A stretch of DNA of 64,000 nt from Planctomycetaceae bacterium (lineage in GTDB: Bacteria > Planctomycetota > Phycisphaerae > UBA1845 > UTPLA1): NCBI GenBank assembly GCA_011525745.1, contig WYBU01000066.1, positions 62,001 to 126,000 of the forward strand, in the 5' to 3' direction. Of the stretch, positions 1 through 64,000 are shown piece after piece. Both the position numbers and the translations under genes were made by a program. Numbering within the stretch: the first letter of the stretch is position 1; every line of letters begins with the position of its first letter. A model generated the notes under the pieces. That model worked only from the letters and a program-made list of their open reading frames with translations. It was not told the origin of the DNA and made no database searches.

Positions 1-133
1 GTCCCGCGACGGCCTGCGTAGCGTGCTCGACGAACACCGCGACGGCCGGGCCGATCACAATTTCACACTCTGGGCGGTTGTCAGCCTGCTATGGTGGCAA
101 CAGCGCCAGGCCGCGACTTGCACATTCGCGTAG
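1..133 (+). CDS. C-terminal end of an asparagine-synthetase-like protein (partial)
   Basis: Reading frame 2 is open from the window edge to a TAG at 131-133, giving about 43 residues. The visible tail contains the pattern LDEHRDGRADHNFTLW followed by LLWW. Asparagine synthetase (AsnB) family proteins often end in an H..GR.D....LW.....W pattern, so I read this as the end of the synthetase domain of such an amidotransferase. The rest of the gene lies before the window, so substrate and exact subfamily cannot be judged. The family match rests on a short tail only. Confidence 0.5.
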   Translation, partial: SRDGLRSVLDEHRDGRADHNFTLWAVVSLLWWQQRQAATCTFA

Positions 134-499
134 GGTCACCGGTGCGGAGCGATCCTGATCCGAGCCGCAAGCGCCAGCGCCGCGGCATTCAGAGCCGCGA
201 AGCGTCAGTGAGCGGGATCGGCCCGCGCAGCGCGCTTCGCAACGTTCCGATCTCGCCCCGTCCGCCGCACTCGCCGCCCATAGCACACCCGATCGAATCC
301 GAACCGCGACCGTGAGGGGGCGCCGGAAAACCCAAAATGGCTCCGCGATCTAAACACGCTGCACCAGTAGCCGAAAGCACATGCCCATCAGAACCCGCCG
401 CGGAAGCGGCGGGCCGCGCATGCTGCAAGCCCGTGCCACGCGGCCTACGCCCCGCCCGCGCAAAAAAACCCCCGCGATCGCGCTTGACGTTCCGATCCC
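134..499. other. Intergenic stretch with GAGCCGCGAAGCGT-type repeats
   Basis: No convincing gene is present. It holds dispersed-repeat copies: a degenerate one at about 157-177, a clear one at 192-220 (GAGCCGCGAAGCG then TCAGTGAGCGGGAT), and a variant at 298-320 (CCGAACCGCGACCGTGAGG). These match the unit of the tandem array at 55065-55340 in the opposite orientation. The genes on both sides end here (convergent), which fits a downstream repeat location. Confidence 0.6.
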
Positions 500-1933
500 T
501 CACGGCGCAATCCCCTTCGCCGGCCGCAGCCGCTCCAGGCACGCCGCCCCCGTCGCCAGAACCTTGTGCGGATTGCACCGCCGATCAGGATCGAAAACAT
601 CGCGAATCGTCCGCTGCGCCGCCAGATCGGCCGCGCCGAACATCTCGCGCAAATGCTCCGTCTTTTCGATCCCCACGCCGTGCTCGCCGGTGATCGTGCC
701 GCCCAGCCGCACGCATTCGCGCAGAATTTCGCTCGACGCATCGAGCACGCGCCGGACCTGGTCCGCGTCATCCGCGTCGTACATCAACACCGGGTGAACA
801 TTGCCGTCGCCGGCGTGCATCATCATCGCGATCGTCAGGCCGAACCGCCGCGACACCGCATCGACAAACCGCACGATGTCGGGAATGCGCGTCCGCGGCA
901 CCACGCCGTCCTGCGTGCAGCATGCCTTGCCGAACCGCCCGTACGCGCCGAACGCCTTCTTGCGGCATTTCCACAGTTCGGCCCGCTCCTCGTCGTTGTG
1001 CGCCACCCGAATCTCGCGGCAGCGGCGCCGCCGGCAGATTTCCGCCGCCCGCTCCGCCTGTCGCTCCAGCCCCGCCGCCATGCCGTCCAGCTCGACAATC
1101 AGCACCGCCCCCGCGTCGCGCGGAAAGCCGAAGCCGAACGCCTCCTCGACGCATTGCAGCGTCAACCGGTCGATCATCTCCAGCGCCGCCGGCAATATCC
1201 CCGCCGCGATGATCCCGCTGATCGCCTCCGCCGCGTCGTCGATCGAATGAAAAACCGCCAGCGCCGTGTGCACCGCCGGCGCGACGCGCGTCAGGCGCAC
1301 CGTGATTTCGGTGATCAGCCCCAGGGTCCCTTCCGATCCCACTGCCAACGCGCGCAAGTCGAAACCCGGCACGTCCTCGATCGCATTCTCGCCGCCGCCC
1401 AGTTCCGCGACCTGCCCGTCCGGCAGCACGAGCGTCACACCCAGCACGTGATTGGTCGTCACGCCCAGCTTGAGCGTGTGCGGCCCGCCGGCGTTCGTCG
1501 CCGCGTTGCCGCCGATCGTCGACACCATCTGGCTCGACGGATCGGGCGCAAACTGCCAGCCGTCGACGGCCGGCTCGCGCGACAACCGCAGATTGACCAC
1601 GCCGGCCTGCACGCGCGCCCAGCGGTCGCGCCGGTTGATGCACAGGATGTCGCGCATCCGCGACGTGCAGACGCACACGCCGCCATCGACCGCCACGGTC
1701 CCGCCCGCCAGACTGGTCCCCGCGCCGCGCGGCACGATCGGCACGCCGTGCCGATGAAGCACGCGCATCACGCCCGCCGCCTGAGCCGTGTCGCGCGGAA
1801 ACACCACCGCCTCCGGCGCCGCTGGCAGCAACGTGAACGCATCGGTCTCATAAGTCAGCAGCGCCGCCGGCTCGGCCACAACGGCGTCGGATCCGCAGAC
1901 GTCGGCGCATTCTTGAAGCAACGCGGAAGTCAT
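500..1933 (-). CDS. glcD: FAD-linked oxidase, glycolate oxidase subunit GlcD-like
   Basis: This 477-aa protein has the usual GlcD length and layout. An N-terminal FAD-binding PCMH-type domain shows PRGAGTSLAGGT, GGNAATNAGGPHTLKLG and VGSEGTLGLITE. The C-terminal FAD-oxidase domain shows HAGDGNVHP and TGEHGVGIEK. GlcD-type enzymes oxidise glycolate, D-lactate or related 2-hydroxy acids, usually passing electrons on with GlcE/GlcF partners; none are visible here, so D-lactate dehydrogenase is an alternative. The start is an ATG with no clear Shine-Dalgarno. It lies downstream of the pilus locus on the same strand, separated by about 500 bases, and is probably a separate unit. Confidence 0.88.
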   Translation of the reverse strand: MTSALLQECADVCGSDAVVAEPAALLTYETDAFTLLPAAPEAVVFPRDTAQAAGVMRVLHRHGVPIVPRGAGTSLAGGTVAVDGGVCVCTSRMRDILCINRRDRWARVQAGVVNLRLSREPAVDGWQFAPDPSSQMVSTIGGNAATNAGGPHTLKLGVTTNHVLGVTLVLPDGQVAELGGGENAIEDVPGFDLRALAVGSEGTLGLITEITVRLTRVAPAVHTALAVFHSIDDAAEAISGIIAAGILPAALEMIDRLTLQCVEEAFGFGFPRDAGAVLIVELDGMAAGLERQAERAAEICRRRRCREIRVAHNDEERAELWKCRKKAFGAYGRFGKACCTQDGVVPRTRIPDIVRFVDAVSRRFGLTIAMMMHAGDGNVHPVLMYDADDADQVRRVLDASSEILRECVRLGGTITGEHGVGIEKTEHLREMFGAADLAAQRTIRDVFDPDRRCNPHKVLATGAACLERLRPAKGIAP

Positions 1934-2449
1934 GGCATGAGCGATTCTACCGCATGAGAATGACGGACCGCATCGCAGCGTGCACCTGAACAGCCGGGCC
2001 TTACAGCAACAGCGGACCGCGCGGACTATCGACCAGGCGCTTCACGTTCACGAGTCGAAGCAGTCAATCGACGACCTGTCCCCCACATGCTACGACCGCG
2101 GCTGTTTCGTTCTCAAGCGGTTTCGGCAGCGATGCTCTCCGCGGCAACGTCGATCAAAGCACATCGCGGGGCGTAAGCCGTTCAATCGTCCGCGCCCTTT
2201 CGTCAAGGCGCTTTCGATGAGCAGACCCTGGAAGATGTCGCGATGTGTTTAGAGGCCCTGAATCAACGGCCCTTCAATCCGACGTGAACACAACGAACCA
2301 ACAGCAATCACGCAGCCGCATTCTTCCAGGAAGCACAGCGCATTGCGCACCCAAGTGTCGACAGAAAAGCAATCTCTCCTGCCTGTTGCTTCGCCCTTCG
2401 TCGCTTCTTCGCCCTCAACTGTCCCCTGCCCACTTCCATCCGCGCACGA
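1934..2449. other. Intergenic stretch without a supported gene
   Basis: I see no convincing gene: a 90-codon open frame at 1980-2252 has no recognisable domain and no good ribosome binding site. A pyrimidine-rich CTTCG/CGTCGCTTC tract around 2390-2425 resembles tracts at about 25800-25850 and 52330-52375 and seems to be common intergenic filler in this genome. Confidence 0.5.
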
Positions 2450-3715
2450 TCAATGCCCCCTCATCGCCCGGCTCAGCGTAAAAATCGGCAACAGCAGCGC
2501 GATCACGATGCCGCCAACGAACACGCCCAGGAACATCACGATCGCCGGCTCCAGCATCGACGTCATCGTCTTGATGTCCGTCGCCAGCTCCTCCTCGCAA
2601 TGATCCGCCACGCGGTCCATCACCCCGCCGATCGTGCCGCCCCGCTCGCCGGCCTGCATCATCTTCACCACCGCCCGCGGCATGAGCGGGCTGGCGGCGA
2701 CCGATTCGGACAACTGCTTGCCCTGCTGAAGCTGGTCGTACACGTCGTTCCACAGCCGCGCATAGACGCCGTTGCCGACCGCCGAACCCGTCAGCTCGAC
2801 GCTCTCGAGCATCGACACGCCCGCCTGAATCAGCGTGCCCAGCGTGCGCAGGCTGCGGGCCAGATAGGTCTTGTGAAACAGCGGGCCGAACAGCGGCAGC
2901 TTCAGTTTGAACGCCTGTATCAGCGACCGCGCGGCCGCCCCGCGCAGATAGAAGAACAACCCCGCAATGACCGAAACCGCTCCGCCCAGCAAATACAGCC
3001 CGTATTGAGTCATGGAGCTGCTGAGCGACATCAGCCAGCGCGTCAGCCACGGAAGAAACTGTTCACGTCCGGCATAGACGGTCGCGAATCGCGGCAGCAC
3101 AAAAGCCATCAGAAAGATTACGACGCCGATGGCCAGCAGGAACATCACGATCGGATAGATCACCGCGCCCTTGATCTTGCGGGTCACTTCGGCCTGCCGC
3201 GTCATGAAGTCGGCGATGCGCCGCAACATCGGACCGAGCTGACCGCTGGCCTCCGACGCGCGGACCATGTTGACGAACAGCGGCGGAAAAGCCCGCGGAT
3301 GCCGCGCCAGCGCCGACGAAAAGGTCGAGCCGCCGTGCACGTCGGCGATAACGGCCTCGAGCACCCGCGCGAAGCCGGGCGAGAGCTTCGGATCGGTGCA
3401 CGTCTCGAGCGCCTCGCTCAGCGACACTCCCGTTTCGAGCATGACGGCAAGCTGTTGCGCAAAGCCGCGCACGTCACGCGGATCGAGCCGCGGCGCCGTC
3501 AGCGAGAACCCCCCGCTCGGCGCGCGACCGGGCAGCGACGGTTCGGGTGGAGTCATCGGCGCGGCGCGACGGCCGGCGCGGGCCACTTCGAGCGACACGA
3601 CGTACTTGCCCTCATTGCGCAGCAGCTTGGCGGCTTGGGCCGAGGTCGGCGCCGACACTTCGCCGGTCAACGACTGCCCGGCGCCGTCGCGGGCGGTGTA
3701 CGTAAATGTTGGCAT
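2450..3715 (-). CDS. pilC: Type IV pilus / type II secretion inner-membrane platform protein
   Basis: This 421-aa protein is a PilC/GspF platform protein, the polytopic membrane base on which pilin subunits are added or removed by the cytoplasmic ATPases. It begins MPTFTYTARDGAGQSLTGEV, typical for the family, and has two GspF repeats with the motifs QQLAVMLETGVSLSEALE and LRTLGTLIQAGVSMLESVEL. Three hydrophobic segments lie near residues 180-205, 230-250 and 390-415. The ATG at 3715 is preferred over an upstream in-frame start because it matches the family N-terminus and has GGGAGG about 7 bases upstream. It is the last gene of the pilus locus, separated from pilT by a 334-base repeat-bearing gap. 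Confidence 0.93.
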   Translation of the reverse strand: MPTFTYTARDGAGQSLTGEVSAPTSAQAAKLLRNEGKYVVSLEVARAGRRAAPMTPPEPSLPGRAPSGGFSLTAPRLDPRDVRGFAQQLAVMLETGVSLSEALETCTDPKLSPGFARVLEAVIADVHGGSTFSSALARHPRAFPPLFVNMVRASEASGQLGPMLRRIADFMTRQAEVTRKIKGAVIYPIVMFLLAIGVVIFLMAFVLPRFATVYAGREQFLPWLTRWLMSLSSSMTQYGLYLLGGAVSVIAGLFFYLRGAAARSLIQAFKLKLPLFGPLFHKTYLARSLRTLGTLIQAGVSMLESVELTGSAVGNGVYARLWNDVYDQLQQGKQLSESVAASPLMPRAVVKMMQAGERGGTIGGVMDRVADHCEEELATDIKTMTSMLEPAIVMFLGVFVGGIVIALLLPIFTLSRAMRGH

Positions 3716-4049
3716 CGAAGCGGTTCCTCCCGATTGTCGGCGACCGAGGGCAACGCAGCGTCTCCCGCCGCTCCCGCACGGTTGCAAATCCGTCCAGCCC
3801 CGCAAACCCCCGCGCACGCCTGATCCGAACCGCGACTGGCGCCCTTAAACCGAACCGCGACCGTCAGGGAGCGACGGAGTACGCCCCGATACCGCCGCAC
3901 GCCCCATGCCGCGCGCACCGCGCCAATGCTTTCCGCGCTGCATGGCATCCTCTTTGTCAACGCTCCTCGCCGCTCGCTCACGGTCGCGGTTCGGTTCAGG
4001 CTGTGGTGGACCGCTCGGGCGCCGCGCGCACCATACCCTCCCTCGCGAA
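3716..4049. other. Gap between pilT and pilC holding an inverted repeat pair
   Basis: No gene is supported. One GAACCGCGACCG-type repeat lies at 3822-3842, a second at 3850-3874, and an inverted copy at 3970-3998. The second and third copies can pair over about 25 bases (AACCGAACCGCGACCGT against its complement), enclosing about 95 bases. In the pilT-to-pilC message this could form a long hairpin that separates expression of the two genes. Confidence 0.55.
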
Positions 4050-5414
4050 TTATTCATGCCGCGGCAGCATCAGCCGGTCGAAGCGGTCGACCTGTGCCGC
4101 GGCCAGCCGCGCCACGGCCGGATCGAGCTGGCCCGATTTCGCCCGGTTCGCCAGCGACTGCTCGAGCGTGATCATGCCCGAGTTGCGCCCCGTTTCGATG
4201 ATGCCGTGTATCAGGTGCGTCTCGTTGTCGCGGATGGCGCGACGAACGGCGTCCGTCGCAAACAGCAGTTCCGCGGCGGGCACGCGCCCGCGACCGTCCT
4301 TCGTCGGCAGCAGCACCTGGCACATGATCGCGCGAAGCGACGCGGCCACCTGCGTGCGGACGTGCTGTTGCTGTGCCGCGGGGAACACGTCGATGATCCG
4401 CGCCAGCGCCTGCACCGCCCCATTGGTGTGCAGACTGGCCAGTACCAGGTGGCCGGTCTCGGCGGCCGTCAGCGCCGTGGCAATCGTTTCCAGATCGCGC
4501 ATCTCGCCGATGAGAATCACGTCCGGCCGCTGGCGCACCACGTGCCGCAGCGCACTGGCGAAGTTGGGACTGTCGATGCCGATCTCGCGCTGCTCGATAA
4601 CGGCCAACCCGCGCGGAAACTCGAACTCGACCGGGTCTTCCAGCGTGATGATGTGACAGGCGCGCGTCTCGTTGAGCTGATTGATCAGCGCCGCCAGCGT
4701 CGTGCTCTTGCCGTGACCCGCGCCGCCCGTCACCAGCACCAACCCGTTGGGGTAGCCGGCCAGCCGCGCGGCATCTTCGGGCAATCCCAGGTCCGCCAGT
4801 TGCGGCACGTCACTGGGGATCGCGCGGATGGCAACGGCGGCCTCCTGGCTCTGTACGTGCGCGTTGACGCGGAACCGCCCCATGCCGGGCAAGCGCAGCG
4901 CGAAGTCGACGTCGCAGACCGTCTCGAACTTCTGCTTTTGCGCTTCGGTGAAGACGACTGAAAGCCAGTTGCGAATGTCGGCCTCGGACAAATCGCCCCA
5001 CTCCGACGGCGCCCAGTGTCCCGCGACGTTGAACGTCGGCGGCCAGCCCGCCACGAAAAGCAGATCGCTCGCGCGGCGCACGACCATGTCTCGCAGAAAG
5101 CGCGTCAGCGGCGCGCCGGCCCACGCCGGCATGTGGTCGCCGTACGCGGTGGTCGCCGTTACACCGGCTTTCGACTCGCCCCGCGCCAGGCGCGCCGGCG
5201 GCGCGACCGCCGGCGCCGTTCCGGCCGTTGTCACAGGACCGGATGCCGGGCGCGCTTCGACCACCGGCGCAGGACCCTGCGGCGCAGCAGGCGCAAGCGC
5301 TGCCGGCTGTGCCGGGACCCCGGCGCCTTCGGCGCTCGGTTTGGGCGGCGGCGTAACCGATCGGGACAGGCGGACCGGCGGTTTGATGCGCGATGAATCA
5401 GGCGGCGCAGACAC
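4050..5414 (-). CDS. pilT: PilT-type pilus retraction ATPase with long Pro/Ala-rich N-terminus
   Basis: This 454-aa protein is a hexameric PilT-family motor predicted to drive pilus disassembly. Visible are an atypical Walker A GGAGHGKSTT near residue 230, the acidic segment ITLEDPVEFEF, Walker B DVILIGEMRDLET and the His-box GHLVLASLHTNG. AVRRAIRDNE near the C-terminus resembles the AIRNLIRE retraction motif. About 95 Pro/Ala-rich residues precede the PilT core, making it longer than the usual 350 residues. The GTG at 5414 is chosen because GAGGAGG lies 6 bases upstream. It overlaps the end of pilB by 17 bases, so the two motors are probably translationally coupled. A second PilT lies at 39998-41161. 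Confidence 0.9.
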   Translation of the reverse strand: MSAPPDSSRIKPPVRLSRSVTPPPKPSAEGAGVPAQPAALAPAAPQGPAPVVEARPASGPVTTAGTAPAVAPPARLARGESKAGVTATTAYGDHMPAWAGAPLTRFLRDMVVRRASDLLFVAGWPPTFNVAGHWAPSEWGDLSEADIRNWLSVVFTEAQKQKFETVCDVDFALRLPGMGRFRVNAHVQSQEAAVAIRAIPSDVPQLADLGLPEDAARLAGYPNGLVLVTGGAGHGKSTTLAALINQLNETRACHIITLEDPVEFEFPRGLAVIEQREIGIDSPNFASALRHVVRQRPDVILIGEMRDLETIATALTAAETGHLVLASLHTNGAVQALARIIDVFPAAQQQHVRTQVAASLRAIMCQVLLPTKDGRGRVPAAELLFATDAVRRAIRDNETHLIHGIIETGRNSGMITLEQSLANRAKSGQLDPAVARLAAAQVDRFDRLMLPRHE

Positions 5415-7263
5415 GTAAGACCTCCTCAATCGTGGTGATTCCGCCGCGGACCTTGGCCAGTCCGTCCTCGTACAGGCTCGTCATGCGCGCCTCACGGGCC
5501 AGGCGGCGCAGATCCTGGAGCGGTCTGCGGTCGGTGATGGCGTCCCGAACGGCGTCGTTCGGGACGAACAACTCGTAGATGCCGATGCGGCCGGTAAACC
5601 CGGACTCGTGACACGCGGCGCAACCCTCGCCTCGATACACCTGTTCCAGCGAACCGCCCATGCGTTCGATCGCATGCTTCAAATGCGGCGGCGGCTCGGC
5701 GGCGACTTTGCACTTGGGACATATCTTCCGCACCAGCCGCTGCGCCAGCACGCCGACCACCGAGGCGCTGATCAGATACGGCTCGACGCCCATGTGATAC
5801 AGGCGCGTCACGGCCGACGGAGCATCGTTGGTGTGAAGCGTCGAAAACACGAGATGCCCGGTCAGCGCGGCCTGAATGGCGGTGCGGGCGGTCTCTTCGT
5901 CACGAACCTCGCCGATCATCAGCACGTCGGGGTCCTGCCGCAGCAGCGAGCGCAACACGGTCGGAAAGCTCAGGCCGATCTTTTCGTTGACCTGGAACTG
6001 ATTGATGCCGTGCAGGTTGAACTCGATCGGGTCTTCGACCGTGCATATGTTGACCTGCGGCGAATCCAGCGCCGAAAGCACGGCGTACAACGTCGTGCTC
6101 TTACCGCTGCCGGTCGGTCCGGTGACGAGGAAGACGCCGTGCGGCATTTCAATAAGCTGTCGGAACTGCTTGAGCATCTCGACCGAAAAGCCCAGCTTCT
6201 CCATGCTCATCCGCACGCGCGAATTGTCGATGATGCGGATGACGACCTTCTCGCCGTACCTGTTCGGCAACGTTGAGACGCGCAGGTCGATCGGGCGCCC
6301 TTCCATCAGCACGTGAATGCTGCCGTCTTGCGGCAGGCGCCGCTCGGCGATGTCGAGGCCGGCCATGATCTTGATGCGCGACGTGATCGGCGCCTGAAGC
6401 GGATGGGGCGGATTCAGCTTCTCGCGCAGCACGCCGTCGACCCGCAGTCGCACGCGCAGCCGTCCGTCGTCCGGCTCGATGTGAATGTCGCTCGCCCCCT
6501 CGCGCACCGCCGTGTAGAGGATGTAGTTGACCAGCTTGATGACCGGCGAGTCGCCCGCCATCCCCTCCAGCTTTGTGATGTCCTCGGCCTGCGTTTCGAG
6601 AAGCTGAAACGTGTCGGCGTTGACGTCCTCAATGATGTCATCAATGACGAAGACGTTGGCGGCCGACACGTGCTGGCCGAGCATCGCCTGAATGTCCGAG
6701 TGCGACGCTGCGACCACCACGACCTGGCAGCTTGTGCGCCGCGCGACGTCCTCGATCAGAAAGACGTTGGACGGCTCCGACATCGCCAGCGTCAGCACGC
6801 CGTCGACGCGGAACAGCGGCAGAACGCCGCATTTCTCGAGAGAATCGCGCGGCAGCAGGTCGACGATCTTCGCGTCGGCCAGCTTGGGCGTGAGCTTGGC
6901 GTAGGGAATGTCGTACGCCTCGGCCAGCGCCTCGACGAGCTGATCCTCCGTCACCAATTCCGCCTCGAGCAGGACTTCGCCCAGCAACTGGTGCCGGCCG
7001 GTGGCGTCCTGATTCTTCAGCGCCTGTTCGAGCTGCTCGGCCGTGATCAGGCCGCGCGCGACGAGAATCTGCCCCAGTTGCCGGCGGATGCGCGGCGGAC
7101 CGACGCCGGCCGGTGTCGGCAAGGCGACCGCCGGCGCGCCGGTGGCGATGTCGTAATTGGACGGCGGCGCCGCGCCGATGAGCGGATCGATCAGCGCGGC
7201 CGCGGCGGCATCGAGCGGCGCGGGGGAACGGGGCGGCGGAGTCAGGACGTCGGATCGGCTCAC
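5398..7263 (-). CDS. pilB: PilB/GspE-type assembly ATPase with MshEN domain
   Basis: This 621-aa protein is the extension motor that powers pilin polymerisation. An N-terminal MshEN-type region has tandem halves (RRQLGQILVARGLITAEQLE and LLGEVLLEAELVTEDQLVEA); this fold binds c-di-GMP in characterised homologues. The ATPase core has Walker A GPTGSGKSTT, Walker B DVLMIGEVRDEET, the His box LTGHLVFSTLHTND and a tetracysteine zinc site (CPKC ... CAAC). Translation starts at a GTG that shares GTGA with the stop of the upstream STAS gene, and its own end overlaps pilT. The HD-GYP and STAS genes just upstream suggest local second-messenger control (inference). Confidence 0.95.
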   Translation of the reverse strand: MSRSDVLTPPPRSPAPLDAAAAALIDPLIGAAPPSNYDIATGAPAVALPTPAGVGPPRIRRQLGQILVARGLITAEQLEQALKNQDATGRHQLLGEVLLEAELVTEDQLVEALAEAYDIPYAKLTPKLADAKIVDLLPRDSLEKCGVLPLFRVDGVLTLAMSEPSNVFLIEDVARRTSCQVVVVAASHSDIQAMLGQHVSAANVFVIDDIIEDVNADTFQLLETQAEDITKLEGMAGDSPVIKLVNYILYTAVREGASDIHIEPDDGRLRVRLRVDGVLREKLNPPHPLQAPITSRIKIMAGLDIAERRLPQDGSIHVLMEGRPIDLRVSTLPNRYGEKVVIRIIDNSRVRMSMEKLGFSVEMLKQFRQLIEMPHGVFLVTGPTGSGKSTTLYAVLSALDSPQVNICTVEDPIEFNLHGINQFQVNEKIGLSFPTVLRSLLRQDPDVLMIGEVRDEETARTAIQAALTGHLVFSTLHTNDAPSAVTRLYHMGVEPYLISASVVGVLAQRLVRKICPKCKVAAEPPPHLKHAIERMGGSLEQVYRGEGCAACHESGFTGRIGIYELFVPNDAVRDAITDRRPLQDLRRLAREARMTSLYEDGLAKVRGGITTIEEVLRVCAA

Positions 7264-7595
7264 GTGCGACTCCTGATGGCGGCCTCAACGTCCTCGTAGA
7301 CGTCGAACTGCCGATTGAGGCGCGTCAGCTCGAGGATCGTGCGGCCCACGGCGTCGAGGCTGCACAGGCGCAACGAACCGCCGCGCGTGCGGCACTCGCG
7401 CGACAGTTCGGTCAGCGATTCAAGTCCGCCACTGTCGAAACCGCTGATCTCCGCACAGTCGATCGTCAGGTCCGGTCCGCCCTCCTCCAGACACTGCCGC
7501 GTCTGCTCACGAAACAGCGCCACGTCATCCCCGACCAGATCGCCCTTGGGCGACAGCACGGTCAACGCGCCGTACTCGGTTCTCTTGAACTTCAT
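7260..7595 (-). CDS. STAS-domain protein (anti-anti-sigma-like)
   Basis: This 111-aa single STAS domain resembles SpoIIAA-type anti-sigma-factor antagonists. The core shows LTIDCAEISGFDSGGLE, where the serine in DSGG is at the position phosphorylated in SpoIIAA-like proteins. Family members usually switch partner proteins by serine phosphorylation; no cognate anti-sigma kinase is visible in the window. The ATG at 7595 has GGGGGA upstream and gives a compact domain; a longer reading adds unrelated residues. The stop overlaps the pilB GTG by four bases, so expression is tied to the pilus motor. Its target is unknown. Confidence 0.82.
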   Translation of the reverse strand: MKFKRTEYGALTVLSPKGDLVGDDVALFREQTRQCLEEGGPDLTIDCAEISGFDSGGLESLTELSRECRTRGGSLRLCSLDAVGRTILELTRLNRQFDVYEDVEAAIRSRT

Positions 7596-7647
7596 CCGAT
7601 TCCCCCGTGAGACCGTCGGCGGCGGCAGCGCCCAAGCCGTTCGACGT

Positions 7648-9477
7648 TCAATGCAACTGTCGGCGTTGCAGGCGCTGCCATCCCTTGACGACCGCGCCCA
7701 GCGATTGCGGACTGACCGATCCGACGCTCTCATGCCCGCCGAGTTCCCGGACAGCGTCCGCCCGCGCGCCTCCACCCGCCTCGGAACCCGGCGCGCCGTT
7801 CAGTTCCGCCAGCAGCGTTTTGGGATCCATCTCCAGGAACTTCTCCGCCAGCTCGGGATCGAACTGCGTTCCGGCGCAGCGCCGCACTTCCGCCAGCGCC
7901 AGGTCGATCGGCAGCGCCGATCGATACGTGCGGTTCGTCGTCATCGCGTCAAAACAATCCGCCAGGCAGATGATCCGGCCCAGCAGCGGAATATCCTTTC
8001 CCGCCAGCCGGTGCGGATACCCGCGGCCGTCCATGCGCTCGTGGTGGTACAACACGCCCGGCAGCAGGTCCTGCACTTGCCGGATCTGCGACAGAATCCG
8101 CGCGCCGATCTCCGGATGCTTCCGCAGAATCCGAAACTCTTCCTCCGTCAGCTTGCCGGGCTTGCACAAAATGGCGTCGGGTATGCCGATTTTCCCCACG
8201 TCGTGCAGCAGCCCCGCCAGATACACGCGATGGCACTCCGCCGGCTCAAATCCGGCCGCCTGCGCCAGTCGCCGGCTCATCGCCGCGACGCGCTGCGAAT
8301 GGCCGCACGTGTAGGGATCCTTGGCGTCAATGCTGCTGATCAGCGCGTGCAGCAGACCCATCAGCAGATCGGCCAGCTCGTCGTAAAGATGCTGGCTCTC
8401 AAGAAAAGATGTCACGCGGTCGGCCAGCGCGCGCAGGAACTTCACTTCAATGGAGCTGTAATCGCCCCCGTCGGTGCGGTTCAGCGCGATCATCGCGCCC
8501 AGCCGGCGGCCGTCCCGATCGAGCGGCAGCGCGACGATGTGATCCAGCCAGTCGGCCGCCCAGGAAAACTCGGGCAGCTCATCCGCGTTGTTTCGCAGGA
8601 CGTAGCTCGGCGCAGCGCCCTCGAGCGGCAGACTGCCGACGCCGACGCCCATGGTCTCCGCCAGTCGCCGCAGCGTCGCCGGATCTTCCGGCGCTTGTCC
8701 GACGCAAACGCACCGCGGCGCCCGAACCTCCCGGGCGGGCGCGGCAAAGCCGCCCGATGCCGGCTCGACGTGCTGAACGAAGACGATGCCGGCGGCCTTG
8801 CAGACGGTCAGCATCTCGCGGCCGAGGCGCTGAAGCATGTCGTGCGGCGCGTCGTCGAGCGACAGCATCCCCCCCACGCTGTAGACGAGATTCAGCTCCT
8901 CGTACGTGTCTCCGAGATTGCGAGTGAACGACTCGATCTGCCGCGCGTTCTCCTCCGATTCCCGCGCTTGCTGAACCATGAACTGAAGCATCGCACCCCA
9001 CTGCGTCGCCCAGTCCGCGCCGTACGACGGCAGCACAGCCGCCGCCTGAACGATCGCCTGAGCGTCCAGCCGCGCCCGGTCGCAGAATCGCTGGAAATCC
9101 TCGTCCGGTTCGCCCTGTCGCCAGGCGGCCGTGACGACGCCGACGATGCGCTTGCGCTGAAGGATGGGCAGCGCCGCCAGTCCGAGGAACGATCCCCACG
9201 TCGGAGGCGCCGGTGACGCCTCGCGCGCCAGCGCGCCGCGCACGGCGCGACGAATTTCGGATCGAACGAGTCCGGAATGAACCAGCAGCCGCGTCCACAC
9301 GCGCGGTCCCTGCCGGTCGTGCCACACCAGCCGCCCGCGCGCGTTCCAGAAGGCCAGCCAGACCCCCGCGCCGCGCCAATGGACCATCAATCGGCGGGCG
9401 GACGACTCGCCGATCGGTGCGATCGCGACCGACGGCAGACGCATGCGTTGGGCGGCGTGTGTGTTCGCGTCAGACAC
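7648..9477 (-). CDS. HD-GYP domain protein with sensory N-terminus (predicted c-di-GMP phosphodiesterase)
   Basis: This 609-aa cytoplasmic protein has an N-terminal sensory region, probably one or two GAF-like folds over residues 1-370, and a C-terminal HD-GYP domain. The catalytic signatures are intact: GHSQRV, LLHDVGKIGIPD, KHPEIGARIL and HHERMDGRGYP. HD-GYP enzymes hydrolyse c-di-GMP to pGpG or GMP with a bi- or trinuclear metal centre. A GTG start with GGAGG upstream overlaps the response regulator stop by 8 bases. Because it sits between the response regulator and a PilB with a c-di-GMP-binding type domain, it probably tunes pilus activity; that link is inferred from position. Confidence 0.92.
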   Translation of the reverse strand: MSDANTHAAQRMRLPSVAIAPIGESSARRLMVHWRGAGVWLAFWNARGRLVWHDRQGPRVWTRLLVHSGLVRSEIRRAVRGALAREASPAPPTWGSFLGLAALPILQRKRIVGVVTAAWRQGEPDEDFQRFCDRARLDAQAIVQAAAVLPSYGADWATQWGAMLQFMVQQARESEENARQIESFTRNLGDTYEELNLVYSVGGMLSLDDAPHDMLQRLGREMLTVCKAAGIVFVQHVEPASGGFAAPAREVRAPRCVCVGQAPEDPATLRRLAETMGVGVGSLPLEGAAPSYVLRNNADELPEFSWAADWLDHIVALPLDRDGRRLGAMIALNRTDGGDYSSIEVKFLRALADRVTSFLESQHLYDELADLLMGLLHALISSIDAKDPYTCGHSQRVAAMSRRLAQAAGFEPAECHRVYLAGLLHDVGKIGIPDAILCKPGKLTEEEFRILRKHPEIGARILSQIRQVQDLLPGVLYHHERMDGRGYPHRLAGKDIPLLGRIICLADCFDAMTTNRTYRSALPIDLALAEVRRCAGTQFDPELAEKFLEMDPKTLLAELNGAPGSEAGGGARADAVRELGGHESVGSVSPQSLGAVVKGWQRLQRRQLH

Positions 9478-9859
9478 TCTGGAGCGCCTCCATCCCCAGG
9501 TGATGCTGGACCTTCTGAAGAATCTCGCGCGGACTGAACGGCTTGGGAATCACTTCGCGGATATTCGTGCCTTCGAGATCGGCCGGGGCGATCGAATAGC
9601 CGCGGGCCGTGAGCATGAGCACCGGCACCTGGGCGAGGTCCGACTGTCCGTGGAGCAGCGTCGCCAATTCGAGTCCCGACAGTTCCGGCATCTGACAATC
9701 CGTCAGTACAAGATGCGGATGATGGGCCCGCGCCAGTTCGAGCGCCTCGCCGCCATCCTCGGCCGTCAGCACCTCGAATCCGGCGTTGCGCAGCTTGGAA
9801 GCAACCACGTGCAGAATGTGTGGCTCGTCGTCACACACGAGAACCGTTCGTTTGCTCAT
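9470..9859 (-). CDS. Single-domain response regulator (CheY-like receiver)
   Basis: This 129-aa protein is a lone receiver domain with acidic pocket CDDEP near the N-terminus, phospho-acceptor Asp in VLTDCQMP, conserved Thr in MLTARG and Lys in PKPF. There is no output domain, so it must act by protein contact, like CheY or PilG/PilH. The ATG at 9859 is preferred to the GTG at 9868, because GAGGGAG lies 8 bases from the former and abuts the latter. The gene follows a histidine kinase across a 200-base gap with repeats and overlaps the HD-GYP gene. The kinase, receiver and HD-GYP protein are a plausible pathway. Confidence 0.93.
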   Translation of the reverse strand: MSKRTVLVCDDEPHILHVVASKLRNAGFEVLTAEDGGEALELARAHHPHLVLTDCQMPELSGLELATLLHGQSDLAQVPVLMLTARGYSIAPADLEGTNIREVIPKPFSPREILQKVQHHLGMEALQSV

Positions 9860-9885
9860 ACTCTTCACTCCCTCTTCAACCGCCG

Positions 9886-9960
9886 GGCGGCACGGTCAAG
9901 CGGCCCGCGCCGAATCCGTGTCCCCGACATAACGCCCCCTCGGACCGCTTGGCCGTGGCG
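9886..9960. repeat. Dispersed hairpin family, copy 1 (CAAGCGGCCC variant)
   Basis: The left arm GGCACGGTCAAGCGGCCC (about 9888-9906) pairs with GGACCGCTTGGCCGTG (about 9941-9956) around a 35-base loop. It lies between the kinase and response regulator genes. Other copies of the family are at 16619-16696, 23113-23191, 43548-43646, 60070-60142 and 62536-62640. Confidence 0.7.
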
Positions 9961-10005
9961 CCGACGCGGGGCACGGTCGTGTCCGCGAGGCACGGGCGAA
10001 TCCGC

Positions 10006-10030
10006 GTGGCACGGGCGTGCAGCCGGTGCG
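10006..10030. repeat. GTGGCACGGGC short palindrome
   Basis: GTGGCACGGGCGTGC followed by AGCCGGTGCG is a short palindromic element. Related copies, some degenerate, occur at 16482-16504, 16574-16598, 41436-41456, 43656-43680 and 45407-45430, all intergenic. Confidence 0.6.
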
Positions 10031-10062
10031 ACTCAATACCCCCGCCTCCGGGTCGCGCGCAC

Positions 10063-11652
10063 CTAAATCAGCGGCAGCGTGATCGAAAACGTGCTGCCCA
10101 CCCCGACTTCGCTCAACACTCCGACCTTTCCTCCGTGAACCGTCTCAACAATGTGCCGCACTAGGTTCAGGCCCAACCCCGTGCCCTTCGCGATCTTCTT
10201 GTTCGCCTTGACCCGGAAGAACTTCTCGAACATGTGCTTCAAATCGTCCGGCGGAATCCCCACTCCCGTATCGACCACTTCGGTCGTCACCGTGCGCTCG
10301 GTCTCGTTCACCGACATTCGAACCGTGACGCGCCCATCCTCCGGCGTGTACTTCACCGCGTTCGACACCAGGTTCATCACCGCCTCGTACAGCAGATCGC
10401 GATCCGCCAGCACCGAGTGCATCACCGGCGCCAGATCGCCGCGCAGATCGATGCGCTTCGCCGCCGCCGGCGGCTTCATCACGTCCAGCACCTCCCGCAC
10501 CACCACCGCCAGCGCGATCGGCTCTTTCGACACCTTCACCAACCCCGACTCGATCCGGCTGATGTTGAGAATGTTGTCGATCAGCCGCGCCATGCGGTCG
10601 GTCTCGGTCTGAATCGTGTTGTAATACTCGCGCCGCATCCGCTCGTCCGTCACTTCCCCGTCAACCAGCATCTCCACGTAGCCCTTCAGCGCCGTCAGCG
10701 GCGTCCGCAGCTCGTGAGCCACGTGCGATACGAAATCCGTCGTCTTCTTGTCCGCTTCCTTCTGCCGCGTGATGTCCCGCAGAAAAACCAGCACGTACCG
10801 CGCCGCATCCGTACCGCCCGCGGCCTCCGCCGCCGAATCCGCCGCGGCCGGCACGCTCGTCAGCGTCAACTGATACGCCGCCGCTCCGATTACGTGCTCC
10901 AGCGTTCTCCGAGACCGCAGCGGCGCCCGCTGCATCTGCCGCACCGACTCAACGAACGCCGCGTCGCGTACCACTTCTTCCAGCGGCCGCCGCAGCGCCA
11001 GTTCGACCCGAAATCCCAGCACGGCCGCCCCGGCCGCATTCGCAAACGTCACGCGCGCCGCGCCGTCGACGATCAACACGCCGTCCGACAGCGCGTCGAC
11101 GACCGCGTGAACCTGCCTCGATTCGATCGCCGCCAGCCGCTGTCCGAACTCCACTCCCTCTTCGCGCCCACGCCGAACCAGATCGCCGATGCGATCCAGA
11201 TGCGCGAACAGCTCGCTCTCCAGTCGCCGCAAATCGCCGCCCGCGCGCATCCGGCCGGCCGAATCGCGCCGCGCGCCGGCCGCTTCGTAGCGTATCATCG
11301 CACCCAACGAATCGAGCTGGCCCCGCAGCGACCTCAGGCCGATCCACAGCAATGCCCCGCCCCCCGCCACGCACGCCGCGATGCCGAGCACGTGCCAGCG
11401 GACGACACCCTGGCTGCCGGAATGCAGCAGGCCCCAGATCGCCCACGCCACGGCGGCGACCAGTGGCACGAATGTCCACCGCGGGTCCAGCGCGCGAGCA
11501 AACAGCGGTCGCGCCGCCTCACCCGGCGGCCATGCAGCGCGTCTGCCCGTGTTGGATGCAGGCTGCGGAACGCTCGGCAGCAAAGCCGCCGGATCCACCA
11601 TCTCTTCCGGTTCGTCCGTGGCGCACCAAGGCTTGACGTCGACGCGGGTCAT
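10063..11652 (-). CDS. Membrane-anchored PAS histidine kinase
   Basis: This 529-aa sensor kinase has two hydrophobic segments near residues 58-80 and 86-104, a linker, a PAS-like domain (residues about 185-300, DGVLIVDGAARVTFANA) and a complete catalytic core. The H box is SHVAHELRTPLTALKGY with phosphorylated His. The ATP-binding domain shows NLVSNAVKYTP, DTGVGIPPDD and GTGLGLNLVRHIVE. The start ATG overlaps the TPR lipoprotein stop (ATGA), so it is translated as part of the pilus operon. The nearest partner is the single-domain regulator downstream. PhoR/PilS-like roles are possible, but no DNA-binding output regulator is present. Confidence 0.93.
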   Translation of the reverse strand: MTRVDVKPWCATDEPEEMVDPAALLPSVPQPASNTGRRAAWPPGEAARPLFARALDPRWTFVPLVAAVAWAIWGLLHSGSQGVVRWHVLGIAACVAGGGALLWIGLRSLRGQLDSLGAMIRYEAAGARRDSAGRMRAGGDLRRLESELFAHLDRIGDLVRRGREEGVEFGQRLAAIESRQVHAVVDALSDGVLIVDGAARVTFANAAGAAVLGFRVELALRRPLEEVVRDAAFVESVRQMQRAPLRSRRTLEHVIGAAAYQLTLTSVPAAADSAAEAAGGTDAARYVLVFLRDITRQKEADKKTTDFVSHVAHELRTPLTALKGYVEMLVDGEVTDERMRREYYNTIQTETDRMARLIDNILNISRIESGLVKVSKEPIALAVVVREVLDVMKPPAAAKRIDLRGDLAPVMHSVLADRDLLYEAVMNLVSNAVKYTPEDGRVTVRMSVNETERTVTTEVVDTGVGIPPDDLKHMFEKFFRVKANKKIAKGTGLGLNLVRHIVETVHGGKVGVLSEVGVGSTFSITLPLI

Positions 11653-12986
11653 GGCGCGTTGCCCTCCTCGAATGAGGGCGCGCCCTCCGTCGGCGAAGCG
11701 GCGTGCTGCGGCGGCGGTGTGAGCTTCTCAGATCGCGCCGTCAGACGGTCCAGCAGCGCCCGCGCCAGTTCACACCGCGGATCACGCACCAGCGCTTGCG
11801 CGTAAGCCTCCGACGCCTGCTGATCGAGCCCCGCCGCTTCGCGCGCCCGCCCCAGCAGACACAAACTGGTCGGATCGTTTCGATCCAGCGTCGCGGCGCG
11901 TTTGGCGGCATCGGCGGCTCGATCGAGTTCGTTGTCGCGCAGCCAGATCAGCGCGGCAACCAGATGGGTCGCAGCATGATGTCCCGCAAGGCGAACGGCG
12001 TTCTCGGCCGCCTCCGACGCCGCGGACCCGTCGTTCTGATCAGACGCGACGCGCGCCAGCAGCAGCCAGGCCTGCGCATCGTCGGGGTCGCGCCCGATCA
12101 GGTCGGCCAGGCAGCGGCGGGCTTCGTTGAGATTGGCGAGCTGGTAATGACATCGGGCGAGTATCAGGCCGACGGCCGCGGACGAAACCGTGACACAGCG
12201 CGCGTCACCGCCCGGCTGATTCCTCTCCTTGGCAGCCGTTGCGCCCGACTTCACCATCGCGTGATATAGCGGCGCCAGCACACCGACGGCTTCGACATCG
12301 CGCCCGGCCTCAGCCAGCGCCAGGCCCAGCGCGGCCTGAATCGCGCGATCATTGTCGGCAGCGCGCGCGGCTTGTCGCATGCGCTCGGCGGCGGCGTCGC
12401 TCAGACCCAATTCGCTGTGAATCTGCGCCGACAGGAAGCGCAACCGTGCATCGTCGTCGAAATCGGGCAGGCGCGACTCAATCAGCGCCAGCGCCTCCGG
12501 CGCGCGGTTCATCGCCATCAGCGCTTCGGCCGCGGCGGCGACGTAGTCGGCCTCGGCCGGCCGTAGTCCCGCGGCGCGCGTGTAACAGCTCAACGCCGTC
12601 GACCAGTCATCGCAGCGCTGTGCGACGATGCCCGCCACGTAAGCGGCCTCGGCATGATCGGGCTGAATCCGCGCGGCATGTTCGAGCGCCTGCCGCGCGT
12701 CCGGGATGCGGTTCTGTTCCAGGCGAATCCGCGCCAGCAGAATGCAGGCATCCGCGTTGTCGGGATCGAGACTCAGCGCCTCCTCAAGCTCGCGCAGCGA
12801 TTCGTTAAGATGCTGCGCGTCGTACTGCGCCTGCGCCAACTGAAGCTTGACGCGCGCTCGTACCTTGTTCCAGCGGACATGCGCTTCCTCCGACGCCTTC
12901 TGCGTCTTCGACAAAATCCCCGTGCCTTGTGCGCATCCGCATGCGAACGTCAAGCCCGCCAGGCACGTCACGATCCATTGCCTCAT
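11649..12986 (-). CDS. TPR-repeat lipoprotein in the pilus operon
   Basis: This 445-aa protein starts with a signal sequence that ends in a lipobox-like LTFAC/CGC, suggesting a lipid-anchored envelope protein. The rest is tetratricopeptide repeats, for example LSLDPDNADACILLARI and AARIQPDHAEAAYVAGI. TPR lipoproteins of the PilF/PilW type help the secretin assemble in the outer membrane. This protein is longer than PilF (about 250 aa), but its ATGA overlaps with both the secretin gene upstream and the kinase gene downstream support a pilotin-like or scaffold role (inference). Confidence 0.8.
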   Translation of the reverse strand: MRQWIVTCLAGLTFACGCAQGTGILSKTQKASEEAHVRWNKVRARVKLQLAQAQYDAQHLNESLRELEEALSLDPDNADACILLARIRLEQNRIPDARQALEHAARIQPDHAEAAYVAGIVAQRCDDWSTALSCYTRAAGLRPAEADYVAAAAEALMAMNRAPEALALIESRLPDFDDDARLRFLSAQIHSELGLSDAAAERMRQAARAADNDRAIQAALGLALAEAGRDVEAVGVLAPLYHAMVKSGATAAKERNQPGGDARCVTVSSAAVGLILARCHYQLANLNEARRCLADLIGRDPDDAQAWLLLARVASDQNDGSAASEAAENAVRLAGHHAATHLVAALIWLRDNELDRAADAAKRAATLDRNDPTSLCLLGRAREAAGLDQQASEAYAQALVRDPRCELARALLDRLTARSEKLTPPPQHAASPTEGAPSFEEGNAP

Positions 12987-15013
12987 GACGCACCTCCCGG
13001 CGCTGCGTCGCCCTTCGAATCCGCATCGCCCGATTCACCCTGCGGCGCGGTCGCCCCGTCGGGAGCGGCAGGTTCATCCGTCTTCGCGCCCCCGCCGGAC
13101 GCCGGCGTCGGCCTTCCGAATGGCGCAAGCTGCAAACCCTGATCGGCCGCGATCATCCGTTGGATGTGCAGGCGGACCGCCGAGGCGTCCTCATCCCAGA
13201 TGCGTCGTCGGCGCAATTCGTCAATCAACTCCTGCGCGGGCAGAAAACGCGGCGCGTTGTGGACCGCCATTTGCGCGTCCCACAACGCCCGATTCGTGCG
13301 GCCGGCCGCCAGGTGTTCCAGCGCCCAGCGATAGTGCGCCTGCGCCAGTCGTTCGCGGCTCCAGTTCTGCAGCCCCCGCCGCAGTCCGATGCGATAGCGC
13401 TCTACCTGCTGGGCCAGCAGCGCCCCCTCGCGCTCCTCCGGCTCGCCTTTCACAACCCGCACCGTCAGCAGAATGATCACTTCCTCACGCACCGTGTTGT
13501 CGTTCGTCGTGCGGAACAGCGCGCCGGCGATCGGAATGTTCCCCAGCCCCGGAACCTGGCCGCGCGTCGCCGTCGTCACTTCGCGAAACAGGCCGCCGAT
13601 CAGAATCGTGTGGCCGTCGCGCAACAGCACGTTGGTCGTCACCTCGGTCGTCTGCTCGAACGGCAGATTCGCTGCGCTGAGACCGCCGGTGGAGTCCTTG
13701 GGGTGGATCTCCATGCGGATGTGTTCGTCGTCGAGGATGTACGGCCGGAAAACGAGCTGTGTGCCGGTTTCAAGGAACTCGACCGTCTGAATCGCGGCCG
13801 TCTCGGTGACCGTCGTCGTGAAGTAGCCGTCCCGCCGGCCGACGATCACTTCGCCCCGCTGCTTGTTCAGCGCCAGCACCTTGGGATTGGCGATCACCGA
13901 CGTGTCGGCTACCTGCTCCAGCGCGCGAAGGAACACACCCACGTTGTTCTTGATGATGCCGAACGTCAATCCGCCGTTGGGCACGGCGCCGCGTACGTCC
14001 GTGCGCACCGTGAACGTCGTATTCTCCAGTTCGTTCGCCGGCGTCGCGCCCGTGACGATCGCCTGCGCCGCCGGACTCGTGCCGCCCACTTCGGCAAAAT
14101 CCACGCCGCCCAGCGTCGTGAAGTCGATGCCCAGCGCCGTGTCCTCGTTGAGCGTGGCGCGCAGAATCGTCGCCTCGATCAGCACCTGCCGAGGCCGTAC
14201 GTCCAGCTCCACCAGCGCCGTTGCGATCCGCTCGATCGCCGCCGAATCGTCAGTCACGACCAGCGAGTCTTCCGACGACAGATCGTTCCCCCCGCCGTCG
14301 CCCCCCGACTTGCCGCCGCCGGACTCAAGCCCCTTTCCCGCCGCCGGCGTCGTGGCGATCTTGCCCGCGTCCGTCAGCAGCGGCGCGATCAGCGTCTTCG
14401 CGTCGACGGCCGTGAGGTACTTGAGCCGGAACACCCGCGACTCGACGCGCCGCTCGGCCTTCCTGATTTCCCCCAGCTCTTCCTGCGTATGAACGAAAAT
14501 GAAACCGTCGCGCTCCACGAAGCCGAGATTGTTCATGCGCAGCACGGCGTCGAGCGCTTCCTCGAACGTCGCGTCGTACAGATTGGCCGTCACCGTACCG
14601 GTGACCGCCTTGGACGCCAGAATGTTCCGCCGGCTCTCCTCGCTCAGCATGCGCAGCACGTCAGCGATGGGCATCTCGGCCACGTGCATCTCCACGCGAC
14701 GGGCCGTATTCACCTTGACGGTGGCGTTGCGCTTCGACTTCGCCGCCGATCGCGCACCGGTCGCTTCGTCCGCGCCCGAAGCGCCGAACCGACGCATCAC
14801 CTGATCGAGCTGCTCGAATGGATCGCGCGGCGGGGCCGACGTGGTAGGCGCTGCATCGACGCTCGAGACCGCCCCGTCGAGGTCCGCACTCGGCGCGCCG
14901 GACGCGTCGACCGCCGGCCCCGTTTCGGACCTGGCGTCGTCCGCGGACACAGCGCCTCCCGCGCCCGCAAAGATCAGCAGCGCTGTCATCGATGCGACCA
15001 GATGCTTGCTCAC
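12983..15013 (-). CDS. pilQ: Secretin (PilQ/GspD family outer-membrane channel)
   Basis: This 676-aa secretin forms the outer-membrane pore for the pilus. After a signal peptide (VSKHLVASMTALLIFAGAG) comes an STN/N0-like domain (ADVLRMLSEESRRNILASKA), an N1/N3-like domain (VFRLKYLTAVDAKTLI) with a Gly-rich insertion, and the secretin core with VPGLGNIPIAGALFR. An unusual C-terminal tail of about 120 residues follows; its first part looks TPR-like (AQAHYRWALEHLAAGRTNRA) and its end is Gly/Ala-rich. The GTG at 15013 is chosen because it gives a proper signal peptide; the Shine-Dalgarno is weak and an ATG at 14989 is possible. The stop overlaps the TPR lipoprotein start. Confidence 0.92.
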   Translation of the reverse strand: MSKHLVASMTALLIFAGAGGAVSADDARSETGPAVDASGAPSADLDGAVSSVDAAPTTSAPPRDPFEQLDQVMRRFGASGADEATGARSAAKSKRNATVKVNTARRVEMHVAEMPIADVLRMLSEESRRNILASKAVTGTVTANLYDATFEEALDAVLRMNNLGFVERDGFIFVHTQEELGEIRKAERRVESRVFRLKYLTAVDAKTLIAPLLTDAGKIATTPAAGKGLESGGGKSGGDGGGNDLSSEDSLVVTDDSAAIERIATALVELDVRPRQVLIEATILRATLNEDTALGIDFTTLGGVDFAEVGGTSPAAQAIVTGATPANELENTTFTVRTDVRGAVPNGGLTFGIIKNNVGVFLRALEQVADTSVIANPKVLALNKQRGEVIVGRRDGYFTTTVTETAAIQTVEFLETGTQLVFRPYILDDEHIRMEIHPKDSTGGLSAANLPFEQTTEVTTNVLLRDGHTILIGGLFREVTTATRGQVPGLGNIPIAGALFRTTNDNTVREEVIILLTVRVVKGEPEEREGALLAQQVERYRIGLRRGLQNWSRERLAQAHYRWALEHLAAGRTNRALWDAQMAVHNAPRFLPAQELIDELRRRRIWDEDASAVRLHIQRMIAADQGLQLAPFGRPTPASGGGAKTDEPAAPDGATAPQGESGDADSKGDAAPGGAS

Positions 15014-15193
15014 GTTGTTTCCCGACTTCCGTAAAGCCGTGACGGTGCGTTCCGACGCGACGCCGTGCGCCCCGGTCTGTCCCCGTCGGCGCATCCTTAC
15101 GTCGTCGTCCACCAACCCCGGCGCGCAGCAAGAATGCAACGCCGCGCGACGACGTCAGGCGGACGTGTCCGGCGATACAGGCCGGACCCATGT

Positions 15194-15862
15194 CTATGGC
15201 ATCGACACACGAACGTTGCGATTTGACTTGTGCAGCAGAACCTCTCGCGGAAATACGCGTACCAGCCGAAAGCCGCCGATAATCTCGCCCTCGTGGACCC
15301 ATGAGCCGTTGATATAGGCCCGCGCCCGGTCCCCAAGCAGCGTTCCCTGCAAATGAAGCCGGCTCAGGTCAACCTCGATCTGAGCCTCGTCCCGCCGCAT
15401 TGCTTCCTGCCGCTTCTTGAGATTGGCCCAGAAATCGTGCAATGCCGTCAGAAACGGGCTGGGCTGACTGGTTGCCGGGCGCTGCTGTGCGGCTTCCGCC
15501 AGCGCCTCGGCCGATGGAGCGAACGCGTCCCAGTTGGTCTCGAACAACTCCCGCGCCGCGACGCGCGGCATGTGCTGAATTACGACCGCGCGCGGCGACG
15601 GCGATGCCGCCCCATTCGCGTCGGCCGTCGCCTGCGGAGTCCCGGCATCCGATGCCGCGGCCGCCGCGGGTGGCGCCACGACCGTCGGAGTCGCCGTGAC
15701 GACAGGCGCCGCCGCTTCCGCCGCGTCGGCCTGATCCGGACCGCCCGAAAACAGCGCGCGGCCCCACACGACGAACAATATCAACGACAGCGCCGCCAGC
15801 GAGATCGACTTCTTGCGATCGGCGCGAAGCTGAGCGACGAGCGTTTGAAAGTGCTGATTCAT
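15194..15862 (-). CDS. PilP-like inner-membrane-anchored periplasmic protein
   Basis: This 222-aa protein has one membrane segment (residues about 20-36), then an Ala/Pro-rich linker, and a C-terminal domain with LHLQGTLLGDRARAYING and VHEGEIIGGFRLVRV. That tail resembles the small beta domain of PilP or GspC, which links PilNO to the secretin. It has no PilP lipobox, so a GspC-like topology is equally possible. It lies between pilO (one-base gap) and the secretin, the PilP position in pilMNOPQ operons. The identification relies on position and weak motif resemblance. Confidence 0.72.
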   Translation of the reverse strand: MNQHFQTLVAQLRADRKKSISLAALSLILFVVWGRALFSGGPDQADAAEAAAPVVTATPTVVAPPAAAAASDAGTPQATADANGAASPSPRAVVIQHMPRVAARELFETNWDAFAPSAEALAEAAQQRPATSQPSPFLTALHDFWANLKKRQEAMRRDEAQIEVDLSRLHLQGTLLGDRARAYINGSWVHEGEIIGGFRLVRVFPREVLLHKSNRNVRVSMP

Positions 15863-15863
15863 A

Positions 15864-16439
15864 TCATGATTTCGTCACGGGCCAGAAAAACGTCGTGATC
15901 AACATCTCCACCTTGAGCCAGCCCGGCCGCTCCGGATCGGCTTTGGCATCCAACCGCTCGATCCGCGACAGCCGATGCAGGGACTCCATGTCGCGCAGCG
16001 CCGCAAACAGCGGCCCGAACCGCCCCTCACATTGCACCAGCACCGGCTGGACCTGGATCCCGACCGCCTGCGGCGGCGCTCCGCGCGGCAGCCGTGCCGG
16101 TTCGATCGTATGCGCCGGCCGCGGCTGGAAGATGTAATTCTGCATTCCGGCACGCTCCAGGATCAGACCCAGATCGCGCAGAAACTCGCCCATTTGATGA
16201 TCGTCGGGAATCCGATATGGAAAGTCCCGTGTCGCGTCACGCAACGAAGTCAACTCCGCCACGATCCGCTCCGCCGCGCTGATCTGAACGCCCGTCGCCG
16301 ACATGTCGTGCTGAATCTGCCACACCTCGGCGCGAGCGGTCTGAATGCGACCGCGGCCGGGAACGACGACCACGCCGTAAAAAAACACCGCCGCCGCGAT
16401 CACGGCCGTCGTCGCAAGTATCTGAGTCAGATTGCGCAT
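15864..16439 (-). CDS. pilO: PilO-like pilus alignment protein
   Basis: This 191-aa protein has an N-terminal membrane helix (residues about 5-27, ILATTAVIAAAVFFYGVVVV), a coiled-coil segment and a ferredoxin-like C-terminal domain (FGPLFAALRDMESLHRLSRI), the PilO arrangement. PilO pairs with PilN in the inner membrane and connects PilM to PilP and the secretin. The ATG at 16439 starts the conserved short N-terminus; an upstream start would add 16 unrelated residues. The gene precedes the PilP-like gene and follows pilN across a gap with two kinds of repeat. Confidence 0.82.
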   Translation of the reverse strand: MRNLTQILATTAVIAAAVFFYGVVVVPGRGRIQTARAEVWQIQHDMSATGVQISAAERIVAELTSLRDATRDFPYRIPDDHQMGEFLRDLGLILERAGMQNYIFQPRPAHTIEPARLPRGAPPQAVGIQVQPVLVQCEGRFGPLFAALRDMESLHRLSRIERLDAKADPERPGWLKVEMLITTFFWPVTKS

Positions 16440-16481
16440 CCGATCGTCCCGTACGGTCCGTTGTGCGGACCACCTCTCGCA

Positions 16482-16598
16482 GGGCACGGGCTTTCAGTCC
16501 GTGCGAAATCGCCGCCGCAGTGTCTTGCTTTGAGACGTTCAACGCTTACTTACGTGCGCGTCTCGTTTCCCACGAGGCACGGGCGCGCAGCCCGCGCG
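16482..16598. repeat. Two GGCACGGGCT palindromes between pilN and pilO
   Basis: At 16482-16504, GGGCACGGGCTTTCAG is followed by TCCGTGC. At 16574-16598, GAGGCACGGGCGCGCAG is followed by CCCGCGCG. Both are copies of the short palindrome also found at 10006 and 43656. Confidence 0.6.
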
Positions 16599-16618
16599 AA
16601 TCCAACGCCACCGCCTCG

Positions 16619-16696
16619 GGTGGCACGGTCCAGCGGCCCGCGACATTCCCAAAAATCCCCGCCAAACGCCCTATCCGGCCGCTTGGCCATGTCGCC
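16619..16696. repeat. Dispersed hairpin family, copy 2 (CAGCGGCCC variant)
   Basis: The left arm GGTGGCACGGTCCAGCGG (from 16619) pairs with the right arm CCGCTTGGCCATGTCGCC (about 16679-16696). The element stops just before the pilN stop codon region at 16706, so in the pilN-pilO message the hairpin would lie directly after pilN. Confidence 0.7.
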
Positions 16697-16705
16697 GCCG
16701 CGCTT

Positions 16706-17368
16706 CTACTTGCTCCCCCCCGTTTGCCGCAGCACGCGGCAGACCACCTCGAACTGCCGCACTTTCAGATCGCCGAACGTCGCATCGCGCACATAACTCG
16801 TTTGCACGTCGCGAAACAGCGGCGACCCGCCCAGCTTCGCCGTGAACGCGCTGATGTGCAGATTGCTCGGCGCAGCCCCGATCAGCCGCAACGTCGGCAA
16901 CGTCGACTCGTCCTCTTCCGCCGCTTCCGTAACGGCGCCCGCGCCGGTCCCGGCGCCGGACCCCTTCGCCGCCCCAGGCGACGCCGTCGGCGCGCGCGAA
17001 TCGACGACCGCGTTCACCGACACATCCGTCAGCACCGCGCCGTCGGGAAGCAGCGCACTGATTTCCGCCAGCACCACCACCCACGAAGCCGCGTCATCCA
17101 GCGACTCCAGGATCGACATCCGGCTCGAGAGCATCTGATGCTCCACGGTCTGCGCGTCCAGGAATTGCTTGCGCCCCTCGACCAGCGCCCGCTGCTCGCG
17201 CGCCGCCGCCAGATCGGCCGCCGCGCGAACCTCGCTTATATGGTGCGACCACGACCACACGCACATCATCACCACCATCGCCAGTCCCCACACCGCCTGC
17301 GCGCGGCAGGTGCGCCGGCGGGCGGCGGCCGCGTGATAGGCCGGCGGGATAAAGTCAATCTCGTTCAT
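16706..17368 (-). CDS. pilN: PilN-like pilus alignment protein
   Basis: This 220-aa protein begins MNEIDFIPPAYH, matching the short cytoplasmic INLLP-like peptide by which PilN docks into PilM. A membrane helix (residues about 24-44) and a periplasmic coiled coil plus alpha/beta domain follow (LAEISALLPDGAVLTDVSV). A Gly/Ala/Glu-rich insertion lies in the middle (about residues 128-152). The ATG shares ATGA with the pilM stop, confirming both start and coupling. Confidence 0.85.
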   Translation of the reverse strand: MNEIDFIPPAYHAAAARRRTCRAQAVWGLAMVVMMCVWSWSHHISEVRAAADLAAAREQRALVEGRKQFLDAQTVEHQMLSSRMSILESLDDAASWVVVLAEISALLPDGAVLTDVSVNAVVDSRAPTASPGAAKGSGAGTGAGAVTEAAEEDESTLPTLRLIGAAPSNLHISAFTAKLGGSPLFRDVQTSYVRDATFGDLKVRQFEVVCRVLRQTGGSK

Positions 17369-18522
17369 GCGGCTCCCTGCACGACGGTGCGCACGGCCCC
17401 GTTGCGGCCGACCCACTTCGAGCCGCGCAGCGCCAGCCCCACCGCGACGCCCCAGCCCGGCCGCAGCGTCCACGCACGGACCGCGTTCGTCGCCGCCGCC
17501 ATCCCCATCCCGCGCATCGGATCGCCGACAAGACAGGGAATGTCAGTAATCTGGCCCATCAAACCGCACAGCGACGGCTCATGCGCCTCCCCGCCGACCA
17601 GCGTCAGGCTCGCGGGACGCTGACCGCGGAACGTGACCGCGAAATAGCGCAGGCACAGTTGCACCTCCCGCGCCAATTGTTCGATCGGCGCGCGAACCGC
17701 GTCGGCCACCTGCTCGTGCACCGAATCGGGCGTCGACGGCGCAGCGTGTTCCTCCGAGTCGCTCTTGCGACGCGACCGGCCCGCCGCCTCGATCGCCGTC
17801 AGGCGCACCTCGGCCGCCTGCTCGGCCGACGTCCCCATCCGCTGCGCGACCGCCTCGTTGAACCGCGCGCCGCCCACGTCGATCACCTTGACGAACGCCA
17901 CTTCAGGCCCGCGCGTGATGACCAGGCTCGATCCGCTGTAGCCCACGTCCAGAAAGACGTTCACCGCCGCCGCATCCTCCTCGCGCCGCAGGAATCTCGC
18001 GAAGCTCCGCGCCATCGCACACGGCGCCGCATCGATCGCCACCGGCTCGAGCTGAAGCGATTCCAGCCGCCGGATCAGCCCCCCCACGAGCGAATCTCCG
18101 GCGCCGAAGACGATCAGTTCGTCCTTCAGCTCGTTGCCCTGTCGGACGTCTCCGGCCACGACGAACTGAAATCTTCCGCGATCGTCGGGAAAGCTGAACC
18201 GGTCCAGCGCCTCGAACTCCAGCGCTGCCGCTTTCTCCTCCCACGGCATGCGCGGCAGACGGATACTCTTGATCTGAAATTGCGCGGGCTGCAGACACGT
18301 CACCACGCGCCGCCCCTGAAACCCGCATGTCTTCAACGCCGTAGCCACCGCGTCGTCAACGAATTGGTCGCGAGCCGATCCGCTCAGCCCGGCCGAAACC
18401 GGCCGATAGGCCATCCCCGCCACAACCGGCCGATCGCCGCCGTGATCGAGCTGAACCATTTTCACGCCCGACGTGCCGACGTCGAGCGCGATGGGTCCAA
18501 GCGTGGACCGTGCGCGAATCAT
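17365..18522 (-). CDS. pilM: PilM, actin-like cytoplasmic pilus ATPase
   Basis: This 385-aa protein has an FtsA/actin-like fold with the phosphate-binding segment IALDVGTSGVKMVQL at the start, a second phosphate motif VFLDVGYSGSSLVI and a C-terminal adenosine-binding segment SLTLVGGEAHEPSL. PilM binds the PilN N-terminus and links the inner-membrane complex to the cytoplasmic motors. The ATG at 18522 has GGAG 7 bases upstream. It leads a pilM-N-O-P-Q gene order. Confidence 0.92.
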   Translation of the reverse strand: MIRARSTLGPIALDVGTSGVKMVQLDHGGDRPVVAGMAYRPVSAGLSGSARDQFVDDAVATALKTCGFQGRRVVTCLQPAQFQIKSIRLPRMPWEEKAAALEFEALDRFSFPDDRGRFQFVVAGDVRQGNELKDELIVFGAGDSLVGGLIRRLESLQLEPVAIDAAPCAMARSFARFLRREEDAAAVNVFLDVGYSGSSLVITRGPEVAFVKVIDVGGARFNEAVAQRMGTSAEQAAEVRLTAIEAAGRSRRKSDSEEHAAPSTPDSVHEQVADAVRAPIEQLAREVQLCLRYFAVTFRGQRPASLTLVGGEAHEPSLCGLMGQITDIPCLVGDPMRGMGMAAATNAVRAWTLRPGWGVAVGLALRGSKWVGRNGAVRTVVQGAA

Positions 18523-18560
18523 CGTCGCGCTCCATTCACGTTGCCGATCCGGCGCGCCAT

Positions 18561-19199
18561 CTACAGCCCTCCCAGCAGTCCCCCGAGCAGTCCGCCTCCG
18601 CCTTCGTCGTCACCGGCGCCCCCGCCCGACTCGACCGATTCCGCCGTCAGCACGGCGCTGCGCCGCAGCGACACCGCCCCGCTCACGGGCGAAACACTGA
18701 CCAGGTAGCTGGCGTGGTCGTCCGACAGCTCGAATTCGATGGGCGCTACAGGTTCCAGGGCGCCCGTGCCGTCGAAGGCGACCTTGTTCAGCGTTCCAAG
18801 GTTCGTCCCGGACAAAGTCACCGCTCGCAGATCGCCGCTCGACTGAGGCCCCATCTGAATGCGGAACGGCTTTCGATCGACCGGGTGCGTCAGCGGCGTC
18901 TGAGGCGCGCTGTCGTTGGCGAGCCAGATGGCGTTGGTGCTCGGATCGGCCACCAGCACGATCCGCTGATCCGGCCGGGCGATGGCCAGATGCTGCCCGT
19001 ATTCGATCATGCCGCTGAGCCGATCGCGTACCGCGTCGGGCTGCACCGGTTCGGTCGTCTGGGTGCTGCTGATCGTCAGGCCGGCGACGATGGCGATGAC
19101 GACGCAGACGATCACCAGTTCCGCGAGCGTCATTCCGCGCGCTCTGCGCATGGGCGGCGGCCGCTCAAGACGACGATGTTGACTGCGCTGGGCTTTCAT
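18561..19199 (-). CDS. Prepilin-like protein (GspH/FimT type)
   Basis: This 212-aa protein has a prepilin peptidase site RARG/MTLAELVIV with Glu at +5, followed by a hydrophobic helix (CVVIAIVAGLTI). The body contains regions like those of minor pseudopilins, and it ends in a Gly-rich tail. The residue after cleavage is Met rather than the common Phe, which is tolerated in minor pilins. The start shares ATGA with the stop of the preceding small gene. Confidence 0.82.
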   Translation of the reverse strand: MKAQRSQHRRLERPPPMRRARGMTLAELVIVCVVIAIVAGLTISSTQTTEPVQPDAVRDRLSGMIEYGQHLAIARPDQRIVLVADPSTNAIWLANDSAPQTPLTHPVDRKPFRIQMGPQSSGDLRAVTLSGTNLGTLNKVAFDGTGALEPVAPIEFELSDDHASYLVSVSPVSGAVSLRRSAVLTAESVESGGGAGDDEGGGGLLGGLLGGL

Positions 19200-19501
19200 G
19201 GTTTCGCTTCCCCCTTCTTCTCAGCCGGCCGCTGCTCGACGACGCGCACCGGCACCGGACCCTGCTCGAGCCGTTCGAGAATGCGGCGCAGCAGCTCGTT
19301 CGTGCGGCGCACCTCGTCGATCTGCTCGACGCGCTGCGCGCCGGCGTTCGGAATCTGCGCCGCCGCATCGGGCAGCAGCGACGATCGTCGCGCCCAGGCG
19401 TCCCACGCCAGCACGAACGACGACGACGCCAGCAATACGAGCAGCCCATCGCGCCAGCGGCGCACTGGAAGCGCGCGCGATTGATCGTTATGTGCGTTCA
19501 T
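19196..19501 (-). CDS. Small single-pass membrane protein in the pilus operon
   Basis: I do not recognise this 101-aa protein. It has a basic N-terminus (RALPVRRWRD), one hydrophobic segment (about residues 20-34, GLLVLLASSSFVLAW), and a C-terminal helical region (VEQIDEVRRTNELLRRILE) likely to form a coiled coil outside the membrane. The ATG at 19501 has AAGGAG close upstream; a GTG three bases earlier is possible. Its overlap with the next prepilin gene and its position among pilin genes suggest a minor assembly factor. Confidence 0.68.
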   Translation of the reverse strand: MNAHNDQSRALPVRRWRDGLLVLLASSSFVLAWDAWARRSSLLPDAAAQIPNAGAQRVEQIDEVRRTNELLRRILERLEQGPVPVRVVEQRPAEKKGEAKP

Positions 19502-19585
19502 CACTCCTTTAGTCGGATGGCGCGTTCCGCCGTTTGAGCACGAACTGCTCGACTGAATCGCTTCGCGGCGGCGCCGGTCGCTCTT

Positions 19586-20893
19586 CTAGGACTCGTTCCA
19601 GTTCAGCAGCGTCGTCGGCTGGAAAACCGTAAAGTCGTAAATCGTGGAATAGCGCGAGTCCCAGTTAAAATCGGCCGATCCCAAACTGGCAAAATCCGAC
19701 TTCATGCCTTCGCCGGCGTAGCTGAGAAATGCACCGTAAACCGTGAGATTGGGACGCGTGTTTTCGAATCGATCGTTGCATTGAACCGGACCCCGAACCA
19801 CTATGATCGCCCGATCGCCGATGCGGATGCGGCCCGAAACGACCAGCGCCGGATAACCCGGCATCGCGTAAAAGCCGATAATGGAGTCGTTCGAAATCGT
19901 CAGATCGCCGGTCACCACGAGCGTCCCGACGTAGTTGAACATGCCGCCAGCGCTGAGGTTTCCCGACTTCACCAGCACGCCGCCCGGATTGTTCGTACTC
20001 ACCAGGCTCGCCCCGCTGCGCACCAATCCCGGCAGGCCCACCGCGCTTGCAGCGATCGTCACGTTGCGCCCCAGGCTGATGCTGCCGGACAGAAGACCCA
20101 GCGCATCGACCACGATCACGCTGCCGTCGCTTTGATAGGCGATCGTGAACGACGTCTGTCCGCCGGCAGCGCCCACGGCCAAAGGCGTCAACGAGGTTGA
20201 AGAATAGCTCGCCGCCGCCCGCGGAACCCCGTGCACAACGTAGCGGTTCCACATCGTCGTGCTGTACGGCGGCATCGACACGGATCCGGCCCCCGGCGTA
20301 ATCGACGCCGGCGGCGTGGAATTGGTCCACTTGATCGTGCCCGTCGCCGACACCGCGCCGCTGCAATAAGCGCCGCTGTCGATCGAGCCGTTGGCGTGCA
20401 GATGACCGTAAATGCGAACCGGCGCCGGAATCGTCGGCGACGCGTTGGCGACCATCGCGCGGGAGACGACGCGGCTGTACGGCGGCGGGGTCAGCACGTC
20501 GCTACGCGTGGTGCGCTGCGCGACGACCGCGCCGGAGTTGTCGCGCACTACACCGGTCGCGGTCACCGAAAACAGCTCCGGCTCCGTCGCCGATATCTGT
20601 ACGCTGACGTTGCAATAGTCGCTCGTTCCGTCGATCGACAGGCCGTTGACGCCGCGCCAGTAGTCTCCGACTGCGACGGCCGTCGGTGGAATGTTGAGAT
20701 AGTGCGCGGCGATGGCCACGCCGGACGCAGCCAGGTACTCCGCCTGCGCCGCGGCCCGAAGATTGCCGGCCTGCGTCGCGGCCGTCGAGTGCGATTCCAG
20801 GTAGGCCGCCCCCAACAGTGTCACCAGCGCGGCGAATCCCAGCACCAGGATCAGCACATAGCCTGTTCGGACGTGGCGACGATGTGCCTTCAT
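19586..20893 (-). CDS. PilX-like pilus-associated protein with repetitive beta-rich body
   Basis: This 435-aa protein has a basic start and a hydrophobic helix (YVLILVLGFAALVTLL) followed by QAEYLAASGVAIAAHYLN, similar to the N-terminus of PilX-type minor pilins. There is no consensus FTLxE prepilin site. The long body contains repeated short strands such as GVLVKSGNLSAGGMF and LVVTGDLTISNDSI, suggesting a right-handed beta or bactofilin-like fold. The ATG at 20893 with GGAG 8 bases upstream is preferred to a GTG at 20914 that lacks one. Exact role unknown; perhaps an adhesive or priming component. Confidence 0.65.
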   Translation of the reverse strand: MKAHRRHVRTGYVLILVLGFAALVTLLGAAYLESHSTAATQAGNLRAAAQAEYLAASGVAIAAHYLNIPPTAVAVGDYWRGVNGLSIDGTSDYCNVSVQISATEPELFSVTATGVVRDNSGAVVAQRTTRSDVLTPPPYSRVVSRAMVANASPTIPAPVRIYGHLHANGSIDSGAYCSGAVSATGTIKWTNSTPPASITPGAGSVSMPPYSTTMWNRYVVHGVPRAAASYSSTSLTPLAVGAAGGQTSFTIAYQSDGSVIVVDALGLLSGSISLGRNVTIAASAVGLPGLVRSGASLVSTNNPGGVLVKSGNLSAGGMFNYVGTLVVTGDLTISNDSIIGFYAMPGYPALVVSGRIRIGDRAIIVVRGPVQCNDRFENTRPNLTVYGAFLSYAGEGMKSDFASLGSADFNWDSRYSTIYDFTVFQPTTLLNWNES

Positions 20894-20910
20894 GAACGAG
20901 CTCCATTGCC

Positions 20911-21654
20911 TCACGGGACGATCCAGACGCGCGGATTCAGCCGCCGCTTGTGTTTCGTCGCGCGCCCGTCGTTCGTATTCAGCGATGAACTGGTCAGGTA
21001 GTCCGCCGGCGCCCGGGGTCCGGCGCAGATGTTGAACTCCTTCTGGACCTCGTCGGCCTTCAGAAAAAGCGACACGTGCGCGACTTGCGCCTGCCCTGCC
21101 GGCGCGTTGCCCTTGACGTCCATGCTGTCGACCCGGCCGGCGAGCACGGTCGTTTCAGCGCCCGATGCACCCTGGATCGTCGCCGGAAACGCGCCGTCCG
21201 AAAGCTCGGCGACGCTCACACCGCGATTGCCCGCCGCGATCTCGGCCGAGGTGGCCGTCCGCGCAAACGGCGTCGTCAGGCGCAACTCCTCGGATCCCGC
21301 GTCGCGCCACAGGACCGCGGTCTCGTCGAGTTCAATGGCGTCGTTGCTGTTGTTGTCCTTCGTCCACAGGACGAGATTGGAATTGTCGTAATAGCCGATC
21401 AGCCGCGCTTCCCGCAGCAGCTTGTTGATCCGGCGCACGGCGCCGTGCCCCTCCGTCGCCGTGCTCTGATCCGCCGTGCCCGTGCATGTCACGTAGCCGA
21501 CCGCCACGACCATCGTGGTGCCGGCCGTAACAACCGCCAGCGTGCAGATCGAGGCGATCAGCAGCTCAATCAGCGAAAACGCGCGGCGCGATCCGACAAC
21601 TAGCTCGACGCGAATTCGACGACGCACGCGCCGGCCGTCTCTCTTGCCTTGCAT
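20911..21654 (-). CDS. Prepilin-like protein (GspJ/PilW type)
   Basis: This 247-aa protein has a basic leader and a prepilin site RRA/FSLIELLIAS with Glu at +5 and a hydrophobic helix. Position -1 is Ala where most prepilins have Gly. Size and layout are those of GspJ/PilW minor pseudopilins (LLREARLIGYYDNSN follows the helix). The ATG at 21654 is chosen for its AGGGGGG sequence 7 bases upstream. It lies between the PilV-like gene (245-base repeat-bearing gap) and the PilX-like gene. Confidence 0.85.
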   Translation of the reverse strand: MQGKRDGRRVRRRIRVELVVGSRRAFSLIELLIASICTLAVVTAGTTMVVAVGYVTCTGTADQSTATEGHGAVRRINKLLREARLIGYYDNSNLVLWTKDNNSNDAIELDETAVLWRDAGSEELRLTTPFARTATSAEIAAGNRGVSVAELSDGAFPATIQGASGAETTVLAGRVDSMDVKGNAPAGQAQVAHVSLFLKADEVQKEFNICAGPRAPADYLTSSSLNTNDGRATKHKRRLNPRVWIVP

Positions 21655-21726
21655 GGTGCGTCCCCCCTTCGTGAAAACCAGGCGTGAGGCGCTACTTGCT
21701 TCGCCGCCCGCGAAGATCCTCAATCA

Positions 21727-21845
21727 AAGCGCCACCCGACTCACAACCGGCCATCGACCTACAAGCGAATCTCCCGCAAGGCCTCACTTCTCTTCGTGCC
21801 TTCGTGCCTTTTTCAGTCACAAATTGGACTGCGGGCGCAGCCGGC
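21727..21845. repeat. Degenerate intergenic repeat, copy A (about 120 bases)
   Basis: This stretch lies between two pilin genes and resembles 27518-27655 in order and wording: a CAT(C/T)GAC(C/T)TAC segment, TCTCCCGC/TGTCCCGC, CTTCGTGCCTT, then CAGTCACAAATTGG (GTCACTAATTGG in the other copy). The similarity spans non-coding sequence only. Confidence 0.5.
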
Positions 21846-21898
21846 GCGGTGCTGGCGGCAATCTCAAACGGGCGGGAAAGAGCGGCGGCCCGTCCGGC

Positions 21899-22426
21899 TC
21901 ATTCTGCAACCGACACAACGCGGCTGAAACGGACCAGGCGCGTCGATCCGTGATAAACGTCGACTTGCACCAGTGCCAGGGAATAAATGTCGCCCGCGAC
22001 CTGCCCCGAAAACGTGACGTATTGCACGCTCACCCTGCGCCAGAATCCCTCGACGCTTGAATCGGCGATGGCGTTGCCGTCGTAACTCTTGACGACGCCG
22101 TCCGACTCCTGATACCCGTGAAACGCGTCGACGTTCAGATAGCTCTTGCGCGATGTCTCGAGGCCGCTGGGACCAAGCACCTTGTCCGAAACGGCCGCCG
22201 TCGCCAGCGGCCGCGCGAGTACCTCGGCCATCAGCGCCTGACCGATCTGCACCGCGTACTTCAGCTTGTCCGCCTCCTGCCGCTGCTGTTCGCCGGCCAC
22301 GAGGGGCAAGGTGGCCGACGCCGCGACAATCGCCAGAACAAGGGAAGCGACCAGGGCTTCGGCGAGCGTGAACCCGCCCAAGCCCGGGCCGCGGCGTCGT
22401 GAAACGTTCCCCTCGTGCGTGCGCAT
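21899..22426 (-). CDS. Prepilin-like protein (PilV/GspI type)
   Basis: This 175-aa protein has a leader ending GLGG/FTLAEALVASLVLAIVAA, a clear prepilin peptidase site with Glu at +5 and a hydrophobic N-terminal helix, followed by QQRQEADKLKYAVQIGQALM. FTLAEALVA is common in PilV and GspI minor pilins, which help start the filament. It follows the GspG/PilA-like gene by 43 bases. Confidence 0.88.
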   Translation of the reverse strand: MRTHEGNVSRRRGPGLGGFTLAEALVASLVLAIVAASATLPLVAGEQQRQEADKLKYAVQIGQALMAEVLARPLATAAVSDKVLGPSGLETSRKSYLNVDAFHGYQESDGVVKSYDGNAIADSSVEGFWRRVSVQYVTFSGQVAGDIYSLALVQVDVYHGSTRLVRFSRVVSVAE

Positions 22427-22469
22427 TCAGCCTTCCCGCATCGTTGCGGCGGAATTCCCGCCACACACG

Positions 22470-22886
22470 TTACAGCGCCGCATGAGCGGCCGAGTCGTTG
22501 GCCTTGAACTCGCCCGTCGTCTCGTTGTAGTACCAGGCCTTGCTCGAGCCGACGGCGGTGTTGGTGACATCGTTCGTATTCGAGAACGGATTGGTGGGGA
22601 TGCGCTGGAGGTACGGCCCGAGCGTGGGCGTACCCGTCGTCGTGCCGTCCGGATTGGTTTTCTGCGTCATCTGCGTCGTGAACGTGGCCAGTTCCGGATA
22701 AGTGCCGTTGTGCTGGAGCTTGTACAACTCGATCTGTCCGCGAATGACGCGCAGATTCGACATCAGCGAGTTCATCTGCGCATCCGAGCTGGCCTCGGTG
22801 AACTGCGGCACCACGATCGCCGCCAGAATGCCCAGGATGATCACGACAATCAGCAGTTCCACAAGTGTGAATGCTCGCTTTTTCAC
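22470..22886 (-). CDS. Major prepilin-like protein (GspG/PilA type)
   Basis: This 138-aa protein has the very short leader VKKRA followed by FTLVELLIVVIILGILAAIV and then PQFTEASSDAQMN, the GspG-like pattern of a major pseudopilin. The -1 residue is Ala rather than Gly. The C-terminal part (GPYLQRIPTNPFSNTND, WYYNETTGEFKAN) matches the end of GspG-like pilins. A GTG start with GGAGG about 8 bases upstream gives the proper leader; longer readings do not. As the first gene of the locus it is the likeliest main subunit. Confidence 0.9.
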   Translation of the reverse strand: MKKRAFTLVELLIVVIILGILAAIVVPQFTEASSDAQMNSLMSNLRVIRGQIELYKLQHNGTYPELATFTTQMTQKTNPDGTTTGTPTLGPYLQRIPTNPFSNTNDVTNTAVGSSKAWYYNETTGEFKANDSAAHAAL

Positions 22887-22934
22887 GATGCTGCCTCCGA
22901 AAACGGGAACGCCGCGGCGCAGCGTCCCGATTCG

Positions 22935-22963
22935 CCTTGAAGAACATACGATACGGGTCAAGG
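22935..22963. promoter_or_regulatory. Inverted repeat CCTTGA-N17-TCAAGG in the pilus leader
   Basis: CCTTGA (22935-22940) and TCAAGG (22958-22963) flank a 17-base AT-richer centre about 50 bases before the pilin start. It could be an operator or an RNA stem. There is no direct evidence of function. Confidence 0.35.
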
Positions 22964-23112
22964 CATTCCCCCGGACGTAGCCGGCCCGCACGCCAGGTCG
23001 GCCACTGCTCCGACATGTCCCCTATCGGATCAATGGTGTTTCCATGTGAATTAGCACTGCCCGCGGCCGAGAACCCATGGGATGCGCGCGGAAATAACCT
23101 GCACCCTGTCGG

Positions 23113-23191
23113 CGGGTGGCATGGTCCGGCCCTCGCGCGAGCACGGCCCGATGATGCCGAGAATCTTGCGTCGCGAGGGCTTGGCCATGTT
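23113..23191. repeat. Dispersed hairpin family, copy 3 (CCCTCGCG variant)
   Basis: The left arm GGGTGGCATGGTCCGG then CCCTCGCGCG pairs with the right arm CGCGAGGGCTTGGCCATG (about 23171-23188). The loop is about 30 bases. Confidence 0.7.
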
Positions 23192-23250
23192 CAGATAGGA
23201 CTTGCGCAACGCCCGATCATTCGATCAAGGTATTTCGGCACGCGACCTTC

Positions 23251-23279
23251 ATGAGTTACGCGGCATTACGATAACTCAT
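23251..23279. promoter_or_regulatory. Perfect inverted repeat ATGAGTTA-N13-TAACTCAT
   Basis: Eight-base perfect arms at 23251-23258 and 23272-23279 surround a 13-base loop. The element is AT-rich in GC-rich surroundings and may be a regulator binding site for the pilus operon or a stem downstream of the aldehyde dehydrogenase. Confidence 0.4.
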
Positions 23280-23489
23280 CGCCCACGAACGGACGCATCG
23301 CCATCGCCCGGAAACATCGGACTCGACGTGTCGCTTGTCAGGCGCGCCGCAATAATCCGAGAATGCGTTGAATCGGCTGGAACGTACCGCGATCGTGAGG
23401 GCGCGTCGAGAAACGCTTCAGCTTCGGACCAGACCCGGCAAAGTGTTGACAACTCTGCGCACCTGCGGCAGCACCCTTTTTTTGGTTAT

Positions 23490-24920
23490 CTATGACGTCG
23501 TCCGAATCACCATCAGTCGAATCTCGGTCATTTCCTCCATCGCAAACCGCACCCCCTCGCGCCCCAGTCCGCTCTCCTTCACGCCGCCGTAGGGCATGTG
23601 ATCCACGCGCCAACTCGGCACGTCGCCGATGATCACGCCGCCGACCTCTAGCACATCCCATGCGCGCATCGCCTTGTACAGATCACGCGTGAAGATGCCG
23701 GCCTGCAATCCGAATGCGCTGTCGTTCACCGCCGCCAGCGCCGCGTCGAAGTCGCGAAACGGCGCCAGCACCGCCACCGGTCCGAATGCTTCCTTGCGAC
23801 AAACGTCCTCCGACGGCGGAACGTCTTCGAGCAGTGTCGCCTCGAGCATCGCCCCCTCCCGCCGGCCACCGCATAGCAACTTGCCGCCGCGCCGGACGGC
23901 GGACTGAATCCACGCGTCGAGCCGCCGCGCCTCGCTCTCGGAAATCATCGGCCCGATGAACGTGGCCTCATCGCGCGGATCACCCATGCGCAGTGCCCGC
24001 GTCGCGGAAACCAGCCGCTCGCGAAAGTCGGCGTAGATCGACTCGTGAATGTAAATGCGCTGCACTCCGATACAGCTCTGACCCGACTGATAAAACGCGC
24101 CAAAAACAACCCGTTCCACCGCGTCGACCCGGTCGGCGTCGGCATCCACGATCACCGCCGCGTTCCCACCCAGCTCAAGAATCACCTTCTTCTTCCCCGC
24201 GCGGGCCTTCAGCGCCCAGCCGACCTCGGGCGAACCGGTGAAGCTCAGCAGCTTCAGCCGCTCGTCCGCCGTGAACAGATCGGCCCCGTCGCGGCGGCAC
24301 GGCAGAATCGAAAACGCCCCGTCGGGCAGGTTCGTCTCGGCCAGGATTTCGCCGATCAGCAGCGCCCCGACCGGCGTGAAGCTCGCCGGCTTGAGCACGA
24401 ACGGGCAGCCCACCGCCAGCGCCGGCGCGATCTTGTGGGCGGCCAGGTTCAGTGGGAAATTGAACGGCGAAATGAACGAGCAAGGCCCGATCGGCACGCG
24501 CTTCCACATGCCCGAATAGCCGCGGGCGCGCGGACCGATGTCCAGCGGCAGCACCTCGCCGCATTGACGCACCGCCTCCTCGGCGGCGATCCGAAACGTG
24601 TCGATCAGCCGCATTACTTCGCCGCGCGCATCGCGGATGGGCTTGCCCGCCTCCACGCACAACGCCTGCGCCAGCTCTTCCGACCGTTCCGTAAACCGCG
24701 TGACGCAATGGTTCAACACCGCCTGCCGCTCGTACGCCGCCATGCGCCGTACCGGCTCGACCGCCCGCACCGCGGCGGCGATCGCCTCGTCGATGACGCG
24801 CGCGTCGGCCATCGCCACGCGCGTCGCCGGCTGGCCGGAGTACTTGTCGGTCACGACGAGATCACGATTGGGCGAGGCCGGCTTGTTGGCGAGATAGAAC
24901 GGGTAATGCGGCAGAAGCAT
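23490..24920 (-). CDS. NAD(P)-dependent aldehyde dehydrogenase
   Basis: This 476-aa enzyme oxidises an aldehyde to the acid with NAD(P). The active-site Glu lies in LELGGNAA (E249) and the nucleophile Cys in SGQSCIGVQR (C283). SPFNFPLNLAAHKIAPALA is the cofactor-binding stretch, and MPYGGVKESGLGREG is the family C-terminal signature. The signature and length resemble lactaldehyde/phosphonoacetaldehyde-type and GAPN-type dehydrogenases, but the substrate cannot be fixed. The ATG at 24920 has GGAGG 6 bases upstream. It has no operon partners. Confidence 0.93.
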   Translation of the reverse strand: MLLPHYPFYLANKPASPNRDLVVTDKYSGQPATRVAMADARVIDEAIAAAVRAVEPVRRMAAYERQAVLNHCVTRFTERSEELAQALCVEAGKPIRDARGEVMRLIDTFRIAAEEAVRQCGEVLPLDIGPRARGYSGMWKRVPIGPCSFISPFNFPLNLAAHKIAPALAVGCPFVLKPASFTPVGALLIGEILAETNLPDGAFSILPCRRDGADLFTADERLKLLSFTGSPEVGWALKARAGKKKVILELGGNAAVIVDADADRVDAVERVVFGAFYQSGQSCIGVQRIYIHESIYADFRERLVSATRALRMGDPRDEATFIGPMISESEARRLDAWIQSAVRRGGKLLCGGRREGAMLEATLLEDVPPSEDVCRKEAFGPVAVLAPFRDFDAALAAVNDSAFGLQAGIFTRDLYKAMRAWDVLEVGGVIIGDVPSWRVDHMPYGGVKESGLGREGVRFAMEEMTEIRLMVIRTTS

Positions 24921-24968
24921 GGAGCGCCTCCGATCGAGCGCCGGTGGTTTGCAGGGAAGTATATCCGG

Positions 24969-24997
24969 TTGACTTTGCCCATCGGCGGCAAAGAATA
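24969..24997 (+). promoter_or_regulatory. Possible sigma70-type promoter for the cytochrome gene
   Basis: TTGACT (24969-24974) is followed after 16 bases by AAGAAT (24991-24996), about 100 bases before the cytochrome start. The -10 matches the consensus only in part. Confidence 0.3.
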
Positions 24998-25095
24998 CGC
25001 GGTGTGGCGCGGTCCAGCCCGTGCGGCATCACCTGGTGCTCCAACGCGGCAATTCGTGAAAGCTGAATCGGGACGCGCCCCAAGGAGGTTGATTC

Positions 25096-25524
25096 GTGAG
25101 CAACAACAGACTCATCGCGGCGGCATGGGCGGGAATGATGATCCTGATCGGCGGCGCGCTGCTGGCCAGCGCCGAGCCCAAGGGCGCCGCAACGCAGCCC
25201 GCCGAACGCAAGTTCACGCCGGTTCTTGACATCGAAGGTCTGATGGAGGGTCAGGAGATCGTCTTCGCCACCCTCCGCGATCTGATCAAGGACAAGAAGT
25301 GGGACGACGCGCGACACCTGGCCGGCGTGCTGTCGGAACTGGGCAACGTCAACATCCACCACGGAACCGAGGCCGATTACATCAAGCACGCCGAGAACAT
25401 GTCCAAGGCGTCGGCCAATCTGGCGAAGGCGCTGCGCAAGCGCGAGGAACCCGAAGCCCGCAAGGCCTACAGCGAAGTCAACGCCGCTTGCCAGGCCTGC
25501 CACGATCAGTACAAGGACCATTGA
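25096..25524 (+). CDS. Class II-like cytochrome c with C-terminal haem site
   Basis: This 142-aa protein has a signal peptide (hydrophobic stretch AAWAGMMILIGGALLASA) and a helical body ending with the haem-binding CQACH near the C-terminus. That is the layout of cytochrome c' / class II four-helix-bundle cytochromes, which act in the periplasm in electron transfer or gas binding. The GTG at 25096 is well supported by AAGGAGG 7 bases upstream. It is a single gene, divergent from the aldehyde dehydrogenase. Confidence 0.85.
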   Translation: MSNNRLIAAAWAGMMILIGGALLASAEPKGAATQPAERKFTPVLDIEGLMEGQEIVFATLRDLIKDKKWDDARHLAGVLSELGNVNIHHGTEADYIKHAENMSKASANLAKALRKREEPEARKAYSEVNAACQACHDQYKDH

Positions 25525-25882
25525 CCCGGGCGTTCCCGGTGATACACCGGCCCTGGGTGGTAGTCCAGCCGTGGGTGGTAGGCCGGCCCTGGGTGGTACG
25601 GGCGTCCCGCCCGTCGTCACCCGCGCGCATGCGGGGGTCCAGCAACCTTCTACACCCTGGATTCCTGCCTTTGCGTTTGATGGCGTCCCGCCCCCAACCG
25701 CGATTCAACGTGCGACTGATCCGAGACGCAAGTGCCGGGGTCAACCCGTCGCCCCGCGAATCAGCGTTCGGCTCATCCGAGCGTCTAGATACGGCGACCG
25801 CTTCTTCGTCCCTCCGTCGCTTCGTCGCTTTGGTCCGCGCTCAACAACGCGATCGTTGCGTCGCACACGCACGCCCGCGCCC
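25525..25882. other. Intergenic stretch with 18-bp triple repeat and other repeats
   Basis: No gene is supported. TGGGTGGTA recurs at 25554, 25572 and 25590 (18-bp period), the last merging into GGTGGTACGGGCGTCCCG, a repeat also in the loops at 43590 and 62580. A degenerate GGATTCCTGCCTTTGCG element near 25670 resembles those at 35861 and 57811. A CTTCGTCGCTT tract lies around 25803-25850. The cytochrome and PepSY genes converge here. Confidence 0.6.
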
Positions 25883-27031
25883 CTACTTCCCCTCAACCGG
25901 AAACATCATCAGATCATCAAACGACGACGACGCGTCCGCCTTCGTCCACAATCCGATCCAGCCGGCCTCCTTGATCGCCGCATCCGTCGCCTCGAGCAGC
26001 TTCTTGCCATCCAGGTAGCACGCGATGCGCTCGCCGTTCATCACGGCCCGCACTTCGTACCACTGCCCGGCCTTCGTCTCGGCTTTGACCGACGCAAGCT
26101 GCGTCCGCTTCCCGTCGATCACCTTGTAAACGCGGTAGTTCGATTCCAGCGGATTGAACCGGCAGATGTAGTAGTTGTTCTCGTCCTTGCCGCGCCAGAT
26201 CAGCCCGCCGCCCTGGTCCTCGTTGCCGCCGTCCGCCCGCACGCGCACGCGCAGATCAATGTCCGTCAGCGTCGTCTTCGCCGCGAGCAGCACGTTGTAC
26301 GTGGCGTCGTCCGCCTCCGTCGTCAGCTTCAACACGTTCGGTTTGCTCGGCGCGGCCGCATCCGCCGATATTTTCCACACACCCGGCTTGCCGCCGCCGT
26401 TGGTCTCCCGCGCGCTCCAGCCCGCCGGCAATCCGCCGACGGCCGGATCGTCGAAATGGAACACGACCACCGGCGTGGCCTTCGGCTCGACTTTCTTCAC
26501 TTCGCCCGTCGCCGCGTCGATTTCAACCTCGCGCAATCCCTGCGCCGTCACGACCGTCACTTCGATCACCGCCTTGCCGTCCTCGGTTTCGAGTTCCGCC
26601 TCGATCGCGCGGCCGCCTTCGACCCGGCGCAGCGCCGCCTCGATTGCCCCGACAAGCGACGTTTTCGACGCGTCCAGCGCGGCGCGCGTCGCGGCAAGTT
26701 CCTTCGCGTCGTCTTCGTCGAGTTCCTCGACCTCGATCTTGATGACGCGGCCGTCGCGCGCGTCGACCTTTGCTTCTTTGACGCCGTCGCCGACCAGCAG
26801 CTCAATCTCGTAACGCGGCGCGCCATCTTTCTCTTCCAACTCGGCTTCGATGGGGCGAGCGCCCGGCGCCTCCTTGACCGCCGCCTCGATCGCCTGGGCA
26901 AGCGTGATTTTGGCCGAAGCGGAAAGCTTCACGTACTGATCGAGCGTTTTCGGCGCATCAGCCTTGGTGTCGCCGCTGAACGACAGCAACAAAAGGGCGC
27001 ACACGAAACCGTGGGTGACGGAGCGACACAT
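25883..27031 (-). CDS. Secreted protein with two PepSY domains and a DUF1080-like lectin-type domain
   Basis: This 382-aa protein has a signal peptide (VCALLLLSFSGDTKADA). Two PepSY-like domains follow (ITLAQAIEAAVKEAPGARPI ending VDARDGRVIKIEVEE; and SLVGAIEAALRRVEGGRAIE ending VEIDAATGEVKKVE). The C-terminal half is a jelly-roll domain of the DUF1080 / 3-keto-disaccharide hydrolase type (GGGLIWRGKDENNYYICRF, GERIACYLDGKKLLEA). PepSY domains often bind or inhibit enzymes, and the C-terminal fold may bind or cleave sugars. The combination suggests surface or periplasmic sugar handling, but no substrate can be named. The ATG at 27031 has GGGAGA upstream. Confidence 0.75.
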   Translation of the reverse strand: MCRSVTHGFVCALLLLSFSGDTKADAPKTLDQYVKLSASAKITLAQAIEAAVKEAPGARPIEAELEEKDGAPRYEIELLVGDGVKEAKVDARDGRVIKIEVEELDEDDAKELAATRAALDASKTSLVGAIEAALRRVEGGRAIEAELETEDGKAVIEVTVVTAQGLREVEIDAATGEVKKVEPKATPVVVFHFDDPAVGGLPAGWSARETNGGGKPGVWKISADAAAPSKPNVLKLTTEADDATYNVLLAAKTTLTDIDLRVRVRADGGNEDQGGGLIWRGKDENNYYICRFNPLESNYRVYKVIDGKRTQLASVKAETKAGQWYEVRAVMNGERIACYLDGKKLLEATDAAIKEAGWIGLWTKADASSSFDDLMMFPVEGK

Positions 27032-27191
27032 GGTTCTTTCTCCCGCAAATTCTCGCATGTTGTAGGAAACGCGCCGAAACCGCGCACGTCTGCACAGAAG
27101 GCGACACAGTCAAGCGACGCGCGATCATCCGCCCGCCCACTCACGCCAGGCCCAACCTTGCCGCTTGGCCGTGCCTGCACCGCATTCCGGA

Positions 27192-27422
27192 TTATTTCTT
27201 ACCGCCCCCCTCGTTCTTCTTCATGCAGCACTGCTTGTACTTCTTCCCGCTGCCGCACGGGCACGGATCGTTGCGGCCGACTTCCTTGCTCTCTTTGTGA
27301 ATCGGCTCGACCGGCTGCGGCAAAGGCGGTTCATCCTCGCCCGGAAGCGTTTTGCGATACGCTTCTTCCTTGCGCCGGCGGTCGAGAAATCGTTCGGTGA
27401 ACTGATCGTCGTGTCGCGACAT
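27192..27422 (-). CDS. Small SEC-C motif protein
   Basis: This 76-aa protein ends with [18 protein letters not shown], the complete SEC-C zinc-binding motif first seen at the SecA C-terminus. Such small proteins bind zinc, and some contact SecB or ribosomes. The remainder is charged and unremarkable. The ATG has AAAGGG 6 bases upstream. Confidence 0.85.
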
Positions 27423-27517
27423 GATCGCCCTTTCACCTTCGCACTTGGGACTGCTAGTCCCGAGTTTCTTCGCGTCCCGCGACGCTTCTCAAACGTCGCG
27501 CCACACAACTCACGGCA

Positions 27518-27655
27518 GGACATTGACTTACGAACGAGTGTCCCGCGGGGTCTTCCTTCCTGTCGTGCCTTCGAGCCTTTCTACTGTTCCCTGTTCCCTT
27601 CGGTCCGCTTCGTGCCTTTTCCCGTCACTAATTGGTTCACCGGCACAGCTTGTGC
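27518..27655. repeat. Degenerate intergenic repeat, copy B
   Basis: This is the counterpart of 21727-21845: GGACATTGACTTACGAACG, TGTCCCGCGGGG, CTTCGTGCCTTTTC and CACTAATTGG occur in the same order. A GTTCCCTGTTCCCTT segment (27585-27600) belongs to the GGGAACAG repeat family. Confidence 0.5.
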
Positions 27656-27675
27656 CGTACCTCGTCAATCATAGC

Positions 27676-28263
27676 TCACGTGAACTGCACGCGCGGCGCC
27701 TGCCGCTCGGCCTCGCTCGTGACCTCGAAGAACTCCTCTTCGCGGAATCCGAACATGCCGGCCACCATCACCGCCGGAAAAGTCGCGATCGACGTGTTGT
27801 ATATCTCGACCGTGTTGTTGTAGTGCTGCCGCGAATGGCTGATCTTGTTCTCGGTGCTGCTCAACTCCTCGCTGAGCTGCTGGAAGTTGGTGTTGGCCTT
27901 CAGCTCCGGATAAGCCTCCGACAGCGCGAACAACTGGCGCAGCGCGCCGCTCAGCGCCCCTTCGGCCCGGCCGGCCTCGGCCGCACCGTGCGCCGACGCC
28001 GCGGCGTTCCGCGCCTTGATCACGTTCTCGAGCGTCGACTTCTCGTGCGACGCGTACCCCTTGACGGTCTCGACCAGGTTGGGAATCAGGTCATACCGCC
28101 GCTTGAGCTGCACGTCGATCTGCGCCCACGCCGAGCGCACTTGCAGGCGCTTCGAGACCAGACCGTTATACATCCCGATCAGCGTAAGGATCAGCAGCAG
28201 CAGGATGCCGCCTGCGATTCCCGCCGCCAGACCCCAGCCCATTGCGAAGGCGTCGATGCTCAT
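27676..28263 (-). CDS. lemA: LemA family membrane protein
   Basis: This 195-aa protein has one N-terminal membrane helix (GLAAGIAGGILLLLILTLIG) and a long helical body with the LemA signatures LKRRYDLIPNLVETVKGYA, SEAYPELKAN and FQQLSEELSSTENKI, then HYNNTVEIYN and FPAVMVAGMFGF. LemA proteins are of uncertain function and are proposed to have an extracytoplasmic N-terminus. The ATG at 28263 follows AGGGGA. A downstream partner such as a TPM-domain protein is not present. Confidence 0.94.
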   Translation of the reverse strand: MSIDAFAMGWGLAAGIAGGILLLLILTLIGMYNGLVSKRLQVRSAWAQIDVQLKRRYDLIPNLVETVKGYASHEKSTLENVIKARNAAASAHGAAEAGRAEGALSGALRQLFALSEAYPELKANTNFQQLSEELSSTENKISHSRQHYNNTVEIYNTSIATFPAVMVAGMFGFREEEFFEVTSEAERQAPRVQFT

Positions 28264-28507
28264 GTTTGGTCCCCTGACAGTCCGTCGCACGTGTGGCAAA
28301 GCCGCGCGCGACGGTGTGGATTTCCCGACAACATGCCCGCTCAGAAACGGCGCACAACACGTTCACCACCGGCCCGTTCACTCCGGCAGCGTACCGTCAC
28401 GCGCTCATACATGCACACTGAACGCATTACCCAGGTCCAGAGTAATCTCGTATTGGCCGCGCGGCCATTCCAACTTCGCCCGTTTTTTCGACTCGCCCGA
28501 CCGGTGC

Positions 28508-28975
28508 TCAGTCGAGCTCCCCGATCCGATCCAGGATTTCCAGCGTCCCCGTGATCAGCGTCGCCGGAGCATCGAGCGGCACCGTCGCATCGGTCAGCGG
28601 CATTCGACGCATGTCATCCGGCGACATCCAGCGCACATCGGCCACCTCTTCCGCGGCCGGCGACAACGACCCGCCCACGATGTCGGCCGACCAGCACCGC
28701 AGCACCAGCCGGCCGTCTCGTTTGATCAACTCCGTCAACAGCCGACCGGGCGCGACTTCCAGCCCCAGTTCTTCGCGCATTTCGCGCACCAGCGCCCGCT
28801 CGTCGGATTCGTCATCATGAATGTGCCCGCCGGGAAAACACCACGCCCCGCCCACCGCCAGATGCGCGGCGCGGCGGATCATCAGAAAACGCCCGTCGCG
28901 GCCGATGATTCCCAGCACGCCGCGCACCACCGCCGCATGCGCCGGATCCGACAATTGCCGGGCGTCACGATCCAT
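28508..28975 (-). CDS. Nudix hydrolase
   Basis: This 155-aa protein has a full Nudix box: GG followed by HIHDDESDERALVREMREE then LGLE, i.e. G-x5-E-x7-REUXEEXGU. This box binds metal and cleaves nucleoside diphosphate-linked substrates. FMIRRAAHLAVGGAWCFPGG is the usual strand before the box. The precise substrate cannot be judged. Neither the ATG at 28975 nor the in-frame GTG at 28990 has a convincing Shine-Dalgarno, so the start is uncertain by five residues. Confidence 0.88.
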   Translation of the reverse strand: MDRDARQLSDPAHAAVVRGVLGIIGRDGRFLMIRRAAHLAVGGAWCFPGGHIHDDESDERALVREMREELGLEVAPGRLLTELIKRDGRLVLRCWSADIVGGSLSPAAEEVADVRWMSPDDMRRMPLTDATVPLDAPATLITGTLEILDRIGELD

Positions 28976-29025
28976 GTCCACGCGTCCCACGTCCTTCGGC
29001 CGATCTTCGTTCTGAGCCTCGCTTG

Positions 29026-29150
29026 TGTTCCCTGCTCGCTGTTCCCTGTTCCCTTGCCTTCAGGCATCGCGCGGAAATGAGTTGAACGAGTTGAAGAGGG
29101 GTGATACGGGCGTCCCGCCCGTCCGGCACGGGCGAGATGTCCGTACCACC
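29026..29150. repeat. GGGAACAG repeat and GGTACGGGCGTCCCG hairpin
   Basis: The first part (29026-29055) is TTCCCTG/TTCCC repeats, the complement of GGGAACAGGGAACAG. The second (about 29100-29150) pairs GATACGGGCGTCCCGCCCG with CGGGCGAGATGTCCGTACC, a long near-perfect hairpin. Confidence 0.6.
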
Positions 29151-29186
29151 CAGCACAATCGTTCTGGTTATTCGCGCGCGACTCCT

Positions 29187-29221
29187 TAGTTTCGACTTTT
29201 CGACTTTTCGACGTTTCGTCT
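29187..29221. repeat. TTTCGACTTTTCGAC repeat
   Basis: A tract of GTTTCGACTTTTCGAC-like units. Its complement (GTCGAAACGTCCAAA-type) occurs at 57708-57765. Confidence 0.5.
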
Positions 29222-29222
29222 A

Positions 29223-30272
29223 CTACTCCGCCGCCTGCGACGAAGGCGGCGACAACGAAGACGCCGGAGCATCACGCCGCTGCGGCGACTTCAGCCACTC
29301 CGTCAGATACGCATCCGTCTGCCTCATGTGATAGCCCGACGCCCACACGCCCGCCAGCATCGAACCGGCGTCCAGCAGCCGCTCCTCAATAAACACGCGC
29401 CCGGCTTCGCCCTTCAGCTCGCCCGACTTCTCCAGCTTGTACAGCGCCTCGACCGCACGATGCGAACGATCGATGTGTTCCAGCGTCTCTTCCCACACCT
29501 TGTCGGCCGCGATATCTCTCGCTGTCCGCGCCGACGGCAGTAAGCCGCGCGACGTCAGCCCGTGGTGCGTCAGCACCCCATCGTCGATGAAGCGATGAAA
29601 CCCCTTGTCGGTCGTGTAGCCGTTCGGATTGGCGCCCACCCAGCCGTTGTAATGTTCCGTCGTGTGCAGCGGCTGCGCGGCGTCGCCGACATAATGACTC
29701 AGCAGTCCCATCGCGTGGATGATGCGTTCGCGCGCCGCCTCGATCGCACCCGGCTCGCACAGCGCGGTGTTCGCCTCGAACGTCTGCAACGTCGACCAGC
29801 CCGAAACGATCTCCGCGTGAAGTTCGGCGATGCGATAAGGCAACATGCCCGGCGTCAACCGCAGCATCTTGGGATCACTACCGACCCTCTCGGGCACAAA
29901 CCGATCCGGGTGCAAGGCCCGCTGCGCCGCCAGTTTTCCGACGAAGTCGTACCGCAGCGAAGGCAGCGTCTTCAGCGACATGCCGTACGGCGCCAGATGC
30001 TCGACATCGATGAAATGGTCCGGCTCGTTCAAATGGGCCAGGCAGATCAGTTTCGTGCCCCGCCAGCGATCCGGCTCGTTCGACAGATAGGCCAGCCGAT
30101 CCACCATCCGCGGTTCGCGGACCCATCCCGGCACATCCGCCGGCAGCCCGGCAACCGCCAGCCGCGTGATAATGGCATGCCCGCGTTCGTTCCAGCCGGC
30201 CGCCTGGCCGACCGGCAGGACCACAATGGAAATAGCGCAAATGGCCCGACGGCCGAGTGATAATCGCTTCAT
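29223..30272 (-). CDS. Exported S1/P1-nuclease / phospholipase C-fold protein
   Basis: This 349-aa protein has a signal peptide (AICAISIVVLPVGQAAG) ending just before WNERGH. In S1/P1 nucleases and zinc phospholipase C the mature N-terminal Trp and the His of WxxxGH bind zinc. The other ligands appear in order: NEPDRWR, HFIDVEH, SHYVGDAAQPLH and FHRFIDDG. These trinuclear-zinc enzymes cleave single-stranded nucleic acid 3' bonds or phospholipid head groups; which applies is open. The ATG at 30272 is chosen because it gives the signal peptide, though no clear Shine-Dalgarno is seen. It is divergent from the 30398 gene. Confidence 0.82.
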   Translation of the reverse strand: MKRLSLGRRAICAISIVVLPVGQAAGWNERGHAIITRLAVAGLPADVPGWVREPRMVDRLAYLSNEPDRWRGTKLICLAHLNEPDHFIDVEHLAPYGMSLKTLPSLRYDFVGKLAAQRALHPDRFVPERVGSDPKMLRLTPGMLPYRIAELHAEIVSGWSTLQTFEANTALCEPGAIEAARERIIHAMGLLSHYVGDAAQPLHTTEHYNGWVGANPNGYTTDKGFHRFIDDGVLTHHGLTSRGLLPSARTARDIAADKVWEETLEHIDRSHRAVEALYKLEKSGELKGEAGRVFIEERLLDAGSMLAGVWASGYHMRQTDAYLTEWLKSPQRRDAPASSLSPPSSQAAE

Positions 30273-30281
30273 AGAGGCATA

Positions 30282-30309
30282 TTGACAGGCCGCAGCGTTT
30301 CTGTAAACT
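30282..30309 (+). promoter_or_regulatory. Sigma70-type promoter
   Basis: A consensus -35 TTGACA (30282-30287) and a -10 TAAACT (30304-30309) preceded by TG are 16 bases apart. It points toward the secreted-protein gene at 30398, with a start point near 30316. Confidence 0.6.
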
Positions 30310-30397
30310 GAGCGCGCATCCGAAGTTGGGGTGTCCCAGCGCACGCTCCCGCCCCCCACCGCCGGACGAATTCCGGAGTCCCCGGAGAACAGACGTG

Positions 30398-31132
30398 ATG
30401 ACCGGACGCTGTAAACGAGGCTGGCCGTGCGTTCGTAACTCCATGCTGGGCATGGTGTTATGCTTGGTCTCTGTTTTCGTTGCTTCGGCCGCGGCCGAAC
30501 CGCGCCCCAGCCCCAGCCCCGTTTCATGGGAACTCACATTCACTTTTCAGCCGCCGCAACGAATTTCCGTGCGACTCGCGGCGTCCGAAGCGCCTAAAAC
30601 CTACTGGTACATGCTGTACCGCGTGGTGAACACCACCGGCGAAGACCGCGACTTTTTGCCCGTCATCGAGCGCGTCGCGGAAATCGACTCGGAACTGCCC
30701 GCATTGCAGGTGGACGACCGCCCTGGCGAAGCCCCCAGACTGCTGGTCGCGCCCGCCCTGGTTGGACTCGACCCGGCGGTTTTCCGGGCCATTCGCGACC
30801 GGCACGCAAAGACGCATCCGTTCCTGGTTGCGCCGGTCGAATCCATCGGCCGAATCAAGCAGGGCGCCGACTACGCGGTCGACAGCGTGGCGATTTTTGA
30901 GGACTTGGACCCCAAAGTCAGCCGATTCACCCTCTACGTGGGCGGTCTGACCGGGGAACGGACGGTGATTTCGAACCCGTCGTTTAACGCAAAGGAACCG
31001 GCGAGCGACACGAACCCGCGGAGCTTCGTCGTGCAGAAGACCCTGGCGATCCCCTACGTACTGCCCGGCGACGAGCAGACGCGGCCGGCCGCTGAACCAC
31101 TTCTGAAGCGCGTGACGTGGGTCATGCGATAG
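30398..31132 (+). CDS. Exported protein of unknown function
   Basis: I do not recognise this 244-aa protein. It has a signal peptide (GMVLCLVSVFVASAAAEP) and a beta-rich body with YWYMLYRVVNTTGEDRDFLP and FTLYVGGLTGERTVI; the pattern suggests an immunoglobulin-like periplasmic domain. The ATG at 30398 is preceded by GGAG and a good upstream promoter (30282-30309). Ribosomal protein L27 follows by 87 bases on the same strand, so they may share a message. Confidence 0.72.
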   Translation: MTGRCKRGWPCVRNSMLGMVLCLVSVFVASAAAEPRPSPSPVSWELTFTFQPPQRISVRLAASEAPKTYWYMLYRVVNTTGEDRDFLPVIERVAEIDSELPALQVDDRPGEAPRLLVAPALVGLDPAVFRAIRDRHAKTHPFLVAPVESIGRIKQGADYAVDSVAIFEDLDPKVSRFTLYVGGLTGERTVISNPSFNAKEPASDTNPRSFVVQKTLAIPYVLPGDEQTRPAAEPLLKRVTWVMR

Positions 31133-31219
31133 TTGACGTGTTTCAATCTCCGCTTCAGGCGGGAGGCACACGGATCACCGGCGACACCGGCGAAGAACTG
31201 GTTTGAAGGACAGGCTGTT

Positions 31220-31477
31220 ATGGCACATAAGAAAGGTCAAGGCTCATCCAAGAACGGACGCGATAGCGGACCGCAGTTTCGCGGACTGAAGCGATTCGGG
31301 GGCCAGTTCGTACGCTGCGGCACGATTCTCGTCCGCCAGTGTGGGACCCCCTACCACGCCGGCAAGAACGTGGCCCGTGCCCGCGACGATACGCTTTACG
31401 CGCTGATCGACGGAACCGTCGAATTCCAGGGCCGCAAGGTGCATGTCCTTCCGGCCGCGGCGGTGGATACAAACTGA
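31220..31477 (+). CDS. rpmA: 50S ribosomal protein L27
   Basis: This 85-aa protein is L27, near the peptidyl-transferase centre. [15 protein letters not shown] at the N-terminus is the family signature, and the body follows with [17 protein letters not shown] and [16 protein letters not shown]. The initiator Met is followed directly by AHKK, so there is no cleavable N-terminal extension of the Firmicutes kind. The ATG has AAGGA upstream. The usual neighbour genes rplU and obgE are absent, so rpmA is outside its common operon. Confidence 0.97.
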
Positions 31478-31504
31478 CCAAAGACGGTAAGCGGTTTTCC
31501 CGCC

Positions 31505-31530
31505 CCCGCATGCAACGCAAAGCGTGCGGG
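31505..31530 (+). terminator. Hairpin after rpmA
   Basis: CCCGCATGC (31505-31513) pairs with GCGTGCGGG (31522-31530) with one G-T pair and an 8-base loop, 28 bases after the L27 stop. It lacks a T tract, so it may be an RNA 3' end stabiliser or a weak terminator. Confidence 0.4.
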
Positions 31531-31743
31531 ACCTCCCAGGCGGCGCCGAACCGGAGGGTCATGCTGGCGGCATACGAAGCCGAACGAAGCGACGCAGCCG
31601 CGAACGACCCGGAAATTCGTTGATTTTCATGGCCGTTCCGGCATACTCTGGAGTCGACGAGCCGTACCCGAGCGGGTACACTGTATCATGAACGAATCTC
31701 GGCCAGGCGCTCCGGTTCCCCGCGGTTCCCCCCAGCCGCGTCC

Positions 31744-31763
31744 GGGCCCTGGCCCTTTTTTTT
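31744..31763 (+). terminator. GC stem plus T8 upstream of the DUF1844 gene
   Basis: GGGCCCTGGCCC is followed by TTTTTTTT at 31756-31763. The stem is only 4-5 pairs, but the T run is strong. It would end transcription from the L27 side before the next gene at 31788. Confidence 0.45.
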
Positions 31764-31787
31764 GGTTTCACGTGAGGTCTGACGCCC

Positions 31788-32195
31788 ATGTCCGACGAAC
31801 CGAAAATCCATATCGATGACGATTGGAAGTCCGAAGCCCGGCGCGAAAAAGAACGACTGGCCGAACAGCTCGACACATCCGAAGCCGCTCACGATCGCCA
31901 GCCGCCGCGCGCGGACTTCCTGGGGCTGCTGAACCTCATCGCCATGCAGGCCGTCGTCGGACTCGGCGGACTACGCGATCCGTCGGGCGCCGTGATACCG
32001 CCGCATCCCGAGCTGGCGAAGCACCACATCGACCTGCTCGAAGTCCTCGAACAGAAAACGCGCGGCAATCTGTCGGAGGATGAGAAGAAGGTGCTCGACA
32101 CCACGCTCTATCAGCTTCGCATGGCCTACGTCGAATTGATGTCCGCCCTCGGCGCGGCGGCGGCCAAGAAGCCACCCAATGCGGATACTCGATGA
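31788..32195 (+). CDS. DUF1844 family protein
   Basis: This 135-aa protein matches DUF1844: an acidic N-terminus (EPKIHIDDDWKSEARREKER) and the core FLGLLNLIAMQAVVGLGGL, then HIDLLEVLEQKTRGNLSEDE. The hydrophobic core may associate with membranes. Function is unknown. Its TGA overlaps the sulfatase ATG (ATGA), so the two are co-translated. GAGG lies about 10 bases before the ATG. Confidence 0.87.
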   Translation: MSDEPKIHIDDDWKSEARREKERLAEQLDTSEAAHDRQPPRADFLGLLNLIAMQAVVGLGGLRDPSGAVIPPHPELAKHHIDLLEVLEQKTRGNLSEDEKKVLDTTLYQLRMAYVELMSALGAAAAKKPPNADTR

Positions 32196-33547
32196 AGCCC
32201 GTTCGGACGACGATTCGCCGCGTTGCGGCCGCAGGACTGATCCTCAGCGCCATGCTCGCCTGTCGCGCGCATCGCCCGCCCTCATCGGCGCCGGGCGAAC
32301 CTCCACGCGCCGCATCGAAACCGGACGCGTGGCCCGAGCGCCCCAATATCCTGCTCATCATGGCCGACGATCTCGGCGCCGCACTGATGGGCTGTTACGG
32401 CGGCAGCGAATTCCAGACACCGAATATCGACTCGCTCGCACATGGCGGCGTCCGGTTCCGCACGTGCTGGTCGACCCCCGTCTGCCGACCGTCGCGCGTC
32501 ATGATCCTCACCGGCCGCTACGGCTTTCGAACCGGCTGGGTCAGCCAGGCGCCCGATCGACCGGCGTATCAGGAATCCCTCAGTGCCGACGAATGCACTT
32601 TCGCCGACGTGCTGAAGACGCGCGGCTATTCCACGGCGCTGGCGGGCAAGTGGCATCTCGGACGCATCGACCGCCAGCCCAACATGATCCGCGACAGCGG
32701 ATTCGACGAGTATTGCGTCTGGGCACAGGAGGCGCTGCCGCCGGCGGCGCGGTTCGCCGGATCGCCCGCGCAGCGATACTGGCATCCCGCGCTGATCGAG
32801 AACGGCCGGCTACGTCCGACGGAAGAGAGCGACTACGGTCCCGACGTGGCGCGCGAGTGGCTCATCGACTTCATGACTCGTCACCGCGACCAGCCGTTCC
32901 TGGCCTACTACGCCATGCTGCTGCCGCATGTTCCGTACGAGCCGACGCCCGACCCGCGGCAGCCCGGACGGAAACGGCCGGGCAGCCTGGAATCCAGCAT
33001 CGCCTATCTGGACCATGAGGTCGGCCAACTCGTGGCCGCGCTGGAGCGGCTGGACCTGCGTCGTCGAACCATCATTCTGTTTTGTGCCGACAACGGAAGT
33101 CCGCGCCGCGGCAAGGGCAGCGTCAGTGAAGCCGGCATCCGCGTACCGATGATCGTCAATGCGCCGGGCCTCGTCCCACCCGGAGTCGTCTCCGACGCGT
33201 TGATCGACCTGACCGACGTGCTCCCCACCCTGGCCGACGTGGCGGGCGCACCGCTCCCGACCGACCGGCGGTTCGACGGCCGCAGCTTCGCCTGGCAGCT
33301 CAATGGCCACACCGGCGCGCCGCGGGAATGGATTTTCAGCTACCTCGACGATCGCCGCATGTTGCGCGACCGCCGCTGGCTGCTGGAGGGTACCGGCCGC
33401 TTCTTCGACTGCGGCGATCGCCGCGAAGGTCGCGATGCGTACACGGAAGTGACCGATTCGTCGGATCCGGAAGTTGTCGCGGCTCGCCGGCGTTTCGCGA
33501 CCATTCTCGAGACGCTGCCCGCGTCGCCGCTGCCCGCCGATCACTGA
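32192..33547 (+). CDS. Type I sulfatase, predicted lipoprotein
   Basis: This 451-aa enzyme has the sulfatase active site CRPSR at residues 98-102; the Cys must be converted to formylglycine by a maturation enzyme not present in the window. NILLIMADDLG carries metal-binding Asp residues, and AGKWHLG and FCADNGSPR are further family motifs. The N-terminus has a lipobox AMLAC (C24), so it is probably anchored to a membrane. Such sulfatases release sulfate from polysaccharides and are very numerous in planctomycetes; substrate unknown. It is coupled to DUF1844 by a four-base overlap and convergent with argS, 27 bases away. Confidence 0.93.
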   Translation: MKPVRTTIRRVAAAGLILSAMLACRAHRPPSSAPGEPPRAASKPDAWPERPNILLIMADDLGAALMGCYGGSEFQTPNIDSLAHGGVRFRTCWSTPVCRPSRVMILTGRYGFRTGWVSQAPDRPAYQESLSADECTFADVLKTRGYSTALAGKWHLGRIDRQPNMIRDSGFDEYCVWAQEALPPAARFAGSPAQRYWHPALIENGRLRPTEESDYGPDVAREWLIDFMTRHRDQPFLAYYAMLLPHVPYEPTPDPRQPGRKRPGSLESSIAYLDHEVGQLVAALERLDLRRRTIILFCADNGSPRRGKGSVSEAGIRVPMIVNAPGLVPPGVVSDALIDLTDVLPTLADVAGAPLPTDRRFDGRSFAWQLNGHTGAPREWIFSYLDDRRMLRDRRWLLEGTGRFFDCGDRREGRDAYTEVTDSSDPEVVAARRRFATILETLPASPLPADH

Positions 33548-33574
33548 TGCCGATTGCCGCGGCGTACGTCGGTC

Positions 33575-35803
33575 TTACATGCGTTGCAGCGCGCGGATTC
33601 CCAGTAACCCCAGTCCCAGCTTCAACGTCCGCGCCGCCAGATCGCACAACCGCAGCCGCGCAACGCGCGTTTCTTCGTCGGGCGCCCGCAGAACCGGACA
33701 ATTTTCATAGAATGCCATGAAGGCCCCGGCCAGTTCGTACAGATAGTCGCACAGCAGGTTGGGCAGCAGCGTCGTCGAGACCGCAGACAGCGTCTCGCCG
33801 AATTGCAGAATCCGCATCCCCAGCGCCCGCTCGGCCGCGTGTTCGAGCACGATCGGCGCGTCGTCGCACGTCGCCGCGCCCTTGCGGAAAATGCTGCGGA
33901 TGCGCGCGTGGGCGTACATCAGATAGGGCGCGGTATTGCCCTGCATGGCCAGCATCTTGTCCCAACTGAACACATAATCGCTGCCGCGATTCTGACACAA
34001 ATCGGCGTATTTTACGCTGCCGATGCCGACCGCCTCGGCAATCGCGTCCTTTTCCGCGTCGCTCAGCGGCGCCTGCCCCGCATCGTCGCCGCGGCGGGCG
34101 TCGTTCTCTTCGACCAGCCGCCGCGCCCGCGCGACCGCCTCGTCCAGCAGGTCTTTCAATCGCACGCTCTCGCCGCTGCGCGCCCGGTAGGGTTTGCGGT
34201 CCTCGCCCAGCACCGAGCCGAACGCCACGTGCTCCAGCCGCACCCGCGGCGCGGCCGGCTCGCCGGCGCGCGTCCAGCCCAGCGCCTCGATCGTCGCGAA
34301 GAGCATCTCAAAGTGGAGCTTCTGCGGCATGCCCACCACGTACAGCACGCGGTCGCCGCCCAGTCCGCCGTGATGCGGATCCCGCGCCGCCAACGCCGCC
34401 CGCAGCGACGCGCTGCGCAGCGGAATCGGCCGCCGCCGATTGTCGCTCATGCGATACAACGCCGCCGCCAGATCGGTCGTCGCGTACAGATAGGCGCCGT
34501 CGGACTTCCGCACGATCAACGGCAGCGGCTCCCCGTCCGGACCCTTGAACCGCGGCGTGCCGTCCGGCGTCTCCAGAAACACGCACACCGCGCCGCCGTC
34601 GTCCCGACACACCGCGCGCACCCATTCTCCCGTCGAACCGGTTGCCGCCGCCTCGTCCGCCCCGCGCGCAGGCAGACTTAGTCGCAGTTCCTCGACGATG
34701 CCCGGCAGCATGTCGTGAAAAAAGCTCTCGCCGCGCACGTCGCCCTCGGTCAACAGCACGCACAGCCGCCGGTAGATCGCGCCGCACGCTTCGAGACTGG
34801 CGCGAATCGCCAGTTGCCACGCCTGACGCTCCTGGTCATCCGCGCTGCCGCCACGCTGAAGCATCGCCACCACGTGATTCGACACCGCCGAGAATTTCAC
34901 CTGCTTGTTGTTCTGCCGGTCCACGACCGTCAGGTCGAAATCCTCCGCGGCGCTTTCCACGGCGTTGACGAACTGATACGCGGGCAACAGTCGCACGAGG
35001 CGCGGCGCGAAACTCCGAAGAAACGCCGCAAACTCCACGCCCGCCGGATCGCGATCCAGTTCCGCCTGATGCTCATCGCGCAGTCGCGTCAGATACGCGC
35101 GCAGCGCGTCGCCGCCCGCGCTCCGCGCCGCGGCCAGCTCGCTCAAACGCCGCTCGCTCCAGTCCTCCGGCTCGCCGCGACGCTCGGCTTTGCACAGGTG
35201 CCACATGCCGAGAATCACCATCCCGAACTGCGTGCCCCAGTCGCCCAGGTGGTTCTGTCGGACGACGCGATGCCCCTCGAACGCCAGCACCCGCGCGATC
35301 GTGTCCCCGATGATCGTCGATCGCAGATGGCCGACGTGCATCTCCTTCGCGACGTTCGGCGATGAGTAGTCGATGACGACGGTCCGCCGAAGTGATTCGT
35401 CCACCGGCTCGATGCCCAGCCTGTCGGCCGGCAGCTCCGCCAGGTCCACATCCTCCGCCCCGCCGGGCGCCGGCGGAACGCTCGACAGCGCCGCTTCCAG
35501 AAACTCTCGTCGCAGCCGCAGATTGATGAAGCCCGGCCCGGCGATCTCGGGCGGTTCGATCAGATACGACACGCGCGCATCGGCGCGGCCCACGCCCAGG
35601 GCGTCGATCAGCGCCTGTGCGATGTCGCGCGGCCTTCGCCCCAGCGTGCGGGCCAAACCCATGGCCACGTTCGATTGATAGTCGCCAAAACGCGGATCAG
35701 TGGCGGGCCGAATCAGCGGATCAACGTCGCGTCCGGCCTCGCCGAACGCGGCGCGCAATGCTTCGGCGAATAGGTTGTTCAAAAGCTCGGCAGGCGATTT
35801 CAT
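33575..35803 (-). CDS. argS: Arginyl-tRNA synthetase
   Basis: This 742-aa class I synthetase charges tRNA-Arg. It has the N-terminal Arg-tRNA domain, the HIGH motif as HVGH at residues 156-159 (PNVAKEMHVGHLRSTIIGD), and the region where KMSKS is replaced, as usual in ArgRS, with YRARSGESVRLKDLL. The DALR anticodon-binding domain is at the C-terminus (LYELAGAFMAFYENCPVL). It is longer than the common 550-590 aa, with insertions in the catalytic part. No Shine-Dalgarno is obvious before the ATG. Confidence 0.96.
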   Translation of the reverse strand: MKSPAELLNNLFAEALRAAFGEAGRDVDPLIRPATDPRFGDYQSNVAMGLARTLGRRPRDIAQALIDALGVGRADARVSYLIEPPEIAGPGFINLRLRREFLEAALSSVPPAPGGAEDVDLAELPADRLGIEPVDESLRRTVVIDYSSPNVAKEMHVGHLRSTIIGDTIARVLAFEGHRVVRQNHLGDWGTQFGMVILGMWHLCKAERRGEPEDWSERRLSELAAARSAGGDALRAYLTRLRDEHQAELDRDPAGVEFAAFLRSFAPRLVRLLPAYQFVNAVESAAEDFDLTVVDRQNNKQVKFSAVSNHVVAMLQRGGSADDQERQAWQLAIRASLEACGAIYRRLCVLLTEGDVRGESFFHDMLPGIVEELRLSLPARGADEAAATGSTGEWVRAVCRDDGGAVCVFLETPDGTPRFKGPDGEPLPLIVRKSDGAYLYATTDLAAALYRMSDNRRRPIPLRSASLRAALAARDPHHGGLGGDRVLYVVGMPQKLHFEMLFATIEALGWTRAGEPAAPRVRLEHVAFGSVLGEDRKPYRARSGESVRLKDLLDEAVARARRLVEENDARRGDDAGQAPLSDAEKDAIAEAVGIGSVKYADLCQNRGSDYVFSWDKMLAMQGNTAPYLMYAHARIRSIFRKGAATCDDAPIVLEHAAERALGMRILQFGETLSAVSTTLLPNLLCDYLYELAGAFMAFYENCPVLRAPDEETRVARLRLCDLAARTLKLGLGLLGIRALQRM

Positions 35804-35860
35804 GCGGACATGTTAAGAGACGCGAACCACCGGGGCCAATCAACGCGGCGCGCACGCCCG

Positions 35861-35886
35861 TCATTCCCGCGAAGGCAGGAATCCGG
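35861..35886. repeat. ATTCCCGC / GGAATCC dispersed repeat
   Basis: TCATTCCCGCGAAGGCAGG followed by AATCCGG matches the widespread ATTCCCGC-type hairpin; another copy is at 57811-57838 and a degenerate one near 25670. Confidence 0.55.
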
Positions 35887-35920
35887 ACGCATCAGCCGCC
35901 GCCGCACAGCCGATGTCCGC

Positions 35921-37027
35921 TCACCGCCCCGTTTTCCGATGCTGCTTCACGAATCGCACGGCGTCGGATTTCCAGAAATCCATCCGCCCGACTTTGGCGC
36001 CGCCGAGCCGAACGAGCGGATTGTTCGAGTCGAAGAAAACCGGCACGATCCCCTGGCCGATCCCGAAGTCGCCCTCGGCCCGGCGCCGCGGACCGAACGT
36101 CGTCACGTCGAAAACCGTCTGCTGAATCACCTGCTGCGTCACGGCTTCGGACAATACGACCGGCTCCAGCGTCCCGACCAGCGCCTCGGAAGACTGCCGA
36201 CCCGTGGCGTTCAGCACCTCGACCGCGTTGCCGCCCGGCGACAGAACGCCCAGGCCGGTCTGATTCGTCAGATTGAAGACCAGTTCAGCTCCCTGCAATC
36301 CGTACCAGTCCTGGAAGTTGACCGGACGAATGAAGCGGGCGGTTTCGATCCACCGCGCCATGAGCTGATTGACAAACTGTCCGGGCAGCAGCGTGACGCG
36401 CGCACCGGTCTGATTCTGAATCGCCTGCACCAGCCCGCGATCGGCCAGGCTGATCTGGAAATAGCCCGTCCCGCGCTCCATGAAAAAGCGAAAGTCCCAC
36501 GTGCCACGCTTGGCCAACGTGGCCACGCTGGAGCGAATTTCGACGTCGCTGCGCACGTCGCCCTGCTCGACGACGCCCGCCCGAATGGCGCCGTAGGCCA
36601 GTCCCAGCCGCGTCACGACCGCTTCCTGACCCGTCGATTCGTCGCGGCCCTTGAACAACTCATCGACGCACATCAGCGCCAGCGGCTCGATCATGAAGAC
36701 CGAAGGCGGCGTCGACGGCGTCAGGCTCAGCTTGACCTTGCTCCGCACGCCGGTGCGAACCTGGGTGCCGCTCGTCAGACGATCACCCACCTTCGCGGCG
36801 GTCCAGCCTTCGTCGGCTTTCGCATCGGTGCCCAGCGGGGCGTAATGAACCTTGCCCTTCAACTCGACGACCAACAGCGAATAGTCGCTCGCGGCCGGCT
36901 TGGCCGCCGCTTCGCCTTCCGCCGGCGGCTGTGCCCCCTCCGGCCGGGCGGGCGGATCCTGTGAATAGACGGGAACGACCAGAATTCCGGCGACAGCGAT
37001 AAATGTAAATGGCAACCAGCGTTTCAT
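35921..37027 (-). CDS. Exported FecR-like domain protein
   Basis: This 368-aa protein has a signal peptide (FTFIAVAGILVVPVYS) and a Pro/Ala/Glu-rich linker. A FecR-like domain follows: LVVELKGKVHYAPL, GWTAAKVGDRLTSGTQVRTG, KVKLSLTPSTPPSVFMI. FecR-like domains sense or assemble surface signals and often partner ECF sigma factors, but none is adjacent. The C-terminal half is not recognised. The ATG at 37027 has GGAG 8 bases upstream and gives the signal peptide. Confidence 0.72.
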   Translation of the reverse strand: MKRWLPFTFIAVAGILVVPVYSQDPPARPEGAQPPAEGEAAAKPAASDYSLLVVELKGKVHYAPLGTDAKADEGWTAAKVGDRLTSGTQVRTGVRSKVKLSLTPSTPPSVFMIEPLALMCVDELFKGRDESTGQEAVVTRLGLAYGAIRAGVVEQGDVRSDVEIRSSVATLAKRGTWDFRFFMERGTGYFQISLADRGLVQAIQNQTGARVTLLPGQFVNQLMARWIETARFIRPVNFQDWYGLQGAELVFNLTNQTGLGVLSPGGNAVEVLNATGRQSSEALVGTLEPVVLSEAVTQQVIQQTVFDVTTFGPRRRAEGDFGIGQGIVPVFFDSNNPLVRLGGAKVGRMDFWKSDAVRFVKQHRKTGR

Positions 37028-37148
37028 GATTTGGCTCCGTGCGGCCGTGGATTGCGCGCTTGAGGTGCGAGGCCTCAAAGGTACTGTACGATACAAACGG
37101 CGATTCGCCAAGCAAGTTCCGAGAAAAACCGCGCCGAGCGGCGGCTTC

Positions 37149-38054
37149 TCATCCGGACGCCGCCCCGCCGGTCGCCGCTCGGTCGATTGCCGCCAGACCG
37201 TCGTAGTCGAGCAGGTCGTAAAGCTCCTTCCGCGTCTGCATCCGCTCCAGCCAACCCGCCTGCGAACCATCACGCCGGAGGTCGGCCAGCAAATGCTCGA
37301 TCGCGCCGAACGCGACCCGCAGCGCCGTTTGCGGATAGATCACGATGCGGTAGCCCATCTCCGCCAGCTCCGACAGCGGCAGCAACGGGCTTTTTCCGAA
37401 TTCGGTCATGTTCGCCAGCAGAATCGGCCGCTCGCCGCCTACAGTCTGCGCATGCTCAAAGGCGCGCGCAAAGCGGCGGAAATCATCGGCGCTGGTCATC
37501 GCTTCAGGAAAAAGGCCATCGGCTCCGGCGTTGAGGTATTCCCTTCCGCGCTGAATCGCGGCATCCAGCCCTTCGACCGCGGCCGCGTCGGTTCGCGCCA
37601 GAATCACAAACTCCGGATCGCCCCGCGCCGCCACGGCGGCACGAATCTTCTCGACCATCGCATCGACCGGCACGACCTCCTTGCCGTCGAGGTGTCCGCA
37701 CTTTTTCGGCAGAATCTGATCCTCGAGATGCATCCCCGCCGCGCCGGCCGACTGCAACTCGGTCACCGTGCGCGCGGCGTTGATCGCCTCGCCGAAACCG
37801 GTGTCGGCATCCACCAGAACCGGCACGCGCACCGCGCCGGCGATGGCGCGGACGTGCACAGCGCATTCGCTCAGCGTCGTCAGCCCGACGTCCGGCAGGC
37901 CATACACGGCGTTGGACATCCCGGCGCCGCTGACATAAACCGCCTCGAATCCCGCCCGCTCAATGGCACGAGCGCACAAGGCGTTGAACGCCCCCGGCAT
38001 CGGCACAACGCCGCGCCGGCAAAGCTTGCGAAACCCCATGCGCAAATCAGACAT
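37149..38054 (-). CDS. prpB: Methylisocitrate lyase-like (PEP mutase / isocitrate lyase family)
   Basis: This 301-aa protein has the family fold with DADTGFGE for metal binding and the catalytic loop KKCGH, typical of 2-methylisocitrate and isocitrate lyases. PrpB splits 2-methylisocitrate into pyruvate and succinate in the methylcitrate cycle for propionate use. No prpC or prpD gene is nearby, so another member of the family (for example an oxaloacetate-cleaving enzyme) is possible. The ATG has GGAG 8 bases upstream. Confidence 0.87.
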   Translation of the reverse strand: MSDLRMGFRKLCRRGVVPMPGAFNALCARAIERAGFEAVYVSGAGMSNAVYGLPDVGLTTLSECAVHVRAIAGAVRVPVLVDADTGFGEAINAARTVTELQSAGAAGMHLEDQILPKKCGHLDGKEVVPVDAMVEKIRAAVAARGDPEFVILARTDAAAVEGLDAAIQRGREYLNAGADGLFPEAMTSADDFRRFARAFEHAQTVGGERPILLANMTEFGKSPLLPLSELAEMGYRIVIYPQTALRVAFGAIEHLLADLRRDGSQAGWLERMQTRKELYDLLDYDGLAAIDRAATGGAASG

Positions 38055-38135
38055 GCCGCCGACTCCACGAGAAACGGCGCAAGCAGAATCCGTTCGACCT
38101 CATGCGGACGATGTGTCTCAACATTCTGCGCAACA

Positions 38136-39854
38136 CTACATCGCATCCGCCCCCGCGACGCGCTCGACTTCGTCAACGGTCGTGTGGCCCTCGATCACCT
38201 TGTTCAGGCCGCTGCCGCGCAGCGTGCGGAACATCCACTCCCCCGACGCGGCGCGAATCTCGCGTATCGTCGGCTTCGTCAGAATCACGTCGCGCAACTG
38301 CGGCGTGAACGTCAGCATCTCGAACAACGCCAGCCGGCCGTGATAGCCGGTGTTCATGCACTGCGGACAACCGACGGCCGCGTAAAACTTCTCGATCTGG
38401 CGCCCCTCCAGCCCCAGCGCCACGATCGATCGCGCGTCGGGCCGGAACGGTCGCTTGCACTTGGTGCACAGACGCCGCACCAGCCGCTGCGAAATCGTCA
38501 TCGACACGGCGTTGGCGCACAGGAACGGCTCGACCCCCAGGTCCAGCAGCCGGAAGATCGTGCTGACGCTGTCGCGCGCGTGCACCGTCGTCAGCACCAG
38601 ATGGCCGGTCATCGCCGCCTGCATCGCCATCTGGGCCGTCTCCTGATCGCGAATCTCGCCGACCAGGATGACGTCCGGGTCCTGCCGCATGACCGTCGCC
38701 AGCACCGTCGCGAACGTCAGCTCGTGCTTGGGATCGATCGATATCTGCGTCGTGTTTTCCAGCCGGTACTCGACCGGATCCTCGATCGTCACGATATTGC
38801 GCGTGTTCGCGTCGATCGTCTTCAGCGCCGTGTAAAGCGTCGTCGTCTTTCCGCTGCCGGTCGGACCGGCCACGATTACCATGCCCGCGTCCTGCGCGCA
38901 AATGCGGCGGATTTCGGCCACCGCTGCCGGCTCCATGCCCAGTTCGTCGAAACGGTCCGGAACGGTCGCCTTATCCAGAAAGCGCAGCGCCAGCTTCTGT
39001 CCGTGCGTACTCGGCGTCAGCGACACGCGCATGTCGACCCGCCGTTCGGGCAGCTCGATCGCAAAGCTGCCTTCCTGCACGATCGCCTTCTTGGCGATGT
39101 CGGCCTGGCACAGCACCTTGACGACGTTCAGCACCGTCGCGCCCATCTTGGGACTGATCTCGCCGACCGAATGCAACAGCCCGTCGATGCGGAACCGGAG
39201 CTGATATGCCTCGGCCTTCGGCTCGATGTGCAGATCGGTCGCCCGCGAGCGGAACGCCGCGTACAGCAACTGCCGAAAGGCCATCAGCGCTTCGGCCGGC
39301 TTCGCCTGCTTTTGCGCGTCGATGCGCAGCGGACGCGATTGCCGATCGAGCAATCCCAGTTCGTCGATGCTCCGCGGACAACCGGGCACCGGCGGCGCGC
39401 TGATGCAGGCCTGCATCAGCGGCGCAAGCTGCCGCGTCAGCGGTCCCGTGCCGATCACCTTCGTCGCCAGCGCCGTCACGGCCGGATGGGCCTGCTTCGT
39501 TACCGTCCTGGTCTGAGCCTCGTCGAGAACGATGTCGGCGGTCGGCAGTGAGGGAGCGTCCTGATCGACCTCGTCCGGCAACAGTCGCATGGTGGTCTTC
39601 CCGATGCGGACCACGTCGCCGAACGAGAGAATCGCCTCGCTGACCTTGTTGGGGCCGATGTAGGTGCCGTTGTGCGAGGAAAGGTCCTTCAGAACAACGA
39701 TGCCGTCCTTGAGCGTGAACGTGCAGTGACGCCGCGAGGCCAGCGCGTCCTCGATGACGACGTCGTTGCCCTGCATGCGCCCGACGCTTAGCGGCGCGTC
39801 ACCCAGCGTGAATCGCTGCTTCTGACCGCCGGCGGTAACTTCGATGATCGGCAT
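38136..39854 (-). CDS. FHA-domain / GspE-PilB type ATPase fusion
   Basis: This 572-aa protein joins an N-terminal FHA domain (residues 1-100) to a secretion ATPase core. The FHA phosphothreonine-binding residues are all present: VGRMQGNDV, ASRRHC, SSHNGT. The ATPase has Walker A GPTGSGKTTT, Walker B DVILVGEIRDQET, TGHLVLTTVHARDS, and a zinc tetracysteine (CTKC ... CPQC). The usual MshEN/N1 domain of PilB is replaced by FHA. It may be recruited by a phosphorylated partner made by a Ser/Thr kinase located elsewhere (inference). A second PilT gene lies 143 bases upstream on the same strand, so these two motors probably form a unit. Confidence 0.92.
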   Translation of the reverse strand: MPIIEVTAGGQKQRFTLGDAPLSVGRMQGNDVVIEDALASRRHCTFTLKDGIVVLKDLSSHNGTYIGPNKVSEAILSFGDVVRIGKTTMRLLPDEVDQDAPSLPTADIVLDEAQTRTVTKQAHPAVTALATKVIGTGPLTRQLAPLMQACISAPPVPGCPRSIDELGLLDRQSRPLRIDAQKQAKPAEALMAFRQLLYAAFRSRATDLHIEPKAEAYQLRFRIDGLLHSVGEISPKMGATVLNVVKVLCQADIAKKAIVQEGSFAIELPERRVDMRVSLTPSTHGQKLALRFLDKATVPDRFDELGMEPAAVAEIRRICAQDAGMVIVAGPTGSGKTTTLYTALKTIDANTRNIVTIEDPVEYRLENTTQISIDPKHELTFATVLATVMRQDPDVILVGEIRDQETAQMAMQAAMTGHLVLTTVHARDSVSTIFRLLDLGVEPFLCANAVSMTISQRLVRRLCTKCKRPFRPDARSIVALGLEGRQIEKFYAAVGCPQCMNTGYHGRLALFEMLTFTPQLRDVILTKPTIREIRAASGEWMFRTLRGSGLNKVIEGHTTVDEVERVAGADAM

Positions 39855-39997
39855 TGAAGGGAATTGTAACTGACGCAGTACCGCGGCGACAGCGGGCGTT
39901 CAGGCCCGGATCAATGAACGAGCGGGCGAAAATCCCCGGCACGCGCGGGTTGCGATGGCGTTCCCCGCCCGTGCGGGCGAAGTTCCGAATCCGCGGC

Positions 39998-41161
39998 TCA
40001 TCCGAGAATGCCCGTCTGCCCGCTGCGAATGCCCTTGAGCATCATCTTCAGCTCGTCCGGATTGGGCGCCACGTCGTAGGCCGTCTTGACATCGATCCAT
40101 TCGCGCTGCACGAGATCATACAGCGCCGTGTTGTAGTCCTGCATGCCCTCCGACTTGCCGGTCTTCAGCACGGCATTGATGTCGAAGTCGCGCCCTTCGG
40201 CGATCAGCTTCCGGATCGGCGCGTTTGCGATCATGATCTCGCACACCGGCACGCGCGGCACGTCGTCCATCAGCGACGGCAACAGTTTCTGGCAGATGAT
40301 GGCGCGCAGATTGAACACCAGCGACTGCCGGATGAGGTTGCGGGCCTCTTCCGGGAACAGATCGAGAATGCGCGTGATCGTCTGCGACGAGCTGGAGGCG
40401 TGAATCGTGCCGAACACCAGGTGGCCCGTCTCGGCCGCGTGCATCGCCGCCTCAAACGTCTCGCGGTCGCGCATTTCGCCGATCAGCACCACGTCGGGGT
40501 CTTCGCGCATCAGGTACTTCAGCGCCGCGTGGAAATCCGGCACGTCGATCCCGATCTCGCGCTGATTGATCACCGCCTTCTTGTCGTGGTACAGATATTC
40601 GATCGGATCCTCAATCGTCACGATATGACACGCCCGCGAGGTGTTGATCTGGTCGATCATTGCCGCGATGGTCGTGCTCTTGCCCGCACCCGTGATGCCC
40701 GCCAGCAGCACCAGCCCCTGATGATATTCGGCGATCTTGCTCAGCGACGGCGGCAGGTGCAGCTCATCGTAGCCCTTGATTTCGGCCGTCACGCGCCGCG
40801 CCGCCACCGACGTGTGCCCGCGTTGCCGGAAGACGTTCACACGAAACCGGTCCGACCCCTCCAGATCGTGCGCGAAGTCGATCGCGCCGCGCTCGAAGTA
40901 ATACTGCTTCTGCTTCGGCGTCAGAATCTCGAACACCATCTCCTCGATCTGAGCGTTCGATAGCGGCGGTTCCTGGGCGCGCTTCAGATCGCCCTTCAGG
41001 CGGAAAACCGGCGGCTGACCGGCCTTCAGATGCAGATCGCTCGACGCCAGTTTGACGCACGCCTTGAACCACTTGTTGATCGCTGGGTTTCGGCTGGCCT
41101 CGGGCTTCGTCGACTCGTGAACGTCAATCGGATTGCTGTCCTCTACCACATGCGCGCTCAT
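39998..41161 (-). CDS. pilT: Second PilT-type retraction ATPase
   Basis: This 387-aa motor has the PilT N-terminal PAS-like part (SSDLHLKAGQPPVFRLKGD), Walker A GITGAGKSTT, Walker B DVVLIGEMRDRETF, the His box TGHLVFGTIHASSS, and APIRKLIAEG resembling the AIRNLIRE motif. Unlike the 4050 copy it has normal length and a typical Walker A. The ATG at 41161 has GAAGGAA 6 bases upstream. It lies just upstream of the FHA-ATPase gene. Having two PilT motors is common (PilT/PilU-like), but this one is away from the main operon. Confidence 0.93.
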   Translation of the reverse strand: MSAHVVEDSNPIDVHESTKPEASRNPAINKWFKACVKLASSDLHLKAGQPPVFRLKGDLKRAQEPPLSNAQIEEMVFEILTPKQKQYYFERGAIDFAHDLEGSDRFRVNVFRQRGHTSVAARRVTAEIKGYDELHLPPSLSKIAEYHQGLVLLAGITGAGKSTTIAAMIDQINTSRACHIVTIEDPIEYLYHDKKAVINQREIGIDVPDFHAALKYLMREDPDVVLIGEMRDRETFEAAMHAAETGHLVFGTIHASSSSQTITRILDLFPEEARNLIRQSLVFNLRAIICQKLLPSLMDDVPRVPVCEIMIANAPIRKLIAEGRDFDINAVLKTGKSEGMQDYNTALYDLVQREWIDVKTAYDVAPNPDELKMMLKGIRSGQTGILG

Positions 41162-41637
41162 GTAATTTCCTTCTCCGTCACCCGGGTGCCGGCCGTTGCA
41201 GGTCAGACTTCGTATCGCGGCCGTCGAACTTCGGCAGCCGTGCGCCGCCGCGACGGCCACCATATTGCGGACCCGTCATTTTACGGCAACCGCCGCGCGA
41301 TTCAAGCAGCCCGCCGACGCCCACCGCAACGAAATGGAAACATGCCGCCGCCGGCTGTGATTCCTTCTCCCTCTCAGGGAGAGGGTTGGGACGTGGGTGT
41401 ACCCCTTCGCAGCACCCCCCGGCTGTGTCGTTCGCGTTGCACGGGCTTGTAGCGCGCACAACGCTGTATCCGATCCGATCCGCGAAGCCCCCGCCTGCGC
41501 GAGGGCCGGCGGCAGCGAGCGGGATCGATTCGCTCAATCCATCGCCCGCGCCGGTGCTGCGTAACGGCCGCCCCGGCCGTGCGCATTCACGTCGCGCTTC
41601 GCATGAACCAAAGATTGGAAACGATCGCCGCCCAAGC
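41162..41637. other. Intergenic stretch with hairpin and palindrome
   Basis: No gene is supported. It holds a 10-bp stem with 3-base loop at 41363-41385 (CCTTCTCCCT/AGGGAGAGGG, one wobble) and a GCACGGGCTTGTAGC palindrome copy at 41436-41456. Confidence 0.55.
41363..41385. terminator. Strong GC hairpin between genes
   Basis: A 10-pair stem with a CTC loop lies between the 42081-41638 gene and pilT2, both on the minus strand. It may end or process the upstream message. There is no T tract on the minus-strand side. Confidence 0.35.
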
Positions 41638-42081
41638 TCACCCCAGCGACCCGCAGATCGCTCGTATGAAATCCGCCGTGAACATGATCGTCGCCACAGC
41701 CGTCAGCAGCACCACGATCGCCCCCAGGATGGCCACCACCGTCCCGCCGCTGATCGCTCCCTCGCGAAACGTCGCCACAATGTGCGGCCGGACCAGCGCC
41801 AGCACGGCCAGCAGGAAAACCCCCAGCGACGGCCACACCGTGATCGAGTGCAGATAGCTGTACATCCACACGCCCCGCGTCACCGGCGTGCGACTCCCCT
41901 CGACCGAATGCAGAAAATGCCCCCCCACGTAATAGGCGCCATCTTCGATCCCACCGTTCCAGGCGTCCCCGCCCACCCACGCGTACGCCGCCGTATACGC
42001 CGCCAGATTGAGCAGGCACAGCACGGCCAGCCCTTTGCAAAGCCGGCCGCGGGCATCGCGAATCGTTGCGGTTTGGTGCAT
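41638..42081 (-). CDS. Small polytopic membrane protein, unknown family
   Basis: I do not recognise this 147-aa protein. It has three likely membrane segments: LAVLCLLNLAAYTAAYAW, WPSLGVFLLAVLALV and VVAILGAIVVLLTAVATIMF. The loop between the first two is polar with GGIEDGAYYVGGHFLHSVEG. The ATG at 42081 lacks a clear Shine-Dalgarno, so the start is tentative. Confidence 0.62.
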   Translation of the reverse strand: MHQTATIRDARGRLCKGLAVLCLLNLAAYTAAYAWVGGDAWNGGIEDGAYYVGGHFLHSVEGSRTPVTRGVWMYSYLHSITVWPSLGVFLLAVLALVRPHIVATFREGAISGGTVVAILGAIVVLLTAVATIMFTADFIRAICGSLG

Positions 42082-42212
42082 GACAATCGACGTTTCAGAA
42101 TACACGAGCCGCCATGGGATGGCCAATCGACCGCCGATGCATCAGTTTACCCGGCCTCGCGAACCGCTCGCCTCACTTGCCCGCCGACGCACCCGCGAGG
42201 ATGATGTTCCCC

Positions 42213-42428
42213 ATGCGCTACCGCATCATAGAACGCACCTGGGAAAACGGCCGACTGATCGACGAGCGCCTCGTCGCGCAGGTCGATTCCTTCGCCGAGG
42301 CCACGGCACTGGCGCGCAAGCTGTCGGGCGAGCGCGTGAGGCTGAACAATTCCGACGTCACGGTCTCCATCGAGGCCGACTCCGCCGACTTCGCCGGCAC
42401 GTCGCGCAGCGGCGCGGCGACCGCCTGA
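42213..42428 (+). CDS. Small conserved-looking hypothetical protein
   Basis: This 71-aa protein is hydrophilic with a probable beta-alpha pattern (RYRIIERTWENGRLIDERLV, then VDSFAEATALARKL). It is not recognised. GAGG occurs about 11 bases before the ATG; earlier in-frame ATGs at 42201 and 42204 are possible. It precedes tatC on the same strand. Confidence 0.5.
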   Translation: MRYRIIERTWENGRLIDERLVAQVDSFAEATALARKLSGERVRLNNSDVTVSIEADSADFAGTSRSGAATA

Positions 42429-42516
42429 ACGTTCGGCATGCCGCCGCGTTTGAACGGACTCACGGCGCGCTCGTACCCGCGCGATTCAATCCTCGACGTG
42501 ATACCATCCCCGCACC

Positions 42517-43509
42517 GTGTCGCGATTTCGATGCACCTCGCCGCTGCCCGAAAACCCCGACGAGGTCCGCATGTCCTTCGGGGACCACCTCGAGGAACTG
42601 CGGACGTGCGTGTTGCGCGCCCTGATCGGCATCGTCGTCGGCACGGCGGTGTGCATCTATTTCGGCTCCGAAATCCTCGAGTTCCTCACCAGGCCGTACG
42701 CCGCCGCCATGCTCCGCCGCGGCTACACCCCCGAGTTGATCAACCTCGATCCGACCGAAACTTTCCGCCAGTATTTCCGCACCGCGATCATCTTCGGCAT
42801 CGGCCTCTCGGCGCCCTATGCGCTTTACCAACTCTGGAAATTCGTCGCCGCCGGGCTGTATCCCCGCGAGCGCCGCTGGGTGCGCTACTTCGCCCCGGCG
42901 TCGTTCGGACTGTTCGCCCTGGGCGTACTGTTCCTGGTCAAAATCGTCCTGCCCGGCGTGCTGGTCTTTCTCATTCTCACCAACGAATGGGTGCCCAATC
43001 CCACGCTCGACCTCGGTCCGCATTACACCACCAGCCGGCCCGACGCCGAGCCGATCCGCCTGCCGATCGTCCGCGAACCGCCGAGTCATCCCGCCGACGG
43101 CGACGCCTGGATCAGCGAATCCGACGGCGCGATCAACTGGGTCATCGGGGGCAAGACCCTCCGCGTGCGCGGCGCCGAGTTGGACAACGAACGGCTCGTG
43201 CGTCCGCAGTACAGCTTTCAGATGTATCTCAGCTTCGTCAACGGCATGTGCCTGGCGTTCGGACTCGGATTTCAGATTCCGATATTCGTCGTCGTGCTCG
43301 TGCTGCTGCGCATCGTGACCACGCAGCGCATCGCCCGCTTCAGGCGAATGGTCGTTGTCGCGATTGTCGTCGCAGCGGCCGTGCTGACTCCCTCCGGCGA
43401 CATGATGGGACAGATGCTGCTGGCCGTGCCGATGTACCTGCTGTTTGAGCTGGGATTGCTCGTCGGCCGCTACGTGGAACGCGGCCGCGCGAAGCCGGCG
43501 CCGCCATAA
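42517..43509 (+). CDS. tatC: Sec-independent translocase subunit TatC with a long loop insertion
   Basis: This 330-aa protein is the membrane receptor of the Tat pathway, which exports folded proteins with twin-Arg signals. RMSFGDHLEELR at the N-terminus and APYALYQLWKFVAAGLYPRE are the family motifs; the six-helix body follows. Between the helices near residues 135-150 and 230 there is a polar insertion of about 75 residues (NPTLDLGPHYTTSRPDAEP ...) absent from usual TatC of about 250 aa. tatA/tatB are not in the window. A GTG at 42517 retains the residues that normally precede HLEELR; an ATG at 42571 with GAGG upstream is an alternative. Confidence 0.92.
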   Translation: MSRFRCTSPLPENPDEVRMSFGDHLEELRTCVLRALIGIVVGTAVCIYFGSEILEFLTRPYAAAMLRRGYTPELINLDPTETFRQYFRTAIIFGIGLSAPYALYQLWKFVAAGLYPRERRWVRYFAPASFGLFALGVLFLVKIVLPGVLVFLILTNEWVPNPTLDLGPHYTTSRPDAEPIRLPIVREPPSHPADGDAWISESDGAINWVIGGKTLRVRGAELDNERLVRPQYSFQMYLSFVNGMCLAFGLGFQIPIFVVVLVLLRIVTTQRIARFRRMVVVAIVVAAAVLTPSGDMMGQMLLAVPMYLLFELGLLVGRYVERGRAKPAPP

Positions 43510-43547
43510 AGAATCGCGCAGGAATTGCCTGCCCAATTACGTAAAGA

Positions 43548-43646
43548 GGGCATGGTCAAGCCCTCGCGCAGAACGGGTTTTGCATTCTTGGGTGGTACGG
43601 GCGTCCCGACCGTCCGACCCCATCCTCGCGAGGGCTTGGCCATGGT
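43548..43646. repeat. Dispersed hairpin family, copy 4 with nested GGTGGTACGGG module
   Basis: The left arm GGCATGGTCAAGCCCTCGC pairs with the right arm GCGAGGGCTTGGCCATG. The loop is longer than in copies 1-3 and contains GGTGGTACGGGCGTCCCG, which also occurs in copy 6 and at 25590 and 29102. Confidence 0.75.
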
Positions 43647-43655
43647 GAGCGCTCG

Positions 43656-43680
43656 CGTGGCACGGACTTGCGGCCCGCGG
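43656..43680. repeat. GTGGCACGGACTTGC palindrome copy
   Basis: GTGGCACGGACTTGCGGCCC then GCGG. A copy of the short palindrome family placed immediately after hairpin-family copy 4. Confidence 0.55.
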
Positions 43681-43924
43681 AGCGTATCTGCTTGAGATTC
43701 GGCGCGCCCAACGAGCGATGATTCGTTCAACTGAGTTCCGATCAACTCCAAACGTGATGGCCCATTGATTTTCCCCGCGCGCATCGATTACCGGCCATGC
43801 ATCGTTATCAGCGCATCACCCGCGGCTCGCTCCCTTTGCGGATTTCAACGTCCGAATCAACATTCGGCCCGCGCGCTCGATTTCCATTGTATATTTGATG
43901 GCAGCGTGCCGAGGAGCCAAGCCC

Positions 43925-44275
43925 ATGACCTCGTCCAAGGCGGTCCAGGAACGTCGTCGCCATCGGCGCATTCCGCGCGCCAAGGAACTGGCCATCTTCG
44001 CCTATTCCGATGCTCGTGAACGCCCGGCACTGGCGCGCGGGCGACTGATCGACATCTCGGCCGGCGGCGCCGGCATCCGCGCAAAGGAACCGCCGCCCAC
44101 CGGCGCGATCGGCGAGCTGCGTGTGCAGTTCATCGGATTTCAACTCGCGTGCGAAGCGAAGGTCGTCCGCTCCTGGAATGACGGGTTCGCAGTCGAGTTC
44201 GCCGACATCGAGTCCCACATTCAGACGACCATCGACGCGCTGCCCGCCGAACCGGATGACGGCGCGCATGCGTAG
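43925..44275 (+). CDS. PilZ-domain protein (predicted c-di-GMP receptor)
   Basis: This 116-aa protein is almost entirely a PilZ domain. ERRRHRRIPR provides the RxxxR motif, and LIDISAGGAGI the (D/N)xSxxG motif, which together grip c-di-GMP. It has no enzymatic output domain, so it probably acts by binding a partner. The ATG at 43925 follows GAGGAG by 8 bases. It is convergent with the sigma factor gene, 6 bases away. Confidence 0.9.
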   Translation: MTSSKAVQERRRHRRIPRAKELAIFAYSDARERPALARGRLIDISAGGAGIRAKEPPPTGAIGELRVQFIGFQLACEAKVVRSWNDGFAVEFADIESHIQTTIDALPAEPDDGAHA

Positions 44276-44281
44276 CGGCGC

Positions 44282-45076
44282 TCAGGCCACCTTCTCGGCC
44301 ACGTCGTCGTTGAAGAAGCGCCGCCGCAGCCGCTCGATGACGTCCTTGTGAATCTGACTGACGCGCGACTCGGACAGGTTCAGCACCTGCCCGATCTCCG
44401 CCATCGTCAAGCCTTCGTAGTAGTACAGCACCAGCACCAGCCGCTCTTCGCGATTCAGGCCGCGCGTCATGTACTCGGTGAACATCTGCCGCGACACCTT
44501 CTCCGACGGGTCGATCGCCGCCGGATCGCGAATGTCCCACGCGCTGTTGCCGCCGCGCCGATGGCCGCTTTCCTCCGCCTGCACCGCCGACAAGTGCACC
44601 TCGTGCCCCATCTGCGCCAGCCGCGACAGCTCCCGGTAACGCTCGCGCGTCATGCGCATGTCGCGCGCCAACTCCTCGTCCGTCGGCGGCCGGCCCAGTT
44701 CGCCGTCCAGCATCTCGCGCCGCTGCATGCGGAACTTCTCGAAGCTGCGCACCGTGCGCGACTGCACGTCCAGCTCCCGCAGCCAGTCCATCACCGCGCC
44801 GTGGATGCGCCGCTGACAGAACGTCTCGAACTTGGTCTTGTGCTTCGGATCAAACGCCTCGACCGCCTCGATCAGTCCGTCGTATCCGGCCGAGCAGATC
44901 TCCTCGAAGCTGACCTGTGCCGGCAGCTTCTGGGCCAGACGCGCCGCCTGAATGTGCACCAGCGACCGGTAGTACTCGACCAGCCGGTTGCGCGCTTCAA
45001 CGTCGCGCGACTTCAGATATCGACGCCACACGAGCTGAACGGACGTGGAATCGAGCGAATAGGGGATTGCGCTCAT
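44282..45076 (-). CDS. FliA/WhiG-family sigma factor
   Basis: This 264-aa sigma-70 family protein has region 2 (VSFEEICSAGYDGLIEAVEA; FETFCQRRIHGAVMDWLREL), region 3 and region 4 with a helix-turn-helix (LTMAEIGQVLNLSESRVSQ). The order and short size fit FliA/WhiG (sigma-28) factors, which control motility or developmental genes. No flagellar gene is visible in this window, so its target set is unknown. The ATG at 45076 has AGGAG 8 bases upstream. The adjacent PilZ gene hints at a motility or surface programme (inference). Confidence 0.9.
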   Translation of the reverse strand: MSAIPYSLDSTSVQLVWRRYLKSRDVEARNRLVEYYRSLVHIQAARLAQKLPAQVSFEEICSAGYDGLIEAVEAFDPKHKTKFETFCQRRIHGAVMDWLRELDVQSRTVRSFEKFRMQRREMLDGELGRPPTDEELARDMRMTRERYRELSRLAQMGHEVHLSAVQAEESGHRRGGNSAWDIRDPAAIDPSEKVSRQMFTEYMTRGLNREERLVLVLYYYEGLTMAEIGQVLNLSESRVSQIHKDVIERLRRRFFNDDVAEKVA

Positions 45077-45523
45077 GCCGAACACTCCTTTGTTCGCCGG
45101 TTCGACCGCGAAAGCGGCCCGCCTCCGTGCGTACGTACAGTGACTGTGACCCGGGCATGTGTGCGTGAGGATGTGTTTGAGTGCGGCTCGAAGGCCGCGC
45201 GGCGAATTCTTCGGGACCGAAGTCCCGAGCGGCGTGTGAAAGATTAACGTGGTTTTTCCAAAACGCCAGAAAAATCCTCAGATTTTTTTACGATTTGCAT
45301 CACCCCGCCGCACGCTCCCCAGCGCGGCATAGTCGGCAGCGCGACGCGCAATTCTTGCCGACCCGACGAGCGGTTCGGGGCAGCGCCGCTGCATGTTTGA
45401 AATCCGCGTGGAACGGGCTTGTAGTCCGTTCATGCGGGCACAATGCACGCACCGCGCGATGCATGAGATGCGAACGGGCGATCCAAGTGCACTTACATGC
45501 TGCCACGCTCCGCGGCTGCGCCG
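45077..45523. other. Leader of the sigma factor gene with two stem-loops
   Basis: No gene is supported. On the strand of the sigma gene this is the 5' region. It contains TCGGGAC-CGAA-GTCCCGA at 45211-45228, AAAAATC-CTCA-GATTTTT at 45270-45287, and a GTGGAACGGGCTTGTAG palindrome at 45407-45430. It also holds AT-rich sequence, unusual here. Confidence 0.55.
45211..45228. promoter_or_regulatory. Perfect 7-bp hairpin with CGAA loop
   Basis: TCGGGAC pairs with GTCCCGA around CGAA. It lies about 135 bases upstream of the sigma gene start and could be an RNA structure in its leader. Confidence 0.4.
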
Positions 45524-46369
45524 CTACCCCATCGGACCCGCCGGCAACCGTCCATACTTGTCCAACTGCCGCAGCGCCGCGCGAAAGTCCCGCGCCGGCT
45601 CGGCCTCAAACACACACCCCGCCCCCGTGCGCGGATGATTAAACTGCACCGCCGACGAATGAAGGCTGACGCGCGCGATCAGGGGACGCTCGTCGTGCCG
45701 CCGGCTGGCGTGATAGTCGGCCTTGAACGCCGAAAGCAGCAGCATTCCGCCGCCGCCGTACCGGGAATCGACCGCCAAGGGCAGGCCCGCCGCCTGCAAA
45801 TGCAGCCGCACCTGGTGGCGTCGTTCGCGCCCCACGCGGCACTCCAGCAGCGCGAACGACGCAAAGCGGTCGCGCAGCGTCCATTCCGTCACCGCGTCCC
45901 GTGCATGCGGACCGCCGATGCGCATTTGCTCCGGGTCTTTCCGATCGGGACCGATGGCCAGTTCGATCGTTCCCTGCGCTTCTGTCGGCGCGCCGCGAAC
46001 GATCGCGAGATAGGTTCGCTGATACGTGTGCTCCCTGATCTGCCGGACGAGGTCCGCCGCCGCCTCGCGATTCCGCGCCAGGATGCAGACGCCGCTGACC
46101 GCATCATCCAGCGGATCAATCAAACGCAGCGATGGAGACGCAGTTCGCAGGCTCGCCGCCACCGCCTCCTCAATAGGCACGCCGCCCCAGCCGCCTTCGT
46201 CGTCGAGACCCACCCCCTGCAGGGGCGGCGGCTTGACCGCGACCACAACGTCGTCGTCGGTAAAGGGCAATTCAACGGGACGCGCCCTGGGCGGGCGCGC
46301 GCGACGCAGCGGCGGCCGCCATTGCTCGGTTCGACCGCGGTGGCCACGAAATCCCGGCAGACGTCTCAC
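45524..46369 (-). CDS. RluA-family pseudouridine synthase (divergent active-site loop)
   Basis: This 281-aa protein belongs to the RluA/RsuA group, which converts uridine to pseudouridine in RNA. The catalytic loop that normally reads HRLDRxTSG is DPLDDAVSG here: the catalytic Asp (D88) remains, while His and Arg are changed. The second motif RRHQVRLHLQAAGLPLAVDS with YGG is intact. The N-terminal 30 residues are Arg-rich. The GTG start shares GTGA with the mreC stop. Activity may be altered; the RNA target is unknown. Confidence 0.8.
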   Translation of the reverse strand: MRRLPGFRGHRGRTEQWRPPLRRARPPRARPVELPFTDDDVVVAVKPPPLQGVGLDDEGGWGGVPIEEAVAASLRTASPSLRLIDPLDDAVSGVCILARNREAAADLVRQIREHTYQRTYLAIVRGAPTEAQGTIELAIGPDRKDPEQMRIGGPHARDAVTEWTLRDRFASFALLECRVGRERRHQVRLHLQAAGLPLAVDSRYGGGGMLLLSAFKADYHASRRHDERPLIARVSLHSSAVQFNHPRTGAGCVFEAEPARDFRAALRQLDKYGRLPAGPMG

Positions 46370-47307
46370 TTCAGATTCCCCGTCGCCACGATCAGGACTT
46401 CACCGATTTCGTCGGGCCGGACCATCGAAACCACGCGCACGTTGGCGAACAGACGCTTGCGCGCATCGACCTGAAACTCGGCCACTCGCCCGATGACCAT
46501 CGGAGTCGGAAGATCGGGCGGCGCGCCCGGCGTCGCCACCAGATCGCCGATCTTCATGCCCGGCCCCGTGCCCCGCCCGCCGGCGTGCTCTTCGATGAAG
46601 TGAACCGGAACGTTCTCGATCATCATCTGGCCGTTCCCGCGCCCCACCAGCGTGCAGGGATAGTCGACCATCACGAACTTCCCGCCGGCGGCACGACCGA
46701 CGCGAACCTCGACGCGGTTCCCCACGTCGCTGAACAGCCGCAGCCGTGACGTGAACGGCCCGACGTGCTCGATCATCCCCAGCAGCGTCTCGCGGGCTAA
46801 TACGAGATGCCCCACTGCCACCCGTTCCGTCGAGCCGGCGCCGACGAACAGTCGCGATGTCACCAGATCGTTTCGTTGCACGTCGCGCGTCAGACCGCGC
46901 GACAGCAACAGGCCGTCCCGCCATGAGTCGATGTCGCGCGCCACGACGCGCGCCGGAACCAGCAGCACGCCCGATGGCCGATAGCGCTCCCGAAAACCGC
47001 GCAGACGGCTGTTCTCGTCGCGTAGCTGCTCCAGATGTCCCGCCATCGCCACAACCTGATGCTGCAACGCCGCCACCTGCCGCTCCATGTTGGCGTCACC
47101 CGCGCTCGATTCCGGGCGCAGGCCGTGAAGCTGATCCGCAAGGCCGCGCGACCACTGCGACAGCGGCGATTGCATCGGAACCAGAAGTTGAGTGAGGTTC
47201 TTAAGCCGGTTGGTCCACTCCGGCGGCAGGAACAGCGCCAGCGCGCCCAGCCCCATCAGCCCCCAGAAGGCGACCTGCTTTCGCGAACGTTGGGGGATCA
47301 GCGGCAT
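46366..47307 (-). CDS. mreC: MreC-like cell-shape protein
   Basis: This 313-aa protein has an N-terminal membrane helix (AFWGLMGLGALALFLPP), a coiled coil (ERQVAALQHQVVAMAGHLE) and a C-terminal beta domain with VVARDIDSWRDGLLLSRG and VRVVSMVRPDEIGEVLIV. That is the MreC arrangement, a periplasmic scaffold of peptidoglycan elongation. No mreB or mreD gene is adjacent, which fits reduced Mre systems. It is translated before the RluA-like gene (four-base overlap). Confidence 0.8.
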   Translation of the reverse strand: MPLIPQRSRKQVAFWGLMGLGALALFLPPEWTNRLKNLTQLLVPMQSPLSQWSRGLADQLHGLRPESSAGDANMERQVAALQHQVVAMAGHLEQLRDENSRLRGFRERYRPSGVLLVPARVVARDIDSWRDGLLLSRGLTRDVQRNDLVTSRLFVGAGSTERVAVGHLVLARETLLGMIEHVGPFTSRLRLFSDVGNRVEVRVGRAAGGKFVMVDYPCTLVGRGNGQMMIENVPVHFIEEHAGGRGTGPGMKIGDLVATPGAPPDLPTPMVIGRVAEFQVDARKRLFANVRVVSMVRPDEIGEVLIVATGNLK

Positions 47308-47334
47308 GGCGTCATCTTAATCGTCGAACCGCGG

Positions 47335-47353
47335 ACCGCAAAAAAACTGCGGT
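47335..47353. promoter_or_regulatory. ACCGCA-loop-TGCGGT inverted repeat
   Basis: ACCGCA (47335-47340) and TGCGGT (47348-47353) enclose AAAAAAC. It lies in the divergent region between mreC and the efflux operon and may be an operator or stem. Confidence 0.35.
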
Positions 47354-47401
47354 AATATCGAAACATACGCGCCACCAGCCGCCCTGCGCGACAGCTAATG
47401 T

Positions 47402-47434
47402 TATAGGACGTATTCGCCCTATAGGACCTATACT
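47402..47434. promoter_or_regulatory. TATAGGAC repeats and palindrome upstream of the RND operon
   Basis: TATAGGACGTAT (47402-47413) and TATAGGACCTAT (47420-47431) are direct repeats 18 bases apart. TATAGGACCTATA at 47420-47432 is a perfect odd palindrome that runs into TATACT (47429-47434), a good -10 box. A repressor bound here would block the promoter of the efflux operon; no regulator gene is adjacent. Confidence 0.5.
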
Positions 47435-47481
47435 CCTCTGGCTTGGCAATTGCATACGCTTTCGCGACGCGGAGTGACCGC

Positions 47482-48570
47482 ATGACCGGAAGAACAATCA
47501 TCCCTACCCGCCGACCCTGGCTGATTCGCGCCGCCTTGCCCCTGGCTTTGGCGGGCATCGTGGTCGTCATGCTCCTGGCCCTTGCCGGCGTCTTCCATTC
47601 CAAGATTCCCGACAGCCTCGCCGCCCCCGTCTCCCGACCCGTCGGCGACGCCCCGCTCGCCGAAGTCCGCGCCATCGAAACGCCCATCATCGAAACCGCC
47701 GTCGGCAGCGTGCGCGCCGTCCAGGAAACCGCCGTCGGTTCGCGTATCCTCGCCCGCGTCGCCGAAGTACGCGTTCGCGCCGGCCAGGAAGTCGCCAAGG
47801 GCGAGCTGCTCGTCCGCCTCGACGACTCCGATCTGAAGGCTCGTCTCAAGCAAGCCGAGGCAACCGTCACCGCCGCGCGGGCCGCACGCGATCAGGCCCA
47901 GGTCGAGTACGACCGCGTCGTCGACCTGTACCAGCGCAGCATGGCCGCCAAGATCGAAATGGATCGCGTCGATGCCGCTCTGAAGACCGCCGAGGCCGAA
48001 CTGAATCGAGCCGAGCAGGCCCGCCACGAAGCCGAGGCCGTGCTCGGTTACGCCGAAATCGTCGCACCCTCCGTCGGCCGCGTCGTCGACAAGCGCATCG
48101 AGGAGGGCGACATGGTCGCGCCCAGTCAGGTACTGCTGACGCTGTACGACCCGACGCGCATGCAGCTCGTTGCGCGGGTCCGCGAGTCGCTGACGCAGCG
48201 CCTCGTCGTCGGACAGCTCATCGACGTGCGCATCGACGCCCTCGACAAAACCTGCCAGGGCACGATCAGCGAGATCGTCCCCGAAGCCGAGTCGGCCAGC
48301 CGCACGTTTTCGGTCAAAGTGACCGGCCCCTGTCCGCCGGGCGTCTACTCGGGCATGTTCGGCCGGTTGCTCGTGCCGCTGACGCCGCAGCGCGTGCTGG
48401 TTGTGCCGCGCTCCGCCATTCGCCGCGTCGGGCAGCTCGACCTCGTAGACGTTGCGGCCGGCGAGCAGCTCCATCGCCGCGCCGTTCAGCTCGGACGAAC
48501 CTTCGGCGACGACGTCGAAGTGCTCAGCGGCCTGCGCGAAGCCGAGCGCGTGGTCGCGTCGGCCCGCTGA
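47482..48570 (+). CDS. RND efflux periplasmic adaptor (HlyD/MFP family)
   Basis: This 362-aa protein has an N-terminal membrane helix (LPLALAGIVVVMLLALAGVF), a barrel-sandwich lipoyl half (VGSRILARVAEVRVRAGQEV), a coiled-coil hairpin (QAEATVTAARAARDQAQVEY), the second lipoyl half (VAPSVGRVVDKRIEEGD) and a beta-barrel (RMQLVARVRESLTQRLVVG). It links the inner-membrane pump to an outer-membrane channel. The ATG at 47482 has GGAG 8 bases upstream. The pump gene follows after 40 bases. Confidence 0.94.
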   Translation: MTGRTIIPTRRPWLIRAALPLALAGIVVVMLLALAGVFHSKIPDSLAAPVSRPVGDAPLAEVRAIETPIIETAVGSVRAVQETAVGSRILARVAEVRVRAGQEVAKGELLVRLDDSDLKARLKQAEATVTAARAARDQAQVEYDRVVDLYQRSMAAKIEMDRVDAALKTAEAELNRAEQARHEAEAVLGYAEIVAPSVGRVVDKRIEEGDMVAPSQVLLTLYDPTRMQLVARVRESLTQRLVVGQLIDVRIDALDKTCQGTISEIVPEAESASRTFSVKVTGPCPPGVYSGMFGRLLVPLTPQRVLVVPRSAIRRVGQLDLVDVAAGEQLHRRAVQLGRTFGDDVEVLSGLREAERVVASAR

Positions 48571-48610
48571 CACGGCGGCCGCGCCCGACGAACAACGAAT
48601 ACTATTTGGC

Positions 48611-51600
48611 ATGAACTCCGTCACCCCACACCCGCCGGCGAACGACCCGCAATCGCCGCTCGTTCATCCGCATCACGGCTTCACCAATGCCATCGTCCGC
48701 ACGTTTCTGTACTCGCATCTGTCGCTGATTTTCATGCTCCTGGCGGTCGTCATCGGCGCCGCCGCCCTGCTGCTGACGCCCCGCGAAGAAGACCCCCAGA
48801 TCGTCGTCCCCCTGGCCGACATCCACGTTTCCTTCCCCGGCCACGGCGCCGAGGACGTCGAACGCCTCGTCGCCACGCCGCTCGAAAAGCTCCTCTATCA
48901 GATCGACGGCGTCGAATACGTCTATTCGATGTCCCGCCCCGATCACGCCATCGTCACCGTGCGCTTCTACGTCGGCGAGGACCGCGAACGCAGCCTCGTC
49001 AAGCTCTACAAACGCATCGACGAACATCTCGACTGGGTCCCGCCCGGCGTCACCGGCTGGGTCGTCAAACCCGTCGAAATCGACGACGTGCCGATCGTGA
49101 CGCTCACGCTGCGCGGCAGCGACCCGCCGGACGCGCCCACAGGCGCGACAACCGCCGGCCCCGACGAATTCGCGCTGCGCCGCGTCGCCGAGGAACTGGC
49201 CGAGCGGCTCGCCGCCGTCGAGAACGTCTCGCGCGCCTACGCCGTCGGCGGCGCGCCGCGCCGCGTGCAGGTCTATCTCGACGCCGAGCGCATGGCCGCC
49301 TTCGGCGTGGCGCCGCTCGACGTGCAGCGCGCCCTGCGCGGCGCCGACGCGATGCAGACCGCCGGCGACTTCACCCGCGACGACCATGTCATTCGCGTCG
49401 AAGCAGGCCGGGCGTTCGTGCGCCATGACGAACTCAACGAGTTGGTCGTGGCCGTCCACGACGACCGGCCGGTTTACCTCAAGGACGTCGCCACCATCGT
49501 CGATGGTCCGGCGGAAATCGACAGCTACGTCCGGCACGGCTGGGGCCCGGCGCGCGGTTTCACCTCGCACGCCGCCGCCACGGGCACGCGCGTCGACGGG
49601 CACGAGCCTGTCGCCGCGCGCGAGAGTCACGCGCCCGCCGCCGACGGCGTCTCCCATGCGCCGGCGTCGAGTCCCGCCGTCACGCTCGCCCTGGCCAAGA
49701 AGAAGGGATCCAACGCCGTCTGGGTGGCGCGCGATGTCCTCGCCGCCGCGGCCGAACTCAAGCGAGAGATCGTTCCCGACAACATCGACCTCATCGTCAC
49801 GCGCAACTACGGCCTGACCGCCGACGAAAAAGTCAACGAGCTGATCGAAGCCCTGGCCGTGGCCCTCGTGATCGTCATGGCCCTGCTGACCCTCGGCATG
49901 GGCTGGCGCGAAGCCGCCATCGTGGCCGTCGCCGTACCCGTCGTCTTCGGCCTCACGCTGGGCGTCAATTTGCTCTTCGGCTTCACCATCAACCGCGTCA
50001 CGCTCTTCGCGCTGATTCTCTCGCTCGGCCTGCTCGTCGACGATCCGATCGTCGATGTCGAGAACATCTCGCGTCACTTCACCATGCGCCGCCGCGCCTC
50101 GCGGCCGATCGTCATGGAAGCCGTCGCCGAGATTCGCCCGCCGCTGATCACGGCCACGCTGGCGGTGATCGTCTCGTTCCTGCCCATGTTCTTCATCACC
50201 GGCATGATGGGACCCTACATGCGCCCCATGGCGCTCAACGTGCCGGTCGCGATGCTGATGTCCATGGCGGTCGCCTTCACGATCACTCCGTGGCTGGCGT
50301 ATCACGTGCTGAAGCGGGGAAGCGGTGCGGACGCCGACGGAGGAAGGAGCGAACATGGAACCAGGGAACAGGGAACAGAGAACAGCGACAAGCAACAGAC
50401 CGCCGTCGGCGCCGATCCGCACGACGTCGATCCCGAGGCGCTGCGGCGCTCGGCGCTGTACCGCTTTTTCCATCCGCTGATGGCGCCGCTGCTCGGCTCC
50501 CGCCGCCGCGCGTGGGCGTTCATCGGCGTGATGGCGCTGCTGACGCTCGCCGCCGCCGGACTGGCCGCCGTGCGCGGCGTGCCGCTGAAGATGCTGCCCT
50601 TCGACAACAAGAACGAGTTGACGCTCGTGCTCGACTTCGACGAAGGCACGACGCTCGAGCGCGCCGACGCCGCCGTGCGCGACTTCGAGCGATTCCTCTC
50701 AGCCGTCCCCGAGGCGACCGACTTCACCTCCTACGTCGGCCTGGCCTCGCCGATGGATTTCAACGGCCTGGTGCGGCACTACTACCTGCGCCGCGGACCC
50801 AACGTGGCCGACATCCGCGTCAACCTCGCGCCCAAGAAGAACCGCCGCCTCCAGAGCCACGCCGTCGGACTGCGCATGCGCGATGAACTGACCGCGCTGG
50901 CCACACACAACGGCGCACGGCTGAAGATCGTCGAGACGCCGCCCGGACCGCCCGTGATTTCCACCATCGTTGCCGAAATTTATGGCCGGCCCGACAACGC
51001 CTACGCCGACCTGCTGGCCGCCGCCGAGTCGGTACGCTCGCGACTGGCCGCCGAGCCAGGCGTCGTCGACGTCGACGACATCGTCGAAGCGCCGCGGAAC
51101 AAGCTGATCTTCGTCACCGACAAAGAGAAGGCTGCCCTGCACGGCGTTACCACCGCCGACGTGGTCGACACGCTGCGCCTCGCGCTGAGCGGCGTCGAAG
51201 CGGCCACCATTCGCGCGACCGACGAGCGACAGCCGCTGCGCATCGAGCTGCGCCTGCCGCGCGCGACGCGTTCCAGTCCCGACGATTTGGCGCGCATCCA
51301 CGTGCGCGGCGCGACCGGCGGCATGACGCCGCTGAGCGAGTTGGGACGCTGGGAGAACGCGACCGTCGACCAGACGATCTACCACAAGAATCTTCAACGC
51401 GTGGCCTACGTCTTCGCCGAGGCCGCCGGCCGGCCTCCCGCGGATTGCATCGTCGATATTCAGGCCGATCGCGCACCGGCTGCAAGTCACACTGCCGCCA
51501 CCACGACCACGGCCGCCGGCGCACCTGCGGTGCGACAGCTCCGCCAGACCACGGCGCCGGCGCCGCGGCCGGTCGCGGGTCGCACTTTCCTGAGCAACGG

Positions 51601-52228
51601 CGGCGGAATTCCCTGGTCGGTGTCCGACGGCATCCGCGTCGATTTCGCCGGCGAGGGCGAGTGGCAGATCACGCTGGACGTCTTTCGCGACCTGGGACTG
51701 GCGTTCGGCGCGGCCATGCTGGGAATCTACATTCTGCTCGTGGCGCAGACCGGCTCATTTGTCATTCCCATCATCGTCATGCTTGCCATCCCGTTGACGG
51801 TGCTGGGCATCATGCCGGGCTTCTGGTTGCTGAACGCTCTCACCGGCGGCGACGTCGGCGGCTATGCCGATCCGGTGTTCTTCACCGCCACCGGCATGAT
51901 CGGAATGATCGCTCTGGCGGGTATCGTGACGCGCGACTCGATCATCCTCGTCGATTTCATCCACTTGTCGCTGGCCCGCGGCCGTTCGTTGTTCGACGCG
52001 ATCATGGAAAGCCGCGTCGTCCGCCTGCGGCCGATCCTCCTCACCTCCGCGACAGCCATGCTCTCCGCCATACCGATCGCCATCGACCCGATCTTCTCCG
52101 GCCTCGCCTGGGCGTTGATCTTCGGACTGCTCGCCTCGACGGTATTCACGCTGTTCGTCATTCCCGTGGCCTACTGGCTGCTCTACGAACACAAGCCCCG
52201 CCACGGCCTCCCCGAATCCCCCGCCTGA
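48611..52228 (+). CDS. RND-family efflux permease with three low-complexity insertions
   Basis: This 1205-aa protein is an AcrB/HAE-type proton-driven pump. Visible motifs include LILSLGLLVDDPIVDVENI (the TM4 Asp region), QTGSFVIPIIVMLAIPL and IALAGIVTRDSIILVDFIH. It is longer than the usual 1030-1050 residues because of insertions near residues 316-356, 569-612 and 952-994. The second insertion, in the cytoplasmic loop after TM6, carries a GGGAACAG-type intergenic repeat read in frame (bases 50357-50386). Substrate unknown. No outer-membrane channel gene is adjacent. Confidence 0.94.
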   Translation: MNSVTPHPPANDPQSPLVHPHHGFTNAIVRTFLYSHLSLIFMLLAVVIGAAALLLTPREEDPQIVVPLADIHVSFPGHGAEDVERLVATPLEKLLYQIDGVEYVYSMSRPDHAIVTVRFYVGEDRERSLVKLYKRIDEHLDWVPPGVTGWVVKPVEIDDVPIVTLTLRGSDPPDAPTGATTAGPDEFALRRVAEELAERLAAVENVSRAYAVGGAPRRVQVYLDAERMAAFGVAPLDVQRALRGADAMQTAGDFTRDDHVIRVEAGRAFVRHDELNELVVAVHDDRPVYLKDVATIVDGPAEIDSYVRHGWGPARGFTSHAAATGTRVDGHEPVAARESHAPAADGVSHAPASSPAVTLALAKKKGSNAVWVARDVLAAAAELKREIVPDNIDLIVTRNYGLTADEKVNELIEALAVALVIVMALLTLGMGWREAAIVAVAVPVVFGLTLGVNLLFGFTINRVTLFALILSLGLLVDDPIVDVENISRHFTMRRRASRPIVMEAVAEIRPPLITATLAVIVSFLPMFFITGMMGPYMRPMALNVPVAMLMSMAVAFTITPWLAYHVLKRGSGADADGGRSEHGTREQGTENSDKQQTAVGADPHDVDPEALRRSALYRFFHPLMAPLLGSRRRAWAFIGVMALLTLAAAGLAAVRGVPLKMLPFDNKNELTLVLDFDEGTTLERADAAVRDFERFLSAVPEATDFTSYVGLASPMDFNGLVRHYYLRRGPNVADIRVNLAPKKNRRLQSHAVGLRMRDELTALATHNGARLKIVETPPGPPVISTIVAEIYGRPDNAYADLLAAAESVRSRLAAEPGVVDVDDIVEAPRNKLIFVTDKEKAALHGVTTADVVDTLRLALSGVEAATIRATDERQPLRIELRLPRATRSSPDDLARIHVRGATGGMTPLSELGRWENATVDQTIYHKNLQRVAYVFAEAAGRPPADCIVDIQADRAPAASHTAATTTTAAGAPAVRQLRQTTAPAPRPVAGRTFLSNGGGIPWSVSDGIRVDFAGEGEWQITLDVFRDLGLAFGAAMLGIYILLVAQTGSFVIPIIVMLAIPLTVLGIMPGFWLLNALTGGDVGGYADPVFFTATGMIGMIALAGIVTRDSIILVDFIHLSLARGRSLFDAIMESRVVRLRPILLTSATAMLSAIPIAIDPIFSGLAWALIFGLLASTVFTLFVIPVAYWLLYEHKPRHGLPESPA
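50357..50386 (+). repeat. GGGAACAG repeat inside the RND pump gene
   Basis: AACCAGGGAACAGGGAACAG followed by AGAACAGCG matches, in complement, intergenic tracts at 27585-27600, 29026-29055 and 52307-52328. It keeps the reading frame. Confidence 0.6.
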
Positions 52229-52306
52229 CCCCCTGGCGTTGCCGCGCGCGTTTCGCCTTTTGCCGCTGGACTTTCGTCTTTCGTCTTTGCCTTCGCGCCT
52301 CGCTAT

Positions 52307-52328
52307 TGTTCCCTGTTCCTTGTTCCCA
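52307..52328. repeat. TTCCCTGTTCC intergenic tract
   Basis: TTGTTCCCTGTTCCTTGTTC directly after the RND gene. Complement of GGGAACAGG; same family as 29026 and 50357. Confidence 0.5.
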
Positions 52329-52438
52329 TTTCTTCGCTTCATCGCTGCGTCGCTTTGAACCGCGCTCGACGAAACGCTCATTGAGTCGGGGTGACCGGCG
52401 GCGCGGTCATACGCATCCACCGGACCGCGGCGCGCGAG

Positions 52439-54706
52439 TCAGTGCGCGGGCGGGTAGTCGATGAGATGGCGGCGGAAGAAGGCGGCGATCTTGCTGTCGA
52501 CGCGGATGCGCATCGCGGCGTCGCGCACGCCGTGGGCGTAGCCCGAGAGCGGCGCGAACTCGAACGGGCGGCCGGCGCGGATCAATGTATCGGTCAGGGC
52601 CAGCGAGTTCACGAAGTAGACGTTGTCGTCGGCGGTGCCGTGAATGATCAGCAACGGGCGGCGCAGGTTCTTCGCATAAGTCAGCACGCTGCTGCGGCGA
52701 TAGCCCTCCTTGTTTTCCTCGGGTAATCCCAGGTAGCGCTCGGTGTAGTGCGTGTCGTACCACTTCCAGTCGGTCACCGGCGCGCCGGCGGCGGCGGCGT
52801 GGAAGACGTCGCCGCGCTTGCAGACGGCCAGCGCCGACATGTAACCGCCGAACGACCAGCCCATGATGCCGACGCGGCCGAGATCCAGCTCGGGATAGCG
52901 AGCGCCCAAGGCGCGAAGGGCGGTGATTTGATCGTCGAGCGGAACATGCCCGAAGTTGCCGGCGATGGCGCGCTCCCACGCGCGACCGCGGTTTCCGACG
53001 CCGCGATTGTCGGACGAAACGACGATAAAGCCCTGATCGGCGTACCACTGCTGTGTGTAGTAGCCGCGGCCGGAAGAGTGAACCACGCCGCCGCTGGGGC
53101 CGCCGTAGACGCTGACGAGGACGGGGTACTTGTGGCCGGGCTGGAAGTTGCGCGGACGGACGATGGCGGCGTCGAATTCGTTGTTGCGACCGACACGAGT
53201 CAGCTCGACGCGCGGTTGAAACGGCGGCCGGCGGGCCAGCGACGGCAGCGTGCCCACAGGGGTTCCATCGGCGGTGCGGACGTTCCAGTCGGTCGACTGC
53301 GTGAGGCTGTCGAAACGTTCGATGTAGATGCGGCCATCGCGCGAGTAGGTGCGGGAATGATTCCCCGGCTCGGTGGTCAGTCGCCGTGCGGGGCCGCCGT
53401 CGAGTGGCAGCTCGTAGAGATGGCTCTGCGTCGGCTGATCGGAGCCGGCGACGATGACGACGCCGCGCAGTTCATCGACGTGCACCAACCCGCGGTAGCG
53501 GAACGAGTCGTCGGGATTCAACGCACGCAGGCGGCGGCCGTCGGCGTCGTGCAGGCAGAGGCGGCATTCGCCGTCGGCTTCGGTCGTCCAGAGAAACCCC
53601 GGCGAGTTTTCGAGCCAGCGCGGCATGGCCTGATCGATGTTGATCCAGGCCGGGTCGGTTTCGCGGAGCAGCTCGACCGTGTGGCCGGTGAGAGGATCGA
53701 CGCGCAGCAGCACTTCCTCGCGCTGGCGGCGGTCCTGGACGAGGATCGACAGCGGAGCGTTTTTGCTCCAGCGGACGGTCGCCAGGTAGGGAAACTTCTC
53801 GGCGTCCCATTCGATCCACGTGGTCGTGCCGCCCTCGACCGGAATCACGCCGAGGCGCACGTTGGCGTTTGATTTGCCCGCGCGCGGATAGGGCCACGGC
53901 TTCGGCGCGCGGTTGGGCGCGGCGGCATCGGCGATGTAGAGCTTTTCGACGCCGCGCGTGTCGGTTTCCTGATAGACGAGCATCGTCGAATCGGGAGACC
54001 ACCAGTAGCCCGTGTGGCGGCCCATTTCTTCCTGGGCGACGAATTCGGCCTCGGCGTGGGACAGCTCGTCGGTTCCGCCCGTTGTGATCTGCGTGACCTG
54101 CCCGGACTGCCAGTCGCAGACATAGAGGTCGTGGTCCTTGACGTAGGAGATGTAGCGATCATCGGGCGAGAAACGCGAGTCGGTGACTCCTTCGACGCCC
54201 TCGATCAGCCGCGACGATCCGTCGGCGCGGTCGAGCACGTGCAGCTTGCCCGAGAGGGTGATGAGCACGTGGCGGCCCGAATCGGACAGTTTGTAGCCGG
54301 TAATGCCGGTGCTGCCGACGCGCTGGCGTTCGCGGCGGGCGCGTTCCTCGTCCGAAAGTTCCTCGTCGCGTCCGCCCAGCAGCGTGGCGGCCGAGGCCAG
54401 CACGCGCGTGTCGCGGGCGGCCACGTCGAAGACGTAGAGGTCCTGAGCGCGGCTGCGCGGCGCGGATCGCAGGAACAACACGGCGTCGCCCTCGGGAGCG
54501 ACGGTCACGGCGGCCGGCCGGCCGGCGGTCCAGGAGCGGGTCTGGACGATGTCGCGCAGCGTGCGGTCGCGCTGCTCGCGCGAAGTGAAGTAGGGCTGCA
54601 CGCGCGGGGCGGCGCAGCCGGACAGGAGGGCAATGCCCAGCAGCGTCGTGGCGACGCGGAAGCGCGGTCGTGTGGCGTGCGGCACGGGAGGCTCCGTGGT
54701 TTTCAT
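52439..54706 (-). CDS. S9 family peptidase (dipeptidyl peptidase IV-like lipoprotein)
   Basis: This 755-aa protein has a lipoprotein signal (TTLLGIALLSGCAAP), then an N-terminal beta-propeller of the DPP IV kind (VTDSRFSPDDRYISYVKDHD; GYWWSPDSTMLVYQETD) and a C-terminal alpha/beta hydrolase. The catalytic triad shows in GWSFGGYMSA (Ser), HGTADDNVYF (Asp) and SGYAHGV (His). The EE-containing stretch FVAQEEMGRHTGYWW matches the DPP IV double-Glu site for the substrate N-terminus. It probably cleaves dipeptides after Pro or Ala in the periplasm. The ATG at 54706 has AAGGA upstream. Confidence 0.92.
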   Translation of the reverse strand: MKTTEPPVPHATRPRFRVATTLLGIALLSGCAAPRVQPYFTSREQRDRTLRDIVQTRSWTAGRPAAVTVAPEGDAVLFLRSAPRSRAQDLYVFDVAARDTRVLASAATLLGGRDEELSDEERARRERQRVGSTGITGYKLSDSGRHVLITLSGKLHVLDRADGSSRLIEGVEGVTDSRFSPDDRYISYVKDHDLYVCDWQSGQVTQITTGGTDELSHAEAEFVAQEEMGRHTGYWWSPDSTMLVYQETDTRGVEKLYIADAAAPNRAPKPWPYPRAGKSNANVRLGVIPVEGGTTTWIEWDAEKFPYLATVRWSKNAPLSILVQDRRQREEVLLRVDPLTGHTVELLRETDPAWINIDQAMPRWLENSPGFLWTTEADGECRLCLHDADGRRLRALNPDDSFRYRGLVHVDELRGVVIVAGSDQPTQSHLYELPLDGGPARRLTTEPGNHSRTYSRDGRIYIERFDSLTQSTDWNVRTADGTPVGTLPSLARRPPFQPRVELTRVGRNNEFDAAIVRPRNFQPGHKYPVLVSVYGGPSGGVVHSSGRGYYTQQWYADQGFIVVSSDNRGVGNRGRAWERAIAGNFGHVPLDDQITALRALGARYPELDLGRVGIMGWSFGGYMSALAVCKRGDVFHAAAAGAPVTDWKWYDTHYTERYLGLPEENKEGYRRSSVLTYAKNLRRPLLIIHGTADDNVYFVNSLALTDTLIRAGRPFEFAPLSGYAHGVRDAAMRIRVDSKIAAFFRRHLIDYPPAH

Positions 54707-55451
54707 GCGGGTCCTTCGTCGACGGATTTCGCACCGCGATGGTGCGGGGTTTGGGGAAGCATACGTGGGGATGGGCGCTGCGCCGAGTGGGACAAGGCGC
54801 GAGAGGGAGCACGAGAAGAAGCTGTCGGGTCGCGGGAACTGGGGGATTTGCCGCAATTCTTATCATCGTCAACCCACCGCAACGCGGTGGGCCGGCCGAC
54901 ATGATTCGAGCCGCAAGCGGCTATCAGTGCCGCGCCGCGTCAGCAGGCGGGATCCATACGCCGGAAGCCAGGGTGAACCATCCGTCGGCGCACACGCGCC
55001 GGAAGCCTGTTGCCGCGCCGGATGCGATACCACGATTCGTGCGTCACACACTTGACTGAACCGCCCCATCCCGCTCGCTTACGCTTCGCGGCTCGGATCA
55101 TTGGCCCATCCCGCTCGCTTACGCTTCGCGGCTCGGTTCATTGGCCCATCCCGCTTGCGTACGCTTCGCGGTTCGGTTCATGGGCCCATCCCGCTTGCTT
55201 ACGCTTCGCGGTTCGGATCATGGGCCCATCCCGCTTGCTTACGCTTCGCGGCTCGGATCATGAGCCCATCCCGCTCGCTCACGCTTCGCGGCTCGGATCA
55301 TTGGCCCATCCCGCTCGCTTACGCTTCGCGGCTCGGATGAATTCCGGCGCCGGCGATGGAGACTCGGGTCGCCGACCGGGATCACGGCGATGGCGCTTCG
55401 AGTCCGGATCCCAGTGGTCACGAGCGCGACAACGGGTGGCAGCCGCAGTCG
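54707..55451. other. Intergenic stretch with a 40-bp tandem array
   Basis: No gene is supported. The main content is the seven-copy array at 55065-55340. The open frames through it are artefacts of the repeat. Upstream, about 54905-54935, a degenerate GAGCCGCAAGCGG copy of the same family is seen. Confidence 0.65.
55065..55340. repeat. Seven-copy 40-bp tandem repeat array
   Basis: Units begin at 55065, 55105, 55145, 55185, 55225, 55265 and 55305. Each starts CCCATCCCGCTCGC and carries GCTTCGCGGCTCGG near the middle, ending CATTGG or CATGGG. Copies differ at a few positions; the last is shortened. The complement of the unit matches the dispersed element at 192-220. Confidence 0.9.
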
Positions 55452-57659
55452 TCAAATGGCCGGCTCGATCGATTCGATGCGGTATTCGCGTTCGTTGGCG
55501 CCTTCGGCGTCGGGGAGCGAGACGGTGTCGCCGATCTTGAGACCCAGCAGGCGGCGGACCAGCGGCGCCTGGTAGGAATAGATGCCTGCGCCAATGTCGG
55601 ACTCCCACGGACCGAGAATCGTCAGCACGCGCGAACCGTTGCCGTCAGCGCCGGCCAGCGTGACGCGATGGCCGATGCTGACGTGATCGGTCGGGAGTTC
55701 GTCGCGATTCAGCAGGCGCGCCATCGACATCTCTTCGTTGATCTGCGCCAGGCGCGCCCGCAACAAGTCGCGTTCCTCGAGCGCAAACTTGTATTCGCTG
55801 TTCTCGCTCAGGTCGCCGTGTTCGGCGGCGCGGCCGATGGCAATCGCGTTCTCGCGCATCTTGACGTTGACCAGTTCGTCCCGCTCGGCTTCTTTCTTGC
55901 GCAGGCCGGCTTCGGTGACGTAGAGAACGCCAGGCTCGTCCCACGGCTCGACCCGCGCGCGAACGAAAAGCTTCGGGAACATCTCGCGGATGATGTCCTG
56001 CATCTCGCCCTGCACGACAGGCCCAAGCCCCTCGGCCCGTTCAATCTGCCGACGAACGGCCGTGCCGACGGCCTCGTCAAGCCCTTCGAGACACTGGCGG
56101 AAGCGGGCATAGTCGCGCGCCGACAAGCCGGCGCGGACTGAGCCGCGCAACTGCGTCACGTTGCCGCCGCGCGATCGGGCCGCATTTCGCGCCGGTCCCA
56201 CCATCGACAGAATGCGATTGAGCAGATCCATCGGCGGCGGAAGTTTCAACGGCGTCGCCGCTTCGGGGCCTTTCCACAGCCACATGAAGGCGTCGATATG
56301 TTCGGCCGGGTCGGCGAGCACGTTGTCAATCGCCGGTTGCAGCAGTTCCGCCCCGCGGCCGGCTTCTTCGATTGCGCGGCACAGCGCGTCGCATTGGTTC
56401 GTGGGCGCATCGGGCAGGACCTGTGCGAAAACCTCGGGCCACTTCCCGGGCAGGGCCTGACGCACGACCTTCAGCGCCAGCGGCCAGATGGCGGCGTCGG
56501 GAATCGACAGCACCAACCCGGCCGGATGGTCCGACCTGGCGATCATGCGCAAAGCGATACCGTGCACGTCCGGCGGCAGCGGCAGACCTTCTTCTCCGAG
56601 GCGTTCGATGACCAGCGCGGTGGCGAAGGCCTGATCGGGATCGTGGCGGGCCAGCTTTTTGACGCGCTGGTCGAGTGCCCGGGCCAGCTTGTGGAGGAAC
56701 GCGGCATCCGGCGAAGCGCCGCGGCCGCGGCTGTCGCGCAGGTAGCCTTCGACGGCCAGCAGCAGCTCGCGCGGCGTATGGGCCTGCTGGAACAGTGCGA
56801 GGGCTTCTTCTTCGACGGTCTGACCGGCCTCGTGATAGACGAGGAACATGGGCGATCGTCCCTCGATCGTCACATGCGGCGACTTTTTCACGGCGTTGCG
56901 CAGGCGGGTCCACCAATCGCCCCAGACATCCGCGGCGATGACCTGCGGCACGAGCAGCACGCGCATTTCGTCACGGTCGATGCGTCCGTTGCGGCCGCGC
57001 AGCACGCTGATGGCCAGCGACAGCGGATCCTTCTGCGCCAGCTCTTTCAGGCGTTCGGGGCGCAACTGGCGCAAGACACGGAAGTCGTCGGCGTGAGCGG
57101 GCTGATAGTCGTCGACGGCTTTGTCGATGCTCAGCGAGCGCATTCCGCGGGTGGTGCGCAGCTCGAGGGAATCGGCGGCGAGATCCAGGGCGGTGATTTC
57201 GGCGGCGATGTCTTCGGTTCGATGCAGCAGACACGCGCCGGGCTTGAGTTGCAGGGCGACATCCAGGTAGCGCAGCGCCTTTCGCACCGAGGCGCCGCCG
57301 GACAGGCCGGAGCGCTGAATCCAGGTTTCAAGATCAGGCGTGTCGGTATGGGTCTTGCGGTACAGCTCGAGCACCTCGCCGCGCAATTCGGAGCCGTCGG
57401 GCAGGCGCAGCAGCAATTCGCGGGCATGGTGCAGCGCTTCGGCGGCCGACTCGTGTTCCTTCAGCAGCGTCAGCCAGGCCCAGGCGGAAGTCTCGGCCCA
57501 TTCGGCCTGGCCGGACTTGATGGCGATTTCGAGGCAGGCGAGCAGGTCGTTCGGATCGGCATCGTCGGATTCGATGGCGGCCTGCCAGGCGGCGTCGAGA
57601 TCAGACCATTTTTTTGACAGGGCCAGGGCGCGGAGTGAAGTTGCGGTCGCGTCGGGCAT
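55452..57659 (-). CDS. greA: Long GreA-type transcript cleavage factor
   Basis: This 735-aa protein has a GreA/GreB module in its last 180 residues: the coiled-coil tip HGDLSENSEYKFALEERD has the acidic pair needed for RNA cleavage, and the FKBP-like end shows VSIGHRVTLAGADGNGS and IGDTVSLPDAEGANE. Gre factors rescue backtracked RNA polymerase. A 550-residue helical N-terminal extension (TPR-like, e.g. LLACLEIAIKSGQAEWAET) makes it four to five times the usual 158 aa. A comparably long GreA exists in Chlamydia. The ATG has GAGGAG about 10 bases upstream. Confidence 0.9.
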   Translation of the reverse strand: MPDATATSLRALALSKKWSDLDAAWQAAIESDDADPNDLLACLEIAIKSGQAEWAETSAWAWLTLLKEHESAAEALHHARELLLRLPDGSELRGEVLELYRKTHTDTPDLETWIQRSGLSGGASVRKALRYLDVALQLKPGACLLHRTEDIAAEITALDLAADSLELRTTRGMRSLSIDKAVDDYQPAHADDFRVLRQLRPERLKELAQKDPLSLAISVLRGRNGRIDRDEMRVLLVPQVIAADVWGDWWTRLRNAVKKSPHVTIEGRSPMFLVYHEAGQTVEEEALALFQQAHTPRELLLAVEGYLRDSRGRGASPDAAFLHKLARALDQRVKKLARHDPDQAFATALVIERLGEEGLPLPPDVHGIALRMIARSDHPAGLVLSIPDAAIWPLALKVVRQALPGKWPEVFAQVLPDAPTNQCDALCRAIEEAGRGAELLQPAIDNVLADPAEHIDAFMWLWKGPEAATPLKLPPPMDLLNRILSMVGPARNAARSRGGNVTQLRGSVRAGLSARDYARFRQCLEGLDEAVGTAVRRQIERAEGLGPVVQGEMQDIIREMFPKLFVRARVEPWDEPGVLYVTEAGLRKKEAERDELVNVKMRENAIAIGRAAEHGDLSENSEYKFALEERDLLRARLAQINEEMSMARLLNRDELPTDHVSIGHRVTLAGADGNGSRVLTILGPWESDIGAGIYSYQAPLVRRLLGLKIGDTVSLPDAEGANEREYRIESIEPAI

Positions 57660-57707
57660 AGTGCGGGGTTCTCCTCGTTCGCTCGTATTATTGCGGAAGG
57701 GCGCGTG

Positions 57708-57838
57708 AAAGTCGAAAGGCGATACGTCGAAACGTCCAAATGTCCAAACTTAGAAACGTCGAAACCCTCGAACAACAGGCTCACGCCGAGGCGTTGCGGC
57801 CGCGGAGGACCGGATTCCCGCCTGCGCGGGAATGGCGG
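57708..57838. repeat. GTCGAAACGTCCAAA tract and ATTCCCGC hairpin
   Basis: 57708-57765 holds AAACGTC/CCAAATGTC units whose complement is at 29187-29221. 57811-57838 holds CGGATTCCCGCCTGCGCGGG then AATGGCGG, a perfect 8-bp hairpin of a widespread repeat type. Confidence 0.55.
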
Positions 57839-57922
57839 ATCAGGACGGAAAGCTGATGGCTTGCGGCGATTGGCTCACGGTCCGCGCTGCGGGCCTTACG
57901 GGCTGATGGCGATGCTCCATCG

Positions 57923-59155
57923 TCACTCGTACCGCAGCGCTTCGATCGGGTCCAGCCGCGAGGCTTTGTAGGCGGGGTAGATGCCGCTGATGAGGCCCAC
58001 GCCGGTGGCCATCGCCAGGGCGAGAATCACCGACGACGACGTGGTAACGGTCTCGAAGATGCGGGTGATCTGCTCGATCGTGCGGCCCAGGCCCCAGCCG
58101 GCCAGCACGCCGAGCGAGCCGCCGAAGAACGACACCACGCCGGCTTCGATCAGGAACTGCTTGAGCACGTCCCATCGTTGCGCGCCCATCGCCATGCGCA
58201 CGCCGATTTCGCGCGTCCGCTCGGTCACGGCCACGAGCATGATGTTCATGATCCCGATGCCGCCGACGACCAGGCTGATCATCGAGATGCTGCCCAGCAC
58301 GACGGCGATGATCGACTGGAAGCTCTGGAACTGCGCCAGAAACTCCTGCTGGGCCTGGACCTGGAAATCGTCGGTCGCGCCGGGGCGGATGCGATGCCGG
58401 CGGCGCAGCAGCTTCTTGATCTGGTCCTTGGCCGCGTCGATGTCGGCGGTTTCGGGCGAGACCGAGTCGGCCATGATCATGCCGACGGACTTCAGTCCGT
58501 AGAGCTTGTTCATGGCGGTGGTGATGGGAATGATGACCTGGTTGTCGACGTCGGTGAAGAACAGGTTGCCTTTTTCTTCCATCACGCCGATGACTTCGAA
58601 GCCCTTCGTGCCCAGCAGACCGCTGATCTTGATGGTCTCGCCGATGGCCGGTCGCCCGCCGAACAGGTCCTTGTAGACCTTCTGCCCCAGCACGACAACG
58701 GCCGAGTCGCTCAACACGTCGGCCTTGTTGATGAAGCGGCCGTAGGCAGGGTTGTAGTTGTTGACGGCGGAATACTGCTCGTCTGTGCCGAGAATCGCCA
58801 CGGTGCTGTTCTTCGACAGGAAGCGCACCAGGCCGCCGGAGTTGATTTGCGGCGTGGCCGAGCGGACCTTGTCGCACTCCTTGCGGATGGCCTCGCAGTC
58901 GTCGAGCGTCAGCGTTTCGACGCTGCCGACGGAGCGACCGCCGCGGCGCTGCTGGCCGGGCAGGACGAACAGACGGTTGGTTCCGATCGTCGAAAAGCCC
59001 TCGTTGAAGCTGGCCTTCATGCCTTCGAGAATCGACATGGCCGAGACGACGGCCGCGACGCCGATGATGACGCCCAGCGTGGCGAGGATGGACCGCAGCG
59101 GATGCACCAGCAGACTGCGGAAGGACATGGCGCAGATGCGCAGGAAGAACATCAT
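57923..59155 (-). CDS. MacB/LolC-type ABC transporter permease
   Basis: This 410-aa permease has an N-terminal membrane helix after PLRSILATLGVIIGVAAVVS, a large periplasmic domain (GTNRLFVLPGQQ, ILGTDEQYSAVNNYNP) and three C-terminal helices (SLVVGGIGIMNIMLVAVTER; LGVLAGWGLG). The motif TERTREIGVRMAMGAQ is diagnostic. Such mechanotransmission permeases push substrates (macrolides, lipoproteins, peptides) out with an adaptor. The ATG overlaps the ATPase stop by four bases. It completes an adaptor-ATPase-permease set. Confidence 0.95.
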   Translation of the reverse strand: MMFFLRICAMSFRSLLVHPLRSILATLGVIIGVAAVVSAMSILEGMKASFNEGFSTIGTNRLFVLPGQQRRGGRSVGSVETLTLDDCEAIRKECDKVRSATPQINSGGLVRFLSKNSTVAILGTDEQYSAVNNYNPAYGRFINKADVLSDSAVVVLGQKVYKDLFGGRPAIGETIKISGLLGTKGFEVIGVMEEKGNLFFTDVDNQVIIPITTAMNKLYGLKSVGMIMADSVSPETADIDAAKDQIKKLLRRRHRIRPGATDDFQVQAQQEFLAQFQSFQSIIAVVLGSISMISLVVGGIGIMNIMLVAVTERTREIGVRMAMGAQRWDVLKQFLIEAGVVSFFGGSLGVLAGWGLGRTIEQITRIFETVTTSSSVILALAMATGVGLISGIYPAYKASRLDPIEALRYE

Positions 59156-59991
59156 GCCTTGTCCTCCAGCAATGCGGGCTGGTGCTCGGCTCGCCGCGCG
59201 GCGCGGGCCATCGGCAGGGCCGGCCGCGACGGGGGCGTCGGCTCGCCGTCGTCGCGGGGACCGTCGAGCACCGACGCGGCGACGGCGGTTGTTTCGCGCA
59301 TCAGTTCCGAGCGCATCGCGGGCGTAACGCGCAGATCGTCGATGACTTTGCCGTCGCGCATGCGGATGATGCGCTCGGCCTGCGCCGCGACCGACATTTC
59401 GTGCGTGACGAGAATGACGGTGACGCCGGATTCATGCAGCTCGCGGAATATCTGCATGATCTGGCGGCCGTTGGTGCTGTCGAGATTGCCCGTGGGCTCG
59501 TCGGCCAGCAGCAAGCGCGGGTCGGTCACGATGGCGCGGGCGATGGCGACGCGCTGGCGTTCGCCGCCGGACAGCTCGCTGGGCGTGTGAAACGCGCGTT
59601 GCTCCAGCCCGACCCGCCGCAGAGCGCGCAGCGACGGCTCGCGGACGCGCGTCTGGCGGGCGTAAAACAGCGGGACCGCCACGTTGTCGACCGCGGCGGT
59701 GCGCTGAATGAGGTTGAACGTCTGAAAGACGAAGCCGATCTTGCGGTTGCGGATGATGGCAAGCTGGCGATCGCTCATGTCGCTGACGAGCTGACCGTCC
59801 AGTTCGTAGCGGCCGGACGTGGGGCGGTCGAGGCAGCCGAGCAAGTGCATCATGGTGCTCTTGCCGCTGCCGGAGGGGCCTGTGATGGCGACGTATTCGC
59901 CGGAGGCGATGTCGAGGTCGACGCCATCCAGCGCGGCGACGACGGTCTCGCCCATGCGGTAGTGCTTCGTGAGTGCTCGAATGCGAATCAT
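59152..59991 (-). CDS. ABC transporter ATP-binding protein (LolD/MacB type)
   Basis: This 279-aa ATPase has Walker A GPSGSGKST, Q-loop FVFQTFNLIQRT, signature LSGGERQRVAIARAI, Walker B LLLADEPTGNLDS and the switch His in VILVTHEMS. A C-terminal tail of about 45 Arg/Ala/Pro-rich residues is unusual. The ATG at 59991 is chosen at the usual family start; the Shine-Dalgarno is weak. It is fused by overlap to the permease gene. Confidence 0.95.
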   Translation of the reverse strand: MIRIRALTKHYRMGETVVAALDGVDLDIASGEYVAITGPSGSGKSTMMHLLGCLDRPTSGRYELDGQLVSDMSDRQLAIIRNRKIGFVFQTFNLIQRTAAVDNVAVPLFYARQTRVREPSLRALRRVGLEQRAFHTPSELSGGERQRVAIARAIVTDPRLLLADEPTGNLDSTNGRQIMQIFRELHESGVTVILVTHEMSVAAQAERIIRMRDGKVIDDLRVTPAMRSELMRETTAVAASVLDGPRDDGEPTPPSRPALPMARAARRAEHQPALLEDKA

Positions 59992-60069
59992 CAGTTTCGT
60001 TCGCCCGCGGCGATGGGTGGGCCGTGACAATCAGCGAAGAGGTCCGCCGCGCGGGCCTTGCTCCGCGTC

Positions 60070-60142
60070 AACATGGCCAAGTACTCGCGCGGCGCTGTCA
60101 CAGACATCGTGGTTTCGTCATGCGAGGGCTTGACCATGCCCC
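60070..60142. repeat. Dispersed hairpin family, copy 5
   Basis: The left arm CAACATGGCCAAGTACTCGC pairs imperfectly with the right arm ATGCGAGGGCTTGACCATG. It lies between the adaptor and ATPase genes of the export operon. Confidence 0.6.
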
Positions 60143-60203
60143 CCGTTTTTTTGGAGCCGCACTTCCATTCAGTCCGCACAGCGGACCCCGCGCGGCTGCA
60201 CGG

Positions 60204-61658
60204 CTACTTCTTGCGGGATTTCTCCTTCTCGCGGTCGGTCTTCTGCGGGCGTTTGACCCAGATATCGTCGCCCTCTTTCAAACCCGTCACAATATGCGTG
60301 TCGTTGCCGTCGGTCATGCCGATGGTGACGGGCACTTTCTTTTCGTCCCAGGTGGCGCTTTCGTTTTCGCGCCAGGGGACATAGACAAACACGTCCTTGC
60401 CTTCGCTGACAAGGGCCTCGTTCTTCACTTTCAAAACGCCGTTCACGCGGTCGGCGGTGAATTGAACGTCACCATCCAGACCCAGCAAATGGTATAGATC
60501 GTCGCCCACCAGCAGGATGCGGACGTCGAACGTGATGACGTTGGACACGGTTCGCGGTTCGGGCAGGATGCGTTCGATGATTCCCTCATACGCGTCGGCC
60601 CCGACGCTGATGCGGACGCGTTGATGGACCAGCGAATCGACCCGGGGCTGATCGATTTCGTCCGATGCCGCCGGCGGCTCGTCGCCGTTGGTTCCGCCCG
60701 CGCGCGGCGACGAAGCGGGCGGCAACGGCGCCGCGCTGATCAGTTCTTCGTAGGAGACTTCGCGCGTCTGGCCGGGGCGGGCGAATTCCGGCGAGATCTT
60801 TCGCACCGCGCCGATGTCGGAGCCATCGACCTGGGCGATGATGTAGATGCGCGAGACGTCGGCCAGGTACATCAGCGGCGTGCCGCTCATCAGCGTCGAT
60901 TTGCCGCCCTGAACGATCTCACCTTCGTGAACGCGGATGCTGTAAACCAACCCGTCGATGGGCGAATAGAGCTTGGTTTCTATCAACCGCTGCTTGGCCT
61001 CGTCGAGGGCCTTCTGCGCCGAGTCGAGCACGGCGTGCGCGGCGGCCACGTCCTCTTCGGCACTGCGGACCATGATCGTTTCGTTGTTGCGGGCGCGACC
61101 CAGTTCGGCCTCGGCGCGTTTCAGGTTGGCCTTGGCGTTGTTGAGATTGGCCGTGACGCGCCGCACCTCGATTTCGGTCTTTGCCTGGACGCCGGCCAGC
61201 TTGTCGTGCTCGATCTGAGCCTGCTCGACCTGCACGGCGGCCTGGTCGCGGAGGGCCTCGGCCACCTCTACGTCAAGCGGGCGGTTGCGGCGGGCCTCGT
61301 CGAGGCGAATGACGGCCTGCTCGTGGGCGGCATTGGCGCGGTCCGTTTCGGCCTGAGCGCGGTCGACGTTGCGCGTTTCGTCGATGGGATCGAGTTCGAG
61401 GAGGATGTCGCCGGCCTTGACCATCTGGCCGGCAACCACGTGAATCTTGGCAACTTCGCCGCTGGCCTTGGACTTGATCTCGACCTGCTTGTTGGCCTGG
61501 ATGCTGCCGGAGGCGGAGACAGGGATCACGAGGTCGCCGCGAACGACCTTTTCCATCTTGCCGTCGAGCCAGGGGTTTGCGAGTCGAAAATTGCGGCCCC
61601 AGGCGACCAGTGCCACGACGCCGGCCAGGGCCATGCCCGCCACGATGAGCTTTTTCAT
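60204..61658 (-). CDS. MacA-like membrane-fusion adaptor (HlyD family)
   Basis: This 484-aa protein has a membrane helix (LIVAGMALAGVVALVAWG), a lipoyl domain (SGSIQANKQVEIKSKASGEV), a long coiled coil (QAETDRANAAHEQAVIRL ... AELGRARNNETIMV), the second lipoyl half (YSPIDGLVYSIRVHEGE), a beta barrel, and a C-terminal membrane-proximal region. A charged insertion near residues 310-340 extends it. It bridges the ABC permease and an outer channel. The ATG has GGAG upstream. Confidence 0.92.
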   Translation of the reverse strand: MKKLIVAGMALAGVVALVAWGRNFRLANPWLDGKMEKVVRGDLVIPVSASGSIQANKQVEIKSKASGEVAKIHVVAGQMVKAGDILLELDPIDETRNVDRAQAETDRANAAHEQAVIRLDEARRNRPLDVEVAEALRDQAAVQVEQAQIEHDKLAGVQAKTEIEVRRVTANLNNAKANLKRAEAELGRARNNETIMVRSAEEDVAAAHAVLDSAQKALDEAKQRLIETKLYSPIDGLVYSIRVHEGEIVQGGKSTLMSGTPLMYLADVSRIYIIAQVDGSDIGAVRKISPEFARPGQTREVSYEELISAAPLPPASSPRAGGTNGDEPPAASDEIDQPRVDSLVHQRVRISVGADAYEGIIERILPEPRTVSNVITFDVRILLVGDDLYHLLGLDGDVQFTADRVNGVLKVKNEALVSEGKDVFVYVPWRENESATWDEKKVPVTIGMTDGNDTHIVTGLKEGDDIWVKRPQKTDREKEKSRKK

Positions 61659-62056
61659 GACGCAACGTTCTCCAAGTCAGGATAAGCGGATTGCATCGCC
61701 CGGCCTTTCTCGAAATCCGGTCCCGGCAATCTGGGGGCCGCGTTTCGACGACGTCCGAAGCGCTCGGACGACTCGTCGGCGGGCGACCACGGAGCCGCGC
61801 ACGCCCATCCGCGCTCGGGGCGTAGATCCGCCGCGTGGATGCGGTCGCGGGCGATCCGCGCGGAGGAAAACCGGAGCACGCCTGTGGAACATTGTAGCGG
61901 AAGCCGGCGGCCGCCGCGCGGGCGCGATCACCGAAACCGCTTTTGACATCGAGCGTCCCTCGCACTAACTTACGCGGCGGAAGTCGGGGGGTTCGGCGCA
62001 GCGCGTTCGCGGCCGGCGACGCGCAGCGCGGTGTATCGTAAAAGGAAACCGAACCG
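61659..62056. other. Intergenic stretch with promoter of the STAS gene
   Basis: No gene is supported. The only notable content is a consensus-like promoter at 61943-61971. Confidence 0.55.
61943..61971 (+). promoter_or_regulatory. Sigma70-type promoter for the STAS gene
   Basis: TTGACA (61943-61948), 17-base spacer, TAACTT (61966-61971). It is 85 bases before the start codon. Confidence 0.5.
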
Positions 62057-62431
62057 ATGCCGTTGCAGAACTGGTCGGAACGCATCATTCTCGTGTCGCT
62101 GTCGGATGATCCGCAGTTCAGCGACGACATGAACGCGCTGGCGGAGCAGATTCAACAGCGCGGCGGGGCGGACGTACTGCTTGACTTTTCCGAGGTCAAT
62201 TTTCTCAATTCATCCAACATCGCCAAGCTGCTGAAGCTGCGCAAGACGCTCAGCAGCGTACACGCCGGCAAGCTCATCCTGTGCGGCATCCGCACGTCGG
62301 CCTGGGGTATTTTTCTCGTCACCGGGCTGGACAAGATTTTCACGTTTTCCGACGACGTTCCGACCGGGCTGACGATGCTTCAGATCGGCGGCGGCGAACA
62401 GAAGCCGCCAGCGCGCCCGGCGGATGCGTAG
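62057..62431 (+). CDS. STAS-domain protein
   Basis: This 124-aa STAS protein has VLLDFSEVNFLNSSNIAKLL, where SpoIIAA-type proteins have DSSG at the phosphorylation loop; here it reads NSSN. The LILCGIRTSAWGIFLVTGLD half completes the fold. It is a likely anti-anti-sigma or scaffold factor of unknown target. The ATG follows AAAGGAAA. Confidence 0.85.
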   Translation: MPLQNWSERIILVSLSDDPQFSDDMNALAEQIQQRGGADVLLDFSEVNFLNSSNIAKLLKLRKTLSSVHAGKLILCGIRTSAWGIFLVTGLDKIFTFSDDVPTGLTMLQIGGGEQKPPARPADA

Positions 62432-62824
62432 GCGGATGGCCGCTAATCCGCAGGGTCCGCCGTGTGGATCATCAGCCATCAACTATCCGCCATCAACTCA
62501 GGTTGCGCCCAAAAATCACGTGCACCATTTCGGGGGGCGGCATGGTCAAGCCCCCGCGCGAAGCAGCCCTCCCAGTTTCGGGTGGTACGGGCGTCCCGCT
62601 CGTCTGTCGTTCACCCGCGAGGGCTGGGCCATGTTGAGCGTCGACGTGCCTGACCGCCGCTGATTCCGTTCAGGCCGTTACTGTGCGCGCCCCACGCGGC
62701 ACGTTTCGCAAACGTGCGTGAGCTTGGGTTGCACGTTTGACTAGCCTGCGTTGCGGGTCGATCCCGGTTGTCGACGCTGCGGGGCTTTGAAGAACGCGGG
62801 TTTGACCGCGCCACACAATATCGT
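62432..62824. other. Intergenic stretch with hairpin copy 6 and a perfect stem-loop
   Basis: No gene is supported. It contains hairpin-family copy 6 at 62536-62640 and a perfect 8-bp stem GCACGTTT-CGC-AAACGTGC at 62699-62717. The STAS and DJ-1 genes converge here. Confidence 0.6.
62536..62640. repeat. Dispersed hairpin family, copy 6 with nested GGTGGTACGGG module
   Basis: The left arm GCGGCATGGTCAAGCCC then CCGCGCG pairs with the right arm CGCGAGGGCTGGGCCATG. The loop holds GGTGGTACGGGCGTCCCG like copy 4. Confidence 0.75.
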
Positions 62825-63385
62825 TCACGGGCCGCGGCGCTGTGGCGATTCGCCGTGCGCGGCATCCGACAAAAAGTGTACGATCGCCGCGCCGAAATCC
62901 GGCAGGTCCGGCGGGCGGCGGCTGGAGATGTGATGTCGGTCGACCACGACCGGCTGATCGACCCACTCGGCCCCGGCGTTCGTCAGATCGTCGCGAATTC
63001 CGGGCGTGCTGGTCATGCGCACGCCGCGCGCCACGCCGGCGGAGATGGCGATCCACGGGCCGTGACAGATGGAGGCGATCAGCCTTTTTGCCGCATCGAA
63101 TGCGCGCACCAGCTCCAGCACCTTCGGATCTCGGCGCAGCTTGTCAGGCGCCCAGCCGCCGACGAGCACCACGCCGTCGAAATCCGCCGCTTTCACATCG
63201 TCGATGGCGACGTCGGTGTGACAGGGATAGCCGTTCTTGCCGCGACAAGTAGCGCGTGCCTTCGCTCCCGCCGTTACAACCGTCGCGCCGGCCTCGATCA
63301 GCCGCAGCCGCGGGTACCACAGTTCGAGGTCTTCGTAGTCGTCGGCGACGAAGATCAGGATGCGACGTCCCGATAGCGGTTTCAT
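62825..63385 (-). CDS. DJ-1/PfpI family protein
   Basis: This 186-aa protein has the family fold with the acidic residue in DDYEDLELWYP and the nucleophilic elbow Cys-His in ASICHGPWIAISAG. Family members are peptidases, glyoxalases (deglycases) or chaperones; the sequence alone does not decide. The ATG at 63385 has GAGGAT about 8 bases upstream. It follows pheS by 10 bases, so they may share a message. Confidence 0.9.
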   Translation of the reverse strand: MKPLSGRRILIFVADDYEDLELWYPRLRLIEAGATVVTAGAKARATCRGKNGYPCHTDVAIDDVKAADFDGVVLVGGWAPDKLRRDPKVLELVRAFDAAKRLIASICHGPWIAISAGVARGVRMTSTPGIRDDLTNAGAEWVDQPVVVDRHHISSRRPPDLPDFGAAIVHFLSDAAHGESPQRRGP

Positions 63386-63395
63386 GGCACGATCC

Positions 63396-64000
63396 TCAAA
63401 TGAGCGGTCCGCACAGTCGCTCCGGATGCACCAGGGCGCGCAGATCGGCGCTGTTCAGCAGCCGGATGTCGGCGATGCCGTACTTCATCATGGCCAGGCG
63501 CGTCAGGCCGAGTCCGAATGCGAAGCCGGTGAACTCGGCCGGATCGATGCCGCCGAAGCGCAACACGTTGGGATGCACCATGCCGCAGGGGCAGACCTCG
63601 ACCCAGCCGCTGCGCTTGCAGACCGGACAACCCTTTCCGTCGCACAGGGCGCAGGACATATCCAGCTCGAAGCCCGGCTCGACGAAGGGAAAATAGCCCG
63701 GCCGCAGGCGGACTTTCAACTCGCGGCGAAAGACCTGCTGGAGCATCACACGCATGACGGCGATGAGATTGGCTACCGAGATGCCGCGGTCGACCATCAG
63801 CCCCTCGACCTGGAAGAACGTGTTCTCGTGCGAGGCGTCGAGCGTTTCGTATCGAAAGCAGCGTCCCGGCGCGATGACGCGCAGCGGCGCGCCGAAGCGC
63901 TCCATGGCGCGCACCTGGCATGGCGACGTGTGCGTTCGCAGTACGCAGCCGTTATCGACGTGGAACGTATCCTGCATGTCGCGCGCGGGGTGCATGGCCG
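63396..64000 (-). CDS. pheS: Phenylalanyl-tRNA synthetase alpha subunit (3' part)
   Basis: The window contains the last roughly 200 residues of this class II synthetase; the start lies past the edge. Motif 1/2 regions [15 protein letters not shown] and [16 protein letters not shown] and motif 3 [15 protein letters not shown] are present. [17 protein letters not shown] followed by CPCGMVHP is the Cys-rich insertion seen in many bacterial PheS. It charges tRNA-Phe together with PheT. Confidence 0.96.

Follow-up and report, generated by a model that had tools for sequence, protein, structure and literature searches.

An FHA domain with a conserved phosphothreonine pocket in place of the N-domain on a PilB/GspE-branch motor of planctomycetes

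A motor ATPase of the PilB/GspE branch was found in which the usual N-domain is replaced by an N-terminal FHA domain with a complete phosphothreonine pocket, an arrangement that suggests that a protein kinase controls the motor. The gene, which we call FHA-PilB, lies at 38136..39854 on the minus strand (stop codon included) of the planctomycete DNA that was analysed, a stretch of 64,000 nucleotides referred to here as the window. It was defined from the ORF list, Pfam matches and an alignment of orthologues, and encodes a protein of 572 amino acids. SBP_bac_10 (PF07596), present in the genome and absent from all 14 controls, suggests a planctomycete origin. Phosphothreonine-gated recruitment of this motor is plausible because the pocket has been kept among orthologues, the N-domain has been replaced, and kinases are present in the genome.

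The FHA domain occupies approximately residues 1-93 (39576..39854, minus strand), as delimited by Pfam, conservation and AlphaFold2. The Pfam match itself (PF00498, 56.1 bits against a cut-off of 20.7) covers residues 23-85 (39600-39788, minus strand), and PF16697 matches as well. Next comes a tether of about residues 96-135 (39450..39569, minus strand), which is predicted to be disordered (pLDDT <50) and whose sequence and length are not conserved across orthologues. The motor domain, T2SSE (PF00437, 378 bits against a cut-off of 24.9), was identified by Pfam and Foldseek at residues 183-565 (38160..39308, minus strand). In an AlphaFold2 model built on 20 orthologues, with a mean pLDDT of 80.5, the FHA domain is modelled confidently (pLDDT 87-95 over most blocks), as is most of the motor. 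The Pfam search gave no match to MshEN (PF05157) or T2SSE_N in FHA-PilB. The earlier note had described this protein as carrying FHA where the N-domain usually lies, and that description is right, since all four of the other PilB-type motors in the genome have MshEN before T2SSE.

The motor core contains Walker A (GPTGSGKTTT, residues 330-339, 38838..38867, minus strand), Walker B, the catalytic Glu, the His box and a zinc tetracysteine (C463, C466, C496 and C499; 38358..38468, minus strand) that is invariant in alignment A1. All but one of the 65 orthologues keep the catalytic motifs, Walker A among them, intact. These domains and motifs are shared with PilB and GspE, and the top Foldseek match of the motor model is PilB 5tsh (TMt 0.89, 40% identity); among proteins of solved structure, the motor is closest in sequence to Geobacter PilB and the FHA domain to GarA and OdhI. 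FHA-PilB differs from PilB and GspE in that it has FHA and a disordered tether and lacks N1D/MshEN (GSPII), a domain that belongs to the definition of the PilB equivalog. It also stays under the NCBIfam cut-offs of both equivalogs, with 404.9 bits for TIGR02538 (PilB, cut-off 675.65) and 428.3 bits for TIGR02533 (GspE, cut-off 630.25); the score for TIGR03819 (CpaF) is 55.6 bits, where the cut-off is 373. Because it scores between GspE and PilB and under both cut-offs, we regard it as a PilB/GspE-branch motor that is a certified member of neither family.

The full set of phosphothreonine-binding residues that the earlier note had read from the sequence (GR, SRRH and SxNG) was found, as GR at residues 25-26, SRRH at 40-43 and SHNG at 60-63. 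The FHA domain is present in all 65 orthologues, of which 25 came from the window's order and 40 were fetched from the class. Pocket residues G25, R26, S40, R41, H43, N62 and G63 are invariant in all of them and S60 is kept in 64, so that the loss of FHA residues in orthologues, which the note had named as grounds for rejecting its idea, did not occur. Outside the class, two full-length copies show the same motif. Some matches in the class started only at residue ~165-195, suggesting loss of the FHA domain, but all such proteins among the 40 fetched have an intact FHA; the matches started late because the local alignments broke off at the variable tether. From its residues, the FHA domain of FHA-PilB would bind phosphothreonine. 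The single orthologue with altered catalytic motifs, L040 (G111:C2:278734-280455), lies on a long branch and is the sole FHA-PilB seen in its genome. In this protein the Walker A Lys is replaced by Thr and the catalytic Glu is lost while the FHA domain is intact, and it may therefore represent either a natural separation of an independently acting FHA domain from motor activity or a gene that is decaying.

Among 114 genomes of the window's order, full-length FHA-PilB was found in 17/17 genomes of the window's own family, f1 (one copy being cut at a contig end) and in 8 genomes of family f7; it was not seen in the remaining families of the order. Orthologue-level matches (E <= 2e-105) occurred in 88 of 298 genomes of the class, about a third. 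Outside the class, in a set of 392 phylum genomes, family f83 (G423 and G582) was the only one with the complete architecture, and G582 has one full FHA-PilB plus a second, contig-cut copy (L214, L215). A possible relative in another genome, G630, was rejected, as it has a different N-terminus without FHA. In a tree for which FHA and tether were removed from the alignment so that only the motor core remained, all 30 sampled FHA motors fall on one side of a branch with support of 100/98. Because this motor-only tree groups the FHA motors, the fusion most likely arose once, and the pocket has been retained. PilB-like motors of other classes, L213 (G630) and L218 (G469), have different N-termini, one GYF_2-like by eye and one with hydrophobic segments; as these differ, swapping of N-domains on PilB may recur in the phylum.

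A canonical cluster lies at ~2.4-18.5 kb of the window and encodes PilC (2450-3817), PilT (4050-5429), a PilB paralogue with MshEN that served as the comparison motor (5398..7263, minus strand), an HD-domain protein, a histidine kinase, a TPR protein, a secretin (12983..15139, minus strand) and a PilM-type protein (17365-18522). The earlier note had proposed a search of the genome for PilM/PilC paralogues and Hanks-type kinases. There are three two-domain PilC-type and three PilM-type genes versus five PilB-type motors, and no pilC or pilM lies beside FHA-PilB. The genome gives 32 Pkinase matches, of which some are fragments belonging to a single protein; this corresponds to ~30 Hanks-type kinases. 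A regex scan of neighbourhoods for Hanks-type kinase motifs found none beside FHA-PilB, and a kinase encoded next to the motor was rejected as a candidate. A second FHA motor of the genome, L007 on contig C53, is an FHA-CpaF of 650 amino acids with Gly for the pocket Ser.

In model systems PilM provides a socket for the docking of PilB, with a contact through N1D that has been inferred from GspE-GspL structures, and the N1D of PilB binds c-di-GMP in some species (PMC11656802). We lean towards the view that in FHA-PilB this domain (N1D/MshEN), with its docking and c-di-GMP functions, has given way to a tethered phosphothreonine-binding FHA domain that, via a Hanks-type kinase, recruits or withholds the motor. 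The kinase would phosphorylate a threonine on a partner, which could be the membrane platform, a scaffold protein or the motor's own tether, and the FHA domain on its flexible tether would bind the marked threonine as its ligand. Because of this binding the motor ring would be brought to the platform that it drives, or held off it, making recruitment the regulated step. The FHA input would take the place of the PilM-socket and N1D c-di-GMP input of the model systems. Against kinase-gated recruitment count the negative regex scan, the shortage of PilC genes relative to PilB-type motors and their distance from FHA-PilB, and the G111 protein that keeps its FHA domain but loses motor residues.

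The surroundings of the gene offer another reading. A PilT-family ATPase (39998..41263, minus strand; TIGR01420 407.4 bits, cut-off 319.1) is encoded 143 bp upstream of FHA-PilB on the same strand, and in f1 this PilT precedes the motor gene in 12 of 13 readable contexts, two of which have intervening ORFs or a wider spacing of the two genes. In six f1 genomes (G100, G102, G103, G105, G106 and G110, adjacency in G100 being judged by coordinates) FHA-PilB stands directly before an anchored T2SSE homologue, and five f1 neighbourhoods read FHA-PilB, the T2SSE homologue with hydrophobic N-terminal segments, a CvpA-like membrane protein and an HtrA-like ORF. The P-loop lysine is missing from all 23 sampled copies of the anchored homologue, and therefore ATP hydrolysis by it is not expected. 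The CvpA-like protein (PF02674, 30.2 bits, cut-off 29.3) is modelled with a beta-rich part and, at the N-terminus, four helices of high confidence, and had no PDB match at E<=0.001 in the structure search. In the order's other families the same PilT subfamily often directly precedes the anchored homologue and CvpA-like gene without an FHA motor; this order-wide cluster was seen at L088 and L121-L140. The PilT tree, in which the outgroup rows have long branches, unites the subfamily with support of 99/97, and the FHA-linked PilTs fall inside it. The PilT that the earlier note had called the motor's own is thus truly linked to it in the window's family, but belongs to a subfamily that is found elsewhere without FHA-PilB. 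It could be, then, that the FHA motor powers this PilT / anchored homologue / CvpA-like cluster and not a type IV pilus, the probably inactive homologue serving as membrane dock instead of PilM or GspL. We consider this rather unlikely, given that the anchored homologue is present in 252/298 class genomes, the majority without FHA-PilB, while G115, G185 and G244 have FHA-PilB but no anchored homologue at E<=1e-60. The window genome has its anchored homologue and CvpA-like gene on C46 (L088:3712-7373), a different contig from that of FHA-PilB. Strict dependence of FHA-PilB on the anchored homologue is ruled out by the distribution of the two; the FHA motor adjoins an older cluster in f1 yet stands alone in families outside the order, which argues that it is independent of that cluster. 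A speculative extension, which we think improbable, would unite the FHA motor, the linked PilT, the lysine-lacking anchored homologue and the CvpA-like protein in an envelope machine of an undescribed kind, where an active motor gated by a kinase has an inactive, anchored one as its partner and this pairing replaces docking through PilM/PilC.

Phosphorylation could also act within the motor protein. GarA and OdhI, both among the best-scoring solved FHA domains, share only the FHA domain with FHA-PilB, having no motor domain, and they provide a model for phosphorylation of a tether; their phosphosite lies N-terminal to FHA. By analogy, a kinase would phosphorylate a tether Thr and the FHA domain would fold back on it, switching the motor without an outside partner. 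An [SGA]ET motif that recalls the GarA/OdhI phosphosite stands just after FHA in 7/8 f7 proteins (tethers L033-L039), and many f1 tethers have a Thr within a TTLAxR-like motif. These motifs vary by family, however, with no tether Thr conserved across the class, and acidic, Thr-containing tethers can yield such motifs by chance, so we give such a switch little weight. Least probable of all, and in our view very much so, is a purely structural or protein-protein role of the FHA domain in which phosphorylation is uninvolved. FHA-like folds without phosphothreonine binding do exist, YscD being one, and the match to PF16697 is in keeping with such a role, but a pocket that is invariant in 65/65 proteins over large divergence would be unexpected without ligand binding.

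FHA domains have been described on other pilus motors. In the 'class III' FHA-CpaF proteins, which are mostly betaproteobacterial, an N-terminal FHA is joined via a disordered region (PMC12019362), and Myxococcus KilF also has an N-terminal FHA on a pilus motor (PMC8460266). These proteins share with FHA-PilB an N-terminal FHA on a PilT/VirB11-like pilus motor. FHA-PilB is unlike FHA-CpaF in its PilB/GspE-type core and in that no Tad genes were seen beside it, and the genome has a separate FHA-CpaF. The earlier note's view that such control is unusual for pilus motors is right in part, as FHA-CpaF and FHA-KilF are published and an FHA-CpaF is encoded in the same genome. A search of the open literature for FHA with T2SSE, PilB, GspE or planctomycetes returned no account of a PilB/GspE-type motor that carries FHA. 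Control of PilB has been described via c-di-GMP (MshEN), PilZ and FimX; FHA goes unmentioned in a 2024 review of how PilB is controlled (PMC11656802). MshE-type PilB resembles FHA-PilB in having a signal-sensing N-domain on a pilus motor, but the folds of the two N-domains are unrelated and the signal of FHA-PilB is likely phosphothreonine, not c-di-GMP. Fha/TagH of the T6SS is an FHA protein of a secretion machine that is regulated by a Ser/Thr kinase (PMC3953482), and unlike FHA-PilB it is not a motor ATPase.

A PilB-branch motor with a phosphothreonine reader conserved in its lineage would connect the abundant Hanks-type kinases of this genome directly to a pilus-type motor. Where a genome has both MshEN-PilB and FHA-PilB, two signal inputs can be compared within one cell. 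At 5398-9477 of the window, the MshEN-type PilB adjoins an HD/GAF-domain protein, a possible c-di-GMP phosphodiesterase, so one and the same genome may combine c-di-GMP and phosphothreonine inputs to its motors.
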